Assembly: GCA_963205275.1 (NCBI GenBank)
Contig: CAUJIH010000097.1
Location: forward strand, 1 to 64,000
Source of the DNA: Verrucomicrobiota bacterium
GTDB taxonomy: Bacteria; Verrucomicrobiota; Verrucomicrobiia; Verrucomicrobiales; DEV007
Direction of reading: 5' to 3'
DNA: 64,000 bases
Both the position numbers and the translations under genes were made by a program. Positions 1-64,000 of the stretch are shown here, piece by piece. The number at the start of each line of letters is the position of its first letter. The first letter of the stretch is position 1. A model generated the notes under the pieces. That model ran no database searches. It had not been told where the DNA came from and saw nothing but the letters and a program-made list of their open reading frames with translations.

Positions 1-1
1 T

Positions 2-106
2 CAACTCCCTTATGCGTTTCTGCTGGGACAGAACGATCTCCACGAGTTGCTTCCGTGGCTGACGCATCAGGTCTTTCCGTTTGAATCCCATCGGAGGCAC
101 GATTAG
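2..106 (+). CDS. C-terminal end of an unidentified gene (partial)
   Basis: The reading frame open from base 2 gives 34 residues ending in a TAG, with a natural-looking amphipathic composition (ending FPFESHRRHD). It is cut by the window edge, so it is absent from the ORF track. The next gene points the other way and its stop lies about 35 bases further on, so the two genes converge. I do not recognise the family. The other plus frames of this stretch look less protein-like, but so short a piece cannot be proven coding. Confidence 0.4.
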   Translation, partial: QLPYAFLLGQNDLHELLPWLTHQVFPFESHRRHD

Positions 107-141
107 ATCAGAATTATCAATTGTCAAGAGGCGCTAATCAA

Positions 142-897
142 TTACCTTATCTCAAACTGAGTCATGTCGTGAACTAGAAACTCACGATATCTCTGTTGAA
201 GCTCCTTTGCGCGTTGTAGGGCAGCCTCGATCTCACGTTTCTTTCCACGCTTTTGTGCAAAATCACAGATCTTCTTTACTGAAACTCCGGCAACGATCAA
301 CGCAGCGATTCCGGCCGTCATGGGATTGAGTCCAAGAAAACCTAGCCCAATAGCCCTTCCTAATGTTGCCAATCCAGAGGTGATTCCGATCGCGCTAAAT
401 CCTACTGTACCTGACAAGTATAGAGCGGACAGCGGAATCCCAACCGAAGCTGCACGGGAGGTAAGTTCCTGCACACTATCTTCGTCTGCAAGCTCTGGAT
501 CGCCAGCGCCCAATCGCCGTAACGCCGCATTCTCCCAAGACACCCAATCCCGAAGAATGTCCATCTGCTCAGGGCTCACTCGGAGGAGTTCAAGAATTCC
601 CTTGGCAATCAACTTTGTCGCCGTTCCGTCATCCTGTGACTCTACAAAAAGAATGTCTTTAGCGAGTGCCATCCGCATCTCTGCGTCTTCAAGAATCTCT
701 TTATCGATCTGAATGGAAGAGAGTTCCTGCGGTCTGAAATAGACCAAGTCGAGAATTTCAGCTCGTGTATCTGCACCAGTCTCAAAGGCTGCCATGACTT
801 CATACATTCGTCGAAGCTCTTTGGTATCGACGACGCCGTCAGCCACAATGGTCTTGGCGAGCTGTATCACGTAATTTTTGGATTGGAGAGGTGTCAT
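142..897 (-). CDS. TerB-like protein with C-terminal glycine-rich membrane segments
   Basis: This 251-residue protein opens with a helical domain resembling TerB/DjlA-type domains: the stretch ADGVVDTKELRRMYEVM (about residues 19-35) has the acidic 'DG..d..E' loop typical of that fold. Residues about 155-210 are hydrophobic and very rich in glycine and alanine, enough for two membrane passes or a glycine zipper. The tail after that is highly charged and probably coiled. TerB domains occur in tellurite-resistance and stress or conflict systems, but no substrate can be read here. It neighbours a VapBC pair, so the setting is accessory. The fold assignment is by eye and moderate; the membrane segments are clear. 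Confidence 0.6.
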   Translation of the reverse strand: MTPLQSKNYVIQLAKTIVADGVVDTKELRRMYEVMAAFETGADTRAEILDLVYFRPQELSSIQIDKEILEDAEMRMALAKDILFVESQDDGTATKLIAKGILELLRVSPEQMDILRDWVSWENAALRRLGAGDPELADEDSVQELTSRAASVGIPLSALYLSGTVGFSAIGITSGLATLGRAIGLGFLGLNPMTAGIAALIVAGVSVKKICDFAQKRGKKREIEAALQRAKELQQRYREFLVHDMTQFEIR

Positions 898-972
898 ATT
901 TTCTGATATATAATGATAAATAGTCTGTTCATTAAAGATTCTTAAAGATTGGAGAAGTCGTGGATTCAGGTT

Positions 973-1410
973 TCACGGGCTTGGTGATTTTACAAAGTTG
1001 AACACAGCAAAAATTTTAAAGTCACTTGGATTGAGTGTGTAAATTTCGGTGATGCCCGCGCTGTGCCAGGTGGCAGCGATCAGGGTGTCGAGCAGGCGTT
1101 TTCTGCCAAGGCGATGTTCTTGCAACCAGCGGAGCCATTGGACGTTAGCTTTGCGGTCAGGATGGATCATCACGGTTTCTTCCGCTTGACTCCAAAATTC
1201 CGCCCATTCCAGTGCTTCGGTCATGGTCAGGGGATTCCGGAAGCGTTTGGCGTCGGTGACGATGTGGATGAACTCGGAAAGGATGCCTGAGGTGAGGGCC
1301 AGCCTTTTTCCCTCGGCAAGCAAGGTGTCGATGCGTTTGCAGACTTGCCCATGACTTGGGTGATCCAGCACGACTCGGGAGACGAGAATGTTGGTGTCGA
1401 GTCCTATCAT
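973..1410 (-). CDS. vapC: VapC-type PIN-domain toxin
   Basis: This is a 145-residue PIN-domain ribonuclease of type II toxin-antitoxin systems, which cleave RNA using a Mg2+ site made of acidic residues. The first acidic residue is in GLDTNIL (residue 5), a second in LSEFIHIV (about 46) and a third in LLDTLIAAT (about 106), followed by the usual TLNPSDF near the C-terminus. Length is normal for VapC. The ATG overlaps the stop of the upstream RHH gene by four bases (ATGA), the standard antitoxin-then-toxin arrangement, so the two are translationally coupled. Which RNA it cuts cannot be told from the sequence. Confidence 0.85.
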   Translation of the reverse strand: MIGLDTNILVSRVVLDHPSHGQVCKRIDTLLAEGKRLALTSGILSEFIHIVTDAKRFRNPLTMTEALEWAEFWSQAEETVMIHPDRKANVQWLRWLQEHRLGRKRLLDTLIAATWHSAGITEIYTLNPSDFKIFAVFNFVKSPSP

Positions 1411-1658
1411 TCCTCGCGATTCAGATGGTCATTGGCGCGAGCGTTCAGTTCTTCGGGCGAGACGAGAATCGCGCCCAGACTACGCACTAGCGGCGGCTGA
1501 CGAAGGCTGGTGTGTTGGCTCTGATCACCGAACAGGGAGTTTTCTAGCGTGTGGATGGCTTCCTGATTGAGCGAGCGTTTGTTGCGTTTTGCTCTTTCCT
1601 TGAGTGAGCGGTGCAGTTCCGGGGGGACGTTTTTCAGGGTAATGGTGGTTCTGGTCAT
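1407..1658 (-). CDS. vapB: VapB/FitA-type ribbon-helix-helix antitoxin
   Basis: This 83-residue protein starts with the beta-strand and helices of an Arc/FitA-like ribbon-helix-helix domain (TITLKNVPPELHRSLKERA, then RSLNQEAIHTLE). In such antitoxins the RHH dimer binds the operon promoter and the C-terminal tail wraps the toxin. The tail here is polar and probably disordered. It precedes the PIN toxin with a four-base overlap. Autoregulation by the toxin-antitoxin complex is expected from the family; no obvious palindrome was pinned down upstream. Confidence 0.85.
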   Translation of the reverse strand: MTRTTITLKNVPPELHRSLKERAKRNKRSLNQEAIHTLENSLFGDQSQHTSLRQPPLVRSLGAILVSPEELNARANDHLNREE

Positions 1659-1859
1659 GATGCAAGCGTAATGGATGCGTTTTGGATGTCAAACCTGCAT
1701 TCCAACTTTTCCCATCGTCGGCGGTGGAGTGCCCACTATCGTTCACATTTTGTGACTTCTATGCCTTTTGTGGTTCGAAAAATCCAGCGGAGCCTATCAG
1801 GTTCGTGCCTTTCGCGTGGTTTGCCTTCGCCATCTCCGTTTTGCTCCGGTTGTGATTAA

Positions 1860-2018
1860 AAAAATACCGGAGCCGATCAGAAAGATCTCGCCGACATCCG
1901 CTTTCTCCTCCATACCCACCGTCCCGATCACGAGACGATCGCTGCCATCGTTCATGCCTTCCCCTCGGCGGCTCGTGAATGTGCTGTTGAAAATCTTGTT
2001 TATCTTGCCATCTTGTGA
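1860..2018 (+). pseudogene. Decayed gene: C-terminal remnant resembling nucleotidyltransferase-type (AbiEii/DUF6036) proteins
   Basis: The plus frame from 1860 gives about 52 residues ending in TGA at 2016-2018 and contains QKDLADIRFLL, a segment I associate with the C-terminal part of AbiEii/DUF6036-type nucleotidyltransferases. A TAA sits directly upstream in frame (1857-1859), and the preceding 150 bases give no matching N-terminal domain in any frame, so only the tail survives. Its stop overlaps the GTG of the next small ORF (GTGA), as in an intact two-gene operon. The family assignment rests on memory of that motif and is tentative. It occupies most of the gap between the vapB start and the next gene. 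Confidence 0.45.
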
Positions 2019-2299
2019 GAATGACCGCCCGCGAAGAAGAGCTCATCGCCCGCACCCTGCTGGCGGATCAGGACCTGATCAACACCTACCACCACGAGAA
2101 GCGCTGGGCGGAGCTTTTAGCTCTGGTGCGCTTCTGCAAGCGTGACGTCTCACCGGACCTCGCCGCGACCGACCCGGCTCTATACCGTACCCTCCGCGAG
2201 CAAATTACCCGCTTTTATCTCCTCGGCGGAGCCATGTTTAATGAAGAAAAGCTCGCTGCTGCGGTCGCTGAAGGCGCAGACAAGTGCCCTGACAGTTAA
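2015..2299 (+). CDS. Small hypothetical protein coupled to the upstream remnant
   Basis: This ORF encodes 94 residues, mostly helical and charged (TAREEELIARTLLADQD...), with no signal peptide or membrane segment. GTG at 2015 overlaps the TGA of the upstream gene remnant; ATG at 2021 is the other possible start, and neither has a strong ribosome-binding site. I do not recognise the family. The coupling suggests it was the second gene of an accessory pair, possibly a toxin-antitoxin partner, whose first gene has decayed. That is inference from position only. Confidence 0.5.
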   Translation: MRMTAREEELIARTLLADQDLINTYHHEKRWAELLALVRFCKRDVSPDLAATDPALYRTLREQITRFYLLGGAMFNEEKLAAAVAEGADKCPDS

Positions 2300-2460
2300 T
2301 GATCGAGAGGAATTCAAGAGCAAGAGGAAAACGGGAGCGCGACGAATGCGAGATCCGGATTCGGACGGGCTGTGTGTTGCGGGATTTGAAGAGGGAGTAA
2401 ATCGATGCTTCCCTTCTTACGCGAGTCTGCTACCCTTCCTCCTGATTCCTTTTCTGCCTC

Positions 2461-3495
2461 ATGTGCTTTTCCCTCTTTCCTCGAGTTTTTCTCCTTCTGA
2501 TCGCGAGCTTTTGCCTGTCCCTAGTGACGATTCTGCCCGCGAAAGAACCCGTGAAGCTGATCTTCGACACAGACATGGGCAACGACATCGACGATGCCAT
2601 GGCACTGGCGATGATTCATCAACTCGCTCGTCGTGGAGCAGTGGATTTACTCGCCGTCACCTCGACGAAAGATCACCCGAAATCGGTCGCTTACATTGAT
2701 GCGTTAAATGCCTGGTATGGCTTCCCGAAAATTCCGCTGGGTGCTGTTCGAGACGGAGCTGCGAAAGATGAGGGGCGTTTTCTTGGTCAGGTGGATCGCA
2801 AGGGAGAGGATGGCAAGGCTCTTTTTCCCCACAGTCTCGATGGCACGCGAGTTCCCGATGCTGTGTCTCTGCTGCGAAAAACGCTTGCGAGTCAGGCGGA
2901 TGGCTCGGTGATGCTCGTACAAGTGGGCTTTTTTACCAACTTCGCTCGCCTGCTCGATTCGAAATCCGATGAGCACTCACCCCTAGCGGGACCTGAGCTG
3001 ATCAAGGCCAAGGTGAAGGAGCTGGTTCTGATGGCCGGAGCCTTCCAGACGATCCGCTACAACACAAAACACGTCGAATACAATGTGAAGCTGGATGTTC
3101 CTTCGGCGAAGAAAATCGCTGCTAAATGGCCGACTCCCGTCGTCTGGAGCGGCTATGAGATTGGAATCGCTGCTGCCTACCCTTGGCAGAGCATCGAGGG
3201 TGACTTTGGCTACGAGAAGCACCATCTGATCAAGGACAGTTATCTCGCCTATGTGCCGACTCAGCCTCACGAGAGGCCTACCTGGGATCTGACCGCAGCG
3301 CTCTATGCGATTTTCCCGGATCGCGGATATTTCGATTTATCACCGCTCGGTCACGTTAGCGTCGATGACGAAGGGCGCACTGATTTCCGTGAAAAAGCGG
3401 ACGGGAATGATCGGTATCTGATGATGGACGCCGCCCAGACCGCTCGCGTTCGCGAAGCCTTCGTGCAACTCGTGAGCGAGCCGCCCGCACGGTGA
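2461..3495 (+). CDS. Exported nucleoside hydrolase (IUNH family)
   Basis: This protein hydrolyses the N-glycosidic bond of nucleosides to ribose and base. The family's calcium-binding motif appears as FDTDMGNDIDDAMAL just after residue 35, matching the DTDxGxDDxxAL signature. A hydrophobic N-terminal segment of about 20 residues ends at PAKEP, so the enzyme is probably secreted or periplasmic, which is usual for planctomycete and verrucomicrobial members but not for the classic cytosolic enzymes. Length (344 residues) fits. It stands alone between a small accessory ORF and the convergent tmk. Base specificity cannot be judged. Confidence 0.85.
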   Translation: MCFSLFPRVFLLLIASFCLSLVTILPAKEPVKLIFDTDMGNDIDDAMALAMIHQLARRGAVDLLAVTSTKDHPKSVAYIDALNAWYGFPKIPLGAVRDGAAKDEGRFLGQVDRKGEDGKALFPHSLDGTRVPDAVSLLRKTLASQADGSVMLVQVGFFTNFARLLDSKSDEHSPLAGPELIKAKVKELVLMAGAFQTIRYNTKHVEYNVKLDVPSAKKIAAKWPTPVVWSGYEIGIAAAYPWQSIEGDFGYEKHHLIKDSYLAYVPTQPHERPTWDLTAALYAIFPDRGYFDLSPLGHVSVDDEGRTDFREKADGNDRYLMMDAAQTARVREAFVQLVSEPPAR

Positions 3496-3590
3496 GGTGC
3501 CGCCCAACTACTGCTACCTAACTAAGGCGGATCGAGCGGATCAATCGGTGTCGATCCATCGGAATCGCCATTGGAAAAGCTTCCGGTTTT

Positions 3591-4205
3591 TTAGTCGAGT
3601 TTTCGCTGCGCGACTTGCATCGAATAATCGCGAATCTCCTGATGGACTTTCGCTACAGGAGCGGTCCCGTCGAGATGAACAGCCCCAGACTGTTGAATCG
3701 AGCGAAATACCTTCGCCGCGTGAGTGAGTTGCGTTTCTGATTCAAAGGAGTTCGGAGCGTCGCCTCTGGCTCGAATGCGTCCGATCCCTTGGCGAGGATT
3801 CACATCTAGGAGGAATAGGCAGTCGGGAATCGGGGCGAAGACTTCGTTTTCAGCGAGAATCGCAGCGACATCTTCGTCAGTTTTGCTTTGGTAAGCAGCC
3901 ATTGAGTAAAAATAGCGGTCCAGAATGACCACTAGCCCCTCTCGCAGAGCGGGCTGAATCACCTGTTCGACGTGATCCTTGCGGTCTGCGATGAACAAGG
4001 CGTGTTCTTCCTGGGGCGAGAATCGACCCGCTGCAGCGGATTCTCTGAGCATAGCACCCCACTTCCGACAGGTGGGTTCCTTGCTCATCAGCACCGGATA
4101 GCCCATCTGACCAAAATATTGCGCCAACAGAGCCGCTTGGGTTGTCTTGCCGGCTCCGTCAATGCCTTCGATCACGATTAGGAGTCCGCCGGGGATCTTG
4201 TTCAT
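3591..4205 (-). CDS. tmk: Thymidylate kinase
   Basis: The enzyme phosphorylates dTMP to dTDP with ATP, an essential step of dTTP synthesis in the cytosol. The P-loop is EGIDGAGKTT near the N-terminus, the DR(Y/F) motif is LDRYFYSMAAYQ near the middle, and an arginine-rich lid (RIRARGD) follows, all as in the family. I start at the ATG at 4205 (MNKIPGG) rather than the track's upstream codon, because family members begin only a few residues before the P-loop strand. It converges with the nucleoside hydrolase gene. About 204 residues is typical. Confidence 0.92.
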   Translation of the reverse strand: MNKIPGGLLIVIEGIDGAGKTTQAALLAQYFGQMGYPVLMSKEPTCRKWGAMLRESAAAGRFSPQEEHALFIADRKDHVEQVIQPALREGLVVILDRYFYSMAAYQSKTDEDVAAILAENEVFAPIPDCLFLLDVNPRQGIGRIRARGDAPNSFESETQLTHAAKVFRSIQQSGAVHLDGTAPVAKVHQEIRDYSMQVAQRKLD

Positions 4206-4351
4206 GCTCACTCGTAGCAAAATGAGGGGAAATCGCACAGGGAAATTCAGCGAGCTTTTACGACAGGAGGAAAGCGAAGGAATTTCTGCGAAATATTTCT
4301 CAAGAACATTTTCCTAGTTTCGCAATTTCCAAAATAGTGCTTCTCAAATAG

Positions 4352-4426
4352 TGGCGACCCGTACGGGATTCGAACCCGTATTACCGCCGTGAAAGGGCGG
4401 TGTCCTAACCCTTAGACGAACGGGTC
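4352..4426 (-). tRNA. tRNA-Glu (anticodon UUC)
   Basis: On the minus strand the sequence folds as a cloverleaf: acceptor GACCCGT pairs with ACGGGTC, the anticodon stem CCGCC/GGCGG encloses loop CTTTCAC with anticodon TTC, and the T-loop is GTTCGAATC. The 3' CCA is encoded (TGG at 4352-4354). The 75-base length includes CCA. It lies between tmk and sufT, both also on the minus strand. Confidence 0.95.
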
Positions 4427-4536
4427 ACTTGAGTTTCAAGCAAGGCGTGAAAGGGAGCGCGAAATATGTCCCTGTTCGAACGAGACGCAAGCTGAATTTA
4501 TGTAAAGTTTCGCAGAAAGCTCGCGAGCGCGTCAAA

Positions 4537-5082
4537 TCAGATCATTCCCAGCTTCATACGACCTTCCTCGGAGATCATGTCCTGGGTCCATACGGGATCC
4601 CAGACGATGTCGACACGAGCGTCGCGGATACCGTCCAGCATCAGGATTTTTGACTGCGCATCGGCTGCGATTGTCGGTCCCATACCACAGCCGGGAGCCG
4701 TCAGTGTCATCTTCACTTCGACATCGGCCTCGTCTCCGTCCTTGATGATCTTGCAGTCATAGACCAGCCCCAGATCGACAATGTTGACCGGGATTTCCGG
4801 ATCATAGACCAGTTTGAGCTGTTCCCAGATGGCATTTTCGAAATCGCCCTTCTTGGCGGCTTCGGTCGCAGCAGAGTGGCTCTTGTTGATTTCGGCGACG
4901 ATCCCAAGAGCATCGGCGTGCTCCGCGTGGATACGGGCGAGGCCGGTATTGGTGGCGACAGTGTAGGTGCCGCCGAGTGCTTGCGTGATCATGACACGGC
5001 TACCGGCGGGCAGCGTGATATTGTCCCCACTGGGGATTTGGATGGCATCGACGTCGCGGGAGAGAATGATTTCTTCGTGCAT
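4537..5082 (-). CDS. sufT: SufT-like Fe-S assembly protein (MIP18/DUF59 domain)
   Basis: The C-terminal half holds a MIP18/DUF59 domain: YDPEIPVNIVDLGLVYD, then a LTAPGCGMGP loop with the conserved cysteine and a final WDP-type segment (IVWDPVWTQDMIS). The N-terminal half with the TLPAGSRVMITQALGGTYTV pattern matches SufT, an accessory factor in maturation of iron-sulfur proteins. I start at the ATG at 5082 (MHEEIILSRD); the 41 residues before it in the track look like random low-complexity sequence. No suf operon surrounds it here, so it acts as a stand-alone gene. Confidence 0.85.
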   Translation of the reverse strand: MHEEIILSRDVDAIQIPSGDNITLPAGSRVMITQALGGTYTVATNTGLARIHAEHADALGIVAEINKSHSAATEAAKKGDFENAIWEQLKLVYDPEIPVNIVDLGLVYDCKIIKDGDEADVEVKMTLTAPGCGMGPTIAADAQSKILMLDGIRDARVDIVWDPVWTQDMISEEGRMKLGMI

Positions 5083-5349
5083 GAGGGGGATTTTAAATGG
5101 GCTAAAGAGACTGGGCGCGGCTTTCGATACCGCATCTCCAGATATCTGACTGGGAGAAGTACAGCTTCGTGACCTTTTGGGTGAGAAGGACAATCTCCGG
5201 GCCAATCTAGCGCATAAGTGAAGCGAATCCCGAAAAATCTGTCGCTATCTTCGTAGATTATATGATGACCTGAACAGTTCTGTCAATCGATCGATGGAAA
5301 TTCATGCAATACTTTGGACTTTTTTCGGAAAGAGGAACATGTTGGAGTG

Positions 5350-6321
5350 ATGAAACGACATGTTCCCGGTCCCTGGAGTGATCCCCAGGTGTATTTGCTG
5401 CCTAATCTGATGACGGCGGGCAATCTGGCCTGCGGGTTCAGCGCTGTGATGGCGATCTTCAACGGTATGCGCGACCCTGCTGGCGGGGCGCGAGATTTTC
5501 ACATCGCGATTTTTCTGATTCTGGGAGCGTGTTTGTTCGACTCTCTCGACGGACGCATCGCTCGCAAGAAGGGGCAGGAGTCGATGTTTGGGCGGGAGTT
5601 TGACTCGCTCGCCGACATTATTTCCTTTGGAATCGCCCCCGCTCTGCTGGTGATGGATATGGTTCTGAAGACCTTCGACAATCGTCTGGGATGGACGATC
5701 GCTTTCGTATATCTCCTCTGTGGAGCGATGCGTCTGGCACGATTCAACTGTCTATCAGCAGCAGAGGCCGAGGGGAAAACGAAGAATCCTTCCCACGACT
5801 TCGTCGGATTTCCGATCCCTGCTGCCGCCGGGCTGATCGCATCGCTTACACTGTTCATGCTGTGGCTGAACGAGGGGGATAAAAACGTGGGTGCGTGGAG
5901 GTATCTGCTGGTGGTGATCATGCCTCTTCTTTCGTTCATGATGCTGAGTGAGTTCCGCTATCCCAGTTTCAAGGCGGTGAATTGGCGCTCGAAGCGCTCG
6001 CTCGTGTGGTTTTTCATCGTTGTTCTGGTGCTGGTCTGTGCAGTGAATTTTGTCGAATTTGTGCCATTGCTCATTTTCCTCGCCTATTTGTGCTACGGAT
6101 TCACGAGACCTTGGATCTCCCGTGAATGGCGCAGAGAAATCGAGGAGGGAATGTCGGCGACTTCCCTCGAGGACGAGGAGAACTGTGAAGTGTGCAGTTC
6201 TTTACACAGTACCGACGATGAATCGGTGGTCGTGCCGATGCGATCTGAAGGAGATTGTGAAGGCTCCGACTCTGCGGACGAGAGTGAAGAAGGGGAGGGG
6301 AGAGAGTTTCGAGTCAACTGA
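5350..6321 (+). CDS. pssA: CDP-diacylglycerol-serine O-phosphatidyltransferase
   Basis: This membrane enzyme makes phosphatidylserine from CDP-diacylglycerol and serine. The CDP-alcohol phosphotransferase signature DG(x2)AR(x8)G(x3)D(x3)D is intact (DSLDGRIAR ... FGREFDSLAD). About seven or eight hydrophobic segments follow, typical of the type II bacterial enzyme. I favour the ATG at 5350 over the TTG at 5314. Unusual is the C-terminal tail: the last ~55 residues are strongly acidic and serine-rich (for example SADESEEGEG) and lie beyond the usual end of the family. Together with cdsA elsewhere in the window this is the phosphatidylethanolamine route. Confidence 0.88.
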   Translation: MKRHVPGPWSDPQVYLLPNLMTAGNLACGFSAVMAIFNGMRDPAGGARDFHIAIFLILGACLFDSLDGRIARKKGQESMFGREFDSLADIISFGIAPALLVMDMVLKTFDNRLGWTIAFVYLLCGAMRLARFNCLSAAEAEGKTKNPSHDFVGFPIPAAAGLIASLTLFMLWLNEGDKNVGAWRYLLVVIMPLLSFMMLSEFRYPSFKAVNWRSKRSLVWFFIVVLVLVCAVNFVEFVPLLIFLAYLCYGFTRPWISREWRREIEEGMSATSLEDEENCEVCSSLHSTDDESVVVPMRSEGDCEGSDSADESEEGEGREFRVN

Positions 6322-6363
6322 GCTCCTGATTGACCGTCGGGACATTTGCGGTATGAGTGAGCC

Positions 6364-7140
6364 ATGAGTTATTTGGATGATCTTTTTTCACTCAAGGGGA
6401 AAATCGCAGTCGTAATCGGTGGGACCGGCACGCTTTGTGGCGAAATGGCACTGGGACTGGCGAAGGCCGGAGCGACGGTGGCCATCGTGGGACGCAGTGA
6501 GGCGAAAGCCGCTGAGAAGCTCCGTCAGATCGCCGATGCAGGAGGCCAAGCCTACTTTATCTCCGCTGATGTCACCGCCCGCACCTCGTTGGAAGGCTTG
6601 CTTGAGCAAGTCGTCGCAAAGAGCGGACGAGTTGATATTCTAGTCAATGGAGCCGGAGTGAACGCCGCGACTCCGATACTGGATATCACAGACGAGGAAT
6701 TCGCTCGCATTCTCGATGTGAACTTGGGAGCAATTCTGCGCAGTTGCCAGATCTTTGGGGCTCACATGCTGGAAAACGGAGGCGGGTCAATTATCAATAT
6801 CGGCTCGATTTCCGGACTCGGGCCACTCAGTCGCGTCTTTACCTATTCGGCAAGTAAGGCGGCAGTTCACAATCTGTCGAAGAATCTCGCTCGTGAGTGG
6901 GCAACCCAGAAGGTCCGCGTGAACACGCTCGTGCCGGGGTTTTTCCCAGCAGAACAGAACCGAAAAGTGCTCAATGAATCTCGTGTGGCTGCCATCATGG
7001 GGCATACCCCGGCCAATCGCTTTGGTGAGCCGCATGAATTGATCGGGGCGACTCTGCTTCTAGCTTCAGAAAATGCGGGTTCCTTCATCACCGGTATTGA
7101 GATGATTGTGGACGGAGGATTCGCTGCGATGTCGATCTGA
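6364..7140 (+). CDS. SDR-family oxidoreductase (sugar-acid dehydrogenase type)
   Basis: This is a 258-residue classical short-chain dehydrogenase. Its cofactor motif is GGTGTLCG, a variant of TGxxxGxG, followed by NGAG, the catalytic serine in GSISG and the active site YSASK. It lies 42 bases after pssA on the same strand. The overall pattern recalls gluconate 5-dehydrogenase or SDR-type mannonate/fructuronate oxidoreductases, so a sugar-acid substrate is my guess, not a demonstration. It is cytosolic, with no signal peptide. Confidence 0.8.
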
Positions 7141-7346
7141 GCGCATCACGGCTCGCGGCTCGCGGCTAGTGGCGATCCAGGCTCCGGTCATCCTGATAGG
7201 TCAGAATCGCTAGGCAGAGAGAGGCAGGCAGCAGCTCACGACTACGAAGTGAATCGAGTCTCTGAAATCTTCCGAGGATTTGGAATCCGCCACTTCCATC
7301 CAAATCTGCTGATTCCATCGCTGTCTTTTGAAGCGTGCTCTCGCCT

Positions 7347-8915
7347 TCAACACGAAAATCGATCTTCGCCTGGTGTGCTCCCGCTTTCGCGAGAGCATTG
7401 TCCGGTGGCGGCAAGATGATTCAGGCAGTGATAGACTTCTTCGATATCTATTTCACCCAGAGTTTCCGCCATCCGCTCAGCAGTGTAGCCTGCGGAGCCG
7501 GTCTCGGAGAGGTGTCGCCTTACTTTTGACAACTGAGCGAGGAATGCGGTGGCGGCTTTTTTCCCTGCTTCGACACCAGGTTGATGGTAGGCGTTGATGT
7601 GGACAAGGCTGGCGTAATAGGACACAGCGCGTTCATACAGTGCGATGAGCATCCCCAATGTGAAGGGAGTCAGTTCGTCCACTGAGATCGTGATCGACGG
7701 GCGTCCGCTCTCAGCGAGGGCGCGTCGCGTGCCGCGCAAAAATCCTTGGAGATAGTCGCCAGATGTCGAACCCTCCTCATCGACCCCATACGATATATCA
7801 GCACGAGTGCGCCGAATCTCGATGAAGGTAGCGAAGAAGTTCGGTAACCCATCGCGAAGCTGTTGTACGTAGGCGTGCTGGTCGGTCGAACCCTTGTTCC
7901 CATAGACAGCGATTCCTTGGTTCACCAGATTCCCATCGAGATCGAGTCGCTTACCCAAGGACTCCATTACGAGTTGCTGGAGATATTTGCTCATCAGATC
8001 GAGTCGGTCGCAGTAGGGCAGGATCACCATATCCTTTTCTCCTTTCCCGTTCCCTGCATGATACCACATCAGGGCGAGGCGCATGGCGGCATTGACGCCC
8101 TCATCGGCGATTCGGGTTTTCTCGTCCATCGAGGCCGCCCCGGCGAGAAAGGCGTCGATGTCGATCCCGAGAAGTGCGATGGGTAGCAGGCCGACAGCAC
8201 TCATGACAGAGGTGCGTCCTCCGATCCAGTCGGACATGGGGAAGCGAGTGATCCAGCCTTTCGCTTTCGCATATTGATCGAGATGGCTACCGACTCCGGT
8301 GACGGCGACTGCGTGCTTTGCGAAATCCAGTCCTTTCGCCTGAAAGACTCGTTCTGTTTCGATCATTCCGTTGCGCGTCTCAGCCGTTCCGCCGGATTTG
8401 GAAATGACGATTACGAGGGTTTCTGCCAGTCCCTCGCCCAGTGTGTGGAAAACGTCGTCCATTCCTCCGGGATCGGTATTGTCGAGAAAGTGAATATCGA
8501 TTCGAGCGTCTTTGGGTAGCAGGGCCTTCGCCACGAGTTGTGGCCCCAAGGCCGATCCGCCGATTCCGATCAGCAGCAGGTGGCGGAAGGGCTTCCCTCC
8601 GGGATCTGTAATTTCTCCTGAGTGAACGCGAGCGGCAAATTCCTGAACAGCCGATTTTGTGTCGCGAATCCATCTCCCTTCCTCTTCAGGGGCGATCTCA
8701 GGCTTTCGCAGCCAATAGTGGCCGACCATCCGATTCTCGTCAGGATTCATGATTTTCCCCGCTTCGATGTCTGCGATGTCGCGAAAGCCGCGCTCGATGA
8801 GTGTGCCGATCTCCGCTGGCCACTCGTCGGGTGCGCCCATCAGGCTGCTGTCGAGGGAAAAACCGAGTTCAGGATAGCGAATCACAGATTTCTGAAAATG
8901 AGTCCAATCGTTCAT
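7347..8915 (-). CDS. pgi: Glucose-6-phosphate isomerase
   Basis: The enzyme interconverts glucose 6-phosphate and fructose 6-phosphate in glycolysis and gluconeogenesis. The SIS-type sugar-phosphate sites are visible as LLIGIGGSALGP and VISKSGGTAETRN, and the later signature regions (DRLDLMSKYLQQLVMESLGK, then the NQGIAVYGNKGSTDQHAYVQ segment with catalytic His) are intact. I start at the ATG at 8915 (MNDWTHF); the track's extra 36 residues overlap the divergent gene and are not family-like. About 522 residues suits the shorter bacterial type. The start faces the Dabb gene across about 50 bases, so both share a promoter region. Confidence 0.93.
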   Translation of the reverse strand: MNDWTHFQKSVIRYPELGFSLDSSLMGAPDEWPAEIGTLIERGFRDIADIEAGKIMNPDENRMVGHYWLRKPEIAPEEEGRWIRDTKSAVQEFAARVHSGEITDPGGKPFRHLLLIGIGGSALGPQLVAKALLPKDARIDIHFLDNTDPGGMDDVFHTLGEGLAETLVIVISKSGGTAETRNGMIETERVFQAKGLDFAKHAVAVTGVGSHLDQYAKAKGWITRFPMSDWIGGRTSVMSAVGLLPIALLGIDIDAFLAGAASMDEKTRIADEGVNAAMRLALMWYHAGNGKGEKDMVILPYCDRLDLMSKYLQQLVMESLGKRLDLDGNLVNQGIAVYGNKGSTDQHAYVQQLRDGLPNFFATFIEIRRTRADISYGVDEEGSTSGDYLQGFLRGTRRALAESGRPSITISVDELTPFTLGMLIALYERAVSYYASLVHINAYHQPGVEAGKKAATAFLAQLSKVRRHLSETGSAGYTAERMAETLGEIDIEEVYHCLNHLAATGQCSRESGSTPGEDRFSC

Positions 8916-8964
8916 GATGAATTTTACTATCGACAAACGGCGCATTTTCACAAAGAATTTCCGA

Positions 8965-9348
8965 ATGAATCCTGTTCGCTCTCTTATCGCCCTGTTTCTG
9001 CTGATCGCCTGCCTTATCGCCACACCTCTGCGAGCGGGGGATGCACCCTTTCGGCACTTTGTTTCCTTTCAGTTCAAGGATGGCACAACGACGGAACAGA
9101 AGGCAGAAATCGTGAAGGCTTTCTTGGCGCTGAAAGGGGAGATTTCTACGATTCAGGATCTGGAATGGGGTGAGTCGGAGAATATCGAGCCGCTGGCGGA
9201 TGGTTTTACCCACTCCTTCCTTGTCAGCTTTAACAGCAAGGAGGGGCTCGCGACCTATCTGCCTCATCCGGCGCACCAGGCCTTCGTAGCAAAGCTGAAG
9301 CCGCTCTTGGCGAAAGTGTACGTCTTCGATTACACAGCGAAGAGGTAG
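8965..9348 (+). CDS. Exported Dabb-domain protein
   Basis: A signal peptide (LIALFLLIACLIATPLRAG) is followed by a single stress-responsive A/B-barrel (Dabb) domain: FRHFVSFQFKDGTT at the start and HPAHQAFVAKLKPLL near the end are its two hallmark segments. Dabb proteins are small dimeric ferredoxin-like folds. A few act as cyclases, but most, including the many exported planctomycete and verrucomicrobial ones, have no known role. I choose the ATG at 8965 because it places the signal peptide at the N-terminus; the track start at 8914 would overlap the pgi start codon. Confidence 0.8.
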   Translation: MNPVRSLIALFLLIACLIATPLRAGDAPFRHFVSFQFKDGTTTEQKAEIVKAFLALKGEISTIQDLEWGESENIEPLADGFTHSFLVSFNSKEGLATYLPHPAHQAFVAKLKPLLAKVYVFDYTAKR

Positions 9349-9355
9349 CGTAGCC

Positions 9356-9775
9356 TCAGATCACCCAGTCCACGCCTTCCTGCGGGAGCGGCATCATGTC
9401 AGCTAGGGTGATGATGCGGCACTCGTCCATCAGTGCTTCGTTTGCGCGGACCCAAGCATCGCGGACCCGACTGGCGGATTGACCTTTATTTCCGGGACTG
9501 CTCTCGATTAGCATTTCTCCCTCCATCGCGATCGCGATCTCGGCTAGACTGATCTCCATGGGGTGTCGTGCCAGCACGTAACCACCCTTTTTGCCACGTC
9601 GGCTAATCACGATGCCTGCTTGGCGCAGCGTAGTGAGGATCTGAACGAGGTAGTTGGGAGAAAGATGTTCGGCTACCGCTAGATCATCGACCTGCTGGAC
9701 ACCGGGTAAATCATATCGTGCGGCTAGTTGAGCAAGAACCTGGCACGCATATTCGGTTTTTAAGGGCAGACGCAT
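9356..9775 (-). CDS. Rrf2-family transcriptional regulator (CymR-like)
   Basis: This is an Rrf2 winged-helix regulator of about 139 residues: MRLPLKTEYACQVLAQLA opens the protein, LSPNYLVQILTTLRQAGI is the recognition region and GKKGGYVLARHP is the wing. Only two cysteines are present and the IscR three-cysteine Fe-S cluster is absent, so it is more like CymR or other sulfur-responsive members. It is divergent from cysI-cysJ with a perfect-looking operator between them, so it very likely controls sulfite reduction and its own expression. Start is taken at the ATG at 9775, the usual MRL beginning of the family. Confidence 0.85.
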   Translation of the reverse strand: MRLPLKTEYACQVLAQLAARYDLPGVQQVDDLAVAEHLSPNYLVQILTTLRQAGIVISRRGKKGGYVLARHPMEISLAEIAIAMEGEMLIESSPGNKGQSASRVRDAWVRANEALMDECRIITLADMMPLPQEGVDWVI

Positions 9776-9799
9776 TGGAAAAATTACTTGCAAAAACAC

Positions 9800-9829
9800 T
9801 TAGTGCAATACATTAGTATTTCACTAAGA
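9800..9829. promoter_or_regulatory. 30-bp palindromic operator between Rrf2 gene and cysI
   Basis: Left arm CTTAGTGCAATAC and right arm GTATTTCACTAAG pair at 12 of 13 positions around a four-base ATTA centre. The site lies in the only space between the two divergent genes and overlaps plausible promoter elements in both directions (for the minus strand TTGAAT, then TACTAA 17 bases on). Rrf2 dimers bind sites of this size, so it is the expected binding site of the adjacent regulator. Confidence 0.75.
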
Positions 9830-9869
9830 ATTAAAATTCAAATATTTTTCTCCCAATTTCTTCACGATC

Positions 9870-11717
9870 ATGGCTGAGTCATCCAACGAAGTCCTTAAAA
9901 AATCCAGCAACTATCTTCGCGGCACGATTCAGTCGGGCTTGGCGAAGGTGGTGAGTGGCTCCCTCACTGGCGACGACCAAAAGCTGACAAAGTTCCACGG
10001 GATGTATCAGCAGGATGATCGCGATGTGCGTTCCGAGCGTCGTCGGAAAAAGCTAGAGCCGATGTATTCGTTCATGATTCGCGTTCGAGCCACAGGGGGA
10101 GTGGCGACTCCGAAGCAGTGGCTGGAGATGGACCGTATCACCCGTGAATTCGGGATTGGATCGCTGAAAATCACGACTCGGCAGACTTTCCAACTCCACG
10201 GGGTGATCAAGGCAAACTTGAAACGTGTGATCCGCGAAATTAACGCGACTTTTTACAACACGATCGCCGCGTGCGGTGACATCAATCGGAACGTGATCTG
10301 CAATCCGAACCCGATTCAATCTCATGTACGCCAAGAGATTAATGATCTAGCGAATCGGATCGCTCGTCACTTGCTCCCGAGATCAGGTGCCTATCATGAA
10401 GTATGGATAGGCGATGACTCCGGGATCGAAGTAAAGCGCATCGAGCAAGATCCACCGAAGGTCGGCACTCCTGTCGATGATGTGGAACCGATCTATGGCA
10501 AGGCCTATATGCCGAGAAAGTTTAAAGTCGCGATCGCAGTGCCTCCGAGCAATGACGTGGATGTCTTCGCACACGACATGGGATTCATCGCGATTCTCAA
10601 CGAGACCGAAGACAAAATTCTGGGCTACAACGTCACGGTCGGTGGCGGAATGGGCATGACGCATGGGAAAGTTGCTACATTTCCCCGCCTAGCGGATGTG
10701 ATGGGCTTTTGTCGTCCAGAGGATGCTGTGGCGATTGCCGAATCGATTCTCTGCGTTCAGCGAGATCATGGGAATCGGGAAGATCGTCACAATGCTCGCC
10801 TGAAATATACTGTCGAGAAACTTGGCCTGGGTGGCTACCGCAGTGAGGTTGAAAAGTTGCTCGGCCATCCTCTGGAACCGGCGCGTCCCTACCACTTCGA
10901 GACGAATGGTGATCCCTATGGATGGAGACAAGATCACGCAGGAAACTGGCACTACGGTCTATTCATCGAGAGCGGGCGCGTCTGCGATACGCCGGATTAC
11001 CCTTTGATGACGGGTCTGCGAGAGATTGCCAAGATTCACAAAGGTGAATTCTGGATGACGACGAACCAGAATCTCATTATCGCCAACATTCCCCCGGAAG
11101 AAAAGCCGCGAATCGAAGCCCTAATGCAGGCGCATGGGATGTTTCAGGCGATTCAGAAAGGAGGACTTCGTCGTAACTCGCTCAGTTGCGTGGCGCTGCC
11201 GAGTTGTGGACTTGCTCTCACAGAGGCCCAGCGCTTTATGCCCGTCCTGATCGAGCAACTTGAAGAAGTGCTCGAGGAGGCGGGACTACGTCACGATGCG
11301 ATCACCATGCGTGTGACAGGCTGCCCCAATGGATGTTCTCGCCCCTACATTGCAGAGATCGCCTGCGTTGGAAAGGGTCCGGACATCTACAATTTGTATC
11401 TCGGTGCGGGCTTCGCGGGACAGCGGCTGAATACTCTCTACCGTGATTCGGTGCCGGGAGATCAGATTGCGACGATCCTGCGACCTGTGATTTTCGATTA
11501 CGCCCTCAATCGTCTCCCCGGCGAGCACTTCGGAGACTTCACGATTCGTGCTGGATATGTAGAGGCAACGGAGAACGGGAGGGATTTTCAAAAATCTCCA
11601 GAAGAGCGAGCGAAAGAACGAGCACTGGCTCTCGACATTCCAGAAATCGAAGATGACAGTGACTCCGATCCCAGCTCGGAGGCAGAGGCAGATCGGGTAC
11701 CCGTCAGAGTTCTGTGA
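9870..11717 (+). CDS. cysI: Assimilatory sulfite reductase hemoprotein (CysI type)
   Basis: This enzyme reduces sulfite to sulfide using siroheme and a 4Fe-4S cluster. The coupled-cofactor cysteines appear as SCVALPSCGLA and VTGCPNGCSRPYIAE, the (C-x5-C)...(C-x3-C) pattern of the family, and the siroheme-binding TTRQTFQLHGV segment is near residue 100. The two ferredoxin-like/siroheme half-repeats are complete. An acidic serine-rich extension of about 35 residues ends the protein. The flavoprotein partner cysJ follows 100 bases downstream, and the operon is preceded by the Rrf2 operator. With CysJ alongside, NADPH is the likely electron donor. Confidence 0.93.
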   Translation: MAESSNEVLKKSSNYLRGTIQSGLAKVVSGSLTGDDQKLTKFHGMYQQDDRDVRSERRRKKLEPMYSFMIRVRATGGVATPKQWLEMDRITREFGIGSLKITTRQTFQLHGVIKANLKRVIREINATFYNTIAACGDINRNVICNPNPIQSHVRQEINDLANRIARHLLPRSGAYHEVWIGDDSGIEVKRIEQDPPKVGTPVDDVEPIYGKAYMPRKFKVAIAVPPSNDVDVFAHDMGFIAILNETEDKILGYNVTVGGGMGMTHGKVATFPRLADVMGFCRPEDAVAIAESILCVQRDHGNREDRHNARLKYTVEKLGLGGYRSEVEKLLGHPLEPARPYHFETNGDPYGWRQDHAGNWHYGLFIESGRVCDTPDYPLMTGLREIAKIHKGEFWMTTNQNLIIANIPPEEKPRIEALMQAHGMFQAIQKGGLRRNSLSCVALPSCGLALTEAQRFMPVLIEQLEEVLEEAGLRHDAITMRVTGCPNGCSRPYIAEIACVGKGPDIYNLYLGAGFAGQRLNTLYRDSVPGDQIATILRPVIFDYALNRLPGEHFGDFTIRAGYVEATENGRDFQKSPEERAKERALALDIPEIEDDSDSDPSSEAEADRVPVRVL

Positions 11718-11818
11718 TTCGACCAGATTCTTCCCATTCAGACATACTCATCTGTAATTTAGCGCATCGCAACCATCACCTGATCTGACGCGATCACTCT
11801 AACCTTCTGTCTCTTTTT

Positions 11819-13612
11819 ATGCCTTCCGAAACATCTCCTCTCCAGCCGGAACACTGGAATTTAATTACTCAAATCACCCCGCAACTGAATCGCGATCAGT
11901 CTCTCTGGCTATCGGGCTATTTTGCCGGCGTAGCCGGGATCGGCGGTGCAGGTAGCGCTGGTAGTGCGATTGCGCTTACGGCTCCTGCAGCAATTGCCAA
12001 GCCGAAGCTGACGATTCTCTACGGAACTGAGTCGGGAAATGCCGAGAAACTCGCTTTTTCCATGGGAAAGACGGCGAACAAATCGAATTTCAAAGCGACG
12101 GTTACTAGCATGGCAGACGCCAAGCCAGCGGATTTAGCCAAAGCCGAGAATCTGCTCATCGTAATTAGCACTTGGGGTGAAGGCGACCCTCCGGACAATG
12201 CTACATCCTATTACGAAGCCTTCATGAGCGACGCCATGCCACGTCTGGAGGGTGTTCGCTACTCAGTCTGCGGCCTCGGAGATACGAGTTACTCAGATTT
12301 TTGTAAAATGGGGAACGATTTCGATTCCCGCTTGGAGAAACTAGGGGCCGAGCGAATCCATCCTCGCGCCGATTGCGACGTAGATTATAGCGAAACTTTC
12401 AATCATTGGTTCAAAGGAGTGATGATGGCTCTGGACAAAGTGGCGGCAAGCTGCTACAACGATGCCCCACAAGCCAGACTTATGAGTTCGCCCGCAGCCA
12501 GCCCCTATGGAAAAGAGAATCCTTATACCACTCAACTCCTTGAGAAAATCGTGCTGAATGGTACTGGTTCTGCCAAGGAAGTCCTTCACATCGAACTAGC
12601 GCTCGATCCCGCTCACATCAGTTACGAGGCAGGTGATGCTCTCGGTATCCTCCCCGTGAATCGGGCCGCCGTAATCGAGGCGGTTCTCCAGGCGACAGGA
12701 CTCAGCTCCTCAGCTCCTCTGGGAGAAAAGACGCTCGGAGAGGCTCTCGCGCACGATTTCGACATCACGACTTTGGCACCTCTTATCGTCGATAAATACA
12801 ATGCGGTCGTACAGAATCCCGAGCTAAAGAAACTCTTGGATGAACCGGATAAGGCGGCTCTGAAGGAGTGGATCGAAGGACGCCATTTAATTGACCTTCT
12901 GGACACTTATCCCTACCAAGGCTGGACGGCAGAGACTTTCACGAGCATCCTCCGCAAGCTCGCGCCTCGGCTATATTCGATCGCCTCAAGTCCGAAGGCG
13001 CACGATGATCAAGTCCACCTAACCGTTGCTGCCGTCCGCTACAATACCCACGGTCGTGACCGGATAGGCGTGTGCTCCTGCTATCTGGCCGATGAGGTTC
13101 AGGTGGGTGACTCAGTACGCGTCTATCTACACCAGAATAATAATTTTCGCCTTCCTCCGAGCGATGATACGCCCATCCTCATGATCGGTCCTGGGACTGG
13201 GATTGCACCATTTCGCGCCTTCATCGAGGAGCGCTCTGCTCGTGGAGCAAAGGGAAAAAGTTGGCTCTTTTTCGGCGACCAGCATTATTCCTACGATTTC
13301 CTCTATCAGCTCGAGTGGATCGAGCACATGGAAAGCGGTGCGCTGACAGAGCTCAGTCTCGCCTTCTCCCGTGATCAGCCGGAGAAAGTCTACGTTCAAC
13401 ATCGACTCCTGGAGCGAGGAGCTGAGGTATATCAGTGGATGGAGGATGGTGCTTACATTTACGTCTGCGGTGATGCTTCACGCATGGCGAAGGACGTGCA
13501 GCAGGCGCTGATCCAGATCATCTCTGAGCATGGAGGGAAGACTCCCGAGGAAGCGAAGGCGTATCTGGATTCATTGCGCAAGGCGAAGCGCTATCAGCGG
13601 GACGTGTATTGA
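11819..13612 (+). CDS. cysJ: Sulfite reductase flavoprotein subunit (CysJ type)
   Basis: This protein carries electrons from NADPH through FAD and FMN to the CysI hemoprotein. Domains in order: a short N-terminal helix region with an Ala/Gly-rich linker, flavodoxin (ILYGTESGNAEKLA near residue 65; STWGEGDPPDN), the FAD-binding barrel (RLYSIASSP), and the NADPH domain (MIGPGTGIAPFRAFIEER; VYVCGDASRMAKDV) ending in the aromatic YQRDVY. The final tyrosine is where CysJ/CPR proteins stack on FAD. It is 100 bases after cysI on the same strand, and the POT gene converges 15 bases beyond its stop. Confidence 0.93.
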   Translation: MPSETSPLQPEHWNLITQITPQLNRDQSLWLSGYFAGVAGIGGAGSAGSAIALTAPAAIAKPKLTILYGTESGNAEKLAFSMGKTANKSNFKATVTSMADAKPADLAKAENLLIVISTWGEGDPPDNATSYYEAFMSDAMPRLEGVRYSVCGLGDTSYSDFCKMGNDFDSRLEKLGAERIHPRADCDVDYSETFNHWFKGVMMALDKVAASCYNDAPQARLMSSPAASPYGKENPYTTQLLEKIVLNGTGSAKEVLHIELALDPAHISYEAGDALGILPVNRAAVIEAVLQATGLSSSAPLGEKTLGEALAHDFDITTLAPLIVDKYNAVVQNPELKKLLDEPDKAALKEWIEGRHLIDLLDTYPYQGWTAETFTSILRKLAPRLYSIASSPKAHDDQVHLTVAAVRYNTHGRDRIGVCSCYLADEVQVGDSVRVYLHQNNNFRLPPSDDTPILMIGPGTGIAPFRAFIEERSARGAKGKSWLFFGDQHYSYDFLYQLEWIEHMESGALTELSLAFSRDQPEKVYVQHRLLERGAEVYQWMEDGAYIYVCGDASRMAKDVQQALIQIISEHGGKTPEEAKAYLDSLRKAKRYQRDVY

Positions 13613-13627
13613 TACTCTCGGCGACTT

Positions 13628-15538
13628 TTATGCCTCTGGTGAGTTCGTCGGCACTTGGTCGATGTCCTCGTAGAAATATTCTCGTGGGCGGTAGTATCGA
13701 GCGACGATCAGGAAGAGAAGTGCCGCGCCCAGCATCACAGCGGTAAAAAACCAGAAATAGCTGGCACCCTCTAGCTTCACTTGTCCACCTACGAAGTATT
13801 GGCGAGAAACGCTCGGCCCGCTCGTTGCCACCTGCGCCTCGGTCGGTAGTCCCAGCAATCCGCGCCTCTGATCCAGCCAAGTCCTCTCCGGCTGAAAGTG
13901 GGCTAGGAATTTCGCCAATGCTCCCGGGGGAGTCTCATCCGGACGAGAGATCGTGAGAATGACACCCTGATCCCATTGAGTCGGAGTCTTGCGATCCGGC
14001 CCCGCACTCCACACCCGGATGCGATTGCGATTCAGCACTTGGTAGCGGTAAGGATTTCCCCAAGGATCGGCGTGGGATGATGTCAGGGCCTGTCCTTCGG
14101 CATTGGAGGGCGTCGTGTATCCAGTATCGACGAGCTTCTTTTCGATCTCTTCCAAAATCAGATCAAGCCTTTCCCGATCAGCAAAGCGTAGGTCGATCGC
14201 TTTTCCGTCCTGATCGAAAATTACTCGCAGATCATCCTCAGTGCCAGAGATGCCGTCGAGTCCTCCATGCACGGCATAGCCATCCACAGCGTGCAAGCGA
14301 GCAAGGGGATTGGGCACCTGAATTAGTCCGTTGATCTGTGCTGTAAAGAAGTTGCCTGTGGCGACGGCGAAGAGCCACAGAGACATCACCATCGACTTCA
14401 TCGTGCGCGGAGCTTGGGAGTAACTAAATTCTAGGCTGACGATGGCGACCATCACTTCCGACGCAGTGAGCGCGATATAAGCTATGATTTGCCAAAGGAT
14501 CGACGGTGCCTGTCCAGCATCGATTTTCATCTGCACCAGAGCGATCAGTGCGAAGGCGAACACCATGATGAAAAGTCCGATGGCGATCTTTCGCAGTGGC
14601 GTCAGTGGATAGAATCGATCCACAATCGGATAGATGATATAAGAGAACAGAGGGATGAAGGTCAAAATCAGGATGGGATTCAGCGCCTGAATCTGACTCG
14701 GCAGCCAATTGATGCCCATCCAGTGCAGATTCATATTCTCCGCTTGGAGAACCCATGAGGAGCCGCTTTGATCGAACAGCGCCCAGAACATAGCGACGAA
14801 GACGTAGATCGAGCACAGCTTAGCGAGCGCCTTCAGTCCCTCTTTACCAAACATCTCCCGCAAAACCTCTTTCCCCCGAGGCGGAATGTGGACGAATTTC
14901 CATCGTCCTAGCCAGAAAACTAGCGTCGCGATAGCCATGAGAATGCCGGGGACGCCGAAGGCCCAATGCGGACCGTGCCACTCTAGGAGCCAGGGAGTTA
15001 GTAGCGTGGAGGCGAAGGCTCCCAGATTAATCGACCAGTAGAACCAGTTAAAGATTCGGGGCAAGAGGTGGCGATTGCGTGCTCCGAACTGATCGCCTAC
15101 GTGTGCTGAGACACAGGGCTTAATGCCGCCTGATCCCACGGCGATCAGCCACAGCCCAGCCATTAGCCAGGTTTCGACCTTCCCCACCGTGCCCATCAGC
15201 GCTAGCGCGGCGTGGCCGAGGCAGTACACCACCGACAGCCACATGATGATACGATATTTTCCGAAGGCGAAGTCGGCGAGGAAGGCTCCGAACACCGGAG
15301 TGAGATAGACGAGAAAGACGAAATCATGAAACCTCTTGGTCGCTTCTGCATCTCCCATCGCCTCTCCGGGCGTACTTCCCATCAGCCAAAGATAATTCGC
15401 CATGAAGACGGTCAAAATCGTCCTCATGCCATAGAAGCTGAATCTCTCCGCCGCTTCGTTACCGATGATGTAAGGCACACCGGGGGGCATTCCGCCCAAA
15501 TCCTTCGGGACGGTCGTATAGGTGGGCGCAGTCTTCAT
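13628..15538 (-). CDS. POT-family peptide/H+ symporter with an inserted pseudopilin-like domain
   Basis: The first ~400 residues form a POT (PTR2) major-facilitator transporter with the proton-coupling ExxER motif (NEAAERFSFYGMR) and the GGIKPCVSAHVGDQF signature, so it likely imports di- or tripeptides across the inner membrane. Between the penultimate and last membrane helices (about residues 410-590) sits a long soluble insert. It contains DPWGNPYRYQV followed by RVWSAGPDRKT, which matches the C-terminal calcium-loop region of GspG-type pseudopilins. A final helix (about 592-612) and an acidic tail follow. The insert uses the same codon style and is in frame, so it is not an assembly artefact in appearance. 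Substrate is unproven. Confidence 0.85.
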   Translation of the reverse strand: MKTAPTYTTVPKDLGGMPPGVPYIIGNEAAERFSFYGMRTILTVFMANYLWLMGSTPGEAMGDAEATKRFHDFVFLVYLTPVFGAFLADFAFGKYRIIMWLSVVYCLGHAALALMGTVGKVETWLMAGLWLIAVGSGGIKPCVSAHVGDQFGARNRHLLPRIFNWFYWSINLGAFASTLLTPWLLEWHGPHWAFGVPGILMAIATLVFWLGRWKFVHIPPRGKEVLREMFGKEGLKALAKLCSIYVFVAMFWALFDQSGSSWVLQAENMNLHWMGINWLPSQIQALNPILILTFIPLFSYIIYPIVDRFYPLTPLRKIAIGLFIMVFAFALIALVQMKIDAGQAPSILWQIIAYIALTASEVMVAIVSLEFSYSQAPRTMKSMVMSLWLFAVATGNFFTAQINGLIQVPNPLARLHAVDGYAVHGGLDGISGTEDDLRVIFDQDGKAIDLRFADRERLDLILEEIEKKLVDTGYTTPSNAEGQALTSSHADPWGNPYRYQVLNRNRIRVWSAGPDRKTPTQWDQGVILTISRPDETPPGALAKFLAHFQPERTWLDQRRGLLGLPTEAQVATSGPSVSRQYFVGGQVKLEGASYFWFFTAVMLGAALLFLIVARYYRPREYFYEDIDQVPTNSPEA

Positions 15539-15600
15539 AGAATCTTCAAAAACTGTCAGTTAAGCCGCGCCCCCGTCATTCGCGATCTAGGGTAAAAGGC

Positions 15601-16671
15601 TCATTCTCCCGTGACTCTTCTCGCCCAAGCAGCGGCACCCATCGCGCCTGCGCCGTCTGAAAAAGCAGCCGTGACAATACGTAAATTTTTTCGGTACGGC
15701 GGCAGAATACGCTGTCGTGTAGACTGCTCCACTGCCTCCAGATAGAGCTTCGGCATCGCCTCCACCAGTCCGCCTCCCAGAACGATCACATCGGGAGCCA
15801 TCAGGTGAATGATCGTCGCCACGCCGCAGCCGAGCAATACTGCCGCCCGACGCACGATGTGCTCGATCTCGATATCACCTGCAGCGATGGCCTTCGCCAG
15901 TGCTCCACTGGTGATTTTCGCGATGTCGGTGCCGCACTCGCTCAGCAGATGTGGTGCCAGCCCTCGGTAGGCGGCACGAGCTGCCTCGGCTGCGATTTTC
16001 AGACGCGAGCACTCCATCTCCAGCGTGCTCCCATGTTCCCCGCGACCGGATGTCTCCGGATACAGAGGAATATGGCCCAGTTCCATGCACGAAAGTTGAC
16101 TTCCCTGGAGTAAGTGACCATTGATCACCGCTCCTGCGCCGATACCTGTCCCTGGGAAAATGCCCACCGCGCAGCGAGAACCTTTTGCAGCTCCCTCCAT
16201 GTATTCCGCATAGACCCCGGCATCAACATCATTGCAAATGACGACTCGAGTTCCGAATGCTTTCCCGAGAGATTCGACCACTTTCACGTTCTTCCAACCC
16301 AGATTCGGAGCTTCTACGATCACCCCGCGAGAGGGATCAATCGGCCCTGGACAGCCGACGCCGATCGCGGCAATCCGCCTTTTTTCTACCTTAGCATTCT
16401 GAAGCGCCTGGCTGATGACTTCGGCCATCCGGCTGAGTCCAGCGGCAGCTCCCTTCGCTCCGTGGGTTTTCTTCTTTGCTTCACCGAGAACTTGGTAGTT
16501 TTGGTCGAACACTTTCGCCAGCATCTTCGTCCCGCCCAGATCAAAGCCGATCCATACGCGTCCATCTTCGACGCGGTAAGTGGCTACGTCCTCATCGAAC
16601 GAAGTCTTGGCCTCATCTTGCTTCTTCGGTGAGCGCCCACCAGACTTTTTCACTGCGGTCTTCTTGGTCAT
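15601..16671 (-). CDS. ROK-family sugar kinase lacking the zinc-binding cysteines
   Basis: The ATP-binding motif FDLGGTKMLAKVF (about residue 43), the catalytic region NDVDAGVYAEY and GIFPGTGIGAGAVING mark a ROK kinase, most often glucokinase or N-acetylhexosamine kinase. The usual CxCGxxGC zinc loop is replaced by SGRGEHGS, with the conserved histidine before it kept (ELGHIP). About 35 lysine-rich residues precede the domain. Its stop side continues alone, while its ATG overlaps the dxr stop by four bases, so it is co-translated with dxr. The sugar cannot be assigned; glucose is a fair guess with pgi nearby. Confidence 0.8.
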   Translation of the reverse strand: MTKKTAVKKSGGRSPKKQDEAKTSFDEDVATYRVEDGRVWIGFDLGGTKMLAKVFDQNYQVLGEAKKKTHGAKGAAAGLSRMAEVISQALQNAKVEKRRIAAIGVGCPGPIDPSRGVIVEAPNLGWKNVKVVESLGKAFGTRVVICNDVDAGVYAEYMEGAAKGSRCAVGIFPGTGIGAGAVINGHLLQGSQLSCMELGHIPLYPETSGRGEHGSTLEMECSRLKIAAEAARAAYRGLAPHLLSECGTDIAKITSGALAKAIAAGDIEIEHIVRRAAVLLGCGVATIIHLMAPDVIVLGGGLVEAMPKLYLEAVEQSTRQRILPPYRKNLRIVTAAFSDGAGAMGAAAWARRVTGE

Positions 16672-17837
16672 TGCTTTGCTATGATTTCCTCTGCGTAGAT
16701 TCGAGCCTCGCGGTCGGCCTCCATGATTTCATCGAGAGTCGGGTTCAGGATCACGTTGTGTTGAGCCATCGTGGCTTCCACTGTATGCCAGATTCTGGGA
16801 AAGCTTAGTCGTTCCGTCAAAAAGGCCTCGACTGCCACTTCATTCGCTGCATTGAGAACTCCGGGCAGAGTGCCTCCCGTCGCTCCGGCCTGTTGGGCCA
16901 GCCCCAAAGCCGGAAAGTGTTTCCAGCGCGGCGCTTCAAATTCCAATCGAGCCAGTGTCGCGAAATCCAGTGGGGTCAGGTGATTCCGGACTCGGTCTGG
17001 CCATGTCACGGCATACTGAATCGGGAAACACATGTCCGTCGTGCTCAATTGTGCCAGCACGGAGCCGTCCACGAATTCGACCATGCTGTGGACGATGCTC
17101 TGCGGATGCACGATCACATCGATCCGTGCCATCTCGATCCCGAATAACCACCGAGCTTCGATCATCTCCAGCCCTTTGTTAAAAAGAGTTGCGGAATCGA
17201 CCGAAATCTTTCGTCCCATATCCCAAGTCGGATGTGCCAAAGCATCTGCTACGGACACCTTGGCCAGTTGCTCGGCGGGAGTCTTCCGAAATGGTCCTCC
17301 TGAAGCTGTCAGAATCAAGCGCGAAACCTCCTCCGTCGAGCGCCCTTCGAGGCATTGAAAAATTGCGTTGTGCTCGGAATCGACCGGGAGAACGCGCACC
17401 CCTTTTCGTCTGGCCGCCTCCATCACCACAGCACCCGCCATCACCAGAATCTCCTTCGATGCTACGGCGATGTCTTTTCCTGCCTCGATCGCAGCGAGAG
17501 CAGGCCGCAACCCTGCCACTCCGACGATGGCGATCAGCACCAGATCCGCCTCCGGCAGAGTTGCCATCTCGATCAGTCCCTCGTCACCGCAGTGCAGCTT
17601 TGCTCCTTCAGGCAGGAGTGATTTCATCCGATCAAACCCTGTCGGGCAGGAGAGGCAGCCCTCTTTAATCCCGAATTCAGCCATCTGTGCCGCCAGCATC
17701 TCCGCGTTCTTGTTTGCCGCGAGGCCTACCAGTCTCATTCGGTTGGGTAGATCTCGCGCTACCTTCAATGAACTCTGACCAATGGAGCCGGTGGAACCGA
17801 GCACCACGACATTTTTAGGACGAGAAGAATCAGCCAT
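16668..17837 (-). CDS. dxr: 1-deoxy-D-xylulose 5-phosphate reductoisomerase
   Basis: This enzyme converts DXP to 2-C-methyl-erythritol 4-phosphate with NADPH, the committed step of the MEP isoprenoid route. The NADPH site is VLGSTGSIGQSSL, ASKEILVMAG is present, the metal/substrate residues lie in PVDSEHNAIFQ, and the flexible-loop TWDMGRKISVDSATL segment and NAANEVAVEAF are intact. Length (389) is standard. It lies 19 bases after cdsA and overlaps the ROK gene by ATGA. A cdsA-dxr order is common in bacteria. Confidence 0.95.
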   Translation of the reverse strand: MADSSRPKNVVVLGSTGSIGQSSLKVARDLPNRMRLVGLAANKNAEMLAAQMAEFGIKEGCLSCPTGFDRMKSLLPEGAKLHCGDEGLIEMATLPEADLVLIAIVGVAGLRPALAAIEAGKDIAVASKEILVMAGAVVMEAARRKGVRVLPVDSEHNAIFQCLEGRSTEEVSRLILTASGGPFRKTPAEQLAKVSVADALAHPTWDMGRKISVDSATLFNKGLEMIEARWLFGIEMARIDVIVHPQSIVHSMVEFVDGSVLAQLSTTDMCFPIQYAVTWPDRVRNHLTPLDFATLARLEFEAPRWKHFPALGLAQQAGATGGTLPGVLNAANEVAVEAFLTERLSFPRIWHTVEATMAQHNVILNPTLDEIMEADREARIYAEEIIAKQ

Positions 17838-17856
17838 ACAGCACTTAGGAGAGCAC

Positions 17857-18750
17857 TCAGGAGGCGAGCCGAAGAAAGAGATAGTAAACCGGTGCTGTGA
17901 AAATTAGCGAATCCACCAGATCCAGAATTCCTCCAATGCCCGGCATCATTCGACCGCTGTCCTTCACCGAAAGGCTCCGTTTTAAAATCGATTCACATAG
18001 ATCGCCCAGAATAGCGATCAGTGCCACCACCAATCCCAGCACTCCCGCAGAAATCGGTCCCACCAGCGGAATCCTGTCTCCCAGAAGCCACCAGAGGAGA
18101 TAACTGCCGAGGATGGCGAAGACTAGAGCGCCCCAGAATCCCTGCCAGGTCTTTCCGGGGCTGATGTGAGGAACCAGCTTCTGACGTCCGATCACCGATC
18201 CCACTAAATAAGCACCCGTATCGCTCGACTTTGTCAGCACGATGAAGTGAAGTAGATAATATGCGGCAGCGGGATAGCCTCCACTCGTCTCCAGTGGTAG
18301 CAGGAAAATCTTTGGGATGAAGGAAAGTAGTACGACGCAATACGTATAGCCAAAGATCGTCACTGCGATCTCATAGAGCGTGCGCTCCCCCTCCAGTGGA
18401 GAAAACAGTAGCGATCCGATGATGAGAACGAGCAGGACGAAGATCGAGAGGGGTGCCGCCTCGTCGATCCACGGTCCCTTTCCTCCGCAGAAGGCGATAA
18501 AAAATGTGAGCAGATACAGCGCGGCCACGAAAACCGTCTGGAGTCGAAAGCGGTGGAAACGTGGGTCGGAGAACAGGTGAAAATACTCCAGAAGCGCTCC
18601 CAGAGCCATCAGTGAGAAGAATCCCAGATACACCCGAATATCTCCCAGCCACAGAGTAAAACCAGTTACTGTCAGGATCACCACGGAACTAATCGAGCGC
18701 CGCAGTAGAATGCGGGCTTTGGAGGAGGGTGCGACTGATGATTCCGACAT
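17857..18750 (-). CDS. cdsA: Phosphatidate cytidylyltransferase
   Basis: CdsA makes CDP-diacylglycerol from phosphatidate and CTP in the inner membrane, feeding PssA above. The C-terminal signature is visible as ESILKRSLSVKDSGRMMPG followed by GGILDLVDSL, close to the PROSITE pattern S-x-x-KR-x4-KD-x5-PGHGG-x-x-D-x-x-D, with His and Arg changed (PGIGGILDLVD). About eight hydrophobic segments are present. It heads the cdsA-dxr-ROK run. The usual upstream uppS gene is missing; instead there is a roughly 300-base gap up to a divergent small gene. Confidence 0.9.
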   Translation of the reverse strand: MSESSVAPSSKARILLRRSISSVVILTVTGFTLWLGDIRVYLGFFSLMALGALLEYFHLFSDPRFHRFRLQTVFVAALYLLTFFIAFCGGKGPWIDEAAPLSIFVLLVLIIGSLLFSPLEGERTLYEIAVTIFGYTYCVVLLSFIPKIFLLPLETSGGYPAAAYYLLHFIVLTKSSDTGAYLVGSVIGRQKLVPHISPGKTWQGFWGALVFAILGSYLLWWLLGDRIPLVGPISAGVLGLVVALIAILGDLCESILKRSLSVKDSGRMMPGIGGILDLVDSLIFTAPVYYLFLRLAS

Positions 18751-19049
18751 GGCGTGGTGCGTGGTGCCTGAGCGTGCATGAAACAGGCTGGCATTGCAAT
18801 TGGCAATACCGAATTTGCGCGGGTTTCAAAATGAGCGCGGATGCCGAGAGGAGTCTTGAGGGTTGTTCAATGGCGTTGAACTGGCTAAACGGGAAAGTGG
18901 GCGGATAGGCTTTTCATCGACAAAAGCGAGAGATTCTTCTGACTCGCTCATCCGGCGATCATCTTTCTCTGAGATACTGGCAGAGTGACGATGGGCGGAT
19001 AGAAATCTGCACTGTCTCACGATCACACTTCGCGACTCAGATCTTGCTT

Positions 19050-19403
19050 ATGACAACTGCTAGCCTCACGACATCCGCAGCTTCCGATTCCAATGCTCGA
19101 CTTCGGTTAAAACAGGTCAAATCTCTTGTAAGGCGTTCCTTTCTCTCTCGTGTTCGAGATGTTTGGAGTACGGGAAAGAAAGGGCGACTTGGGTTTTCCG
19201 ATCTGCCGAGAGCGGTGCGTCAGACTCTCGATCCATTTCTTCTGGCAGGACGGAATCAGTTCGATAGTGCGAATCGCTTGACTGCGGGGAAGCACATCCT
19301 CTATCACGTCGGGCTGCGACGTGAAGATGATTCCGTGGACGTGCATCTACTCTTTGGGGAAAGCGGAGAGATCCTCAGACGTGCCGAATTTGCAGACTTC
19401 TGA
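19050..19403 (+). CDS. Small hypothetical protein
   Basis: This ORF gives 117 residues from the ATG at 19050 (the track uses a TTG two codons earlier). The middle is basic (RLRLKQVKSLVRRSFLSRVR) and the C-terminus alternates like beta strands (VDVHLLFGESGEILRRAEF). No signal peptide or membrane segment is present. I do not recognise it. It is divergent from cdsA across about 300 bases in which I see no other gene, and it converges with the secreted glycosidase-like gene. Coding is plausible because no competing frame is better. Confidence 0.45.
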   Translation: MTTASLTTSAASDSNARLRLKQVKSLVRRSFLSRVRDVWSTGKKGRLGFSDLPRAVRQTLDPFLLAGRNQFDSANRLTAGKHILYHVGLRREDDSVDVHLLFGESGEILRRAEFADF

Positions 19404-19468
19404 TCTGCTTCTTTCGAGCTCGGCTTCGGCATCAAAGGGATCGCCGAGTTAGTAGGCATGTCCATCGA

Positions 19469-21112
19469 TCACTGAGGAGCGTTCTCAGAAGACGAAATGC
19501 TGACTCCTAATTCGAGTTCGACGAGTTGTAGCGGCTTTGACTGATTCGTTGACTGAAGAGTTACTTCCACATCGTTCCATCCAACGCGGGGCAGGTTTAG
19601 ATCGCTGATCTGTATCTGTATGTAAGCTTCTGTCGGAGCTGTATGTGTGCCGTTTCCATGGCGCCTGCCTGTGGTGACGACGAGTCGCGTTGCGACGTCG
19701 CCTGAGTGAAGCTCATGGTCATTCATTTTGACTCGCATCGCCAACGGGGCATCGCTTTGATTCGCTCCATGCAATCCGATGCGAAGCCCTACATATTCCG
19801 GTTTCGGTGTCGAAGCGGAAAGGTCTTCGCCAACTAGGAGGCGCAGAGTCAATGGCTCACCTGACTGGAGTGCTGCGGGGAGTTGTTTACGATATTCGTA
19901 GCTGTTTTCGGAATCCAGAAAGTAAGCCTGCGTGATTTGATAGCGGCGATCTCTGGACGGCTTTTGCGACAGTCCTTCACGAATTGCCGCGAGCATGGGC
20001 TGCGGATCGGATGGAAAGCTGAAGTTGAAGAGTTGGACTCCATCTGTACCGAGTCGACGTTGATTCAGGATTGCGCCGAGGATCTGTGCTGCATTCGGAT
20101 CGCGCGTTACTTCGTCGGCATACGCATGATTGTCATGTATCGCAGAAAACGGCCAATTATAGCCACCGCGACCATAGATCGATCCGAAGACTTGCACTCC
20201 TGTAGGCAGGGCGTTCCGCACGAATTCATCGATTGGGATGTCCGCCTGCAGAGTCATCAGAGGTGAGGGAATCACGATATCAATCAGGCTTTCCTGCAAC
20301 CATTTCTTCAACTCTAGTCCAGCCCAAGCGCAGTTCTCAATAGATGGCGGGACTCGAACGATGAGAGGCATGGAGCGTCCGTGCTTCTTTGCGAGGGTTC
20401 GGAGTCGTTGGCTCACCTGCCTCACCATCTCCGTAATCAGTGGGCCTCCTCTCTCTGCTTCTCCGGGAGGGAAGAAAATCTGGAAGCGATTAAAATCCAG
20501 CTCGAAGCCATCCATCAGGTTCTCATAGCGATCCATCGCTTCGAAGAGAATACTCAATCGATAGGCGCGTACGTCGTCACGAGCGTAATTGAGCAGATGT
20601 CGATAGCCGTCAAATCCAGCGACTGGCGATACTCCTATCGTCATATCCTGATGCTCCATCCAGAAGCGGCCTGTCAGCGGATAGTCGATCGGGTCGCTGG
20701 TAAAGTGCGCATCGTTCATCCGATACGAAGGAATGAACTTCAGTCCGTGCTCGTGCAAGCGCTCACCAACGATGCGCGGAGCATCCAGCCCGGCATTGGT
20801 AGCGATACGGCATTTCTCGATCCGTGTTTTCCACCGAGGATCATCGTTGTATTTCGTGCGTCTCCAGCCCCAAGTGCTCGCGACTTTTGTCGGATAATAC
20901 AGAATATCGGAACCAGCTCCGATACTCCAGCATACCGTATCCAGAGACAGCGCTGCTTCTCGATCAATCAGTTCTCTTAGCAGGATTACGGAAGCTTCCG
21001 GAGTCGCACCACGAAACGAGAGATCTCCGTCAAGATTGTGAATCAGAGCGGGGCCTGCTGTCACCAGCGATGTTGCGAGCGGTATTAACGCGATGAGCAG
21101 AGATAATCTCAT
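19469..21112 (-). CDS. Secreted TIM-barrel protein, glycoside-hydrolase-like
   Basis: This 547-residue protein has a signal peptide (SLLIALIPLATSLVTAG) and a long region with TIM-barrel rhythm. The segment MDGFELDFNRFQIFF resembles the '(D)GIELDF' strand of glycosidase-like barrels, where acidic residues sit at the active site. The last ~150 residues look like an all-beta accessory domain. It follows the SSS symporter after only eight bases on the same strand, so uptake of a released sugar or sugar acid by that symporter is a reasonable inference. No exact GH family can be named by eye. Confidence 0.65.
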   Translation of the reverse strand: MRLSLLIALIPLATSLVTAGPALIHNLDGDLSFRGATPEASVILLRELIDREAALSLDTVCWSIGAGSDILYYPTKVASTWGWRRTKYNDDPRWKTRIEKCRIATNAGLDAPRIVGERLHEHGLKFIPSYRMNDAHFTSDPIDYPLTGRFWMEHQDMTIGVSPVAGFDGYRHLLNYARDDVRAYRLSILFEAMDRYENLMDGFELDFNRFQIFFPPGEAERGGPLITEMVRQVSQRLRTLAKKHGRSMPLIVRVPPSIENCAWAGLELKKWLQESLIDIVIPSPLMTLQADIPIDEFVRNALPTGVQVFGSIYGRGGYNWPFSAIHDNHAYADEVTRDPNAAQILGAILNQRRLGTDGVQLFNFSFPSDPQPMLAAIREGLSQKPSRDRRYQITQAYFLDSENSYEYRKQLPAALQSGEPLTLRLLVGEDLSASTPKPEYVGLRIGLHGANQSDAPLAMRVKMNDHELHSGDVATRLVVTTGRRHGNGTHTAPTEAYIQIQISDLNLPRVGWNDVEVTLQSTNQSKPLQLVELELGVSISSSENAPQ

Positions 21113-21120
21113 CCGGGGCT

Positions 21121-22734
21121 TTACTCGGTCTTGTGAGCGAGCGTCGCTTCATGCTCCGATGCCGCCCGAATCCGATCTGGGGGAGTAGAGAAGAGGAGCG
21201 CGATTAGGATCGTAGATACGGCTCCGAAGACGACGCGCCAAGGGAAGGCGAGAACGAGAGGATTGGAAATGCCGACTGCTGACTGGAGTTTTCCATTGCT
21301 CAGGAAAATCACGAGCGCGAAGCCGATGCACATCGCAAGAATGTTCCCGAAGTCGTTGCCTCGTGTTTTGGTGAAGATGCCGACGAGAAACACTCCGAGT
21401 AGCGATCCGAAGGTGAAACCGAGAATCCCGAGTACCAGAGGAATGATCTCGGTGCCCGGATGATAGGTGATATAATATGCGGTGATCACCCCCACGAGGA
21501 TGATCGCGACGGCGAAGGCTAAAGTGCTGATTCGCAGCAGACGGACTCGGCGAGATTCGGGTAAATCTTCGGGAGCCTGATCGAGCAGAAAATCGCGGGT
21601 GAAGCTGGTGGCTAAGGCATTGAGAGCTGTGCTGAGCGAACCCATCGCCGTAGCCATGATTCCCGCCACCACGAGTCCGCGCAATCCCATCGGCATCTGG
21701 GTGAGGATGAAGTGGGGGAAGACGTTTCGAGTCTCCAGAGTGCCGTCCATCGCCCTCGGGAGATTCGGATCCGGATAGGCTTGGTAGAATGCGAACAGCA
21801 GAATCCCGATCAAGATGAACGCACTGACTAGGGGCAGATCGATGAGTCCACTGAGGATCGTGGCAAAGGCGCTCTGACGACGATTCTTCGCCGTGAGCAT
21901 CCGTTGTACCGTGTCTTGATCGATTCCGTGGGTGGACATCGTCAGCACCGTGATCCCGATCACCGCTGTCCACAGGGTATAGTCCTGGGTCAAGACATTG
22001 CGCAGCCAGGGCATGAATCCGGGTTCCACAGGCTTGGCGAAGTCAAAGAAATAGGGCGTTTCTATGATCGCATTTGCCGAGGCCCATCCGTCGGGCAGCT
22101 TGTGGATCAGAAAGAAGATGGAGAACACCAGAGCCGCTGCGAGCACGGACACCTGAATAAAGTCGGTCCAGATCACGGCTCGGATTCCTCCCACCATGGT
22201 ATAGACCGCCGTCAGCAGACTGATGATCGTCAAAGCGACGGCGAAGATCAGAAACTGCTGCTTTGGATCCACCGCTCCGTGCCAGAGTTCCCAGGCCAAC
22301 ACCACAACGATGGCTGCCACATAGAGCCTCGTCCCAATGGCCAGTACCCGCGTGACGGCGAAGGTCAACGAGGCAAAGCGCCGACTCGCTCGGCCAAAGC
22401 GCGTCTCCAGATACTCGTAGAGCGAGATCACCCCTTGCTTATAGAATAGCGGGATAAAGAGGAAACTCACGATGATTCGGGCGATGATCGTACCGATGGC
22501 GAGCTGCGCATAGGCCCAGTTGCGATGGGTAAAGCCTGATTCCGGTGCTCCCAGAAAGGTCGCCGCACTGATTTCGGCGGCGAGGATGGAGGCGAGCACG
22601 GCCCACCACGCCATCTGGCGTTCTCCCAACGTGTAGCCCTCTAGCGTTTGACTTTTCTTTCGCTGTGCCAGTCCGATCGAGAGGATCACGGCGAAGTAGG
22701 CGAGCAGGACGATGGCGTCAACGGCGAATTTCAT
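21121..22734 (-). CDS. Sodium:solute symporter (SSS family)
   Basis: This 537-residue inner-membrane protein has about 13 hydrophobic segments. Family marks include EGYTLGERQMAWWAVLASILAAEISAATF near the N-terminus (the unwound first helix that binds Na+ and solute) and GGIRAVIWTDFIQ and GSLSTALNALATSFTRDF further on. Members import sugars, sialic acid, amino acids or vitamins with Na+. Being sandwiched between cstA and a secreted glycosidase-like gene points to a carbon source, but the substrate cannot be read. Confidence 0.88.
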   Translation of the reverse strand: MKFAVDAIVLLAYFAVILSIGLAQRKKSQTLEGYTLGERQMAWWAVLASILAAEISAATFLGAPESGFTHRNWAYAQLAIGTIIARIIVSFLFIPLFYKQGVISLYEYLETRFGRASRRFASLTFAVTRVLAIGTRLYVAAIVVVLAWELWHGAVDPKQQFLIFAVALTIISLLTAVYTMVGGIRAVIWTDFIQVSVLAAALVFSIFFLIHKLPDGWASANAIIETPYFFDFAKPVEPGFMPWLRNVLTQDYTLWTAVIGITVLTMSTHGIDQDTVQRMLTAKNRRQSAFATILSGLIDLPLVSAFILIGILLFAFYQAYPDPNLPRAMDGTLETRNVFPHFILTQMPMGLRGLVVAGIMATAMGSLSTALNALATSFTRDFLLDQAPEDLPESRRVRLLRISTLAFAVAIILVGVITAYYITYHPGTEIIPLVLGILGFTFGSLLGVFLVGIFTKTRGNDFGNILAMCIGFALVIFLSNGKLQSAVGISNPLVLAFPWRVVFGAVSTILIALLFSTPPDRIRAASEHEATLAHKTE

Positions 22735-22786
22735 CGTGAGCTAAGTGGGTGAAGTAAGTGGTCAGGGATTCTATCAGCGAGTAGTT

Positions 22787-24838
<2,052 letters not shown>

Positions 24839-25115
24839 CGTAGAACGATGCTATTGTGTCTTTCCCTTTCACTCAACCCTGAAATCGACGTGAAAGCGGA
24901 TTCGTTCGATTTAATTAAATTTTGAGACAGCCCCGTGAGCTGCTGCTCTCGTCGCTCCATGTCCGCCTCGTATTTCTCATGGCGTCTGCGGATTGGATCA
25001 TGGACTTCGGCCTCGCTTTAGTCCCTGCGCGGAAGATCGTAAGCCAAGTGATCACTTGAGGATTAGTGGCTTTTGCGAAGCATAAACTCTTCTGACGAGG
25101 TTTAACTCAGTAGAA

Positions 25116-26054
25116 TTAGTTGCTCGGGCGATTCGAATCTTCCTGTATGGATGCCTCGTGCAGGATTGCTGGAGCCTCCCCGACCGCATCGACGGGAACG
25201 GGAATCTGCGCTTTGTGGAGCAGGCAGCGGAACGGGCTGAGCAGCACTAGGATGATGCTCCCCAGAATGATGTCGTAAATCCGGAGCGGCCACATGAGGA
25301 ACGCATTGATCGGACGCATGAGCTTCTGCAGAAATGGTTTTTTCGAATACCAAATCGTAAAAGCGATGATGGCGACGATCCCGATGAATTTCTGCCAAGT
25401 TTTTACATCGACGTGTGTGAACAGTTCCACGAGTAAGATGGTCCCGACGAAACCGATGAGAAGAAAGGCGGTGTGTTCTAGAACAGGGAATTTCTCGATC
25501 AGGCGGATGCAGTATCCCGCGATGAAACGCAGTGCGAGAATTCCGATGAAAACGCCCGTGATCACGACCCAGAGTTCGTCACTCAGGGCCACCGCCGCCA
25601 CTACGTTATCAACACCTAGGCTGAGATCCATCAGCTCGATGGAGACGACCGTCGCCCAAAAGCCCTTGTGAGCGACTTTCGCGATGGTCGCGGCGGAAAT
25701 ACCACTCTCTTCCGCTTCTCTGGCAGCTGCTTCTGCACGCGCCACTTTATGTTTCGTCACGAAGTGGTGCGCCATCAGGTGAATCAGGTAGGCCGCTCCG
25801 GCGATCTTTAGCCAAGGGTTCGCGATGATGTGATGGGCTAGCAGCAAAGCGAGACCTCGGAATAAGTAGGCGCCGATGATTCCTACTTTCAGCGCAATGT
25901 ATTTTTGTCTCCCGGGGAGATGGGCGGCCATCGCGGCGATCCCGAGAGCATTATCGACAGAGAGAAGGCCTTCGATAATGATCAGGGAGAGAATCACTGG
26001 AAGTGCCTCCAGAACGTGATTGAGAAACTCCTGAGAGAGATATTCGGCAAGCAT
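25116..26054 (-). CDS. TerC-family integral membrane protein
   Basis: This protein has seven to nine hydrophobic segments and two acidic membrane motifs typical of TerC: LLSVDNALGIAAM and LSLGVDNVVAAVA, each placing an Asp-Asn pair inside the membrane. TerC proteins are linked to metal-ion export (notably manganese, at the site of protein secretion) and to tellurite resistance. I start at the ATG at 26054 (MLAEYLSQ) instead of the TTG at 26069. It is divergent from leuB. I found no yybP-ykoY manganese riboswitch in the 167 bases upstream, although such genes often carry one. Confidence 0.85.
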   Translation of the reverse strand: MLAEYLSQEFLNHVLEALPVILSLIIIEGLLSVDNALGIAAMAAHLPGRQKYIALKVGIIGAYLFRGLALLLAHHIIANPWLKIAGAAYLIHLMAHHFVTKHKVARAEAAAREAEESGISAATIAKVAHKGFWATVVSIELMDLSLGVDNVVAAVALSDELWVVITGVFIGILALRFIAGYCIRLIEKFPVLEHTAFLLIGFVGTILLVELFTHVDVKTWQKFIGIVAIIAFTIWYSKKPFLQKLMRPINAFLMWPLRIYDIILGSIILVLLSPFRCLLHKAQIPVPVDAVGEAPAILHEASIQEDSNRPSN

Positions 26055-26102
26055 AGATGAAAGTCCCAATCTGCTGCCAATCTTTCGTTTTGCAATAGGT
26101 AT

Positions 26103-26130
26103 CGAGGAATGGATGCCGAGGAATGGATGC
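26103..26130. repeat. Tandem 14-bp direct repeat between terC and leuB
   Basis: The unit CGAGGAATGGATGC occurs twice without interruption in the divergent leuB/terC intergenic space. It could be a slippage duplication or a double regulator site; two copies are too few to decide. Confidence 0.6.
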
Positions 26131-26200
26131 GCAGGACGAGAAGGCAGTGCTCGAGAGCGTCGAGGAAACTGCTCACATTTTCTGCTTGCCAGTGCGATGA

Positions 26201-27328
<1,128 letters not shown>

Positions 27329-27416
27329 GATTCAGATCCGCTATTCAGCAGGACTCACCGCATTTTCGTCTCGAATTTGCGAGACGGACCAGAAAAGTTG
27401 TGCGAAAAAGGAGCCT

Positions 27417-29624
27417 ATGAAATCCTCTTTTGGGCATGTTTTCCTTCTCGTGATTCTGTTCGTGTTCGCGGTTGGTCTTACATCTGCGGATGACAATCTC
27501 GCTGCCGGGAAAATCGTCCAGTTTCTGCCGACACCAAATTATGCGATCACGGCGAAGGGAGGCACGGATGCGACTGATTTGACGGATGGGAAGCTCAGCT
27601 CGCGCGAAGACAATCGCCTGTGGTTCGATTCGAAATGCGTGGGATTTAGCTATCCCGGCCTTCAGCAAATGTATCTTGATCTCGGAGCTGAAGAATCGAT
27701 CCGCGAAGTTGCGATTCGTTTCATGGGGGGCTCGGTGACTCCCGGAACCTCATTTCCCGTTTGGGTTGATCTGGTGGCCAGTCTCGATGGACAGACGTAT
27801 GAGCGGCTCGATTCCTTTTCCCGCTGGACTCCGGGGGATCGCGATCGCTTCGGCATTCCGCAAGAGGCAGGGGAAGCCTGGGTTCATCAACTGACTTTCG
27901 GAAACCTGAAAGTGAAGGCTCGCTACATCGGGCTGTCCTTTTATGGGACCGGACTCAATGTCGCTGATGAGATGTGGGTGATCCGGGGCGGAGACGATGC
28001 GAAGCCTCTCGCCTTGGCCCCGTCGCGTATCGTGCCCTTCTGCCCAAAGGGAGCGCAGGTGTATTTCCACAAGCCAGTCGTGCAGTTCTCGACGAACTTT
28101 CCGACGCCGAACCCGGTGGGACTGCTGAGCGCTCTGCCGAAGGACGCAAAACCTACTCTGCGCCTCGATCTGCCTCCCGGCGTGCGCCTCGTCGGAACGG
28201 AGCAGGAGGTGCTGCCTATATCGGAGAAGCTGTCGGACGGCTGGACGCGCTATCACTTTGCTGAGGAAAAGACTACTGGAGAGTCCTTGAAAACCTGGCA
28301 GAGAATTTATCTGACGGGCGACTGGAAACCCGGTCAGGAGGGGTTACTGCGCTATCAGGTGAGTTGGCCGGATGGTCAATCCCCCGAGGGGACTCAGCGC
28401 ATTCAGGCCGTGGAGATCCCGGAAACTCCGATCCCGAAGAAGTTGCTGACGGGACTGGGCTGGTGGTCGATGGGAAATTCCGCACACTGGCCGAATGTGA
28501 TTCCCTCGTATAAGAGGCTCGGATTCTCTTATGTGCCTCTCTTTGCTCGCTGGATTTCGAATGAAAAGGAATGGGCCTTGCTGGATCAGTTCAGAAACGA
28601 GGGATTTAAGGTCGTGAGCATTGATTCACCGCTGCATGTTTTGCTGCAGAAGCACAAGAAGAACACGGACATTTATTGTCAGTTAGAGAAGGGGCCAGGA
28701 GAGCTTCTTTGTCCGTCCTACCGAGGGCCTGCCTATCAAGAGGAACTCATCAGACTGGCGACCGAAGCTTCAAAGGCGCGTCCCGATCTCTATGCCGCAG
28801 ATATCGAACTGTGGGGATGGCGTGGTCCGGTGGATGCTGAGAACTGCTCGCGCTGCAAAGCTGACTTCAACGCCAGTGGACTGAGCAGCTGGGAGGAGTG
28901 GAAGATCACCAAGGGCAACGAGATGTGGAAGGACATGGCATCGGCAGTCAGAAAAGGTTCCGTCGATGCAGGCGGGCCAAAAACGGAGAGCGGTGGCTAT
29001 GATTTTCAGCCCGGTAGTGCCTATCAGTTCCTCTGGTCAGTGGATCAGTTGTATCCCGACGCCATGCAAAACAGCCAAGTCAGCACCTACAGCTCTCTCG
29101 AACCGTGGAATATCGCGTATGTCGGAGATGAGGTGAGGAAGGACCGTCAGCAGATCGCTGCCAGTGATATCATCCCATGGCTCACGCCTGGTGATGCAGG
29201 CGTATTCCCCGGCTGGGCGATGCGCGATTCCGTTCTGGAGTGTTTCGCCAACGGCGCACGGGGCATCCTCTTCTGGAGCAGCCGCGTCTGGGATACCGAG
29301 GGTCTATTGGGCTATGCCGATGCGATTCGGATCGCCGCGCAGGTCGAAGATATCATCGTGGGAGGTAAGCTGCTGGAAGGAGTCAAAACACAGCCCGAAG
29401 GGCGTGTATCCGGTGTGAGGAACGATAAGGGAATCTTTATGCTACTCGGCGATTATCAGGGAAGTATGAAGGGCAAGGCAGTTACGATCACCGTGCCTAT
29501 AGACCGAGCGATGAGCGTCGTGGATTTGGTCACCGGAAAAGAAGTGGCGAAGTTAGCTCCCGGTGCGAATTCTTTCCAGATCGAGTTTAAAGAAGCTGGA
29601 TCGCGAGCGTTCTCGCTGAGGTGA
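27417..29624 (+). CDS. Secreted discoidin-like plus TIM-barrel-like protein
   Basis: A strong Shine-Dalgarno (AAGGAG) sits just before the ATG at 27417, which also places a signal peptide (VFLLVILFVFAVGLTSA) at the N-terminus; the track's earlier start runs into leuB. Residues ~35-200 resemble a galactose-binding/discoidin beta-sandwich (TDGKLSSREDNRLWFD; LDLGAEESIREVAIRFMGG). The following ~450 residues look like a glycosidase barrel (AADIELWGWRGPVDAENC; ARGILFWSSRVWDTEG), with a small beta domain at the end. I cannot name a GH family. It precedes the paired beta-helix genes and probably acts on the same polysaccharide. Confidence 0.65.
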   Translation: MKSSFGHVFLLVILFVFAVGLTSADDNLAAGKIVQFLPTPNYAITAKGGTDATDLTDGKLSSREDNRLWFDSKCVGFSYPGLQQMYLDLGAEESIREVAIRFMGGSVTPGTSFPVWVDLVASLDGQTYERLDSFSRWTPGDRDRFGIPQEAGEAWVHQLTFGNLKVKARYIGLSFYGTGLNVADEMWVIRGGDDAKPLALAPSRIVPFCPKGAQVYFHKPVVQFSTNFPTPNPVGLLSALPKDAKPTLRLDLPPGVRLVGTEQEVLPISEKLSDGWTRYHFAEEKTTGESLKTWQRIYLTGDWKPGQEGLLRYQVSWPDGQSPEGTQRIQAVEIPETPIPKKLLTGLGWWSMGNSAHWPNVIPSYKRLGFSYVPLFARWISNEKEWALLDQFRNEGFKVVSIDSPLHVLLQKHKKNTDIYCQLEKGPGELLCPSYRGPAYQEELIRLATEASKARPDLYAADIELWGWRGPVDAENCSRCKADFNASGLSSWEEWKITKGNEMWKDMASAVRKGSVDAGGPKTESGGYDFQPGSAYQFLWSVDQLYPDAMQNSQVSTYSSLEPWNIAYVGDEVRKDRQQIAASDIIPWLTPGDAGVFPGWAMRDSVLECFANGARGILFWSSRVWDTEGLLGYADAIRIAAQVEDIIVGGKLLEGVKTQPEGRVSGVRNDKGIFMLLGDYQGSMKGKAVTITVPIDRAMSVVDLVTGKEVAKLAPGANSFQIEFKEAGSRAFSLR

Positions 29625-29788
29625 TCGCGGTGCGGAAGGAATCAATGGGGGGACATGGCAGCGAGCACGACGAAAGCGCACAATCTCATAAGGCGTGACG
29701 ATTCGGTCGCAATGTGGATAACGCTGCGATGTTTTCACCATCCGCTTTCTCACGCTCGACGTCACTTTGATCTATATTATTTTTCACC

Positions 29789-31723
29789 ATGATCCTTCGC
29801 TTGTCTCTCTTGAGTCTCCTCACGCTCGTCCTGTCGTCCATTCTCTTCGCCGAGGATCAAACGGTGAAGGCGGCAAGCTTTGGATTTGAGCCGGAGGAGG
29901 CGACTGCTGCCTTGCAGGGAGCCATTGATTCCGGGGCAGCTAAAGTGATCGTCGAGAACATGGGCAAGCCTTGGATTGTGGATAAAATCCGCCTCGCGAG
30001 CAATCAGGAGATCATCTTCGAAAAAGGTGTCGTAGTGCAGGCAAAGAGAGGGGCGTTCCATGGCCGATCGGATGCCCTGTTCCTAGCAGATTCTCTGACG
30101 AACGTGACTCTCACCGGTCCGGGAGCGACGCTGAAGATGTGGAAGGAAGATTATGATGATGAGAGCCAGTACAAACACAGTGAGTGGCGGCATCTGCTGA
30201 GCTTTCGCAGTTGTTCGAAGGTTCGGATCCAGGGTTTGATTCTGGCGGACAGTGGTGGCGATGGCATTTATCTGGGCGTGACGAAGGGGCGAGTGCCCTG
30301 CTCGGATTTCGTGATCAAAGACGTGACCTGCGAGAATAACTACCGTCAGGGAATTAGCGTGATTAGTGCTCGCGATCTGTTGATCGAAAATTGTGTGCTC
30401 AAGAATACGGGAGGGACGGCTCCGATGGCGGGGATCGACTTCGAACCCAATCATCCGTCCGATGAACTCTCGAACTGCGTGATGAGGAACTGCCGATCAG
30501 AAAATAATATGGGGAGTGGCTATATTTTTTCGATGCGAGGCCTGAATGCAGAGACGAAACCGGTCTCAATCCGAATCGAAAATTGTCGAGCTGTCGGTAG
30601 CCGGGAGTCCTTACGCATCATCACGAACGGGGAATCGGATCAAGCAGGCGTAAGAGGGACGCTGGATTTCGTGAACTGTGTATTCGAGGGAGGGCGAAGT
30701 GGGGGGCTGAGCATCACGGATAAATCAGCTGAGGCGGTGAAAGTTCGCTTCGTTGATTGCCGCATCGTCAATCCGGCAACGGAAAAGCCGGAGACTTCTC
30801 CCATCGAGCTATTTAGTCGAGCGACTTCGACTGTCGATCTGGGGGGAATCGAGTTCAAGAATCTGGTGATCGACGATCCGGTGAAGCGTGAAGCGATTTC
30901 CTACTACGACATGGGTGGCGGTCTCGGTGTGCACGAGGTGAGTGGAAATTTCGTGCTCAATGGTATCGCTCACGAGGTGACGGCGGACTCGCTATCGAAG
31001 ACGACGATCAAAACTTTTCTACCTTATCCGACCGAAGGCTTGCGTTACGAGCTTACGAGAGCGATCTCCTCACAGGAGGCTAAGAAGAAAGCGAGAGCAC
31101 GTCTTCGAGGTCCATCAGAGTGGCTGATTTGGGGAGAGGCAGGACAGGAGATGGTCTTCAATGTGCGTATCACTCCGGTGGGGAAAGGAGCAGGTGTTTC
31201 GGTCCCGATTCGTCTTCTGTCTCCGTCTGGCAAGGCAACCAAGCTGAAGGATGCGGCGGCGAAAGGAGAGACGGCCTATACGGTCGCAGCGGAGGAAACG
31301 GGGGCTTATCGAATTCAGGTGGAATTGAAACGATGGACGACGACGATCACGTCCGGCAGCCGACCAGTCTGTCTATTTTCTGAGACAGGGCGATTTCATT
31401 TTCTCGGAACGACAGGAGAGTTTTTCTTTTGGGTTCCGGAGGGGACGGCGGAATTCGGAGTTCGGCTCTCCGGCGATGGTACGGGGGAGCGTGTGAAAGC
31501 GACTCTGAAGGATCCGAAAGGGGAGGTGGTGATGGAGAAGGACAATATCGCCTCGGCTCAGGAATTGGTGGCGCATACGGATGATGGTGCCCAGACGGGA
31601 ATATGGAGTGTCGTTCTGAGCAAGTCGAGTCAGTATCCGATGGAGGATTTTTCTCTGCGACTGCTGGGCGTGCCACCGATATTGGCCCCGTCGCCAGAGT
31701 CGCTGCTACGACCAGTGAAGTGA
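29789..31723 (+). CDS. Secreted right-handed parallel beta-helix protein (paralogue 1)
   Basis: After a signal peptide (LLSLLTLVLSSILFA) the protein reads as a pectate-lyase-like beta helix: an amphipathic first helix (PEEATAALQGAIDSGAAKV), then repeated turns such as DFVIKDVTCENNYRQGISV and LIENCVLKNTGGTAPMAGIDFE. The last ~180 residues form a separate beta-rich module with the phrase GEFFFWVPEGTAEFGVRLSG. Such proteins bind or cleave polysaccharides; catalytic residues cannot be fixed by eye. The next gene is a close paralogue 100 bases downstream. Confidence 0.75.
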   Translation: MILRLSLLSLLTLVLSSILFAEDQTVKAASFGFEPEEATAALQGAIDSGAAKVIVENMGKPWIVDKIRLASNQEIIFEKGVVVQAKRGAFHGRSDALFLADSLTNVTLTGPGATLKMWKEDYDDESQYKHSEWRHLLSFRSCSKVRIQGLILADSGGDGIYLGVTKGRVPCSDFVIKDVTCENNYRQGISVISARDLLIENCVLKNTGGTAPMAGIDFEPNHPSDELSNCVMRNCRSENNMGSGYIFSMRGLNAETKPVSIRIENCRAVGSRESLRIITNGESDQAGVRGTLDFVNCVFEGGRSGGLSITDKSAEAVKVRFVDCRIVNPATEKPETSPIELFSRATSTVDLGGIEFKNLVIDDPVKREAISYYDMGGGLGVHEVSGNFVLNGIAHEVTADSLSKTTIKTFLPYPTEGLRYELTRAISSQEAKKKARARLRGPSEWLIWGEAGQEMVFNVRITPVGKGAGVSVPIRLLSPSGKATKLKDAAAKGETAYTVAAEETGAYRIQVELKRWTTTITSGSRPVCLFSETGRFHFLGTTGEFFFWVPEGTAEFGVRLSGDGTGERVKATLKDPKGEVVMEKDNIASAQELVAHTDDGAQTGIWSVVLSKSSQYPMEDFSLRLLGVPPILAPSPESLLRPVK

Positions 31724-31823
31724 GGGGGAGGAACTGGGGAATCGAGGGCAGTGAGTCGGGAATGAGTCGCTTCCCGCATCCGCGCTCTTGCGGAAAGGAT
31801 GGATCGCGTCACTCTATCGATCT

Positions 31824-33761
31824 ATGAATTTTCGTTTTTGTCTCGGCGGCTTGGCCGCATTCACCCTAATGCTGACTCTCCACGCAGAGGAGAAAACTGT
31901 GAAGGCAGCCAGCTTTGGATTCGATCCTGTGGAGGCGACGTCGGCGTTGCAGGCAGCGATTAATTCGGGTGCTTCCAAAGTGATCGTGGAAAATACGGGC
32001 AAGCCGTGGATCGTCGATCAAATCAAACTCGCCAGCAATCAAGAGATCGTCTTCGAGAAAGACGTGATCGTACAGGCGAAGCGCGGAGCCTTCTTGAAGA
32101 AGCGTGATTCTCTGTTCGCCGCAGTATCTCAGCAAAATATCACCCTGACGGGACACGGAGCGATTCTGAAGATGTGGAAGGAAGATTATGATGATCCAGC
32201 GAAGTATGAGCACGCAGAATGGCGGCATGTGCTGAGTTTCCACAGCTGCGCGAATGTCAAAATCACTGGTCTGACTCTGGCTGACAGTGGAGGAGACGGG
32301 ATCTATCTCGGTGTGGCGAAACCGGGTGTTCCTTGTTCGGACTTCGTGATCAAAAATGTGATCTGCGACAATAACTACCGCCAAGGAATAAGCATTATCA
32401 GTGCTCGGAATCTGATCATCGAAGACTGTGTGCTCAAAAACACCGGAGGAACGGCTCCGATGGCGGGGATCGACTTCGAACCGAATGGCTCGACAGAGGA
32501 ACTCACCAATTGCGTTATGCGCAATTGTGTCACAGAGAACAATCAAGGAGATGGGATCGTGTTTTACCTTCGCCCCCTGAGAGCCGAATCTAAGCCGGTC
32601 TCTGTGCGCATCGAAAACTGTCGCTCTGTCGGTGATCGAAATTCCTTTCGGGTCATTACGAACGGAGAAAGTGCTGAGTCGGGCGTGAAGGGGACGTTAG
32701 ATGTGGTGGATTGTGTCTTTGAACGAGGGCGAGCGGGTGGAATCGAAGTCGGTGACAAACCTGCGGATGGGATGAAGGTAAATTTCGTCAATTGTCGCAT
32801 CATTGAGCCTGCTCTGGATAAAGCCGACACTTCACCGATCCTGATTTCTACTCGTGTCACGACGAATGTGGACATGGGAGGTGTGCATTTTAAAGGAGTG
32901 GTGATCGAGGATTCTCTGAAGCGTGAACCGATCTCATTTTTTGATGTGGGCGGTGCGCTGGGGCTGCGGGATGTATCTGGAAATCTGGTGATCAACGAAG
33001 TTGCTCACGATGTGGCGAAGGATCTGATGCCACCGACCATGTCGAAGATAATCCCTGCCTATCCGATGGAAGGCGTCCGCTTGGATCGTGCCGTGCTCGG
33101 AGCGCTGTCGGAGCGTGCGGGAAAGAGTACCGCTCGTCTGCGGGGACCATCGGAATGGCTCGTGTGGAGCGAGGCGGGAAAGAAGGTACAGTTTGCCGAG
33201 CGCACTCGCCAGGTCGGAAGATCGGTGGACGCTCCCGCTGCTCTCAAAGTCCTGTCTCCTACGGGCAAGGTGGTCAAGCCGTCGAAGATCGCGAAGGACG
33301 AGGCAGTGACTGAATACGCCTTCGATGCTGAGGAAGCTGGCGCATATAAGATCTTATGCGAACTGAAGAGCGCCACTGCGACCATCACCTCCACTACGAA
33401 TCCGGTCTGCCTTTTTTCAGAGAAATCTCTTTTCCACTTTCTCGGCACGCAGGGTGAGTTTTTCTTCTGGGTTCCCGCCGACACGAAGGAGTTCGGAATT
33501 CGTGTTTCGGGAGATAATCCGGGCGAGCGGGTGAAGGTGACTCTGAAAGATCCGGAGGGTAAAGTCGTGGAGGAGAAGGATAATACTGCTTCATCTCACG
33601 ATTTCGTGGTGACTCCGAGCGATGCAAGCCAAGGGAGAATCTGGAGCCTGGTCTTCGCAAAGCCGAGTCAGTATGTCATGGAGGACTTCTTTGTTCGGAT
33701 GATGGGGGTGCCCCCAGTATTGGCGTTCTCTCGGGAGAGCTTATTGAGACCCTTGCCCTGA
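31824..33761 (+). CDS. Secreted right-handed parallel beta-helix protein (paralogue 2)
   Basis: This protein has the same architecture and nearly the same length as the preceding one (645 versus 644 residues). Long stretches match almost exactly, for example LADSGGDGIYLGV and KNTGGTAPMAGIDFEPN, and the C-terminal GEFFFWVP module is shared. By eye well over half of the first 250 residues are identical, with more change in the middle. I start at the ATG at 31824 (MNFRFCLGG), which gives a clean signal peptide; the track's start adds 12 unlikely residues. It is a tandem duplicate that has begun to diverge, so the pair may act on related substrates. Confidence 0.78.
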   Translation: MNFRFCLGGLAAFTLMLTLHAEEKTVKAASFGFDPVEATSALQAAINSGASKVIVENTGKPWIVDQIKLASNQEIVFEKDVIVQAKRGAFLKKRDSLFAAVSQQNITLTGHGAILKMWKEDYDDPAKYEHAEWRHVLSFHSCANVKITGLTLADSGGDGIYLGVAKPGVPCSDFVIKNVICDNNYRQGISIISARNLIIEDCVLKNTGGTAPMAGIDFEPNGSTEELTNCVMRNCVTENNQGDGIVFYLRPLRAESKPVSVRIENCRSVGDRNSFRVITNGESAESGVKGTLDVVDCVFERGRAGGIEVGDKPADGMKVNFVNCRIIEPALDKADTSPILISTRVTTNVDMGGVHFKGVVIEDSLKREPISFFDVGGALGLRDVSGNLVINEVAHDVAKDLMPPTMSKIIPAYPMEGVRLDRAVLGALSERAGKSTARLRGPSEWLVWSEAGKKVQFAERTRQVGRSVDAPAALKVLSPTGKVVKPSKIAKDEAVTEYAFDAEEAGAYKILCELKSATATITSTTNPVCLFSEKSLFHFLGTQGEFFFWVPADTKEFGIRVSGDNPGERVKVTLKDPEGKVVEEKDNTASSHDFVVTPSDASQGRIWSLVFAKPSQYVMEDFFVRMMGVPPVLAFSRESLLRPLP

Positions 33762-33802
33762 TTTTTCTCGACACTGCTCGTCGCTCTTTTATAACAGAGA
33801 GT

Positions 33803-34768
33803 ATGAAGGGAGATTATCCTCGGACCACTCGTCGTGAACTGTTCAGTCAGTTGGCCGCTGTCTCTGCGGCATCTCTGCTCTCCGGAGATTCTTCTGAAGC
33901 ACGGGAAGCGCAGAAAAAGCTGAAAGTCGGAGTGGCGACGCTGGGCTTTCAAGGGATGTCGAATGTTGATCTTGCAAAGGAGCTGGCTTCATCTGGAATC
34001 AAACGGATTCAGTTCACTCTGACTCAGATCGACAAGAGTCTCTGGAAATATAACCAGCCAGTCGATCTCTCGTCCGTGACTCCCGCAATCGCTCGTGAAG
34101 TCGCAGCGATCTACCGTGATGCCGGAATCGAGATTCACAACTTGGGAGTTTATGCCAATCTGATCCATCCAGAGGAAGCCGAACGTAAAGCGAATCTGAC
34201 CTACTTTGAGGCGATGATGAAAATCGGGCAATCCATGGGCGTTCGGACCTTCAGCACAGAATCGGGGCATTACTTTGATCCGAAGGCTCCCATGACTCGG
34301 CTCTCACGAGAATTTCAGGACGAGACTTGGCCTCTGATGATCGAGATGGGGCAGCGTCTAGCGGAAATGGCTGAGAAATACGATGCGAAGGTGCTGATGG
34401 AGCCATCTCACTGGAGCTTCTTCTCCAGCGCCAAGCGACTCCGTGTTTACCTGGAGGAGGTGAACTCTCCGCGAATTCGAGCGTTGCTTGATCCGGCCAA
34501 TATTATCGAGGTGAATGACCTTCCTGAAATGTTCCAGCAACTAGCTCCGATGATCGATGCGATGCATGCGAAGGATCGCAAACTGCACGTCCAGAAGGGT
34601 GTCGCCGCCGGATTAGGCGACTTGGACTACCGAGAATTCGTCTCTCTGGCGGCGAAATACACGCCAGATGCTCCGATCTTCGTCGAATATGTAGGATTAG
34701 AGGACTATCAGCCAGCGCTCGCGATTCTACGCAGAGCGATGCAGGATGAGGGGATTGGCGAGGCGTGA
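33803..34768 (+). CDS. Sugar phosphate isomerase/epimerase-like TIM-barrel protein, Tat-type signal
   Basis: The N-terminus TTRRELFSQLAAVSAASLL carries a twin-arginine motif, so the protein is probably exported folded. The rest matches the xylose-isomerase-like TIM barrel (AP endonuclease 2 fold): GIKRIQFTLTQID, EIHNLGVYANLIHP, AKVLMEPSHWSFF and IRALLDPANIIEVND contribute the metal-binding acidic and His positions. Exported members are abundant in planctomycetes and verrucomicrobia and are usually of unknown substrate. Its end overlaps the longest form of the next ORF. Confidence 0.75.
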   Translation: MKGDYPRTTRRELFSQLAAVSAASLLSGDSSEAREAQKKLKVGVATLGFQGMSNVDLAKELASSGIKRIQFTLTQIDKSLWKYNQPVDLSSVTPAIAREVAAIYRDAGIEIHNLGVYANLIHPEEAERKANLTYFEAMMKIGQSMGVRTFSTESGHYFDPKAPMTRLSREFQDETWPLMIEMGQRLAEMAEKYDAKVLMEPSHWSFFSSAKRLRVYLEEVNSPRIRALLDPANIIEVNDLPEMFQQLAPMIDAMHAKDRKLHVQKGVAAGLGDLDYREFVSLAAKYTPDAPIFVEYVGLEDYQPALAILRRAMQDEGIGEA

Positions 34769-34842
34769 ACCGTCTCTCCCTCCTCGCATTTCCGCATTTC
34801 CGTTCTTGCACGGAGCGAAGGAAAGTGAGAATCTATCCGCCG

Positions 34843-35598
34843 ATGAAACGTTCTTTCCTATTCTCCTGTCTCGCCGCCACTGCGGCATTCGCTTTCCTCA
34901 CCGCCTCTGCCGAGGAACCTACCAGTCTCGCGTTGACCCCCGTGCCCCATCCGGGAAAGGAGGCTCTACATGAGTCGTTTAACAAAATATCGAAGGAAGG
35001 TAAAGCGCCGCTCGTCTTTCTCGGTGACTCGATTACGCAGGGCTGGAGCGGTCATGGGAAGGATGTCTGGGAGAAATACTGGGCACCGCTGGGAGCCGTG
35101 AATTTCGGTGTGGGCGGAGATCGCACGGAACACGTCTTGTGGCGTCTTCGCAATGGCAATTATGAGGGCCTGCATCCGAAGCTGACCGTGCTGATGATTG
35201 GCACGAACAATACGGGCAAGAGCGGACGTCGCGCTGCGGAGCACGGCGGGAGAATTTTTAATAGCACAGCCGAAGAGACGGCAAAAGGTGTGGCGGAGAT
35301 CGTGCGTGTACTGCGTGAGAAACAGCCTCAGATGAAGATCCTGCTCCTAGCGATCTTCCCTCGTAGCGCCCATCCGACCGATGCAATGCGTGTGACGAAT
35401 GAAAAGGCGAACGCCATCATCTCGCGGCTGGATGATGGGAAAAACGTCTTCTTCATGGACATTAACAAGAAGTTCCTCGAATCTGATGGCACGCTGTCCA
35501 AGGACATTATGCCCGATCTGCTCCATCCGAACGCAGTGGGATATGAAATCTGGGCAAAGGCAATCGAAGCTCGTGTGAAGGAGTTGATGGCAGACTGA
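34843..35598 (+). CDS. Secreted SGNH/GDSL hydrolase (PAF-acetylhydrolase-like)
   Basis: SGNH blocks are all present: GDSITQGW (nucleophile Ser), FGVGGDRT (block II Gly), IGTNNTG (block III Asn) and DLLHPNAVGYE (Asp and His of the triad). The protein probably removes acetyl or other ester groups from polysaccharides outside the cytoplasm. I start at the ATG at 34843 because it yields a signal peptide (SFLFSCLAATAAFAFLTASA). The alternative GTG at 34765 overlaps the stop of the previous gene by GTGA and would add 26 residues. The ABC transporter gene follows 19 bases later. Confidence 0.87.
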   Translation: MKRSFLFSCLAATAAFAFLTASAEEPTSLALTPVPHPGKEALHESFNKISKEGKAPLVFLGDSITQGWSGHGKDVWEKYWAPLGAVNFGVGGDRTEHVLWRLRNGNYEGLHPKLTVLMIGTNNTGKSGRRAAEHGGRIFNSTAEETAKGVAEIVRVLREKQPQMKILLLAIFPRSAHPTDAMRVTNEKANAIISRLDDGKNVFFMDINKKFLESDGTLSKDIMPDLLHPNAVGYEIWAKAIEARVKELMAD

Positions 35599-35617
35599 GA
35601 AATCGGTTCCGAGCATC

Positions 35618-36328
35618 ATGACCGAGAATTCTCAGCCCATCGTGGAGCTGAGGTGCGTTTCCAAATGGTATGGCTCTGCGGAGGGAGGAGGCCCGGCACC
35701 ACGTCGGATTCTCGATGGACTCGATCTCGTGATTCAGGCCGGCGAGCGCTTCGCCATCGTGGGACCGTCGGGGTGCGGAAAAAGCACGCTCTTGAATCTG
35801 ATCGGGACGCTGGATGTGCCGTCAGAGGGACAGATCGTGATCGACGGCACCGAGACTGGGAGTTTACCAGAGACGGCGTTAGCAGAAATCCGCTCGGAGA
35901 AGATCGGTTTCGTTTTCCAAATGCACCATCTTCTCCCGCAATGCACGGCACTGGAGAACGTGCTGGTGGCAACTCTGGCACTGAAGACGCGACCTGATCC
36001 GGCAGTTGTGGAGCAGCGGGCGCGACGACTGTTTGATCGGATGGGACTCGCTGATAAGCTGGCGAGCTATCCGTCCCAGCTTTCCGGTGGTGAAAGGCAG
36101 CGCGTGGCTGTGGTTCGTGCCTTGATCAATTCTCCGCGCATTCTGCTGGCCGATGAGCCGACGGGTGCTCTGGATGAGGACAACGCCGTTCGCCTGATGA
36201 ATCTGCTGGTGGAGCTCAACGAGAGCGAAGCTCTAGCGCTGATCGTGGTGACGCATGATCGCAATCTCGCCTCGCGTCTAGGCTCAGTCCGGTCGCTGCA
36301 TCGCGGGCATCTGGAGGATGTGGAATGA
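35618..36328 (+). CDS. ABC transporter ATPase (LolD/MacB type)
   Basis: This 236-residue ATPase shows Walker A GPSGCGKST, Q-loop FQMHHLLPQ, signature LSGGERQR, Walker B ILLADEPTGALDE and H-loop VVTHD. The LolD/MacB/FtsE group, to which the 'TGALD' form belongs, pairs with FtsX-type permeases and works on lipoproteins, macrolides or cell-wall signalling rather than bulk import. It overlaps the permease start by four bases (ATGA), so the two form one transporter. Confidence 0.92.
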   Translation: MTENSQPIVELRCVSKWYGSAEGGGPAPRRILDGLDLVIQAGERFAIVGPSGCGKSTLLNLIGTLDVPSEGQIVIDGTETGSLPETALAEIRSEKIGFVFQMHHLLPQCTALENVLVATLALKTRPDPAVVEQRARRLFDRMGLADKLASYPSQLSGGERQRVAVVRALINSPRILLADEPTGALDEDNAVRLMNLLVELNESEALALIVVTHDRNLASRLGSVRSLHRGHLEDVE

Positions 36329-39300
36329 CGGCGCTGCGCTTTCTTCGGGCCTCGCTCCAGCACTATCGGAAGCTGCATCTCCCCGTTCTGATCGGAGTCG
36401 CCCTTACATCCGCGATTCTGAGCGGGGCGTTCGTCGTCGGAGATTCGGTAAAGGAAAGCCTGCGTCGAAATGCCGATGCCCGTCTCTCTCGGATCGGTCC
36501 GGCGTTTCTCGGAGGAGAGCGTTTTTTTACGGCTGGCTTATCTGACAGGGTTCAGTCGGCGATTCAAGAGGGTTCAATCGTCGCTCCTGTCATTCAGCTT
36601 AATGGTACAGCCTCGAGCCAGGAAGGTGGGCGACGAGCGAACAAAGTTCAGATCGTAGGAGTCGATGAGCGCTTCTGGTCGCTTTCGCTTTCGCAGAAAG
36701 TACCTGACGGCTTCTCTGACGAGCGCTTTGCCGCAGCCAACAGCGTCTTAGCTGAGCGTTTGGGCGTGAAGTCAGGCGATACTGTGATCGTCCGTATCGA
36801 GATTCCGGCAGCACTTTCGAAGGATGCTCCGCTCTCTGGCGAATCCGAGCAGACGACGCCTTTTACTGTGGTGTTGACCTCGATTCTGGGCACGGAGGAC
36901 TTCGGTCATTATTCCCTGAAGCCAGAACAGGTTCCGCCCGCCACGCTGTTCGTCCGCCAGGATCGGCTTGCTGCCGTGGCAGAGTTGGCAGGGCGAGCGA
37001 ATCTCTTGTTGGCAAATCAGGCCGTCACGGCGGAGTCGCTGGCGCGAGCGGTGGAGTCTCGCTGGAGTTTGGACGATGTGCAGGTAGTGGTGAAAAAGCT
37101 CGAAGGTGATGTGTTTCAACTCACCGGTTCTCGCGTTTTTCTCGACGATGGAATCGTTTCAGCGGTCGAAGCCGTCTCGTCGGAGAGTGCGCCCTCGCTC
37201 ACCTATTTGGCGACGGATGTGGCAAGGGAGCCGAGCGAGAAGGGCACGCCGTATTCGATCATCTCCAGCGTGGCTCCGCGACTGAACGAGATCGTTCCGG
37301 CTGGCTTGGCGGAAGATGGCATCATTCTCTCTGATTGGCTGGCTGAGGATATCGGCGCGAAGATCGGAGATCGCGTTCGACTGTCCTACGATGTTGTCGG
37401 CATGGGGCGAGCGCTGGTGGAGAAACGGAAGAGCTTCACCGTCGCTTCGATCCAGCCTCTGGAACAAAAAGGCTGGGATCGATCGTGGACGCCGGAGTTT
37501 CCGGGAATATTCGACGTGGACAGCCTCGATGACTGGGAGCCGGGTATCCCGATTGATCGCAGTCGAATTCGACCGAAGGACGATGACTACTGGAATCGCT
37601 ACCGTACGACTCCGAAAGCGTTCGTGTCCTGGGCGGCGGCTCGTGAGATGTGGGCGAATCGCTTTGGAAGCGCCACGGCTCTCCGTTTTCGACCGAAGGC
37701 AGAAGTGAAAGTAGATTCTGAGGGCTTAGCGGAGGCCATGCGCCCGCATCTGCGGCTCGCCGATCTGGGAGTGAGCACTCGGGCGCTCCGCGACGAGGCT
37801 GCGGCGGCCGTATCGAATTCCTTCGACTTTGGCAGTCTTTTCGCAAGCATGAGCTTTTTCCTGATCGTAGCGGCTCTGATCCTGACTGGACTAGTCTTTG
37901 TGTTTGGGATTGAGCAGCGTTCATCTGAAATCGGGCTGCTCTTGGCACTTGGGTTTTCGCATCGTCGCATTCGAAGATTATTTCTGTCGGAATCCTTGCT
38001 CCTAGCGGTGGCGGGTGCGGGGCTTGGTCTGCTTGGCGGGTATGTGTACACGCGTCTCGCGCTTCATGGGATGTCTGGGGTGTGGCGAGACGCTGCTGCG
38101 GGGATGGAGTTTGTGTATTTTCTGAATCCGCAGTCACTTGGAATCGCCTTTGCCACAACCGTGTGCGTCGCTCTCGGTGTCGTCTGGTTCGCCAGTCGAC
38201 GTATTTTTACCATTCCACCGAGTGCTTTGATTTCGGGAGTCAGTGATGAGGAATCTTTTGCTACAAAGAAACATCGATGGGATCGAGTTTTCGTGATTGT
38301 TTGTCTGCTGGGCGTGCTGGGGTGTCTGCTCGCGCCGCGTCAGGCGGGCACGATCGCTGAGCAGGGTCTCTTTTTCGGAGCCGGATTCTTCGCTGCGGCG
38401 TGGGGAGTTGCCGTAGTGTCGCTCTGGATGGGGACGGTTCTGCGTTCGCGAATGCATTCGTCCCATTCGTCCTTGAGTAGCCTCGAAGCGCTGGGACGAC
38501 GCTATGCTGTGCGCCGTCGAGGGCGCAGTCTCGCGGTGATCAGTCTGATGGCTGCTGGCGTCTTCGTCGTGACTGCGATCAATTCATTCCGCTTGGAGGG
38601 ATCGCGAGGAGCGGAGCGACGAGATTCGGGAACGGGTGGGTTCGCCTATGTGGGGGAGTCAACTCTGCCGATCTATGAAGATCTGAATGGGACGGAAGGG
38701 CGAAAGAAATACGGGCTTGATTCTCTGAAGGAGGACTTTTCTGTTCTCTCCTTTCGCGTCAGTGATGGAGATGATGCGAGCTGTCTCAATCTCAATCGTG
38801 CTCAGTCGCCTCGTCTGATGGCCGTCGATGTGGAGAGAATCGCTGCGATCAATCCTTTTCATTTCGTCCGAACGCTGGGCGAGATCAAAGAGGGGGAAAG
38901 CCCGTGGCGTTTGCTCTCCAGTACCGATAAAATGGAGGATGGAAGGTCTGTCGTGCCGGGGGTGATCGACCAAAATACGGCCATCTATGCACTGGGCAAG
39001 AATCTCGGTGACATCATACGCTATCAGACGGTTTCGGGTGAGGTCTTCAACGTGCGCATCGTCGGTTTTCTCGATACCTCGATTCTGCAAGGCTGTGTGC
39101 TGATCGACACGACGAATTATATCCGCTTCTTTCCGGATGCGGGCGGCTTCCGTTTTTTTCTACTCGACGGAGGCAGCACTGAGGCCTTACAAGCGGTCGC
39201 CGAGCGGATGACTCGCATGTTCGGTGATCTAGGACTGGAGATGCGCCCTGCTTGGGCGAAGTTGGACGAGTTCAATGCCGTGCAAAATACGTATCTGAGC

Positions 39301-39669
39301 ATCTTTTCCACCTTGGGAGGGCTGGGCCTGCTGCTCGGGACGCTGGGGCTGGCTGTGGTGGTCGGACGGAACGTCGCCGAGCGACGTGGACAGCTCGGCG
39401 TCATGCAGGCGATGGGGTTTACCCGACAGCGTCTCGGCCGTATGGTGCTGGCGGAACATTGGTTTCTGCATCTGACCGGAGTGCTGATCGGAATCGCGGC
39501 AGCTGTGATCGCCGTATTTCCGAAGCTGATGGGAGGTGTCGCCGCTCTACCCTGGTGGCTGCTGATTGGAATCAATGTCGCCGTTCTACTCGGCGGATTG
39601 CTCTTCTGTATGATCGCGGCACGGACGGTTCTGCAGGGGAAATTGCTCGATGCGATTCGACGAGAATGA
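36325..39669 (+). CDS. Large FtsX-type ABC permease
   Basis: This 1114-residue inner-membrane protein begins with one membrane helix (VLIGVALTSAILSGAFVVGDS) and a periplasmic region of about 480 residues. It continues with the first FtsX core (SFFLIVAALILTGLVFVFGIE then LLLALGFSHRRIRRLFL), a second group of helices after residue ~640, another periplasmic region, and a second FtsX core (LGVMQAMGFTRQRLGRMVLAEHW). It is a fused pair of MacB/FtsX units, as in LolCE-like 'duplicated' permeases. The cargo is unknown. Its stop overlaps the start of the next secreted protein (ATGA). Confidence 0.88.
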   Translation: MTALRFLRASLQHYRKLHLPVLIGVALTSAILSGAFVVGDSVKESLRRNADARLSRIGPAFLGGERFFTAGLSDRVQSAIQEGSIVAPVIQLNGTASSQEGGRRANKVQIVGVDERFWSLSLSQKVPDGFSDERFAAANSVLAERLGVKSGDTVIVRIEIPAALSKDAPLSGESEQTTPFTVVLTSILGTEDFGHYSLKPEQVPPATLFVRQDRLAAVAELAGRANLLLANQAVTAESLARAVESRWSLDDVQVVVKKLEGDVFQLTGSRVFLDDGIVSAVEAVSSESAPSLTYLATDVAREPSEKGTPYSIISSVAPRLNEIVPAGLAEDGIILSDWLAEDIGAKIGDRVRLSYDVVGMGRALVEKRKSFTVASIQPLEQKGWDRSWTPEFPGIFDVDSLDDWEPGIPIDRSRIRPKDDDYWNRYRTTPKAFVSWAAAREMWANRFGSATALRFRPKAEVKVDSEGLAEAMRPHLRLADLGVSTRALRDEAAAAVSNSFDFGSLFASMSFFLIVAALILTGLVFVFGIEQRSSEIGLLLALGFSHRRIRRLFLSESLLLAVAGAGLGLLGGYVYTRLALHGMSGVWRDAAAGMEFVYFLNPQSLGIAFATTVCVALGVVWFASRRIFTIPPSALISGVSDEESFATKKHRWDRVFVIVCLLGVLGCLLAPRQAGTIAEQGLFFGAGFFAAAWGVAVVSLWMGTVLRSRMHSSHSSLSSLEALGRRYAVRRRGRSLAVISLMAAGVFVVTAINSFRLEGSRGAERRDSGTGGFAYVGESTLPIYEDLNGTEGRKKYGLDSLKEDFSVLSFRVSDGDDASCLNLNRAQSPRLMAVDVERIAAINPFHFVRTLGEIKEGESPWRLLSSTDKMEDGRSVVPGVIDQNTAIYALGKNLGDIIRYQTVSGEVFNVRIVGFLDTSILQGCVLIDTTNYIRFFPDAGGFRFFLLDGGSTEALQAVAERMTRMFGDLGLEMRPAWAKLDEFNAVQNTYLSIFSTLGGLGLLLGTLGLAVVVGRNVAERRGQLGVMQAMGFTRQRLGRMVLAEHWFLHLTGVLIGIAAAVIAVFPKLMGGVAALPWWLLIGINVAVLLGGLLFCMIAARTVLQGKLLDAIRRE

Positions 39670-40430
39670 CACGGCGTATCGTTCTGATTTGTTTGTTCTG
39701 GGCGCTTCTTTCTCGGGATTCTGTCTTGGCGAAAACAGCGAAGCGCTCGCGTCGAGGACCGAGCCGAAGCTCAGCTTCGCCGAAATCCGAACCTCCAAAA
39801 GGCCCTCCGGAGAATCATCCTGTCGCGACCCTGAAGGACTCGATGGGGAAGGCGGCGGGCGGATTGACCACTTTGTCCGGGCGTTGGGCGGCATCGTCAG
39901 ACGGGAAGGATTGGTGTGCGCAGTCTGTGCCCTTGGTCGATGCCTGGTGCGTATTCGGTCCTGAGATTCGGGAGAAATCGGCACGAGTCGAGGCTCGGGT
40001 GATCGCGCCTGGACAGGGGAGAATATTGTCACGTTTTGGAGTCGGACTGTATGGGAAGAATGGCGTTCAGTGGCGAACTGCCCCTTCTCGCAACGAGATG
40101 GAGTTGATTCGGCGCGGAGCTGTTCTCGCTCGAGTCGAGTTTGCACAGAAGCTAGGGGAGCCTCTACATCTGGAGTTGTCTATGACTCAATCTGGGACGA
40201 AATGGGAAGTCTCGGGGCGTGTTTGGCGCGATCAAGAAGATCGTCCGAAGGAAGCGCTGTTGAGTCATCGGCTCTATGAGGAGGAGTTGGAGGTCCCTCT
40301 CGCTGGTCAGGCGGTGCTGACAGCTGCTGCATTTTCCGGAGAAGCGGTGCAGTTTACCGAAGCAGCGGTCTTTGAGCATCCTGAACCGGTGCCTGAAAAG
40401 AAAAAGGGAGACAGGTCTGATCATCCGTGA
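39666..40430 (+). CDS. Exported hypothetical protein coupled to the ABC permease
   Basis: The ATG at 39666 overlaps the permease stop (ATGA) and gives a signal peptide (IVLICLFWALLSRDSVLA) followed by a Lys/Arg/Pro/Ser-rich linker and then a beta-rich domain of about 180 residues (for example GQGRILSRFGVGLYGKNGVQ). The track's longer start lies inside the permease and is not credible. Coupling suggests it works with the transporter as a periplasmic partner. I do not recognise the family. Confidence 0.7.
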   Translation: MTRRIVLICLFWALLSRDSVLAKTAKRSRRGPSRSSASPKSEPPKGPPENHPVATLKDSMGKAAGGLTTLSGRWAASSDGKDWCAQSVPLVDAWCVFGPEIREKSARVEARVIAPGQGRILSRFGVGLYGKNGVQWRTAPSRNEMELIRRGAVLARVEFAQKLGEPLHLELSMTQSGTKWEVSGRVWRDQEDRPKEALLSHRLYEEELEVPLAGQAVLTAAAFSGEAVQFTEAAVFEHPEPVPEKKKGDRSDHP

Positions 40431-40475
40431 GATTACACTTGCTGGTGAGCGAGAATCGCTTCCATTCTTCGATCG

Positions 40476-41192
40476 ATGAAAGCGGGTATTCGTAAAATCG
40501 TCGTATGTGCCCTGATCGGAATCGCTCTGATTCTGAGCTGGCTAGTGCTGGCCCCCCACCTCTGGATTGCTCTCGACGAGGGGATCTTTCGTTTTTTCAA
40601 TCAATTCATCGATCCACAGTATCCCATGTGGGCCAAAATTTTGGCGCTCCTGAATACGAAGGGCTTTGACTTTGTCATGGCGGGCGTGATGGGCACGCTG
40701 CTAATTCCGGCGATCACTTCCTGTTCGCGACCGGATCGGCGGCGCTACTGGGCGAGCGTGATCCTCTGGATGTTGTTCGCCTTTTTGGTGATCCATCTTC
40801 TATGTAAGCTGACGATTACATATCACCGCCCAAGTCCGACAATCTCGATCGAAGGGGCAAAGCGACTCTCGAAGATCGTCGATATTCCCCATCGAGAAGT
40901 TTCATCTAGGTGCTTCCCCAGCAATCATGGGATCATCTTGATCATCTTTTCCGCTTTCCTGTTTCACTTTTCTCGAAGATGGATTGCGTGGACCAGCGTC
41001 CTGCTGATCATCCTACTCACCGCGCCACGCATCATGGTAGGGGCGCATTGGTTCAGTGATACTTACATGGGTGCCTTAGCTTTTGTGCTACTTACTGTGC
41101 CTTGGTTTCTCGTGCTTCCTTATACCTCGAAGGTGATCGAGGCGATTCAGAGACGACTGGATTCCTTCTTGGACAGGAAAAAGGCGACGTGA
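40476..41192 (+). CDS. PAP2-family membrane phosphatase
   Basis: Six hydrophobic segments carry the three PAP2 motifs: KLTITYHRP (motif 1), FPSNHG (motif 2) and RIMVGAHWFSD (motif 3, with the catalytic His and Asp). Such enzymes dephosphorylate undecaprenyl pyrophosphate, phosphatidate derivatives or lipid A on the periplasmic face. It is the last gene of the plus-strand block. A short imperfect hairpin (CTTGCC...GGCAAG, 41194-41219) overlaps its end but has no T-run. The exact lipid cannot be told. Confidence 0.85.
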   Translation: MKAGIRKIVVCALIGIALILSWLVLAPHLWIALDEGIFRFFNQFIDPQYPMWAKILALLNTKGFDFVMAGVMGTLLIPAITSCSRPDRRRYWASVILWMLFAFLVIHLLCKLTITYHRPSPTISIEGAKRLSKIVDIPHREVSSRCFPSNHGIILIIFSAFLFHFSRRWIAWTSVLLIILLTAPRIMVGAHWFSDTYMGALAFVLLTVPWFLVLPYTSKVIEAIQRRLDSFLDRKKAT

Positions 41193-41683
41193 TCTTGCCT
41201 TTTGTGTAAAAATGGCAAGGAGACTCAGTCAAACTCGAGCAGATCGACTGCCATGGAGGGAGTTCCCAGAACGGAATCAAAGAAAGTGAGCTACTGAGTT
41301 ACGCGACTCTGATTCCACGTAGCCCAGTCGTAATATTGGACGGGATTCTCAATCGGAGACCGAAAGCGGCTGGGGGGATAGGATTCGACTTCTGTAAAAT
41401 CGGAATATTGAGTGCTCTGGCAGTGTTAAGCTGTTCAATAGTGTCATACTGCAATTTCATGTCGGTGCGAAAGGCTTCGGTAGCAAAGCTCGATATTTCA
41501 ACTGAGTTTACCCTTCGTGATCCTTTTCTTCTTACGTCCTTTTCCTAGCGTGCTCTCGATCAGGATTCCAATTTCGAATCCCAATTTTAAATCCGAATCC
41601 GATAAATTGGTCGGGGGAAGGGATCTCCATATTTAAACCTAAAGAGGAAAATGAAAATCTCGACATAACGGCGCTGTGCGGAT
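41193..41683. other. Intergenic region without a supported gene
   Basis: These 491 bases separate the convergent PAP2 and galE genes. The only notable items are the imperfect hairpin CTTGCC...GGCAAG at the left and an AT-rich, locally repetitive part around 41560-41650 (repeated AATCC-like pentamers). The 70-codon plus-strand ORF here has no ribosome-binding site or recognisable pattern. Confidence 0.6.
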
Positions 41684-42664
41684 TCACTCCCGATATCCGT
41701 CTGGATGTTTCAGATGCCAGTTCCAGGCGCTCTGCACGATGGAGCGAAGATCGGGATATCGTGGCGTCCAGCCGAGTTCTTCACGAATTTTCGTGCTATC
41801 GGCGATGAGTGTCGCCGGATCGCCAGCGCGTCGTGGTGCGATTTCTGCCGGGACGGGGTGCCCGGTGACTTCGCGAACGGTTTCGACGACTTCTTTCACA
41901 CTGAAGCCGCTGCCGTTCCCTAGATTGTAGTGCAGAGTCTCTCGCTTCTGAAGTGCTTCGAGCGCGAGAATGTGAGCGGCAGCTAGGTCTTCCACGTGGA
42001 TGTAATCGCGCACGCAAGTCCCGTCAGGAGTCGGGTAGTCGTCACCGAATATTTTGATCGATTCGCGCTTTCCTAGAGCAACCTGTAGAACCAGAGGGAT
42101 CAAGTGTGTCTCGGGATCGTGATCCTCACCTCGCGTCGCCGTGCATCCGGCGGCATTGAAGTAGCGTAGACAGGCGTAACGGAGTCCCTTCGTGCGATGA
42201 GCCCAGTAGAGGATGCGCTCGACGAAGTATTTTGATTCACCATAGGGACTGCCGGGAACGATTTTCTCGTCCGCTGCGATGGGGATGCGAGCGGGATCGT
42301 CGAAGAGATTTGCGGTAGAGGAGAAAATAAAGCGCTGAACGCCTGAATCTACCGCTGCCGAGATGAGATTGAGAGCGTTGCCAACACTCTCACCTAGGTA
42401 TTTAAAGGGATTTTCTACCGACTCGCCCACCAGAGTATAGGCAGCGAAGTGCATGACGGAGTCAGGACGAGTTGAGGACAAAACCTCCTGAACGGCAGCT
42501 CTGTCTCCTAGGTCGATTTGATGAAAATCTGCAGCGGGATTGATCGCTTCGCGGTGTCCTTGGTAAAAATTATCGACGACGACGACTTCATGCCCAGCGG
42601 CCAGCAGGGCATCGACGGCGACACTTCCGATGTATCCGGCTCCGCCGGCGACGAGTACTTTCAT
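41684..42664 (-). CDS. galE: UDP-glucose 4-epimerase
   Basis: An extended SDR that interconverts UDP-glucose and UDP-galactose. The NAD site is [17 protein letters not shown], the region [14 protein letters not shown] is intact, the catalytic Ser and Tyr-Lys lie in FSSTANLF and YGESKYFVE, and LRYFNAAG and [12 protein letters not shown] are typical of GalE. I begin at the ATG at 42664 ([10 protein letters not shown]), since the Rossmann strand starts at the second residue in the family. It supplies galactose units for envelope polysaccharide and converges with the PAP2 gene. Confidence 0.93.
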
Positions 42665-42742
42665 GAGAAATCGAGGGTAGAGCGGATGTGGAGTATCTAA
42701 CAGCATTAGATACTTTTCATCATCTAGGGGCGAAAGAATGAC

Positions 42743-43714
42743 TTAAACAAGTACGGGAGCTTCCGCTGGGCGGAATACGATCAGGCCCATATTACTTCGC
42801 TTCTCCGTTAGATAGCCGGAGATTCGGGTATCGACGACACAGCAGCGCCCCTTGCTCTTGGTCGAAGTGGCATGCATGAATCGGCAGGTGGCTCCATCGC
42901 GAACTGCTAGACCGACGTGCGAGGTATATCCACCTGGATCATCGCTGGCAACTGCCAGCACATCGCCATCCTGGAGTTTCGATTCGATTCCGGCGACCTT
43001 GCTTTTCGGGATGTAAGTAACAGGTAGGTCGGAGACTCGACGTTCGATTTTCGCCATTTCCGGAACTAGGGAAGGATCGTTGCGAAGATAGCGATAGCTT
43101 TTCCAAGCGGACTGCATCTCACGCACATTGCGATGAACAGGGGTGCCTCCTAGGCTAGCGGTGGGATTGACCCCGAGTCCCCGGCTCTGATTGTTGGCAA
43201 AGACTTCTTCCAGATGATGCATACGGCTAAGGTAGGAGCCATCGCAGACGCCATTCCGGTAGCGTTCCAATTCGATATAGCGAAGGTAAGTTTCGCGATT
43301 CCAGTGAGACGATGGATTCTTGATCATCCTCGAAAAGGCGAGCGATGCTTCGTAGAAGGTCCAGCAGTCGAGCATGTTGAAATTGACGGAGGGAGACTCG
43401 ATTTTGTCATCGATTTCCAAGGTGTAGTTTCCGTAAGGAGTGCCGCAGAGGGCTTTGCCAACCGTCGCCGTGCGTTTTCCGATGGGCAGGCTAGCCCAAT
43501 TTTCCTTGCTAGCTCGTTCACAGAGAACCTTGAATTTCTGCTCTCCTTTGAAAACCGTGCCCCAAGGGAGTTTGGGTGATCGGACGCTCAGGGAGGCCGG
43601 AGTTTCCACCGCGACAGTTTTACAGTGAGGAAAAAACAGGAGAGATCCCGCTCCGCCGAAGGCGTAGAGAAACCGACGTCGGGAATGGGATTCTTCAGAT
43701 GAAAAAGGTGACAT
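42743..43714 (-). CDS. DUF1460 family protein (NlpC/P60-like amidase fold), exported
   Basis: The core matches DUF1460, a papain-like fold related to cell-wall amidases: LDCWTFYEASLAFSRM gives the catalytic cysteine, SHVGLAVRDG the histidine, and YLSRMHHLEEVF and GYLTEKRSNMGLIVFRP are other hallmarks. N-terminally SRRRFLYAFGGAGSLLFFPHC looks like a signal with a twin-arginine-like start and a cysteine near the cleavage region, so it may be a lipoprotein. I use the ATG at 43714, which puts this signal at the start. The first hairpin repeat lies about 120 bases upstream. Confidence 0.82.
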   Translation of the reverse strand: MSPFSSEESHSRRRFLYAFGGAGSLLFFPHCKTVAVETPASLSVRSPKLPWGTVFKGEQKFKVLCERASKENWASLPIGKRTATVGKALCGTPYGNYTLEIDDKIESPSVNFNMLDCWTFYEASLAFSRMIKNPSSHWNRETYLRYIELERYRNGVCDGSYLSRMHHLEEVFANNQSRGLGVNPTASLGGTPVHRNVREMQSAWKSYRYLRNDPSLVPEMAKIERRVSDLPVTYIPKSKVAGIESKLQDGDVLAVASDDPGGYTSHVGLAVRDGATCRFMHATSTKSKGRCCVVDTRISGYLTEKRSNMGLIVFRPAEAPVLV

Positions 43715-43836
43715 GAGGACGAAAGGCTGAAAAAAGAGAAATAATTCGGATAATTTAACAGATGATTGACTCGATTTCAAGTATTCGGCCCCTTCGTCGG
43801 GTTCCTCTCGCCTCGATAGGAGATGTGGGAGCGTAT

Positions 43837-43953
43837 GAGATTTTTATCCACGGATTTCACGGATGAACGCAGATTTTTTTAGACTCTTATCTGCGAAAAT
43901 CTGCGTAATCTGTGGATACCTAAAATCGCCTGCCCCTTTTCTGTGCGGTCTGC
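43837..43953. repeat. Dispersed hairpin repeat, copy 1
   Basis: A roughly 115-bp element built of an imperfect palindrome: ATCCACGGATTTCACGG on the left answers GTAATCTGTGGAT on the right, around a T-rich centre (ATTTTTTTAGACTC). It is followed by a conserved tail (AAAATCGCCTG..CCTTTTCTG). Copies 2 and 3 at 44.45 and 49.82 kb share stem, centre and tail. It ends three bases before the HicB stop codon. Confidence 0.85.
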
Positions 43954-43956
43954 TAT

Positions 43957-44163
43957 CTAAACAGTAACTAACTGAGTACCTACATACTCCGACTCCATTT
44001 CTGGCTCTCCATCTTCGAGAAGCATGGAGATGACCTCTTGAAGGTTGGCCCGCAATTCATCAAGGCTCTCTCCTTGAGTGTGAGATCCAGAGAATCTAGG
44101 CACAAAACCGACAAAAAGTCCGGTCTCGGGACATTTTTCGACGACGGCAGTAAAGGCTCTCAT
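43957..44163 (-). CDS. HicB-like antitoxin, orphan
   Basis: These 68 residues form a HicB-type partial RNase-H fold: FTAVVEKCPETGLFVGFVPRF then SHTQGESLDELRANLQEVI, which are the two family signature parts. HicB proteins neutralise HicA mRNA interferases and bind DNA. No hicA-like ORF is present on either side. An upstream AGGGGA supports the start. It stands between two copies of the hairpin repeat, so it may be a solitary leftover or act on a HicA elsewhere. Confidence 0.8.
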   Translation of the reverse strand: MRAFTAVVEKCPETGLFVGFVPRFSGSHTQGESLDELRANLQEVISMLLEDGEPEMESEYVGTQLVTV

Positions 44164-44446
44164 GCTGATCCCCTACACTATAGAATACGAGTGGCGACTT
44201 CTTACCAAACACTGATTCAGTGACCAGTCGCGAAGCAAAGCAAGCAGTCACTTTTACCAAGGGATTTGGCACCTACGAACGCGTTGTGCGCAACTCCACG
44301 ATTCCGATAAAGGAATTCCTTCACTTTTTCTGCGCCAAGATCCTCTTTTGTTCCGTCGCGGTCTGCTCGGGGAGGCTCGTGACGGTGGATGACTCTCTAG
44401 ATCCGTCTACCAACTGAAATTTGCAATACCTCAGAGTCCTTGCGCG

Positions 44447-44550
44447 ACAGATTTCACAGATTTCACAGATTTTTTTAGACTCCTATCTGCGGAAATCTGT
44501 GTAATCTGTGGATCGATAAAATCGCCTGTCCTTTTTCTGCACCATTCTGC
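44447..44550. repeat. Dispersed hairpin repeat, copy 2
   Basis: Same family as copies 1 and 3: right arm ATCTGTGTAATCTGTGGAT, T-rich centre TTTTTTTAGACTCC and tail ATAAAATCGCCTGTCC. The left arm is shorter and carries a duplicated ATTTCACAG. It lies in an otherwise empty region (44164-44638) between the HicB gene and the regulator of the GTPase island; I see no gene there. Confidence 0.83.
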
Positions 44551-44638
44551 GGATGATGCATTCATTGCTCATCTTACGCTGATTTTAAGAGCAATATCGA
44601 ATATCTCACGCCTCGATAGTATATAGGGTGACTAGCCT

Positions 44639-45022
44639 CTACTCCGAGTCAGACTGATTTTCTGATTCAACAGGGTCTGGTTTGGCAGGTAACCCTGTCT
44701 GCTCGCTTTGGTAGGCCTGACGAACGAGGGACACGATCCAATCGGTTACGATTTGGCCTTCTGAGAGTGCCACGCGCGACCAAGCATCGAACTCTTTCGG
44801 ACTGATTTTTAGAACGATATGAGAGAGATCGAGCTTGCGAAGCTTTTTCTCATCAAGGCGCATCAGACCCTCGATAATCAGCAGCGCCTTGGCAGGGATG
44901 TCTATGCTGGAGGAGAGCCAGTTCGTGACCGTTTTCACGCTGACACCACACTCCTTCGCAAGCCAATCGCGCCCGCGTTTGGGATCGTCCACCCATGCCT
45001 TGATTACCTTCTTGTTGGGCAT
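44639..45022 (-). CDS. HTH repressor-like regulator of the GTPase island
   Basis: The 127-residue protein has a helix-turn-helix at about residues 16-37 (DWLAKECGVSVKTVTNWL) like Cro/CI-type repressors. Its second half, LKISPKEFDAWSRVALSE and VTDWIVSLVRQAY, resembles a ribbon-helix-helix-type segment. The tail is acidic and disordered. It faces a small plus-strand gene across 91 bases carrying three matching palindromes, so it most likely represses that promoter and its own. Related phage-like regulators are common, but no phage genes are nearby. Confidence 0.75.
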   Translation of the reverse strand: MPNKKVIKAWVDDPKRGRDWLAKECGVSVKTVTNWLSSSIDIPAKALLIIEGLMRLDEKKLRKLDLSHIVLKISPKEFDAWSRVALSEGQIVTDWIVSLVRQAYQSEQTGLPAKPDPVESENQSDSE

Positions 45023-45032
45023 GACAGAACTC

Positions 45033-45048
45033 TTCCCGATTTCGGGAA
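45033..45048. promoter_or_regulatory. Operator 1 of the divergent regulator region
   Basis: TTCCCGATTTCGGGAA is a palindrome with perfect seven-base arms around TT, ten bases from the repressor start codon. It shares the CCCGAtt core with two further sites in the same 91-base gap. Confidence 0.7.
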
Positions 45049-45063
45049 AAATGCAAGCTTTCT

Positions 45064-45075
45064 CCCGATTCCGGG
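45064..45075. promoter_or_regulatory. Operator 2 of the divergent regulator region
   Basis: CCCGATTCCGGG is the weakest of the three sites (one mismatch in the arms). It lies directly before the -35 element of the plus-strand promoter. Confidence 0.6.
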
Positions 45076-45103
45076 TTTACAATCCCGATTGTCGGGATAA
45101 TAT
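45076..45103 (+). promoter_or_regulatory. Promoter with embedded operator 3
   Basis: A TTTACA -35 and a TAATAT -10 are separated by 16 bases. Operator 3 (ATCCCGATTGTCGGGAT, 45082-45098, perfect seven-base arms around TTG) fills the spacer, so a repressor bound there would block RNA polymerase. The ATG of the small plus-strand gene follows about 10 bases downstream, so the transcript would be nearly leaderless. Confidence 0.65.
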
Positions 45104-45113
45104 CAAAACAACT

Positions 45114-45338
45114 ATGGAAACTGAATTGTTCGATTTGCCGATTCCCATGAAGGGACTCACGCCTCAGGAGATTGCCTGGATGGCGGTCAAGAGTTCAGAT
45201 TCTGGTAAAAGCACCAGCGAGGTGGTGCGGGATCTGGTGAGGCAAGAAGTCGCCCGCCTCGAATCCGAACAGGAGGCGGAGTCATCATCTGAGTCATCCG
45301 TAGCCGAATCACAGCCCGAATCGTGTCAAGATCAGTAG
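45114..45338 (+). CDS. Small RHH-like protein at the head of the GTPase island
   Basis: 74 residues from the ATG at 45114 (the track's ORF begins far upstream, across the operators). The core LTPQEIAWMAVKSSDSGKS and SEVVRDLVRQEVARLE follows a ribbon-helix-helix rhythm and resembles the second half of the divergent repressor. The tail is Glu/Ser/Gln-rich like the repressor's. It could be a second regulator or an antitoxin. The dynamin-like gene starts 107 bases later on the same strand and may share its transcript. Confidence 0.65.
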   Translation: METELFDLPIPMKGLTPQEIAWMAVKSSDSGKSTSEVVRDLVRQEVARLESEQEAESSSESSVAESQPESCQDQ

Positions 45339-45445
45339 CCGACGAAGGGCTGAATCAGCCAATACCACGCGGAAATCGCTGAGAACGACAGCCGTTTTCC
45401 CAATCTTTATTTTTACAAACTCTTTAGACAAAAAATCGCTCACCC

Positions 45446-47617
45446 ATGAGTCGCACCCATACCATACAAGCCATCATCGACGCACGCCAACCCATGGCGA
45501 AAAAGGCAGCCGAAGCCGACAAGGCACTCTACCAAATCGAAGGAGAAATCCGAAAGTTCAAGGAATTCATCCCTCGTTTCACAGAGAATCTCGATCCGGA
45601 AGCCGTAGCAGAACTCAAGGCTCTCTATCCCGCCATCGACCAATTGCTGACTCGACTGTCGGAAGAAAAAGAGAGAATCGGCCTGCTCGCCCAACGCTTT
45701 TCCCGCAGAACGTTGAATATCGGTGTCGTCGGCCCTGCCAGAAACGGAAAAAGCACCCTGCTCCAACAAATCACCGGATTGACGCCCGAGGAAATCCCTT
45801 CGGGCAACAAAGGGCACCTCACAGGAGCGCCTTCTTTCATCTATCACCGGGATTCGGACATCACAGAAGGGGAATTGCACTTCTTCACCGAATCCGAGTT
45901 TCTCAAGGATGTCGTCGCACCTTATTATCGTGAACTCAATTGGCTGGGGAGTGCGCCGTCTAGTCTGGATGCCTTTCGGCGCGCAAATTTGGTGAACGAA
46001 GCGGGAAACGATGCCACCAAGAGCAAGATTTTCGAAAAATTATTGGAAACTCGAGATGCCCTCGACTCTTTTCGGCAATACTTCGGACAAGGTCAAAAAG
46101 TCATTCCAAAGGAGGAAATTCGCGAATGGATCGCCCAAGAAGGCGTCGCCGAACCTGGTCAAGCACCGCCAAAACTTCACAAATGGCGTGCAGTGAAATA
46201 TGCGAATATCCACTGCCGCTTCAGCCAAGAAGATGTGGGGAACATTTCTGTTTCAGACACCCCCGGCCTAGGTGACTTCATCAGCGGTGCCGAGGAGCGG
46301 CTCGCCGAGATGGTGGGGCGTGATTTGGACGCAGCACTATTCGTCAGAATGCCCAGTCCACATGGTCCCATTGTCTCACCCCCTGATACCAACCTTTATA
46401 CCCTGATCTCAAAGGCGATCACCGAGTTGACGCCCAAGGACTGGACCTATTATATCATCAACAAGACGGCGGAAAACGCAGGGAATCTCGATCACTTCGA
46501 GGCTGATTTACAAGATAAACGCATCCATACCAGAACTCGTCACCGCGTCGATTGCTCGAACACTGGTGAAACCCTGACGGCACTCGATGAAATCCTGAGC
46601 GACATCGCCAGCAATTTGGGCACACTCGACCAGCGGCTCTTCAAGCTTCGCATGGATAGGCTAGGGGAGCTGAAGACCGAGATCCTTTCGCTCGCTGAAC
46701 GGGCGACAAGGGTCCTGCCCAAAGCAGGCAAGCTCCAGCCAGATGAGGCCCTTTTCGATAAGCTCTTTGACGAGGCATGGCTCAACTTGGGACTCAAATC
46801 AAAACAACAGGTCGATGTCCTCCGCGAAAAGAGGAATCTTGATGAACCTCGTTTTCTCGCGGCTCTGGAGGAGGTTTTCAGTACCTTAGAAAAAGGCCCC
46901 GATCTGCCGGACGAACAGGAGGTCAATAGACAATCCGCCGCCCAGGGGCTGATGCACTGGCACGCCCATAAGATGAACGAACTGCGCGCCGAGATCGCTC
47001 GTGCGTTTCAATCGATCGACAAGGTCCTACAGGCTTTGTTTGACGAAATGCGCGAGAACGCGCTCGATGCCCTACACGCTGAGGACGGTGGAAAACTAGC
47101 TCGTTTGTCCAATGGCGATGATCCGTGGGAAGCCTTGAAGCGCTCTTGGGAGGGATTGGAACAAGGTGACACGATGATAGAGGCCATCGACATGCTGCTG
47201 ACCTCCGGGTTGTCATTTCGAGGATTCATCCAGCCGAGAGTGCGCACAAGTCTCGACGTGCTAGACCCCGATATGCCGGAGTCGAAACACTACCATCACT
47301 CATCAGCTGACAAACCAATCGACTCAATCGAGAAGCTGGAACTCGCCTGGCGCAGTGCTGTGTCTAGCTGCGAAGGAGTAATCAAAGAGATGGCAGCCGA
47401 ACCCAGCATGGCTCTATTCGCCGCCGCCGCCGATTTTCGAGGCGCTATCCTCCATACGCGCGGGGACAGGGCCCGAGATGCTTGGAAATTATTTTATCGC
47501 CAGAATAGAGCCGATGTCTGGGAGGAAGAATTCACCCAACTGGAGGCCGACAGTCGTCGGCGTCGTGAGTGGGAAAATGCAGTGAAACAATTGCAAGCAT
47601 CTGCCTCGGTATTTTGA
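45446..47617 (+). CDS. Dynamin-like large GTPase
   Basis: The 723-residue protein has an N-terminal helical region, a GTPase domain with P-loop GPARNGKSTLL (about residue 96), G3 SVSDTPGLGDF (about 270) and a G4-like INKTAENAGN (about 338), and then ~350 residues of mainly helical sequence that fits a dynamin-type stalk. The insertion of about 130 residues between switch I and G3 is longer than usual. No membrane segment is evident. Bacterial dynamins bind membranes in repair, vesicle or phage-defence roles. It is followed after 43 bases by another GTPase gene, so a joint GTPase machine is likely. Confidence 0.8.
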   Translation: MSRTHTIQAIIDARQPMAKKAAEADKALYQIEGEIRKFKEFIPRFTENLDPEAVAELKALYPAIDQLLTRLSEEKERIGLLAQRFSRRTLNIGVVGPARNGKSTLLQQITGLTPEEIPSGNKGHLTGAPSFIYHRDSDITEGELHFFTESEFLKDVVAPYYRELNWLGSAPSSLDAFRRANLVNEAGNDATKSKIFEKLLETRDALDSFRQYFGQGQKVIPKEEIREWIAQEGVAEPGQAPPKLHKWRAVKYANIHCRFSQEDVGNISVSDTPGLGDFISGAEERLAEMVGRDLDAALFVRMPSPHGPIVSPPDTNLYTLISKAITELTPKDWTYYIINKTAENAGNLDHFEADLQDKRIHTRTRHRVDCSNTGETLTALDEILSDIASNLGTLDQRLFKLRMDRLGELKTEILSLAERATRVLPKAGKLQPDEALFDKLFDEAWLNLGLKSKQQVDVLREKRNLDEPRFLAALEEVFSTLEKGPDLPDEQEVNRQSAAQGLMHWHAHKMNELRAEIARAFQSIDKVLQALFDEMRENALDALHAEDGGKLARLSNGDDPWEALKRSWEGLEQGDTMIEAIDMLLTSGLSFRGFIQPRVRTSLDVLDPDMPESKHYHHSSADKPIDSIEKLELAWRSAVSSCEGVIKEMAAEPSMALFAAAADFRGAILHTRGDRARDAWKLFYRQNRADVWEEEFTQLEADSRRRREWENAVKQLQASASVF

Positions 47618-47660
47618 GAACTCAAACCCATTTTCAAACGAAGTATTACACGATCCTTTT

Positions 47661-48659
47661 ATGAGCATACCTGTGATAAAGATTGCCATGGTCGGCCCAC
47701 GCGGAGTCGGCAAGACTAGCCTGCTCGCCGCGATGTATGCGGAACTGAAAAACGAGCTGTTGGATATCGGATGTTCTTTCTTGATGGAGAGGGGACCCAC
47801 ACAAGTCGCGATCAATACTCGCTTGCGGGAGCTAAAGCAGGTTGCTTTTGCTACTGGTGCGAAAATCCAGATAGGCGAAGGAATCAGCGCCAGCTCGCAG
47901 GAGGAGACATTCACCTTCCATCTAGAAGTGGGCGATGGAGGGGAAGCGGAGGCAAGCTTGCAGTTCACCGACCTGCCTGGAGGGTGGTACACCGGAACGG
48001 GGAACTTCGAGAAGGCGGATCAAATTCTGGCTGAGTCCGCTGTGTCCTTTCTAGCCGTGGATGCCACGGCCCTCATGGAATCACCTTCAAAGATGTATGA
48101 TGGTCTTGGTAAATATCACCAAGAGATCAATGCTCCGGATTTCATCCAAGACGCTTATGAGAGAGTAACCTTTACGAATCCTCACTCGGTAGTTCTTACC
48201 TTGATCCGAGCAGAGACCTATATCGACAAGGGCAGGGTGGACGAATTGATATTAAAAACGCGTCAGGCATATACCAGCTTGGCAAAAATGCTTGCATGCA
48301 AAGGAATCTCCCTCTGTGGATGTTACGTGGAAACCGTGGGTTCCCTTTATTTCAATGCCTTTACAAAAAGCGATGGAGTCATTTCTACTGAGTTTATCCG
48401 AGATCCAAACAAGGGATATAAACCAACCCGCTGCGCCGTCCCCTTGAGAATCGCTGTGCACGGAGCGTTCCAATCCGCCAAGGACCAGGCGAGTGAGGAT
48501 GTAGAAAGAAATGACATATTGATCTATAATATCCTCACCGATTTATTAGGCTTCAACACTCCTCTCAAGCAAGCGCGGGAAAAGGAATCGCTGGTAGTCC
48601 AAGTATTCGACTCCATCGCTCAAAAAACGAGAGGCGACGACTATTTCGATCTCCTATGA
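47661..48659 (+). CDS. Second P-loop GTPase (TRAFAC, 'DO-GTPase'-like)
   Basis: The 332-residue protein starts with a P-loop MVGPRGVGKTSLLAAMYAEL (residues ~10-29) and has a G3-type FTDLPGGWY (~102-110) followed by SFLAVDATALME, as in small TRAFAC GTPases. The 'GPRGVGKTSLLAAMY' form is what I recall from the DO-GTPase group found in predicted bacterial conflict systems. No transmembrane segment is seen. Its stop overlaps the next gene's ATG (ATGA), so the third protein is made in step with it. A clear NKxD motif is not visible; LIRAETY may take that place. Confidence 0.7.
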   Translation: MSIPVIKIAMVGPRGVGKTSLLAAMYAELKNELLDIGCSFLMERGPTQVAINTRLRELKQVAFATGAKIQIGEGISASSQEETFTFHLEVGDGGEAEASLQFTDLPGGWYTGTGNFEKADQILAESAVSFLAVDATALMESPSKMYDGLGKYHQEINAPDFIQDAYERVTFTNPHSVVLTLIRAETYIDKGRVDELILKTRQAYTSLAKMLACKGISLCGCYVETVGSLYFNAFTKSDGVISTEFIRDPNKGYKPTRCAVPLRIAVHGAFQSAKDQASEDVERNDILIYNILTDLLGFNTPLKQAREKESLVVQVFDSIAQKTRGDDYFDLL

Positions 48660-49762
48660 AAACTGGCATTAAAACTTCAGGGCGAGCTTCGCAATCTGAC
48701 TATACTTGGAAAAGCAATGATTCAGGGAGTGCGGACAGCTTTTACGATCTGGAAAACCAGGTGGGACAAGATCATGGCTGTGTGATCGTGCACGGCGACG
48801 ACGATCTTTTCCAAGCCTGTTTCGCGGGATTTCGCACCGACTTACATGATTATCGACAGCGAAATATCGGCGTCTCGGTGGCTTTTTTGGAAATCTCCCA
48901 GGTGCAGGCTCGTGCCTTGACTCTCTTATTTTTAGAAAAATACGAGGAGTTTAGCCGCCGACTACTGGATGCAGTGGAGCGCTGGGTCCCGACCGATGTG
49001 CCGCCTGCGGAACAGGGAGCCTCCGTCGGTGAATGGCGCTATGACGGGAAAAAATTGATCGCTCTAGTCGAGGAAGCCGTCAAGCAAGCAAATCTCGCTC
49101 CTAGCTCGTCTGAGTCCACCGAAGCAAATCCGTTCGCCACCCCTCGCAGCTTTGACTATGACGCCAAGGCCAAGGTCGGGGAGTCAGCCCACACAAAGAG
49201 CCAGAGGAGCGTCAAAATGCTCTGTGAGGAACTTCGGAAATATGACTTTTCTAGCGGTGCAGGCTTGAAGCTCCTCCTAGCAAGCGCGCCGCCGCAGGCA
49301 GGATACGAAAAAGCTCTCCGGGAAGCCGACCGTCTGCTCTGGGCCGAAGGGTCGCAAGATGATCTGGTAGCATATCGCAAAAAAAAACAGACTTGGAAGA
49401 CGAACAATACACTGTCTACAATATTAGCGATGCTATCGAGAGATGCTTCCTATCGTGGTTTTGGGACACGATTGATAAAGCGCCTGGTTTTGGAAGAGTC
49501 GCCAAACTCCTCGAACCACACATACAGAGTTTCTCCCAAAAAGTTATCGATTATCTGCGTAGTCATCGCGGTGAGTAGTATTCTAATCTGGGCGACAAGG
49601 GATAAAGGAGACGAACCCGTTTCTACCAGTGATACTGGAGGAGAACTCGAATCCCCTGATACACCGCAAAACACTGACGGGAAAGAGGAATCTGAGTATC
49701 CCAAGCCCGCTCCTGACCCCAAAGCTGAGAAGCCTGTTCCTAAGCCTAATGACTCTATGTGA
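48656..49762 (+). CDS. Membrane-anchored protein of unknown family in the GTPase operon
   Basis: The ATG overlaps the preceding GTPase by four bases. The 368 residues divide into a region with a strand-helix pattern (GCVIVHGDDDLFQAC then a long helix to about residue 110), a Ser/Thr linker, a helical region (about 180-270), one membrane helix (LSIICVVIAVSSILIWA, about 297-313) and a Pro/Glu/Lys-rich tail, with most of the protein before the helix and so probably in the cytoplasm. I recognise no family. The coupling marks it as a partner, maybe a GTPase-activating or helical adaptor protein as in other GTPase systems; that is speculation. Confidence 0.6.
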   Translation: MKTGIKTSGRASQSDYTWKSNDSGSADSFYDLENQVGQDHGCVIVHGDDDLFQACFAGFRTDLHDYRQRNIGVSVAFLEISQVQARALTLLFLEKYEEFSRRLLDAVERWVPTDVPPAEQGASVGEWRYDGKKLIALVEEAVKQANLAPSSSESTEANPFATPRSFDYDAKAKVGESAHTKSQRSVKMLCEELRKYDFSSGAGLKLLLASAPPQAGYEKALREADRLLWAEGSQDDLVAYRKKKQTWKTNNTLSTILAMLSRDASYRGFGTRLIKRLVLEESPNSSNHTYRVSPKKLSIICVVIAVSSILIWATRDKGDEPVSTSDTGGELESPDTPQNTDGKEESEYPKPAPDPKAEKPVPKPNDSM

Positions 49763-49815
49763 AAAGGCGAATCAGCGATTTTTAAGGGCCGGCTCTTTAC
49801 CATTCTGAAGAGTTT

Positions 49816-49930
49816 GAGATTTTTCTCCACAGATTTCGCGGATGAACGCAGATTTTTTTGATTCTTATCTGCGTAAATCTGTGTAATCTGTGGATCGACA
49901 AAATAGCCTATCCCTTTTCTGTCCTTCTGC
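49816..49930. repeat. Dispersed hairpin repeat, copy 3
   Basis: Closest to copy 1: the left arm CTCCACAGATTTCGCGGAT and right arm GTGTAATCTGTGGAT pair around TTTTTTTGATTCTT, and the tail CCTATCCCTTTTCTG is kept. It lies about 55 bases after the last gene of the GTPase operon, so copies 2 and 3 flank the island. Confidence 0.85.
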
Positions 49931-50164
49931 CGGGACTCTATCGAGATTCACCTCCGCTCCGAATTCGCTGTGGGCTGGCAGGGGGGGCATTTTTCGCTCC
50001 TTCAAGAATTTTGAGATCAGGCTCGGATTAAGCAGTGCATGTGTCGCGATTCTCTGATCAGCTCTGCTTTGGTTCCCTCGCGGGATACGGGCAAACAACC
50101 TGTTCCTGTTGTGGTAAGAAATAGCCTGTCCTTGTAAATTCTATAAATTTTTGTGTGAAGTCCA

Positions 50165-50196
50165 AAATAAAAAGGCCGGGGAGATCCCGGCCTTTT
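50165..50196 (-). terminator. Rho-independent terminator of fusA
   Basis: Read on the minus strand, an AAAAGGCCGGG / CCCGGCCTTTT stem (11 bases) closes a five-base loop and runs into TTTTTATTTT, 29 bases after the fusA stop. Between this and copy 3 of the repeat (49931-50164) I see no gene. Confidence 0.88.
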
Positions 50197-50224
50197 CACC
50201 TTGAGAGATTTTCTTCGCGTCTTC

Positions 50225-52321
50225 TTATCGGGCGGCATCCGCAGCGGCTTTGGCGGCGGCAGCCTTGGCGATGATCGCTTCAGAGATGTTTCGAGGGCAG
50301 GGAGAATAGTGAGAAAACTCCATTGAGAACTGTCCACGCCCAGAGGTCATCGTCCGAAGGTCGCCGATGTAACCGAACATCTCGCTCAGAGGAGCATCCG
50401 CCTTTACCCGAACGCCAGTCGGCGTGTTGTCCTGCGCCTTGATCATTCCGCGACGGCGATTGAGGTCTCCGATCACGTCTCCGACATGGGCCTCGGGGGT
50501 GAACACGTCCACCTTCATAATCGGCTCCATCAGTTGAGGCGCACATTTGGGGATCGTCTGACGATAGGCACTCTTCGCCGCGATTTCGAAGGCGATGGAG
50601 GATGAGTCAACCGCGTGGAATCCACCATCGAGCAGGGTCACTTTGAAGTCCATCATCGGATAACCAGCGAGAGTTCCTTTTTCCTTGGAGAGCTTGAAGC
50701 CCTTTTCAACGGCAGGCCAGTATTCCCGAGGGACGTTACCACCGACGACCTTGGATTCGAAGGAGAAGCCCGTTCCCATTTCGCCAGGCTCGATTGTATA
50801 GTCGATCTTGGCGTATTGACCGGAACCTCCGGACTGCTTTTTGTGGGTGTAAGAGTCGGTCGTCGCCTTCGTAATCGTTTCGCGATAGGCGACCTGAGGC
50901 GCTCCGACTTCGACTTCGACTTTATAAGTCCGCTTCAGAATATCGACCTTAATGTCGAGGTGAAGCTCTCCCATTCCCTTGAGAATCGTTTCTCCGGTTT
51001 CGGTGTCAGTTTCCACATAGAAGGATGGATCCTCGCGCACCATCTTGGCGATGGCTTCGCCCAGTTTCTCGCTCGCTCCTTTATCCTTGGGAGAAACAGC
51101 GATGGAGATTACTGGATCGGGGAAAACCATCGGTTCCAGAGTCGCCGGATCTTTGGGATCGCAGAGTGTGTGTCCTGTCTGGACGTTCTTCATTCCGACA
51201 AGAGCAACAATATCGCCTGCTTGAGCGCTATCGCGCTCAATCCGATCATCTGCGCTCATCTCGACGATACGCCCGATACGCTCGGTTTTGCTGGTAAATG
51301 TATTGAGAATCGTATCGCCCTTGGCGAGTTTTCCGGAATAGACGCGGATAAAGGTCAGTGCTCCATACTGGTCGTCCATAATCTTGAATGCCAATGCGCG
51401 GAGTGGTGCATCCGGTGTGACGATCGCGAACTTCCCTGTCTCGTTCCCTTCCAGATCGACTTCAGGCTGCGGCTTGACTTCATCCGGTGCTGGAAGGAAC
51501 TCCACCACTCCGTTGAGAACGAGCTGCATTCCCTTGTTCTTGAAAGCAGAGCCACAGTAGGCCGGGAAGAAATCCATCGCGATCGTTCCTTTGCGGATGC
51601 ATCGCTTGAGTGTGGCGATATCTGGTTCCTTCCCTTCGAGATAGGCTTCCATCACCTCGTCATCCTGCTCGACCGCAGTCTCGATGAGTTCAGCACGATA
51701 TTTTTCCACGAGTTCCTTCATATCCTCGGGAACGTCTTCCAGATGGTAGGCTTCCGGTTGACCGGAGTCGTCCCAGATCCAAGCTTTGCGCGTCAGAAGT
51801 TCCACCACGCCTTTAAACTGATCTTCCGATCCGATTGGGAGCACCATGGGGAGAGGTTTGGCACCGAGAATATTACGGATTTGATCGAGGACGCGGAAAA
51901 AGTTCGATCCGATGCGGTCGAGTTTATTGATAAAGATCAGTCGAGCGACTTCTGAGTCATTGGCGTAGCGCCAGTTTGTCTCGGACTGTGGCTCGACTCC
52001 GCTCGTTCCGCAGAAAACCCCGATACCGCCATCGAGAACCTTCAGAGAGCGATAAACTTCGATAGTGAAATCGACGTGGCCGGGAGTATCGATCACATTC
52101 AGGCGATGGTCATTCCAAAAGCAACTTGTTGCGGCAGACTGAATCGTGATGCCGCGCTCGGCTTCTTGCTCCATGAAGTCCATGGTCGAGCTGCCATCAT
52201 GGGTTTCCCCCAGCTTGTGAATCTTGCCGGTGAGCTTGAGGATTCGTTCTGTAGTGGTGGTTTTACCAGCATCTACGTGTGCGAAGATGCCGATGTTTCG
52301 ATACTTGGAGAGGTATGTCAT
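50225..52321 (-). CDS. fusA: Elongation factor G, FusA2-like form
   Basis: EF-G drives translocation on the ribosome using GTP. The GTPase domain has [31 protein letters not shown] and NKLDR; domains II-V follow, with SGGSGQYA and ending in an Ala/Lys tail. The start [14 protein letters not shown] and the stretch ATSCFW resemble what I recall of the second EF-G (FusA2) of gammaproteobacteria such as Vibrio and Pseudomonas, rather than the str-operon copy, and no rps or tuf genes are near. I use the ATG at 52321 (MTYLSKYRN), dropping 23 unrelated residues. It is about 698 residues. Confidence 0.88.
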
Positions 52322-52520
52322 CTGCCTGAATAGTAAGAGTACGCCAATTTTTGGAAGCCGGTAAAGTGGTTCATCGTGCTGCAATGGCAACCGGGAATTG
52401 ATATTTTACCAGAGTTTGTTGTCGCTGGTTGGCTTCGTAGTACGACACAGATACGCTAATTAAGCGAATTTTCACGAATTTACTCGTCCCGTCGGGGAAA
52501 TTCCGAGGGAAGGAAAAGGC

Positions 52521-54215
52521 TCATTGTGGGAGTGAGAAGTGGGAGTTAAGTTCGACGACGCGGCTGTGAATGTCGTCGAGGCGAGCCGGATCGTTCCGGT
52601 GGGTGATCGCCTCATGAATGAGGTCGCCGATCTGGTCCATCTCCGCTTCTTTCATTCCGCGCGTGGTGACAGCGGGTGTTCCAATGCGAATTCCCCCACC
52701 TTTGAAGGGGCTTTCGGTATCGAAGGGGATCGTGTTTTTATTCACTGTGATTCCCGCCTTATCGAGGGCTTCTTGAACGATCTTCCCATTCAGCCCGTTC
52801 GGGCGCAGGTCGATCAGGAAAAGGTGATTATCGGTGCCGCCAGAGATAATGCGGTAGCCATGCCCGGCCATGCGTGCAGCGAGGCGAGCAGCGTTTTTCA
52901 CAATCTGTTGCTGATAGGCTTGGAAGCTAGGCTGGAGAGCCTCGTGAAAGCAAACCGCTTTCGCTGCGATCACGTGCATCAGCGGGCCCCCCTGGATTCC
53001 AGGAAAGGTGAGTGAGTCGATCTTCTTCGCGAGTTCTTCGTCATTGGTCAGGATGAGTCCACCACGCGGGCCTCTCAGGCTCTTGTGTGTAGTCGTGGTT
53101 ACGAAGTGTGCGTGCTCCATGGGGGAAGGATGAACCCCGGCCGCGACCAATCCGGCGATGTGGGCCATATCGACGAAGAGCCAAGCTCCGACTGAGTCAG
53201 CGATCTCGCGCATGCGCTTGAAGTCAATGATGCGCGAGTAGGCCGAAGCTCCTGCTGTGATCATCTTGGGGCGGAACTCTAGAGCGACTTCAGCGAGGGC
53301 GTCGTAATCGATCATTTCGGTCTCGTGGGAGACGCCGTAGTGTTTCACTTCATAGAGTTTTCCCGAGAAGTTGGCCGGGTGCCCGTGCGTGAGGTGGCCA
53401 CCGTGGGAGAGATCCATCGTGAGAATGCGATCTCCGGGCTGGAGGACGCTAAAATAAACCGCACAGTTGGCCTGAGAGCCGGAGTGAGGTTGTACATTGG
53501 CGTAATTCGCGTTGAAAATTCGTTTTGCTCGTTCAATTGCAAGAGATTCGGCCGTATCGACGTTCTCACATCCGCCATACCAGCGGCGTCCGGGATAGCC
53601 TTCCGCGTATTTATTGGTGAGACAGCTTCCCTGTGCCTCCTGAATCGCACGAGATGCGAAATTCTCTGAGGCGATCAGCTCGATATTGCCGCTCTGTCGC
53701 TTTTCTTCTTCCTCGATCACTTCGTAGATCTCCGGATCGGTGATGGCGAGATGAGGCGCTCTTGTGGCGTAGCCGCAGGCATTCATTTTCCCGACGCGTC
53801 GTCCGTGGCGACCGTCGTCTTCGAAGGCTGCTCCGAGCCAAGCCTCGAGAATAGGACCCACTTCTTCGTTCGGCGTGAACTCACCGGCGAGGCAGAGCAC
53901 GTTTGTATTATTGTGGATACGTGTTTTGGCCGCCACATGAGGATCTGTGACGACAGCCGCTTGGATGTCCGAAAAGCGATTCGCAGCGATCGCCATGCCG
54001 ATTCCCGTCGTGCAGCAGAGGATCCCCAGATCGTGCTTTCCAGTGAGGACGGCCTCGGCGACGGTTCGAGCATAGTCGGGGTAATCGACCGGATCTTTCG
54101 AGTAGCAGCCGATGTCTTCGACCTCGTAGCCCTGTTCTTTGAGCCAGGCGAGGGCTGCTTCTTTGATGTCATATCCACCGTGATCGGTGCCGATGATGAG
54201 AGTGGGCTTATCCAT
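52521..54215 (-). CDS. rpiB-glyA: Fused ribose 5-phosphate isomerase B - serine hydroxymethyltransferase
   Basis: Residues 1-~140 are Rpi[25 protein letters not shown], and the catalytic-cysteine loop [15 protein letters not shown] with [12 protein letters not shown]. Residues ~158-564 are a full Gly[36 protein letters not shown] and the PLP lysine in [14 protein letters not shown]. The junction is a short linker ([16 protein letters not shown]), and an internal ATG at 53786 could also start GlyA alone. The two activities are isomerisation of ribulose 5-phosphate and serine/glycine C1 transfer. The neighbouring phosphatase gives the order found unfused in Bacillus (ywlE-ywlF...glyA). No frameshift or stop separates them. 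Confidence 0.9.
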
Positions 54216-54367
54216 GTTTAAGAAGGAAGTGATGCGCTTGAAACTGTAAATTCAGCTGGATCGCTGAGATTGCTCCCTAGCGCCGCTCTGGGGAAATGTC
54301 AAAAAATGATCGCAGCCAGCAGGCAGTTCGCTCTTGTCGTAAGTTACGGAGAATCGTCAATCGTATT

Positions 54368-54838
54368 CTACTTCAGACCATTGGAGCCATGATTGAGGAT
54401 GAATTGGAGCACGGAAGGTATGGCTTCTTTGATGAGATTGCGAGCGAAGCGATATTCATCCTGACTCCCGCCAATGGGATCGGGAACATCGACGTCCAAT
54501 CCCGCAGAGACCCATTCACGTAGAGTGAAGGTTTTTTTCTTGGCCTCCGGGAAATAATCTCGGATCGTCGTGACATGATGAGAGGACATGCCGAAGATAT
54601 GGGTGGCTTCCGAAGCCATCTCAGCGGTAAAATATCGACTGCGGATCGATGAGATGTCGATACCCTCTTCCCTCATCACGAGAACGGAATTCCGACTGGG
54701 AGGTAGCCCATCTCCGGCACCTAGGCCGGCTGATCCGACTTCGACCTTTCCCTGTTCGACCATGGCTCGCAGATACCCTTCTGCCATCGGGCTTCGACAG
54801 ATATTCCCGGTGCAGATGAAGAGGACGCGAGGGGTCAT
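54368..54838 (-). CDS. Low-molecular-weight protein-tyrosine/arginine phosphatase
   Basis: The active-site loop is at the N-terminus: FICTGNICRSPMAEG (CX5R-S), and the catalytic aspartate is in the DPIGG loop near residue 121. This family includes tyrosine phosphatases of exopolysaccharide control and the arginine phosphatase YwlE. The TGN(I)CRSP form and the position upstream of rpiB-glyA match YwlE-type genes, but substrate choice between Tyr and Arg cannot be proven; a threonine in place of leucine after the Cys fits arginine phosphatases. 152 bases separate it from the fusion gene. Confidence 0.87.
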   Translation of the reverse strand: MTPRVLFICTGNICRSPMAEGYLRAMVEQGKVEVGSAGLGAGDGLPPSRNSVLVMREEGIDISSIRSRYFTAEMASEATHIFGMSSHHVTTIRDYFPEAKKKTFTLREWVSAGLDVDVPDPIGGSQDEYRFARNLIKEAIPSVLQFILNHGSNGLK

Positions 54839-55111
54839 AAAGAAAAGATAAAAGAGGGAAGAATGAGAGGAAAGATTCTGAAAGAGAACTCGGAACGACG
54901 CATTGTAAAGCGTTTCTCCTGAAAATCTGCCTTGAATACTGACTGATCCATGTTACCCTAAAAGCTTAATTTCAAAACGATTGAAAAATTTTGATACGCG
55001 CAATCGATTCCAGAAGTCCCCGACAGACTTGAAAAAGAGTGTAAAAATGGGTGTTTTCTACCCTGTTCTGAGCTGCGATTCGACCCTATTTCGATACGGT
55101 GGCTTCCTCGA

Positions 55112-55594
55112 ATGAATTTGGACGAATTTATTACACCAAATCGTGTGATTGCCGAGATGCACTCTCACGACCGAGATACCGCGATTCGTGAGTTGCTGAA
55201 TCGGCTTGTTGAGGATCGTGCTATTCCTCTTGCGATCCGTGAGGATGCGTTTGAACTCTTTTTGATCAGAGAGGATGAGCGCAGTACGGGCATTGGACGA
55301 GGTATCGCGATTCCGCACTGTTTTCTTTCTGGCATCGATCAGGTGGTGGGAGTCTTTGGGCGTTCCTCGGAGGGAATTGACTTTGATTCCATCGATCTCG
55401 GACTGGTGCATTACATCGTGTTATTTATTGTTCCGGAGGTTGAGCATTCGCTCCATCTTCAGGTACTTTCTGAGATTGCGCGTTGCCTCAGTCAGCCTGA
55501 GATTCCCCAGCGACTTTCTTCGGCTGTCGATGACGGAGACCTGTTCCAGGTGCTTACAGAAGCCTCTCGACTCGTCGAGGCGGCGGTGGAGTGA
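55112..55594 (+). CDS. PTS IIA domain protein (PtsN/fructose type)
   Basis: 160 residues comprise a single EIIA-Fru/Ntr domain: TAIRELLNRLVEDR, RSTGIGRGIAIPHC with the phosphorylatable His, and HLQVLSEIARCL. Without other PTS parts in the window it is more likely regulatory (PtsN-like) than a sugar carrier. It precedes argS by 44 bases on the same strand. The upstream 270 bases are AT-rich and show no other gene. Confidence 0.85.
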   Translation: MNLDEFITPNRVIAEMHSHDRDTAIRELLNRLVEDRAIPLAIREDAFELFLIREDERSTGIGRGIAIPHCFLSGIDQVVGVFGRSSEGIDFDSIDLGLVHYIVLFIVPEVEHSLHLQVLSEIARCLSQPEIPQRLSSAVDDGDLFQVLTEASRLVEAAVE

Positions 55595-55638
55595 GTTTGC
55601 GCGGGGATTTCCCCTGTTCTGTCTGCCCTATTTTTTCT

Positions 55639-57372
55639 ATGCCTGAGCCATTTCCTGATTTGATCATCCTGCATCTTCGCGACGCTCTATCCCGCCTGCC
55701 ATTTGCCGTCGATTTGCCTGCTAATTTTGTTCCCAAGGTCGACCCCACCCAGAACCGAGCCTTCGGGGACTATCAGACCAATACGGCGATGGTGTTGGCC
55801 AAGGTGCTGAAAAGGAATCCACGCGAGGTGGCTGCGGCGATCTGTGAAGCCTTCGACGGTGGCGAGATATTCGAGACTCCTGAGATCGCAGGCCCGGGAT
55901 TCGTCAATTTTCGTCTTGCGACGGGAGTTCTGGAGAAGCGTGTGAGCGATCTGCTTGACGACACGGAACGTTTGGGAGTTCCCCGGACGAATGCGCCGAA
56001 AACCATCGTTCTGGATTTTTCTGCCCCCAACGTCGCCAAGCCCATGCACGTCGGGCATATCAGGAGTACGATTATCGGTGACGGATTGGGGCGCATCGCG
56101 AAGTTTCTCGGCCATCGTGTGATCTCGGACAATCATATCGGCGACTGGGGCACTCAGTTCGGCATGATTCTCTGGGGGTGGAAGCATCATCTCGACGAAG
56201 CGGCGCTGGCGAGAGACCCAGTAGAGGAGCTGCTGCGCATCTATCGTAAGGTCAATGCTCTGGCGAAGGAGGACGAAAACGTGCTGAACACCTGTCGTGA
56301 AGAGTTGGTGAAACTCCAGAGCGGTGATGCAGAAAACCTCGCAATCTGGGAGCATTGCGTCGAGGTGTCGAAGGAGGGCCTTCAGAAAGTTTACGATCTT
56401 CTGGATGTGCGCTTCGATCACTGGTACGGTGAGAGTTTCTACAATGACCGACTGCTACCTCTGGTCGAGGATTTGCTCGGGTCAGGTATTGCTGAAGTGA
56501 GTGAGGGAGCGGTCTGCGTTTTTTTCCGCGACAACGAGCATCTCGCCGACAAGCCTGCCATCATCCGAAAGCAGGATGGGGGATTTTTATATGCGACGAC
56601 AGATCTGGCGACCATCGACTTTCGTGTCTCTGAGCTGGGAGCTGATGCGATCTGGTATGTCGTCGGGGCACCACAGCAACTTCACTTTGAACAGATTTTC
56701 TCCATTGCCCACCGACGCGGATGTCGCGCTGACCTTCGGCATGTTGCCTTCGGTAGCATTCTGGGCAAGGATCGCAAGATGCTAAAAACTCGCTCGGGAG
56801 AGACCGTTCAGTTGGCTGACGTGTTGAAAGAGGCGGTGGATCGTGCTCGGGCGATCATCGAGGAAAAGAATCCCAGTCTGCCCGAAGAAGAAAAGGCGGA
56901 CATCGCTCATGCGGTCGGAATCGGCTCGGTCAAATATGCCGAACTCAGCCAGTTTCGCATGACGGATTACATCTTCGACTGGGACACCATGCTCAGTCTC
57001 AAAGGGAACACGGCACCCTATCTGATCAACGCCTATGTTCGGACTCGTGCCATTTTCCGCAAGCTCGGTGCGGAGTTTGATCAAGGTGGGGGAAATCTGA
57101 CGCTCGGGGAAGAGGCGGAGAAGACGCTCGCGCTGAAGCTCGCGCAATATGCCGAAGTGGTTCCAGTGATTTTAGAGGATTTTCGTCCGAACACTCTTTC
57201 TGCATACCTGTACGAAGTGGCCACTGCCTATCACCAGTTTTGGGAGGCCTGTCCCGTGCTAAAAACAGAGGGTGACACTCGGCACTCGCGACTCGCGCTA
57301 TGCGAGCTGACGGGGCGCGTGCTGCGTCATGGTCTGGGGCTGCTAGGAATCCGTGTGCCCGAGAGGATGTGA
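55639..57372 (+). CDS. argS: Arginyl-tRNA synthetase
   Basis: A class I synthetase with its N-terminal additional domain (residues ~1-110, FGDYQTNTAM), the HIGH motif inside APNVAKPMHVGHIRST, the region SILGKDRKMLKTRSGETVQL in the KMSKS position (ArgS often has a degenerate form), and the DALR anticodon-binding domain ending in LGIRVPERM. I start at the ATG at 55639 (MPEPFPD), as the track start lies in the intergenic leader. About 577 residues is normal. Confidence 0.94.
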   Translation: MPEPFPDLIILHLRDALSRLPFAVDLPANFVPKVDPTQNRAFGDYQTNTAMVLAKVLKRNPREVAAAICEAFDGGEIFETPEIAGPGFVNFRLATGVLEKRVSDLLDDTERLGVPRTNAPKTIVLDFSAPNVAKPMHVGHIRSTIIGDGLGRIAKFLGHRVISDNHIGDWGTQFGMILWGWKHHLDEAALARDPVEELLRIYRKVNALAKEDENVLNTCREELVKLQSGDAENLAIWEHCVEVSKEGLQKVYDLLDVRFDHWYGESFYNDRLLPLVEDLLGSGIAEVSEGAVCVFFRDNEHLADKPAIIRKQDGGFLYATTDLATIDFRVSELGADAIWYVVGAPQQLHFEQIFSIAHRRGCRADLRHVAFGSILGKDRKMLKTRSGETVQLADVLKEAVDRARAIIEEKNPSLPEEEKADIAHAVGIGSVKYAELSQFRMTDYIFDWDTMLSLKGNTAPYLINAYVRTRAIFRKLGAEFDQGGGNLTLGEEAEKTLALKLAQYAEVVPVILEDFRPNTLSAYLYEVATAYHQFWEACPVLKTEGDTRHSRLALCELTGRVLRHGLGLLGIRVPERM

Positions 57373-57395
57373 TCGGATCATACTCGGCTGAATTG

Positions 57396-58343
57396 ATGAA
57401 TGTGCACGCTGCTCCTGAATCCGTGAACGCCGATCAACTCTTGGGTGGAATCGAGGCGGGTGGAACGAAATATGTGTGTGCGGTCGCCTTCGAGCCGGAG
57501 CATCCGATTCTGGAAGCTCGCTTTCCTACCGCGACTCCAGAGGAAACTGTGGCTCGAGCTGTCGCATTCTTTAGAGAGGCCGAGAAGATCCACAGTCCGC
57601 TGAGTAGTCTCGGGATCGGCACTTTCGGGCCGGCACGGATCGATCCAGAGGCAGGGGATTACGGGACGATCCTCTCGACTCCGAAGGAGGGCTGGGCTGG
57701 GTTTCCTCTCGTTGAATCCCTGCGTCAAACTCTGGGGATGGCTCTGCCGATTGCCTTCGATACAGATGTGAACGCTGCTGCATTGGGCGAGGCGATGTAT
57801 GGAGCGGCCCGAGGAGTCGGAAACATCGCTTACGTTACCGTCGGCACGGGAATCGGAGGTGGACTCATTCAGCGAGGGCGCTTGCTCCACGGTCGGCTGC
57901 ATCCCGAGATCGGACATTTTCTTGTTCCGGATCTCGACGCTGAATACGGAAAATCCACTCAGGTGTGCCCTTTTCACACGAGTTGCCTAGAGGGGCGAGC
58001 GAGCGGTCCAGCCATCGCAGCCCGTTGGGGCTGTCCTGCCGAGCTGCTTCCGCCGGATCATCCTGCTTGGGAGCTGGAAGCACGATATCTCGCACTCGGT
58101 TGTTTACAGATCACGGCTGCTTGGTCGCCGGATGTCATTCTGCTCGGCGGCGGAGTATCTCAGGGCAAAGGTCTGATCGAACGTGTACGCGACGAATTGC
58201 TGCTCTTGACCGGTGGCTATTGGGATCTACCTCGGATGGACGAATACCTGCGCTATCCCGCTCTCAATCAGCAGGCGGGAATCATCGGAGCGCTTGAACT
58301 GGCGCGAAAAATCGGAAACGCGAAAGTGAGCGGCTCCCAATAA
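57396..58343 (+). CDS. Fructokinase (ROK family, YdhR/ScrK type)
   Basis: ROK motifs: GGIEAGGTKYVCAV at the start, GTFGPARIDP, FDTDVNAAALGEAMYG and GTGIGGGLIQRG. The zinc loop CPFHTSCLEGRASGPAI with HPEIGH before it is the C-x2-H-x2-C form of the Bacillus YdhR group, so fructose (perhaps mannose) is the likely substrate. I start at the ATG at 57396; the track's version overlaps argS in another frame. It begins 23 bases after argS. Compare the other ROK gene at 15.6 kb, which has lost this zinc loop. Confidence 0.88.
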   Translation: MNVHAAPESVNADQLLGGIEAGGTKYVCAVAFEPEHPILEARFPTATPEETVARAVAFFREAEKIHSPLSSLGIGTFGPARIDPEAGDYGTILSTPKEGWAGFPLVESLRQTLGMALPIAFDTDVNAAALGEAMYGAARGVGNIAYVTVGTGIGGGLIQRGRLLHGRLHPEIGHFLVPDLDAEYGKSTQVCPFHTSCLEGRASGPAIAARWGCPAELLPPDHPAWELEARYLALGCLQITAAWSPDVILLGGGVSQGKGLIERVRDELLLLTGGYWDLPRMDEYLRYPALNQQAGIIGALELARKIGNAKVSGSQ

Positions 58344-58417
58344 ATCAGGCCAGTGGCTAAACTACGATGGTCGGATATTTGAGAAGAGTGTAACCTAAAA
58401 CCCTAATACACACATCA

Positions 58418-58615
58418 ATGAAGACAAGACGCAGCAGCCATGATCCCGAATTCAAGGCTCGCGTGGCCTTGGAAGCACTTAAAGGCGCGCGTACTATCTA
58501 GGAAATCGCCGAGCTGGTGGAAAAAAACCATCCCAAAATCAGTATGAGAAGACAGTGCAAACTGTTAGGCGTAGCACGCTCCACTGTCAGTTACGTGCCA
58601 TTACCTGAGTCGTGA
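58418..58615 (+). pseudogene. IS3-family transposase remnant (OrfA start joined to OrfB start)
   Basis: The frame begins like an OrfA (RSSHDPEFKARVALEALKG) and hits TAG at 58499. Without a frame change it continues as an OrfB beginning (LVEKNHPKISMRRQCKLLGVARST), ending in TGA at 58613. The whole HTH end of OrfA and nearly all of OrfB are missing, so an internal deletion and truncation have left about 200 bases. It lies between fructokinase and the TMEM43-like gene and cannot be active. Confidence 0.8.
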
Positions 58616-58629
58616 CATTGCAGCAGCCA

Positions 58630-59814
58630 TTACGGCATGGGTGGGATGGGTGGCGGAGCTTGTTCTACGACGACGGGGCGGGTGCGGCGTATCGTCTTCA
58701 CCAGCAGAGTGAGCAGAATGATCGCTGCAATCAAGATTAGGATTCCCAGAAGAGGTCGGTAAAAGATCCAAGCGACACTGATGATGAGAAGAGAACTGAT
58801 ACCACCCAGAAGAAATCCGATGATGACGATTCCACTCTGAGCGAGACGGCCGATGAATGGCACGATACTGGAAAATGCGGCGATGGGACCGAGGATCATG
58901 GAAAAAGCGATGCACATACCGAAAAATCCTCCGATCCGGAGAATCCAAGTGAGAAATGTATTCGACTGATGTGCATGTTGGAACATCTCGGAAGGTGGCA
59001 CTTCCCCTGTTTCCACTAAGACGAGCGTGCCCTTCGTGCGAGTGGGGTAGCGGACGAGAGATGTCTGGTTCTGCATCGCTACGATGCTCACCGGACCCGT
59101 GGAAATCGTTGAGAACGTAATACGCAGATCGCCAACCTGCGGATGGGCAGGATCGGTGCCGATGTAGATCTCGTCCGGTGACAGTTTCGCTTTCGCTTTC
59201 ACCGATTCACTAGCACCGTCGAGCGAGGTAACTGGCAGTGGCTTTTCACCGCCAATACTCGTTACCAGATCGCGAGGAAGTGAGAAGGCCCCAACGGTTA
59301 CCTTTTCTGCATAAGTGGAGGTGTTGGCAAAGGAAGGAGTGGGGTTTTCGTGTCCGGCAGGAACATGAAACGAACTCGACCTAACTTGATTAGAGGACCA
59401 CCCTTTATCGTAGGTGTAAGTCGTGGTGGTTTCGGTGCCACCACCGATTTTATCCTTCTTCTTCGTGTGCTTAGACTCGATCCACTGATACATCTTGACC
59501 TCTCGGGAGAGCTTGATCGCCTCGATTGAAACTCCAAAGTCAGCATCTTGAATAGGGGCGTTAACGACCGTGGAACCGGTTAGATAAACTAGCTTTTTCT
59601 CGTTCTGTTGATCGACTTGATCAGACTTGATCACGACGACCGATTTTTCCCCTTCGTCTAGATCTTTTTCACGATGGACTGCTCGTCCTTCATTCCAAAA
59701 CAAAACTCCAGCACCGACGAGAAGCACTACGAAACCAACGAGGGCGAAAAAGATCGTACTGCCGATTTTACTTCCGTATCCTTGTTGGGTGACTGTCGTG
59801 TATTGCTCTGCCAT
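58630..59814 (-). CDS. TMEM43-family membrane protein
   Basis: 394 residues: one N-terminal membrane helix (IFFALVGFVVLLVGAGVLFWNE) ending in the WNEGRA motif typical of TMEM43, then a large soluble domain of ~250 residues, then about four hydrophobic segments near the C-terminus and a Pro-rich end. TMEM43 homologues are widespread in bacteria without a settled function. The C-terminal stop lies 15 bases from the IS3 remnant, so the insertion came close without destroying it. Confidence 0.8.
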   Translation of the reverse strand: MAEQYTTVTQQGYGSKIGSTIFFALVGFVVLLVGAGVLFWNEGRAVHREKDLDEGEKSVVVIKSDQVDQQNEKKLVYLTGSTVVNAPIQDADFGVSIEAIKLSREVKMYQWIESKHTKKKDKIGGGTETTTTYTYDKGWSSNQVRSSSFHVPAGHENPTPSFANTSTYAEKVTVGAFSLPRDLVTSIGGEKPLPVTSLDGASESVKAKAKLSPDEIYIGTDPAHPQVGDLRITFSTISTGPVSIVAMQNQTSLVRYPTRTKGTLVLVETGEVPPSEMFQHAHQSNTFLTWILRIGGFFGMCIAFSMILGPIAAFSSIVPFIGRLAQSGIVIIGFLLGGISSLLIISVAWIFYRPLLGILILIAAIILLTLLVKTIRRTRPVVVEQAPPPIPPMP

Positions 59815-59903
59815 AAGCGGACTTATAGCAAATCCTCAGAAGAAAACGATCTTTTTTTGTGCATAATCTCAGTTCATCGTAACGAATAGAGATCGAGGGT
59901 GGG

Positions 59904-61625
59904 TCAGGAGAGTGCTGTCACCTTGATGTCCATCAGCATCTGAGCATTGGTAGGATAGCGCTGCATCACTCCCAGCAGCCATTCCATCGCGTCAGTCGGA
60001 CGGCGACCGCTGAGACCACGACGGATCACATAAATTTTCTCTAATGAATGCTGGGGGAGTAGAAGCTCTTCGCGTCGGGTTCCCGAGCGATTGATGTCTA
60101 CCGCTGGATAGATATAATTCTGAGCGAGTTGCCGATCTAGGACCAGTTCCATATTTCCGGTGCCTTTGAATTCTTGGAAGATCGCCTCATCTGCCTTGCT
60201 GTTCGTCTGCACCAGAGCCGTAGCAATGATGGTGAGCGAGCCAGCTTCGCGGGTATTGCGGGCGGCGGCGAAGATGCGTCTGGGCATCTCCAGTGCACCG
60301 ACGATCAAGCCACCACTGGCCGTTCCGCGACCTCCGCCCCCACGCATCAAGTTATTAAAGGCGCGAGCCAAGCGGGTAATGGAATCAACTAGGAGGACGA
60401 CATGCTGTCCAGACTCAACTAGTCGCTTGGCACGCTCGATCGCCAAGAGGGCGATTCGCGTGTGTTCCTTTGCTTCGCTATCATTCGAACTGGCGAAGAT
60501 TTCGATATCGGGGAAGGAACGTTCGAATTCAGTGACTTCTTCAGGGCGCTCGTCGACGAGCATCACCATGAGGTGAACTTCGTCTTCGTAGTTTTTTTGC
60601 AAGCCTTCCGCGATATGATGTAACAGGGTCGTCTTTCCCGTTCTAGGGGGTGCGACGATCAAGGCTCGCTGCCCTCGCCCGATGGGTGCAACCAGATCGA
60701 TGATACGAGTGGTCAGTCGTGAAGCTTCGGTCTCCAGCGTGTATTTCTTATTAGGATTGATCGCCGTGAGTTCTTCAAAATACGGCAACATCACATCCTT
60801 GACGGGAGCTTGTCCGTTGATGGAAGTGATTTCCATGAGCTGCGGACCACGGACGCCCTGTTTAGAGATTCCTCGGACCATCATGCCATCCCGCAAATCA
60901 AACGTGCGGAGCATCTCTGGAGTGACGAAAACATCGTTCGGTGATTGCTGGAAACTGCGAGCACGCTCACGCAGAAAGCCGAATCCCTTCGGAGAGATTT
61001 CTACGATTCCCTCGGCCTTCATCTCTGGAGAAGCCTCCAGAGCAGCCATTTCGCGAGCACGCTCTTTCTCCTTTCGTTCGAGGAATCGCTGCTTCCGTGA
61101 TTTGAAGGGACGCCGCTCTTCTCTGCCCGCATGACGAGATTCTTCGCCTTCAGTATTCGGCTGATCCGAATTTGTAGTATCCGGCTCAGAGTCGAGAGAT
61201 TCGCTCGCGGCGGCCTCAGCGATTCTTTCAGACTTCGGTTCTCTGTGAGCGGATCGCTGCCGTCCTGAAGCATTTCTAGAAGAGTGACGATTCCCTCTGG
61301 GGCGACGTCTCTCCGAACGATCTTCTGACTCAGAAGAATCGTGCGCTGAGGCATTCTCTTCAATCGTAGGAGGGGTGGGTTTCTCGGCGATAAGGTCAGT
61401 TTGCTCAAAGGGTTCTCCTTGAATCGATGCCGAATCGATAGCAGAGGCCGCCGGAACACCTTCAGCAGACGAAGTGGATTCTGGCTTACTTTTAGTCCGC
61501 TTAGCAGAAGCCGCCTTGCGACTTGTGGAGGTTCGTCGTCGAGGAGGGGAAGGAGCGCTGGCGGTGGCTTCTCCGATGAGAGGCTCAGGGGCCGGAAGAT
61601 CCGCTGCAATTTCTGGATCGCTCAT
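59904..61625 (-). CDS. rho: Transcription termination factor Rho
   Basis: Rho is the hexameric RNA helicase that ends transcription. The RNA-binding domain starts near residue 205 (EGIVEISPKGFGFLRE), Walker A is VAPPRTGKTTLLHH, and VDERPEEVTEFERS and DSITRLARAFN are typical, with the R-loop and C-terminal signatures complete. The first ~190 residues are an unusually long disordered insert rich in Ser, Arg and Glu in place of the usual N-terminal helical domain. Start is at 61625 (MSDPEI). 304 gene-free bases separate it from panB. Confidence 0.93.
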   Translation of the reverse strand: MSDPEIAADLPAPEPLIGEATASAPSPPRRRTSTSRKAASAKRTKSKPESTSSAEGVPAASAIDSASIQGEPFEQTDLIAEKPTPPTIEENASAHDSSESEDRSERRRPRGNRHSSRNASGRQRSAHREPKSERIAEAAASESLDSEPDTTNSDQPNTEGEESRHAGREERRPFKSRKQRFLERKEKERAREMAALEASPEMKAEGIVEISPKGFGFLRERARSFQQSPNDVFVTPEMLRTFDLRDGMMVRGISKQGVRGPQLMEITSINGQAPVKDVMLPYFEELTAINPNKKYTLETEASRLTTRIIDLVAPIGRGQRALIVAPPRTGKTTLLHHIAEGLQKNYEDEVHLMVMLVDERPEEVTEFERSFPDIEIFASSNDSEAKEHTRIALLAIERAKRLVESGQHVVLLVDSITRLARAFNNLMRGGGGRGTASGGLIVGALEMPRRIFAAARNTREAGSLTIIATALVQTNSKADEAIFQEFKGTGNMELVLDRQLAQNYIYPAVDINRSGTRREELLLPQHSLEKIYVIRRGLSGRRPTDAMEWLLGVMQRYPTNAQMLMDIKVTALS

Positions 61626-61941
61626 AAAAATAAGCAAATATTAAAAAGAACACGCAGTTAAGGTCGTGATGAAAAGTAAGGGGGTAATTTCCGAACTTCT
61701 GGAGAATCCGGAAATTCGGTTCGATTGGCAGCAAGAGTTGAAATTGCTGAATGGAAGAAGTCCCTGCTGTTTCAAGGAGAGTGCCTTGATACCCGGACTA
61801 TTGCGGGGAGCACTGACTCCCGTATGTGAGTCAGTTCAGAGACGTGCGCAGTGTCTCCCTTTCTCATCTTTCACGCAAGCTATTTTTCTTTTTTGCGACT
61901 GTTTCTCCACAAAAATGGGAGTGATTGCCGTAGACGGACAA

Positions 61942-62721
61942 TTAGGAGTTCATCCTTTTCTCCTCCATCGCGGCAATTTCGGAAAGATAGCCATCCAGAG
62001 CGGTCCGAATCGTACCGCTGACATCGCCATGGATTTTTGCAAATGGAGGAACGAACCAGGGAAAGGCTCCGATCACATCGTGCAGAACGCGTACTTGCCC
62101 GTCACAGTGAACCCCTGATCCGATCCCAATCGTCGGATTTCTGACACTCGCCGTGATTATTCTGGCCACATCGGAGACGACGCTTTCTAGAACAATGGCA
62201 AAAGCTCCAGCAGCCTCCAGCGCTTGAGCGGATGCGATCAGACGATCCGCTTCCATCAGGGTCTTGCCCTTTTTGTGATATCCCCCTTCCTCGTGCACAC
62301 TTTGCGGCAGCATTCCTAGATGTCCGCAGAAGGGGATATTTGCCTCTGTCAGAGTACGTATTTTTTCGACTTGTTCGATCCCTCCCTCCAGCTTGACCGC
62401 ATCCGCGCCCGCTTCAATGAGTCGTCGTCCGTTCTCTAGAGCCGCTTCGGGCGTGTCATAGGTGTGAATGGGGAGATCCGATACGAGAACCGCCTGATTG
62501 ATCCCACGTCTCACGATCTGCGTGTGATAGATCATCTGTTCGATGGTGACAGAGGTAGTATCCGGGCAGCCGGCGACGACCATCCCGAGCGAGTCTCCCA
62601 CTAGAATCATCTGAATTCCGGCCTCGTCGCACAAACGGGCCGTTGGATAGTCGTAAGCTGTGATGACGCTAATAGGAGTGTGCAGGCGATCAATCAGAGA
62701 TTGATGGGGATGTGTGCTCAT
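61942..62721 (-). CDS. panB: 3-methyl-2-oxobutanoate hydroxymethyltransferase
   Basis: PanB transfers a hydroxymethyl group from methylene-tetrahydrofolate to ketoisovalerate, the first step to pantothenate. Landmarks: ITAYDYPTARLCDEAGI, VGDSLGMVVAG, DAVKLEGG, GHLGMLPQSVHEEGGY and IGIGSGVHCDGQVRVLHD. Length (259) is standard. panC/panD are not adjacent. C1 units could come from the GlyA part of the fusion at 52.5 kb. Confidence 0.94.
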   Translation of the reverse strand: MSTHPHQSLIDRLHTPISVITAYDYPTARLCDEAGIQMILVGDSLGMVVAGCPDTTSVTIEQMIYHTQIVRRGINQAVLVSDLPIHTYDTPEAALENGRRLIEAGADAVKLEGGIEQVEKIRTLTEANIPFCGHLGMLPQSVHEEGGYHKKGKTLMEADRLIASAQALEAAGAFAIVLESVVSDVARIITASVRNPTIGIGSGVHCDGQVRVLHDVIGAFPWFVPPFAKIHGDVSGTIRTALDGYLSEIAAMEEKRMNS

Positions 62722-63378
62722 GAAATGTGAGTGATCAAATAAAGAGGAAAAAGATTATATGAGAACTTGTGTAATTATGGAAATTATGGTAAATTCAATT
62801 AATTAATTTTTGTGTGGCTTCAATTTTCTGCTCTCGCGATGTGCGTCTCCTCAATAATTAGCTAATTAGCTGAGTGGAGGGCACTTCCCGTGAAGAATCT
62901 GAATTCGCTTCAAGAAAGACTAAGATAGAACATGGCACAATTTTTGTACAGAAAAGATTCCTGCTCCTGGTGGGTAACTACATCGACACGTGAGAATAGT
63001 TTCCAACGGACAGTAGAATTCTCGAGTGTGATCGTCTGTCAGCAACGCTATGATCGTGCTCAGAATTCGAGGAGTAGACGAACTGACGAGGGAGAATCGA
63101 AACGGCGGAATCATCCCAAAAAGTCGAACAATGGCGTCTCGACCCTAATTCGGCAGCGAGAGCTCGGATTCTGTTCTGGCAACGAGTGTTACGCGATCCG
63201 TTTGCCTTAATAAAATTTGTCCCCCAAGGACATTGGTGAAGAGATGAGGTGGCCGGATCGGGGTCGAAGAGACCCCGATCCGCGCTTCAAAATCACTAAG
63301 GAATGTGAATCGATCGTCGTTCTCGTGAATGCGCATCAGTAAAAGTAGTTCCCTTTTGCGCATTGGCAGGAAACTGCT
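62722..63378. other. Intergenic region, AT-rich, no supported gene
   Basis: 657 bases between panB and the lipoprotein gene. The left third is AT-rich with short repeated TAATTAGC motifs around 62855. A 92-codon plus ORF (62932-63210) starts a little like an integrase N-terminus but soon loses any pattern. The right part holds a strong hairpin listed separately. Confidence 0.6.
63254..63282. promoter_or_regulatory. Strong inverted repeat upstream of the lipoprotein gene
   Basis: CGGATCGGGGTC and GACCCCGATCCG pair perfectly over 12 bases around GAAGA, about 97 bases before the start codon at 63379. No T-run follows on the plus strand, so it is not a typical terminator; a leader RNA hairpin or protein site is possible. 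Confidence 0.6.
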
Positions 63379-64000
63379 ATGAGTACATCAATGAGGATCG
63401 GCATCTGGAGTAGATGGGGGGTGAGCGCACTGGCGTTCACCCTGCTGATGTCCTGTTCCCTAAAAGTCAAGGTCACGGAGAACTGGGAACGCAATAAGGG
63501 CAATGCGATTCCGCTCGATGAAGTGACCAATACGTGGAATCTGCTGAAATCTGGAACAACTCCCTCGCCAGAGGCTCTCAATACTTATAATACCGCGACG
63601 GAGAACGCGGTCGTACAAATCGCCAAAAACTGGCTGGAAGGTTCGGATGAGGGCGCACGTCTGCGCACGAGTCAGGGAGATGCGACTCTCCATGTAAACG
63701 TGATTAATGTACCCGCCATCGCCGTAGCGAAAGAGGTGATCCCAGCGAATTTCGTGCATGTAAGGAGTGGATTGCAGGCCGAATCTCGTGTTTCCGGAGT
63801 CGGGGCACCGCTGATCGTGCAGCAGCCTCGCTCGGATTCCGATCCCTTTATTCCGGATTCCGGTCTCTGGGTTCCCGTGACGGCTTTATTGAATCTGGAT
63901 TATCCGCATGATCCGATTCTGGAGCTGATCGATCCGACTCGACAAAAGTCCATTACGCTCTCTGGCAGGGAATTTCCTCTTTCAGCCGACTACACTGCCG
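63379..64000 (+). CDS. Lipoprotein of unknown function, N-terminal part
   Basis: The frame from the ATG at 63379 stays open to the window edge (207 codons), so it is missing from the ORF track. A hydrophobic signal ends in a lipobox-like LMSCS, which predicts a lipid-anchored envelope protein. The mature part contains ATLHVNVINVPAIAVAKEV and later FIPDSGLWVPVTALLNLDYPHD; I cannot assign a family, though an N-terminal portion of a large hydrolase-like lipoprotein would fit. A second ATG lies four codons downstream. Confidence 0.72.
   Translation, partial: MSTSMRIGIWSRWGVSALAFTLLMSCSLKVKVTENWERNKGNAIPLDEVTNTWNLLKSGTTPSPEALNTYNTATENAVVQIAKNWLEGSDEGARLRTSQGDATLHVNVINVPAIAVAKEVIPANFVHVRSGLQAESRVSGVGAPLIVQQPRSDSDPFIPDSGLWVPVTALLNLDYPHDPILELIDPTRQKSITLSGREFPLSADYTA

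Follow-up and report, generated by a model that had tools for sequence, protein, structure and literature searches.

Introduction

Peptide transporters of the POT family are pharmacologically important, and many bacterial POTs carry the helices HA and HB between TM6 and TM7. The bacterial transporters PepTSo (2xut/4uvm) and PepTXc (6ei3) share the membrane domain and the E-x-x-E-R, K and E site residues with the protein described here, but they have no domain between TM11 and TM12 and possess HA/HB, whereas our protein carries an insert of about 178 aa between TM11 and TM12 and lacks HA/HB. A folded domain in an outward-facing loop, as found here, is known from the mammalian POTs PepT1 and PepT2 (SLC15A1/2), and extracellular domains of this type were described as completely absent from bacterial members (PMC4597091). 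The mammalian domain consists of two immunoglobulin-like folds between TM9 and TM10, whereas the bacterial insert is alpha/beta, pseudopilin-like and located between TM11 and TM12; we infer that the two are analogous in placement and not homologous. The literature searched contained no description of a POT with a T2SG-type insert, which is not proof of absence.

Pseudopilins assemble through a prepilin signal and an N-terminal helix. GspG, PulG and EpsG (T2SSG, PF08334; structures 3G20 and 1T92) have the element order helix-helix-beta-beta-Ca loop-beta in common with the insert, and both contain DPWGNPY, the pattern S-x-GPD-x4-T-x2-D and the same residues as calcium side-chain ligands. The insert differs from GspG in being embedded in a transporter without prepilin signal or N-terminal membrane helix, and in having an extra N-terminal hairpin with a second calcium motif as well as extra C-terminal helices and a strand. 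The side-chain ligands of calcium in 3G20 are D117, T122 and D125 within P-G-P-D-G-V-P-N-T-E-D-D (PMC3396595). The second motif is that of PERCAL, G-x-D-G-x-x-[GN]-[TN]-x-D-D, which was described in bacterial animal-type peroxidases and with which a peptide binds calcium at 33-79 uM (PMC3396595).

Results

The window, meaning the whole stretch of 64,000 nucleotides that was analysed, contains a complete transporter gene whose features are compiled in Table 1. The 636-aa product matches the PTR2 profile (Pfam, E 1.3e-87), has PepTSo (2xut) as its closest relative in the PDB and gave POTs throughout as top fold matches, with the MFS fold of 12 TM helices; the full-length AlphaFold2 model, based on 60 homologues, has a pLDDT of 88.8 and a pTM of 0.87. 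The E-x-x-E-R motif of TM1, the Lys of TM4 and the Glu of TM10 are all present, and the corresponding proton/peptide-site residues E28, E31, R32, K140 and E370 are invariant in the aligned set and kept in POTs with and without the insert. Judged by its sequence the protein is a putative proton-coupled di/tripeptide importer, which is probably functional because the residues of this site are conserved. Only about 19 residues separate TM6 from TM7, hence the HA/HB helices are missing. A frameshift or assembly fusion as origin of the composite protein was rejected, as the same open frame is found in same-genus genomes and in two phyla.

Table 1. Location of the transporter gene, the insert and their parts in the window.
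Feature	Residues	Position	Strand	Basis
POT/PTR2-family peptide transporter gene, complete		13628..15538	minus	636 aa, 12 TM helices
Stretch with clade-specific outer-rim positions	53-187	14978..15382	minus	M53, G54, M115, G116, G119, W187
TM11, upstream edge of insertion	378-405	14324..14407	minus	AF2 helix; alignment to insert-less POTs
Inserted domain, putatively extracytoplasmic	408-585	13784..14317	minus	alignment to insert-less relatives, both flanks conserved
Loop 1, GLDGISGTEDD, on beta hairpin	426-436	14231..14263	minus	exact PERCAL Ca motif
GspG-like pseudopilin core	455-531	13946..14176	minus	T2SSG Pfam 468-521; hhalign E 6.4e-14; AF2
DPWGNPYRY hallmark	491-499	14042..14068	minus	D491 58/60, G494 56/60, Y499 56/60
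Loop 2, GPDRKTPTQWD	513-523	13970..14002	minus	GspG Ca loop equivalent; D515, T520, D523 kept
C-terminal helical collar, W554-L-x-x-R-x-x-x-L-G motif	540-575	13814..13921	minus	W554 60/60
TM12, downstream edge	591-615	13694..13768	minus	AF2 helix; K-L-x-G-A-x-Y flank common to insert-less POTs

A sequence-only reading of the window had proposed a pseudopilin domain at 13769-14317 (minus), which corresponds exactly to residues 408-590 and indeed lies between TM11 and TM12, the last two helices; the two peptides on which it was based, DPWGNPYRY (491-499) and RVWSAGPD (508-515), are likewise exact. In close insert-less relatives the TM11-TM12 hairpin has a length of 5-10 residues, as opposed to about 178 aa here, and reads like FI-ENPDGTVKL-HGASYY. 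Since the flanks are conserved on both sides in these short relatives, the domain occupies the place of a 5-10 residue turn. According to the AlphaFold2 model the insert begins with a strand after TM11 and has alpha/beta content. In POTs the N-terminus is located inside the cell; the TM11-TM12 loop accordingly faces away from the cytoplasm, and the insert is thus presumably periplasmic, at the outer side of the inner membrane.

The Pfam family T2SSG (gathering cut-off 21 bits) matched the insert alone with E 8.2e-5 and about 23.1 bits (22.6-23.5), above the cut-off, and residues 468-521 of the whole protein with E 4.3e-4 and 20.7 bits, slightly below it. Among 60 homologous inserts T2SSG was found in 37 (best 3e-6) and was the sole recurrent family, all others being present in no more than two members. 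A profile of the inserts aligned by hhalign with a Verrucomicrobia GspG profile, which was built from 34 GspG-like sequences of related genomes, with E 6.4e-14, a score of 81 and a probability of 98. The best of 60 column shuffles reached only E 0.013 (score 19.6) and segments of the POT core E 0.33-0.58 (scores 10-12), by which a chance match is ruled out. Moreover, a T2SSG scan of the relatives' genomes flagged the same POT insert independently in several of them, and eight out of nine weak matches to PDB sequences (E 0.05-0.7), each weak individually, were of the same kind, namely GspG/EpsG-type chains. By these sequence comparisons the insert is homologous to the T2SSG/GspG head, and the similarity to T2SG suggested earlier is significant.

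In the AlphaFold2 model the core forms a confident domain with two helices (455-471, 479-486), two strands (498-503, 506-511), a loop (513-523) and a further strand (524-531), which is the element order of the GspG head. For the structural side of the earlier proposal the picture is mixed: the secondary-structure order agrees with GspG, but when the insert model was compared with the PDB by Foldseek, nothing was obtained at E <= 0.001, and no pseudopilin was among the 50 matches listed. It may be that the additional hairpin at the N-terminus and the helices at the C-terminus obscure the pseudopilin core in this search. Neither the sequence nor the model of the insert contains a prepilin peptidase signal or the N-terminal hydrophobic assembly helix. 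It is for this reason a pseudopilin-derived head rather than a pseudopilin, and capture of a whole pseudopilin was rejected. Binding to a pilus-like structure, which had been considered as a possible role, is unsupported because the insert is a globular head without these two elements.

The calcium-binding end of the pseudopilin, which the sequence-only reading had recognised, is kept in loop 2 with all three side-chain ligands: among the 60 homologous inserts the putative ligands D515 and D523 are present in every sequence and T520 in 59, and the Trp of loop 2 stands in place of D124 of 3G20, a non-ligand. Loop 1 precedes the core and agrees exactly with the PERCAL consensus, although the host protein differs; in its strict form the motif is found in 34 and in relaxed form in 57 of the 60 inserts. 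The insert would therefore, by its sequence motifs, be expected to bind calcium. Loop 2 was retained in 32 out of 33 verrucomicrobial and 14 out of 15 planctomycete rows, loop 1 in 31 out of 33 and only 6 out of 15, respectively. In the planctomycete sequence L208 (G781) both loops seem degraded and DPWG reads GPWG. As many planctomycetes have lost loop 1, and L208 both loops, calcium is not indispensable everywhere.

The C-terminal collar (about residues 537-576) has a pLDDT of 65-77 in the isolated insert, which rises to mostly 83-92 in the full-length model, and because of this rise in the context of the full chain the collar appears to pack on the membrane domain. Among the positions that best separated insert-bearing from insert-less POTs were G116, W187, K240, M53, M115, G119 and G54. 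Of the ten best separating positions, six are part of the outer rim of the N-terminal bundle, which comprises 48 of 423 positions (p 2e-4), whereby all separating positions stem from one clade and are not independent events. Taken from the changes in pLDDT and from conservation, the outer rim of the N-terminal bundle is the candidate docking face of the insert. The insert itself is tethered to the C-bundle, whereas the clade-specific positions cluster on the N-bundle rim, and together with the gain in confidence of the collar this suggests that the insert spans both bundles as a cap.

The insert is present in every full-length same-genus homologue that was read. In a sample of 388 genomes of the phylum it was limited to the order of the organism from which the window derives, with related POTs of the same order and class being devoid of it. 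Among the named carriers are Luteolibacter, Haloferula, Rubritalea, Roseibacillus and Persicirhabdus and, from the Planctomycetota, Pla163 and Phycisphaerales UBA3160. When 392 planctomycete genomes were sampled, about 20 further long insert-type ORFs came up amid many short POTs, of which 13 long and 18 short sequences were read. A tree was calculated from the membrane domain after excision of the insert, by a quick method without bootstrap and with an arbitrary root; in it, 47 of 48 sampled carriers from Verrucomicrobiota and Planctomycetota fall into one clade (SH-aLRT 99-100), and no loss of the insert was seen inside this clade. The remaining carrier, the planctomycete sequence L230 (G797), lies outside the clade; its insert occupies the same site and is T2SSG-type but divergent, and a second acquisition or recombination may be behind it. 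The interpretation of the insert as a general POT feature was rejected, given the ordinary insert-less POTs in related genomes of both phyla. L050, a candidate relative of TM11 plus insert, resembles a solute-binding protein by sequence, and its match was taken as chance. A plasmid search returned no record covering 80 percent of the query. In one locus (L044) an insert-type POT is split near TM11 into two frames of 395 and 243 aa, through a frameshift or an assembly error.

The transporter gene follows cdsA, dxr (ispC) and a gene for a ROK-family sugar kinase in a row (13628-18750, minus), with the result that a kinase and a peptide importer are placed beside lipid and isoprenoid genes. Across 80 loci this order recurs in the organism's own clade only. 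A functional link to the neighbouring genes was rejected, as no stable partner was recognised across these loci. We noted a secretin (GspD)-like ORF, judged by eye, at 7201-10066 (minus) of L118, near an insert-bearing POT of a Phycisphaerales genome.

Discussion

We propose that a working peptide importer gained a GspG-type pseudopilin head, without signal and membrane helix, most likely once, and that this happened in the TM11-TM12 hairpin of an ancestor of the POT clade of Planctomycetota and Verrucomicrobiota. The head would have kept its calcium site, a second calcium loop would have been added in front of it in most verrucomicrobial members, and calcium most likely stiffens the module. 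The helices following the core would rest the module on the outer rim of the N-bundle and thereby build a bridge from the C-bundle to the N-bundle, so that a cap or vestibule could arise above the peptide entrance and tune access or conformational switching. As a whole, this explanation of a calcium-stabilised pseudopilin-head cap, gained a single time and placed over the periplasmic mouth of the POT, is in our estimate somewhat likelier to be right than wrong, with the effect on transport being its most speculative part. That the captured head, by bridging both halves, makes peptide uptake or gating dependent on extracytoplasmic calcium is an unlikely extension; to our knowledge no POT transporter has been described with calcium-dependent regulation of this form.

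The main rival to the cap is a docking role, in which the calcium-stabilised insert would serve as platform recruiting a periplasmic peptidase, a peptide-binding protein or an outer-membrane uptake complex, whereby peptides would be produced or handed over beside the importer; a role of this type was proposed for the extracellular domain of mammalian PepT1/PepT2. The precedent comes from the family itself, as this outer domain binds trypsin and its removal leaves uptake unaffected (PMC4597091), and the conserved W554-L-x-x-R motif likewise speaks for docking. Against this, no recurrent gene for a peptidase or binding protein was recognised beside the transporter in the 80 loci, where the own clade offers only the cdsA-dxr-ROK kinase-POT order, and packing on the transporter itself can account for the pattern of conservation and confidence; we regard docking as not very likely. 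Still less likely, in our judgement, is a structural leftover that was inserted once and is tolerated in the hairpin as an element of folding or stability with no specific role in transport. A single clade would fit such a frozen accident, as would the calcium motifs that are variable or lost in some planctomycetes, but D515, D523, W554 and G513 are invariant in 60 out of 60 inserts despite a mean column identity of 36 percent, clade-specific changes have occurred on the outer rim of the transporter, and none of the 47 sampled members of the main clade has lost the insert. Contact of the head with the type II secretion pseudopilus, coupling uptake to hydrolase secretion, is highly improbable: the insert is homologous to GspG heads and most insert-carrying relatives encode GspG, but the prepilin signal and N-terminal helix are missing, genomes with GspG can have insert-less POTs (e.g. 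G045, G048), and no secretion genes adjoin the POT within the window.

A bacterial POT clade in two phyla has gained its own outer domain, in another loop and with another fold than PepT1/2, and close sister transporters without insert provide a natural comparison for the role of outer domains in POTs. The head of a secretion pseudopilin has found a second use as a module outside secretion, and the residues of the calcium site were retained. Three further short proteins, L054 (177 aa), L059 (248 aa, with a zinc-ribbon-like start) and L052 (234 aa), have a T2SSG-like head, apparently a single TM helix and no prepilin signal motif. From the heads without pilin signal in L054 and L059 of related genomes it follows that such reuse has seemingly taken place more than once, and the pseudopilin head seems to serve as a generic extracytoplasmic module.

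Follow-up and report, generated by a model that had tools for sequence, protein, structure and literature searches.

Three palindromes in a divergent intergenic gap

The window, by which we mean the whole 64-kb stretch of DNA that was analysed, contains a 91-bp intergenic gap (45023-45113) that separates a minus-strand gene for a putative repressor of 127 aa (44639-45022) from a plus-strand gene for a ribbon-helix-helix (RHH)-like protein of 74 aa (45114-45338), and the latter is followed on the same strand by a putative operon of three genes, two of them for GTPases. The gap holds three palindromes, designated here as candidate operators O1, O2 and O3. O1 (45033-45048, TTCCCGATTTCGGGAA) has perfect 7-bp arms around a 2-bp centre, O2 (45064-45075, CCCGATTCCGGG) is imperfect, with one mismatch in its 5-bp arms, and O3 (45082-45098, ATCCCGATTGTCGGGAT) has perfect 7-bp arms around a 3-bp centre; measured from centre to centre, the spacings are ~29 and ~20 bp. 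The positions and letters given for the three palindromes in the original prediction were exact. Its description of the sites as graded holds at the level of sequence only, with O1 and O3 as full dyads and O2 as an imperfect one.

The palindrome-family score of the gap (5-bp arms) was 29, compared with a maximum of 19 in 500 dinucleotide shuffles, and was unmatched by every other 91-bp segment of the window, while in a stricter repeat test 0-1 of 200 shuffles were as good. Lone CCCGA-N0-6-TCGGG palindromes are not rare (2 found by pattern scan, 0.9 expected), and the exceptional feature is the intergenic triplet, not the single CCCGA palindrome. The chance occurrence of such single copies in the genome could suggest that the palindromes are accidental, or that they serve a structural purpose, for instance as a terminator or an attenuator. 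However, the triplet scores above every shuffle, the gaps of homologues carry differing sequences at the same places, and no terminator-like site was detected; chance and a terminator were rejected on the shuffles and on this last result, and the explanation as a whole is largely refuted, with hardly any probability left to it. A palindrome regulon was also considered and rejected, since each of the genome's other 12 copies of CCCGATTN1-3CGGG occurs alone and within an ORF of 90 aa or more; for the same reason the sites in the gap appear to be local.

The promoter predicted for the RHH gene (45076-45103, plus strand, TTTACA-N16-TAATAT) is the sole promoter-like site detected on that strand within 44500-45600, and O3 fills its spacer, as had been predicted, the spacer length of 16 bp being confirmed. 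The best pair on the minus strand, TTGCAT-N16-AAGAGT (45029-45056), is the predicted repressor promoter and has O1 as its spacer, so that the earlier placement of O1 at the repressor start is now refined to the spacer of a weaker, repressor-facing promoter; O2 lies between the two promoters. The -10 element of the repressor promoter (AAGAGT) is weak and ends 6 nt ahead of the ATG, an arrangement of the leaderless type. A spacing of 5-8 nt between the -10 element and the ATG recurs in 19 of 36 homologue clusters, compared with 5.2 in shuffles, and because of this recurrence a leaderless repressor message seems to be a feature of this HTH-RHH repressor family. In many relatives, too, O1 and O3 sit in promoter spacers. 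The three operators overlap both of the predicted divergent promoters, in the manner of a lambda-type CI/Cro switch.

The putative repressor and its small partner

The 127-aa protein appears to consist of a YdaS/P22-c2-like HTH (residues ~1-58) and an RHH-like C-terminal tail (~68-110). It matched Pfam YdaS_toxin below the cut-off (E=1.2e-4), and a profile of the repressor family matched the XRE HTH 3bs3 at its N terminus and, weakly, the RHH proteins ParG and HP0222 at its C terminus; in the family alignment W10, R18, W20 and W35 are invariant or nearly so. In the AlphaFold2 model the HTH (pLDDT 80-90) is followed by two less certain helices. The fold of this HTH resembles that of P22 c2, since a Foldseek search with the model returned P22 c2, HipB and Aca1 at probabilities of 0.9-0.98 (0.97-0.98 for P22 c2 and Aca1), with E-values that are non-significant when taken alone (best 0.2). 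The tail is probably a ribbon-helix-helix. The S24 domain is of the LexA/CI type, and Pfam detected none in the 127-aa protein, which in this respect does not have the makings of the self-cleaving, SOS-inducible repressor of a lambda-type switch.

The 74-aa protein occupies the position of Cro. It matched Pfam RHH_1 below the cut-off (E=0.019), and a profile of the partner family gave weak matches to CopG and VapB26 and resembled the repressor tail in a profile comparison (E=0.002, at a probability of only 13%); a Foldseek search with the model of the 74-aa protein gave no useful match. The RHH assignments of the repressor tail and of the 74-aa protein are thus to be taken as likely rather than proven. 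Small RHH-like genes lie divergently from most homologous repressors, phage ones included, and the window shares this trait of the Akkermansia-phage family insofar as its own weak RHH assignment holds.

RHH folds are common in antitoxins, the searches gave weak RelB-like and MazE/VapB matches, and the Pfam family of the HTH is itself named 'YdaS toxin', all of which would fit a toxin-antitoxin or similar autoregulated module with the RHH protein as the antitoxin. We consider such a module highly improbable, as no toxin family was recognised in the pair or its neighbours with Pfam, NCBIfam or PADLOC, the phage homologues are S24 repressors in the immunity position, and the standing of YdaS/YdaT as toxins is disputed in passages of a 2018 letter (PMC5917428).

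Relatives in the Verrucomicrobiales and their phages

Among 387 Verrucomicrobiales genomes, 96 have homologues of the HTH, some of them with up to ten copies, and homologous pairs recur across the Verrucomicrobiales and in Akkermansia phages. When the window repressor was compared with 50,697 phage records, matches at E<=0.01 were obtained only in the Akkermansia phages Chambord (2e-8 by tblastn) and Chantilly, in which the matching genes are annotated as transcriptional repressor; the phage Moulinsart was reached via another family member. A scan with the Chambord repressor revealed relatives on 19 IMG/VR contigs, and viral-contig scans with the window repressor, with A1 and with the L047 protein gave no matches. 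Several of the homologues carry a C-terminal Peptidase_S24 domain, and among the Akkermansia-phage relatives most repressors do.

The upstream regions of 38 non-redundant homologue clusters were analysed with a repeated 15-mer, three-site test; strict-palindrome scoring had overlooked the Chambord and Chantilly arrays, which are imperfect, and was replaced by this repeat-triplet test. Repeated sites were found at p<=0.05 in 12 of the 38 clusters, whereas of 75 control segments taken from these loci only 1 reached that level (Mann-Whitney p=1.6e-4), and 26 clusters failed the three-site test. Many homologous pairs have two or three palindromes of other letters at the same positions of the gap: TTTGCAAATTGCATT is present three times in L029, CCTGATTTCAGG, which is near the window's sites in sequence, three times in L082, CAGCATTTTGCTG three times in L153, and GTTGATATT three times in L095, a member of the Chambord group. 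The search for palindromes upstream of homologues, proposed as a check of the original prediction, accordingly turned up repeats that are placed alike but differ in their letters. In a set of 14 phage repressors whose S24 domains are similar (91 non-independent pairs), identity in the recognition helix correlated with identity in the O1 spacer (rho 0.67), whereas identity in the S24 domain did not (rho 0.01), and such covariation is expected of operators that are bound by the recognition helix.

On this evidence the three palindromes are very likely operators of the 44639-45022 protein, and we have good confidence that the pair and the gap together constitute a divergent switch of the phage type. 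The phage homology of the repressor, the operators of its relatives and the helix covariation give good support to the words 'phage-type switch' as originally applied to the operators.

Two further observations were made on the relatives. The Akkermansia phage repressors L149-L162 look mosaic, the HTH and the operators co-varying while the S24 half is nearly constant, as if immunity specificity had been exchanged among them. In addition, many Akkermansia-like genomes (L042, L046 and L048-L054) share an orphan repressor that is nearly identical between them and has TTTTC..GAAAA palindromes upstream but no clear RHH partner.

The window has in common with the immunity regions of Chambord, Chantilly and their IMG/VR relatives a homologous HTH, a small divergent RHH-like partner and repeated operators, two or three of which in the gap are a trait of that family; several of these regions also have O1 and O3 in promoter spacers and a repressor promoter of the leaderless type. 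For Chantilly and Moulinsart the tests applied showed a weak operator array or none. The phage repressors differ from that of the window in having a C-terminal S24 domain and in facing phage early genes, where the window repressor faces GTPases. The CI-Cro regions of lambda, P22 and phi11 likewise have divergent regulators on either side of three homologous operators, and for the last of these, a phage of S. aureus, passages of PMC3991615 describe three operators between divergent repressors. In contrast to these three, the Cro position in the window is held by an RHH-like protein and not by an HTH protein, and the repressor has no cleavable domain.

The window repressor is a short form, and short forms without S24 occur in other genomes as well. 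One such pair (L105) belongs to an element with a Toprim primase and an HTH_17 excisionase-like gene, and another (L107) to an element with an integrase and a Toprim primase; both are candidate phage satellites of Akkermansia-like genomes. The Stl repressors of SaPI-type satellites are comparable in that they too are short and lack S24, and in that the short-form relatives of the window repressor reside in elements with an integrase and a primase; the likeness lies in form and setting, and no integrase or primase was seen beside the window pair. Because a reading by eye of the genes that can be recognised at 41-56 kb of the window revealed no mobility genes of these two kinds, the switch of the window may have been separated from such genes or may be a remnant. 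GC content gave no island signal, and eight relatives in the genus shared no neighbours when island boundaries were sought from the EF-G neighbours.

A limited literature search found no description of this HTH-RHH family. A repressor of this build opposite a small RHH-like partner, with two or three operators that track the recognition helix, would represent an immunity-switch family of the Verrucomicrobiales, Akkermansia phages included. Since the operator letters of a homologue could be predicted from its gap, the immunity groups of gut Akkermansia phages would become testable.

The downstream GTPase genes and the reach of the switch

The putative target operon begins 107 bp after the RHH gene with a gene for a dynamin-like GTPase of 723 aa (45446-47617, plus strand; Dynamin_N E=0.0011, below the cut-off), followed on the same strand by a Double-GTPase 2 (DO-GTPase2, PF19993; 47661-48659), which scored 35.4 bits against a cut-off of 27, and by a third gene (48656-49762). 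The product of the third gene had no Pfam, NCBIfam or PADLOC family match, though by eye it is like the proteins that follow DO-GTPase2 in homologous operons and could still be a distant GAP1. DO-GTPases are part of predicted conflict systems (Kaur et al., 2020, PMC7159879), which the window resembles in its DO-GTPase2 above the Pfam cut-off and the adjoining second GTPase, and from which it differs in that GAP1, GASH and FNIII were not recognised and the first GTPase is dynamin-like. Both GTPases are conserved together in homologous operons of six other genomes (G243, G296, G291, G097, G317 and G498), and a scan of named genomes with the 723-aa GTPase gave no matches. As for the make-up of these operons elsewhere, three homologous ones (L070, L071 and L073) start with a conserved extra gene, the product of which has an LRAT domain (PF04970) in L070, and in some operons DO-GTPase2 and the third gene are present in duplicate.

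The order of the genes, together with the 107-bp interval, in which neither a terminator nor a second promoter was detected, makes control of the GTPases by the switch plausible and no more, and on balance we lean towards such control. The link is a single case, because in none of the six homologous GTPase operons does a divergent switch pair adjoin; in G291 an orphan HTH relative lies ~1.1 kb upstream, with no significant operator array. Conversely, no other repressor-RHH pair examined precedes GTPases of this kind. The statement that the island of GTPases stays silent until the repressor is removed by a signal is not supported: the repressor has no S24 domain, and six GTPase operons exist without the switch. 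It had also been stated that a lack of the sites in homologous islands would refute the prediction; this lack was observed and speaks against the claim about the island, though not against the claim that the sites are operators.

The best explanation of the locus as a whole is a phage-type operator switch that probably gates the GTPases, to which we assign a probability of about 0.6; in its likeliest form this would be a short-form, satellite-like, autoregulating switch that probably drives the GTPase operon. We infer that a dimer of the 44639-45022 protein would bind each palindrome through its P22-c2-like HTH. Binding at O1 would repress the protein's own leaderless promoter, or tune it at partial occupancy, while binding at O3, inside the TTTACA/TAATAT spacer, would obstruct RNA polymerase at the RHH-gene promoter, and O2, between the two, could support cooperative binding. 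The RHH-like protein, which stands where Cro would be, probably counteracts the repressor, whether by acting on the same DNA or by forming a pair with the RHH-like tail of the repressor. The plus-strand transcript probably extends into the three genes of the GTPase operon, and the switch would thereby gate the GTPases. As the repressor is without S24, its release would be expected to come from another protein, in the manner of Stl, and not from self-cleavage.

It is possible, if rather doubtful, that a true phage-type switch at this locus has no targets beyond itself and the RHH gene, and is the remnant of a mobile element beside a GTPase operon that is expressed independently. Six homologous GTPase operons manage without the switch, homologous pairs elsewhere precede unrelated genes, some of them in elements with an integrase and a Toprim primase, and dispersed repeats lie on both sides of the block. 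The co-directional genes and the 107-bp gap in which no terminator or second promoter was found are harder to reconcile with a remnant, however, as is the fact that repressor, partner and operators are all intact.

A more far-reaching variant of the gated operon is that a chromosomal double-GTPase conflict operon captured a Verrucomicrobial phage or satellite switch, with the S24-less repressor acting as a Stl-like sensor of infection, so that a protein of an incoming phage would lift repression and turn the GTPases on. The inducer would then be an antirepressor, or an RHH/Cro equivalent that pairs with the RHH-like tail of the repressor. We regard this variant as unlikely. Passages of PMC9122588, PMC9122601, PMC12255303 and PMC13373217 describe CapW, BrxR, RptR and CapK/CapS as dedicated repressors of defence operons, and the window would resemble the systems so described in that a conflict- or defence-type operon is preceded by its own dedicated repressor. 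As far as those passages go, CapW and BrxR are WYL-domain proteins, RptR belongs to a novel family and CapK/CapS is kinase-controlled, whereas the window has a phage-type HTH-RHH protein with a divergent RHH partner. If the window switch does drive the GTPases, it would add to the ways in which a conflict operon is kept off.

Some other features of the surroundings were recorded. A dispersed, hairpin-like repeat of ~100 bp (ATCCACAGATTT...AATCTGTGGAT) is present at 43841-43944, 44447-44539 and 49820-49935, so that its copies flank the switch and the GTPase block, and many more occur elsewhere in the genome. At 43957-44163 a HicB-like protein of 68 aa is encoded, with no HicA partner noticed nearby. 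Further downstream, an ORF of 564 aa (52521-54215) appears by eye to be a fusion of an RpiB-like sugar isomerase with a serine hydroxymethyltransferase, and a similar ORF, alike at its start, is found in L104.
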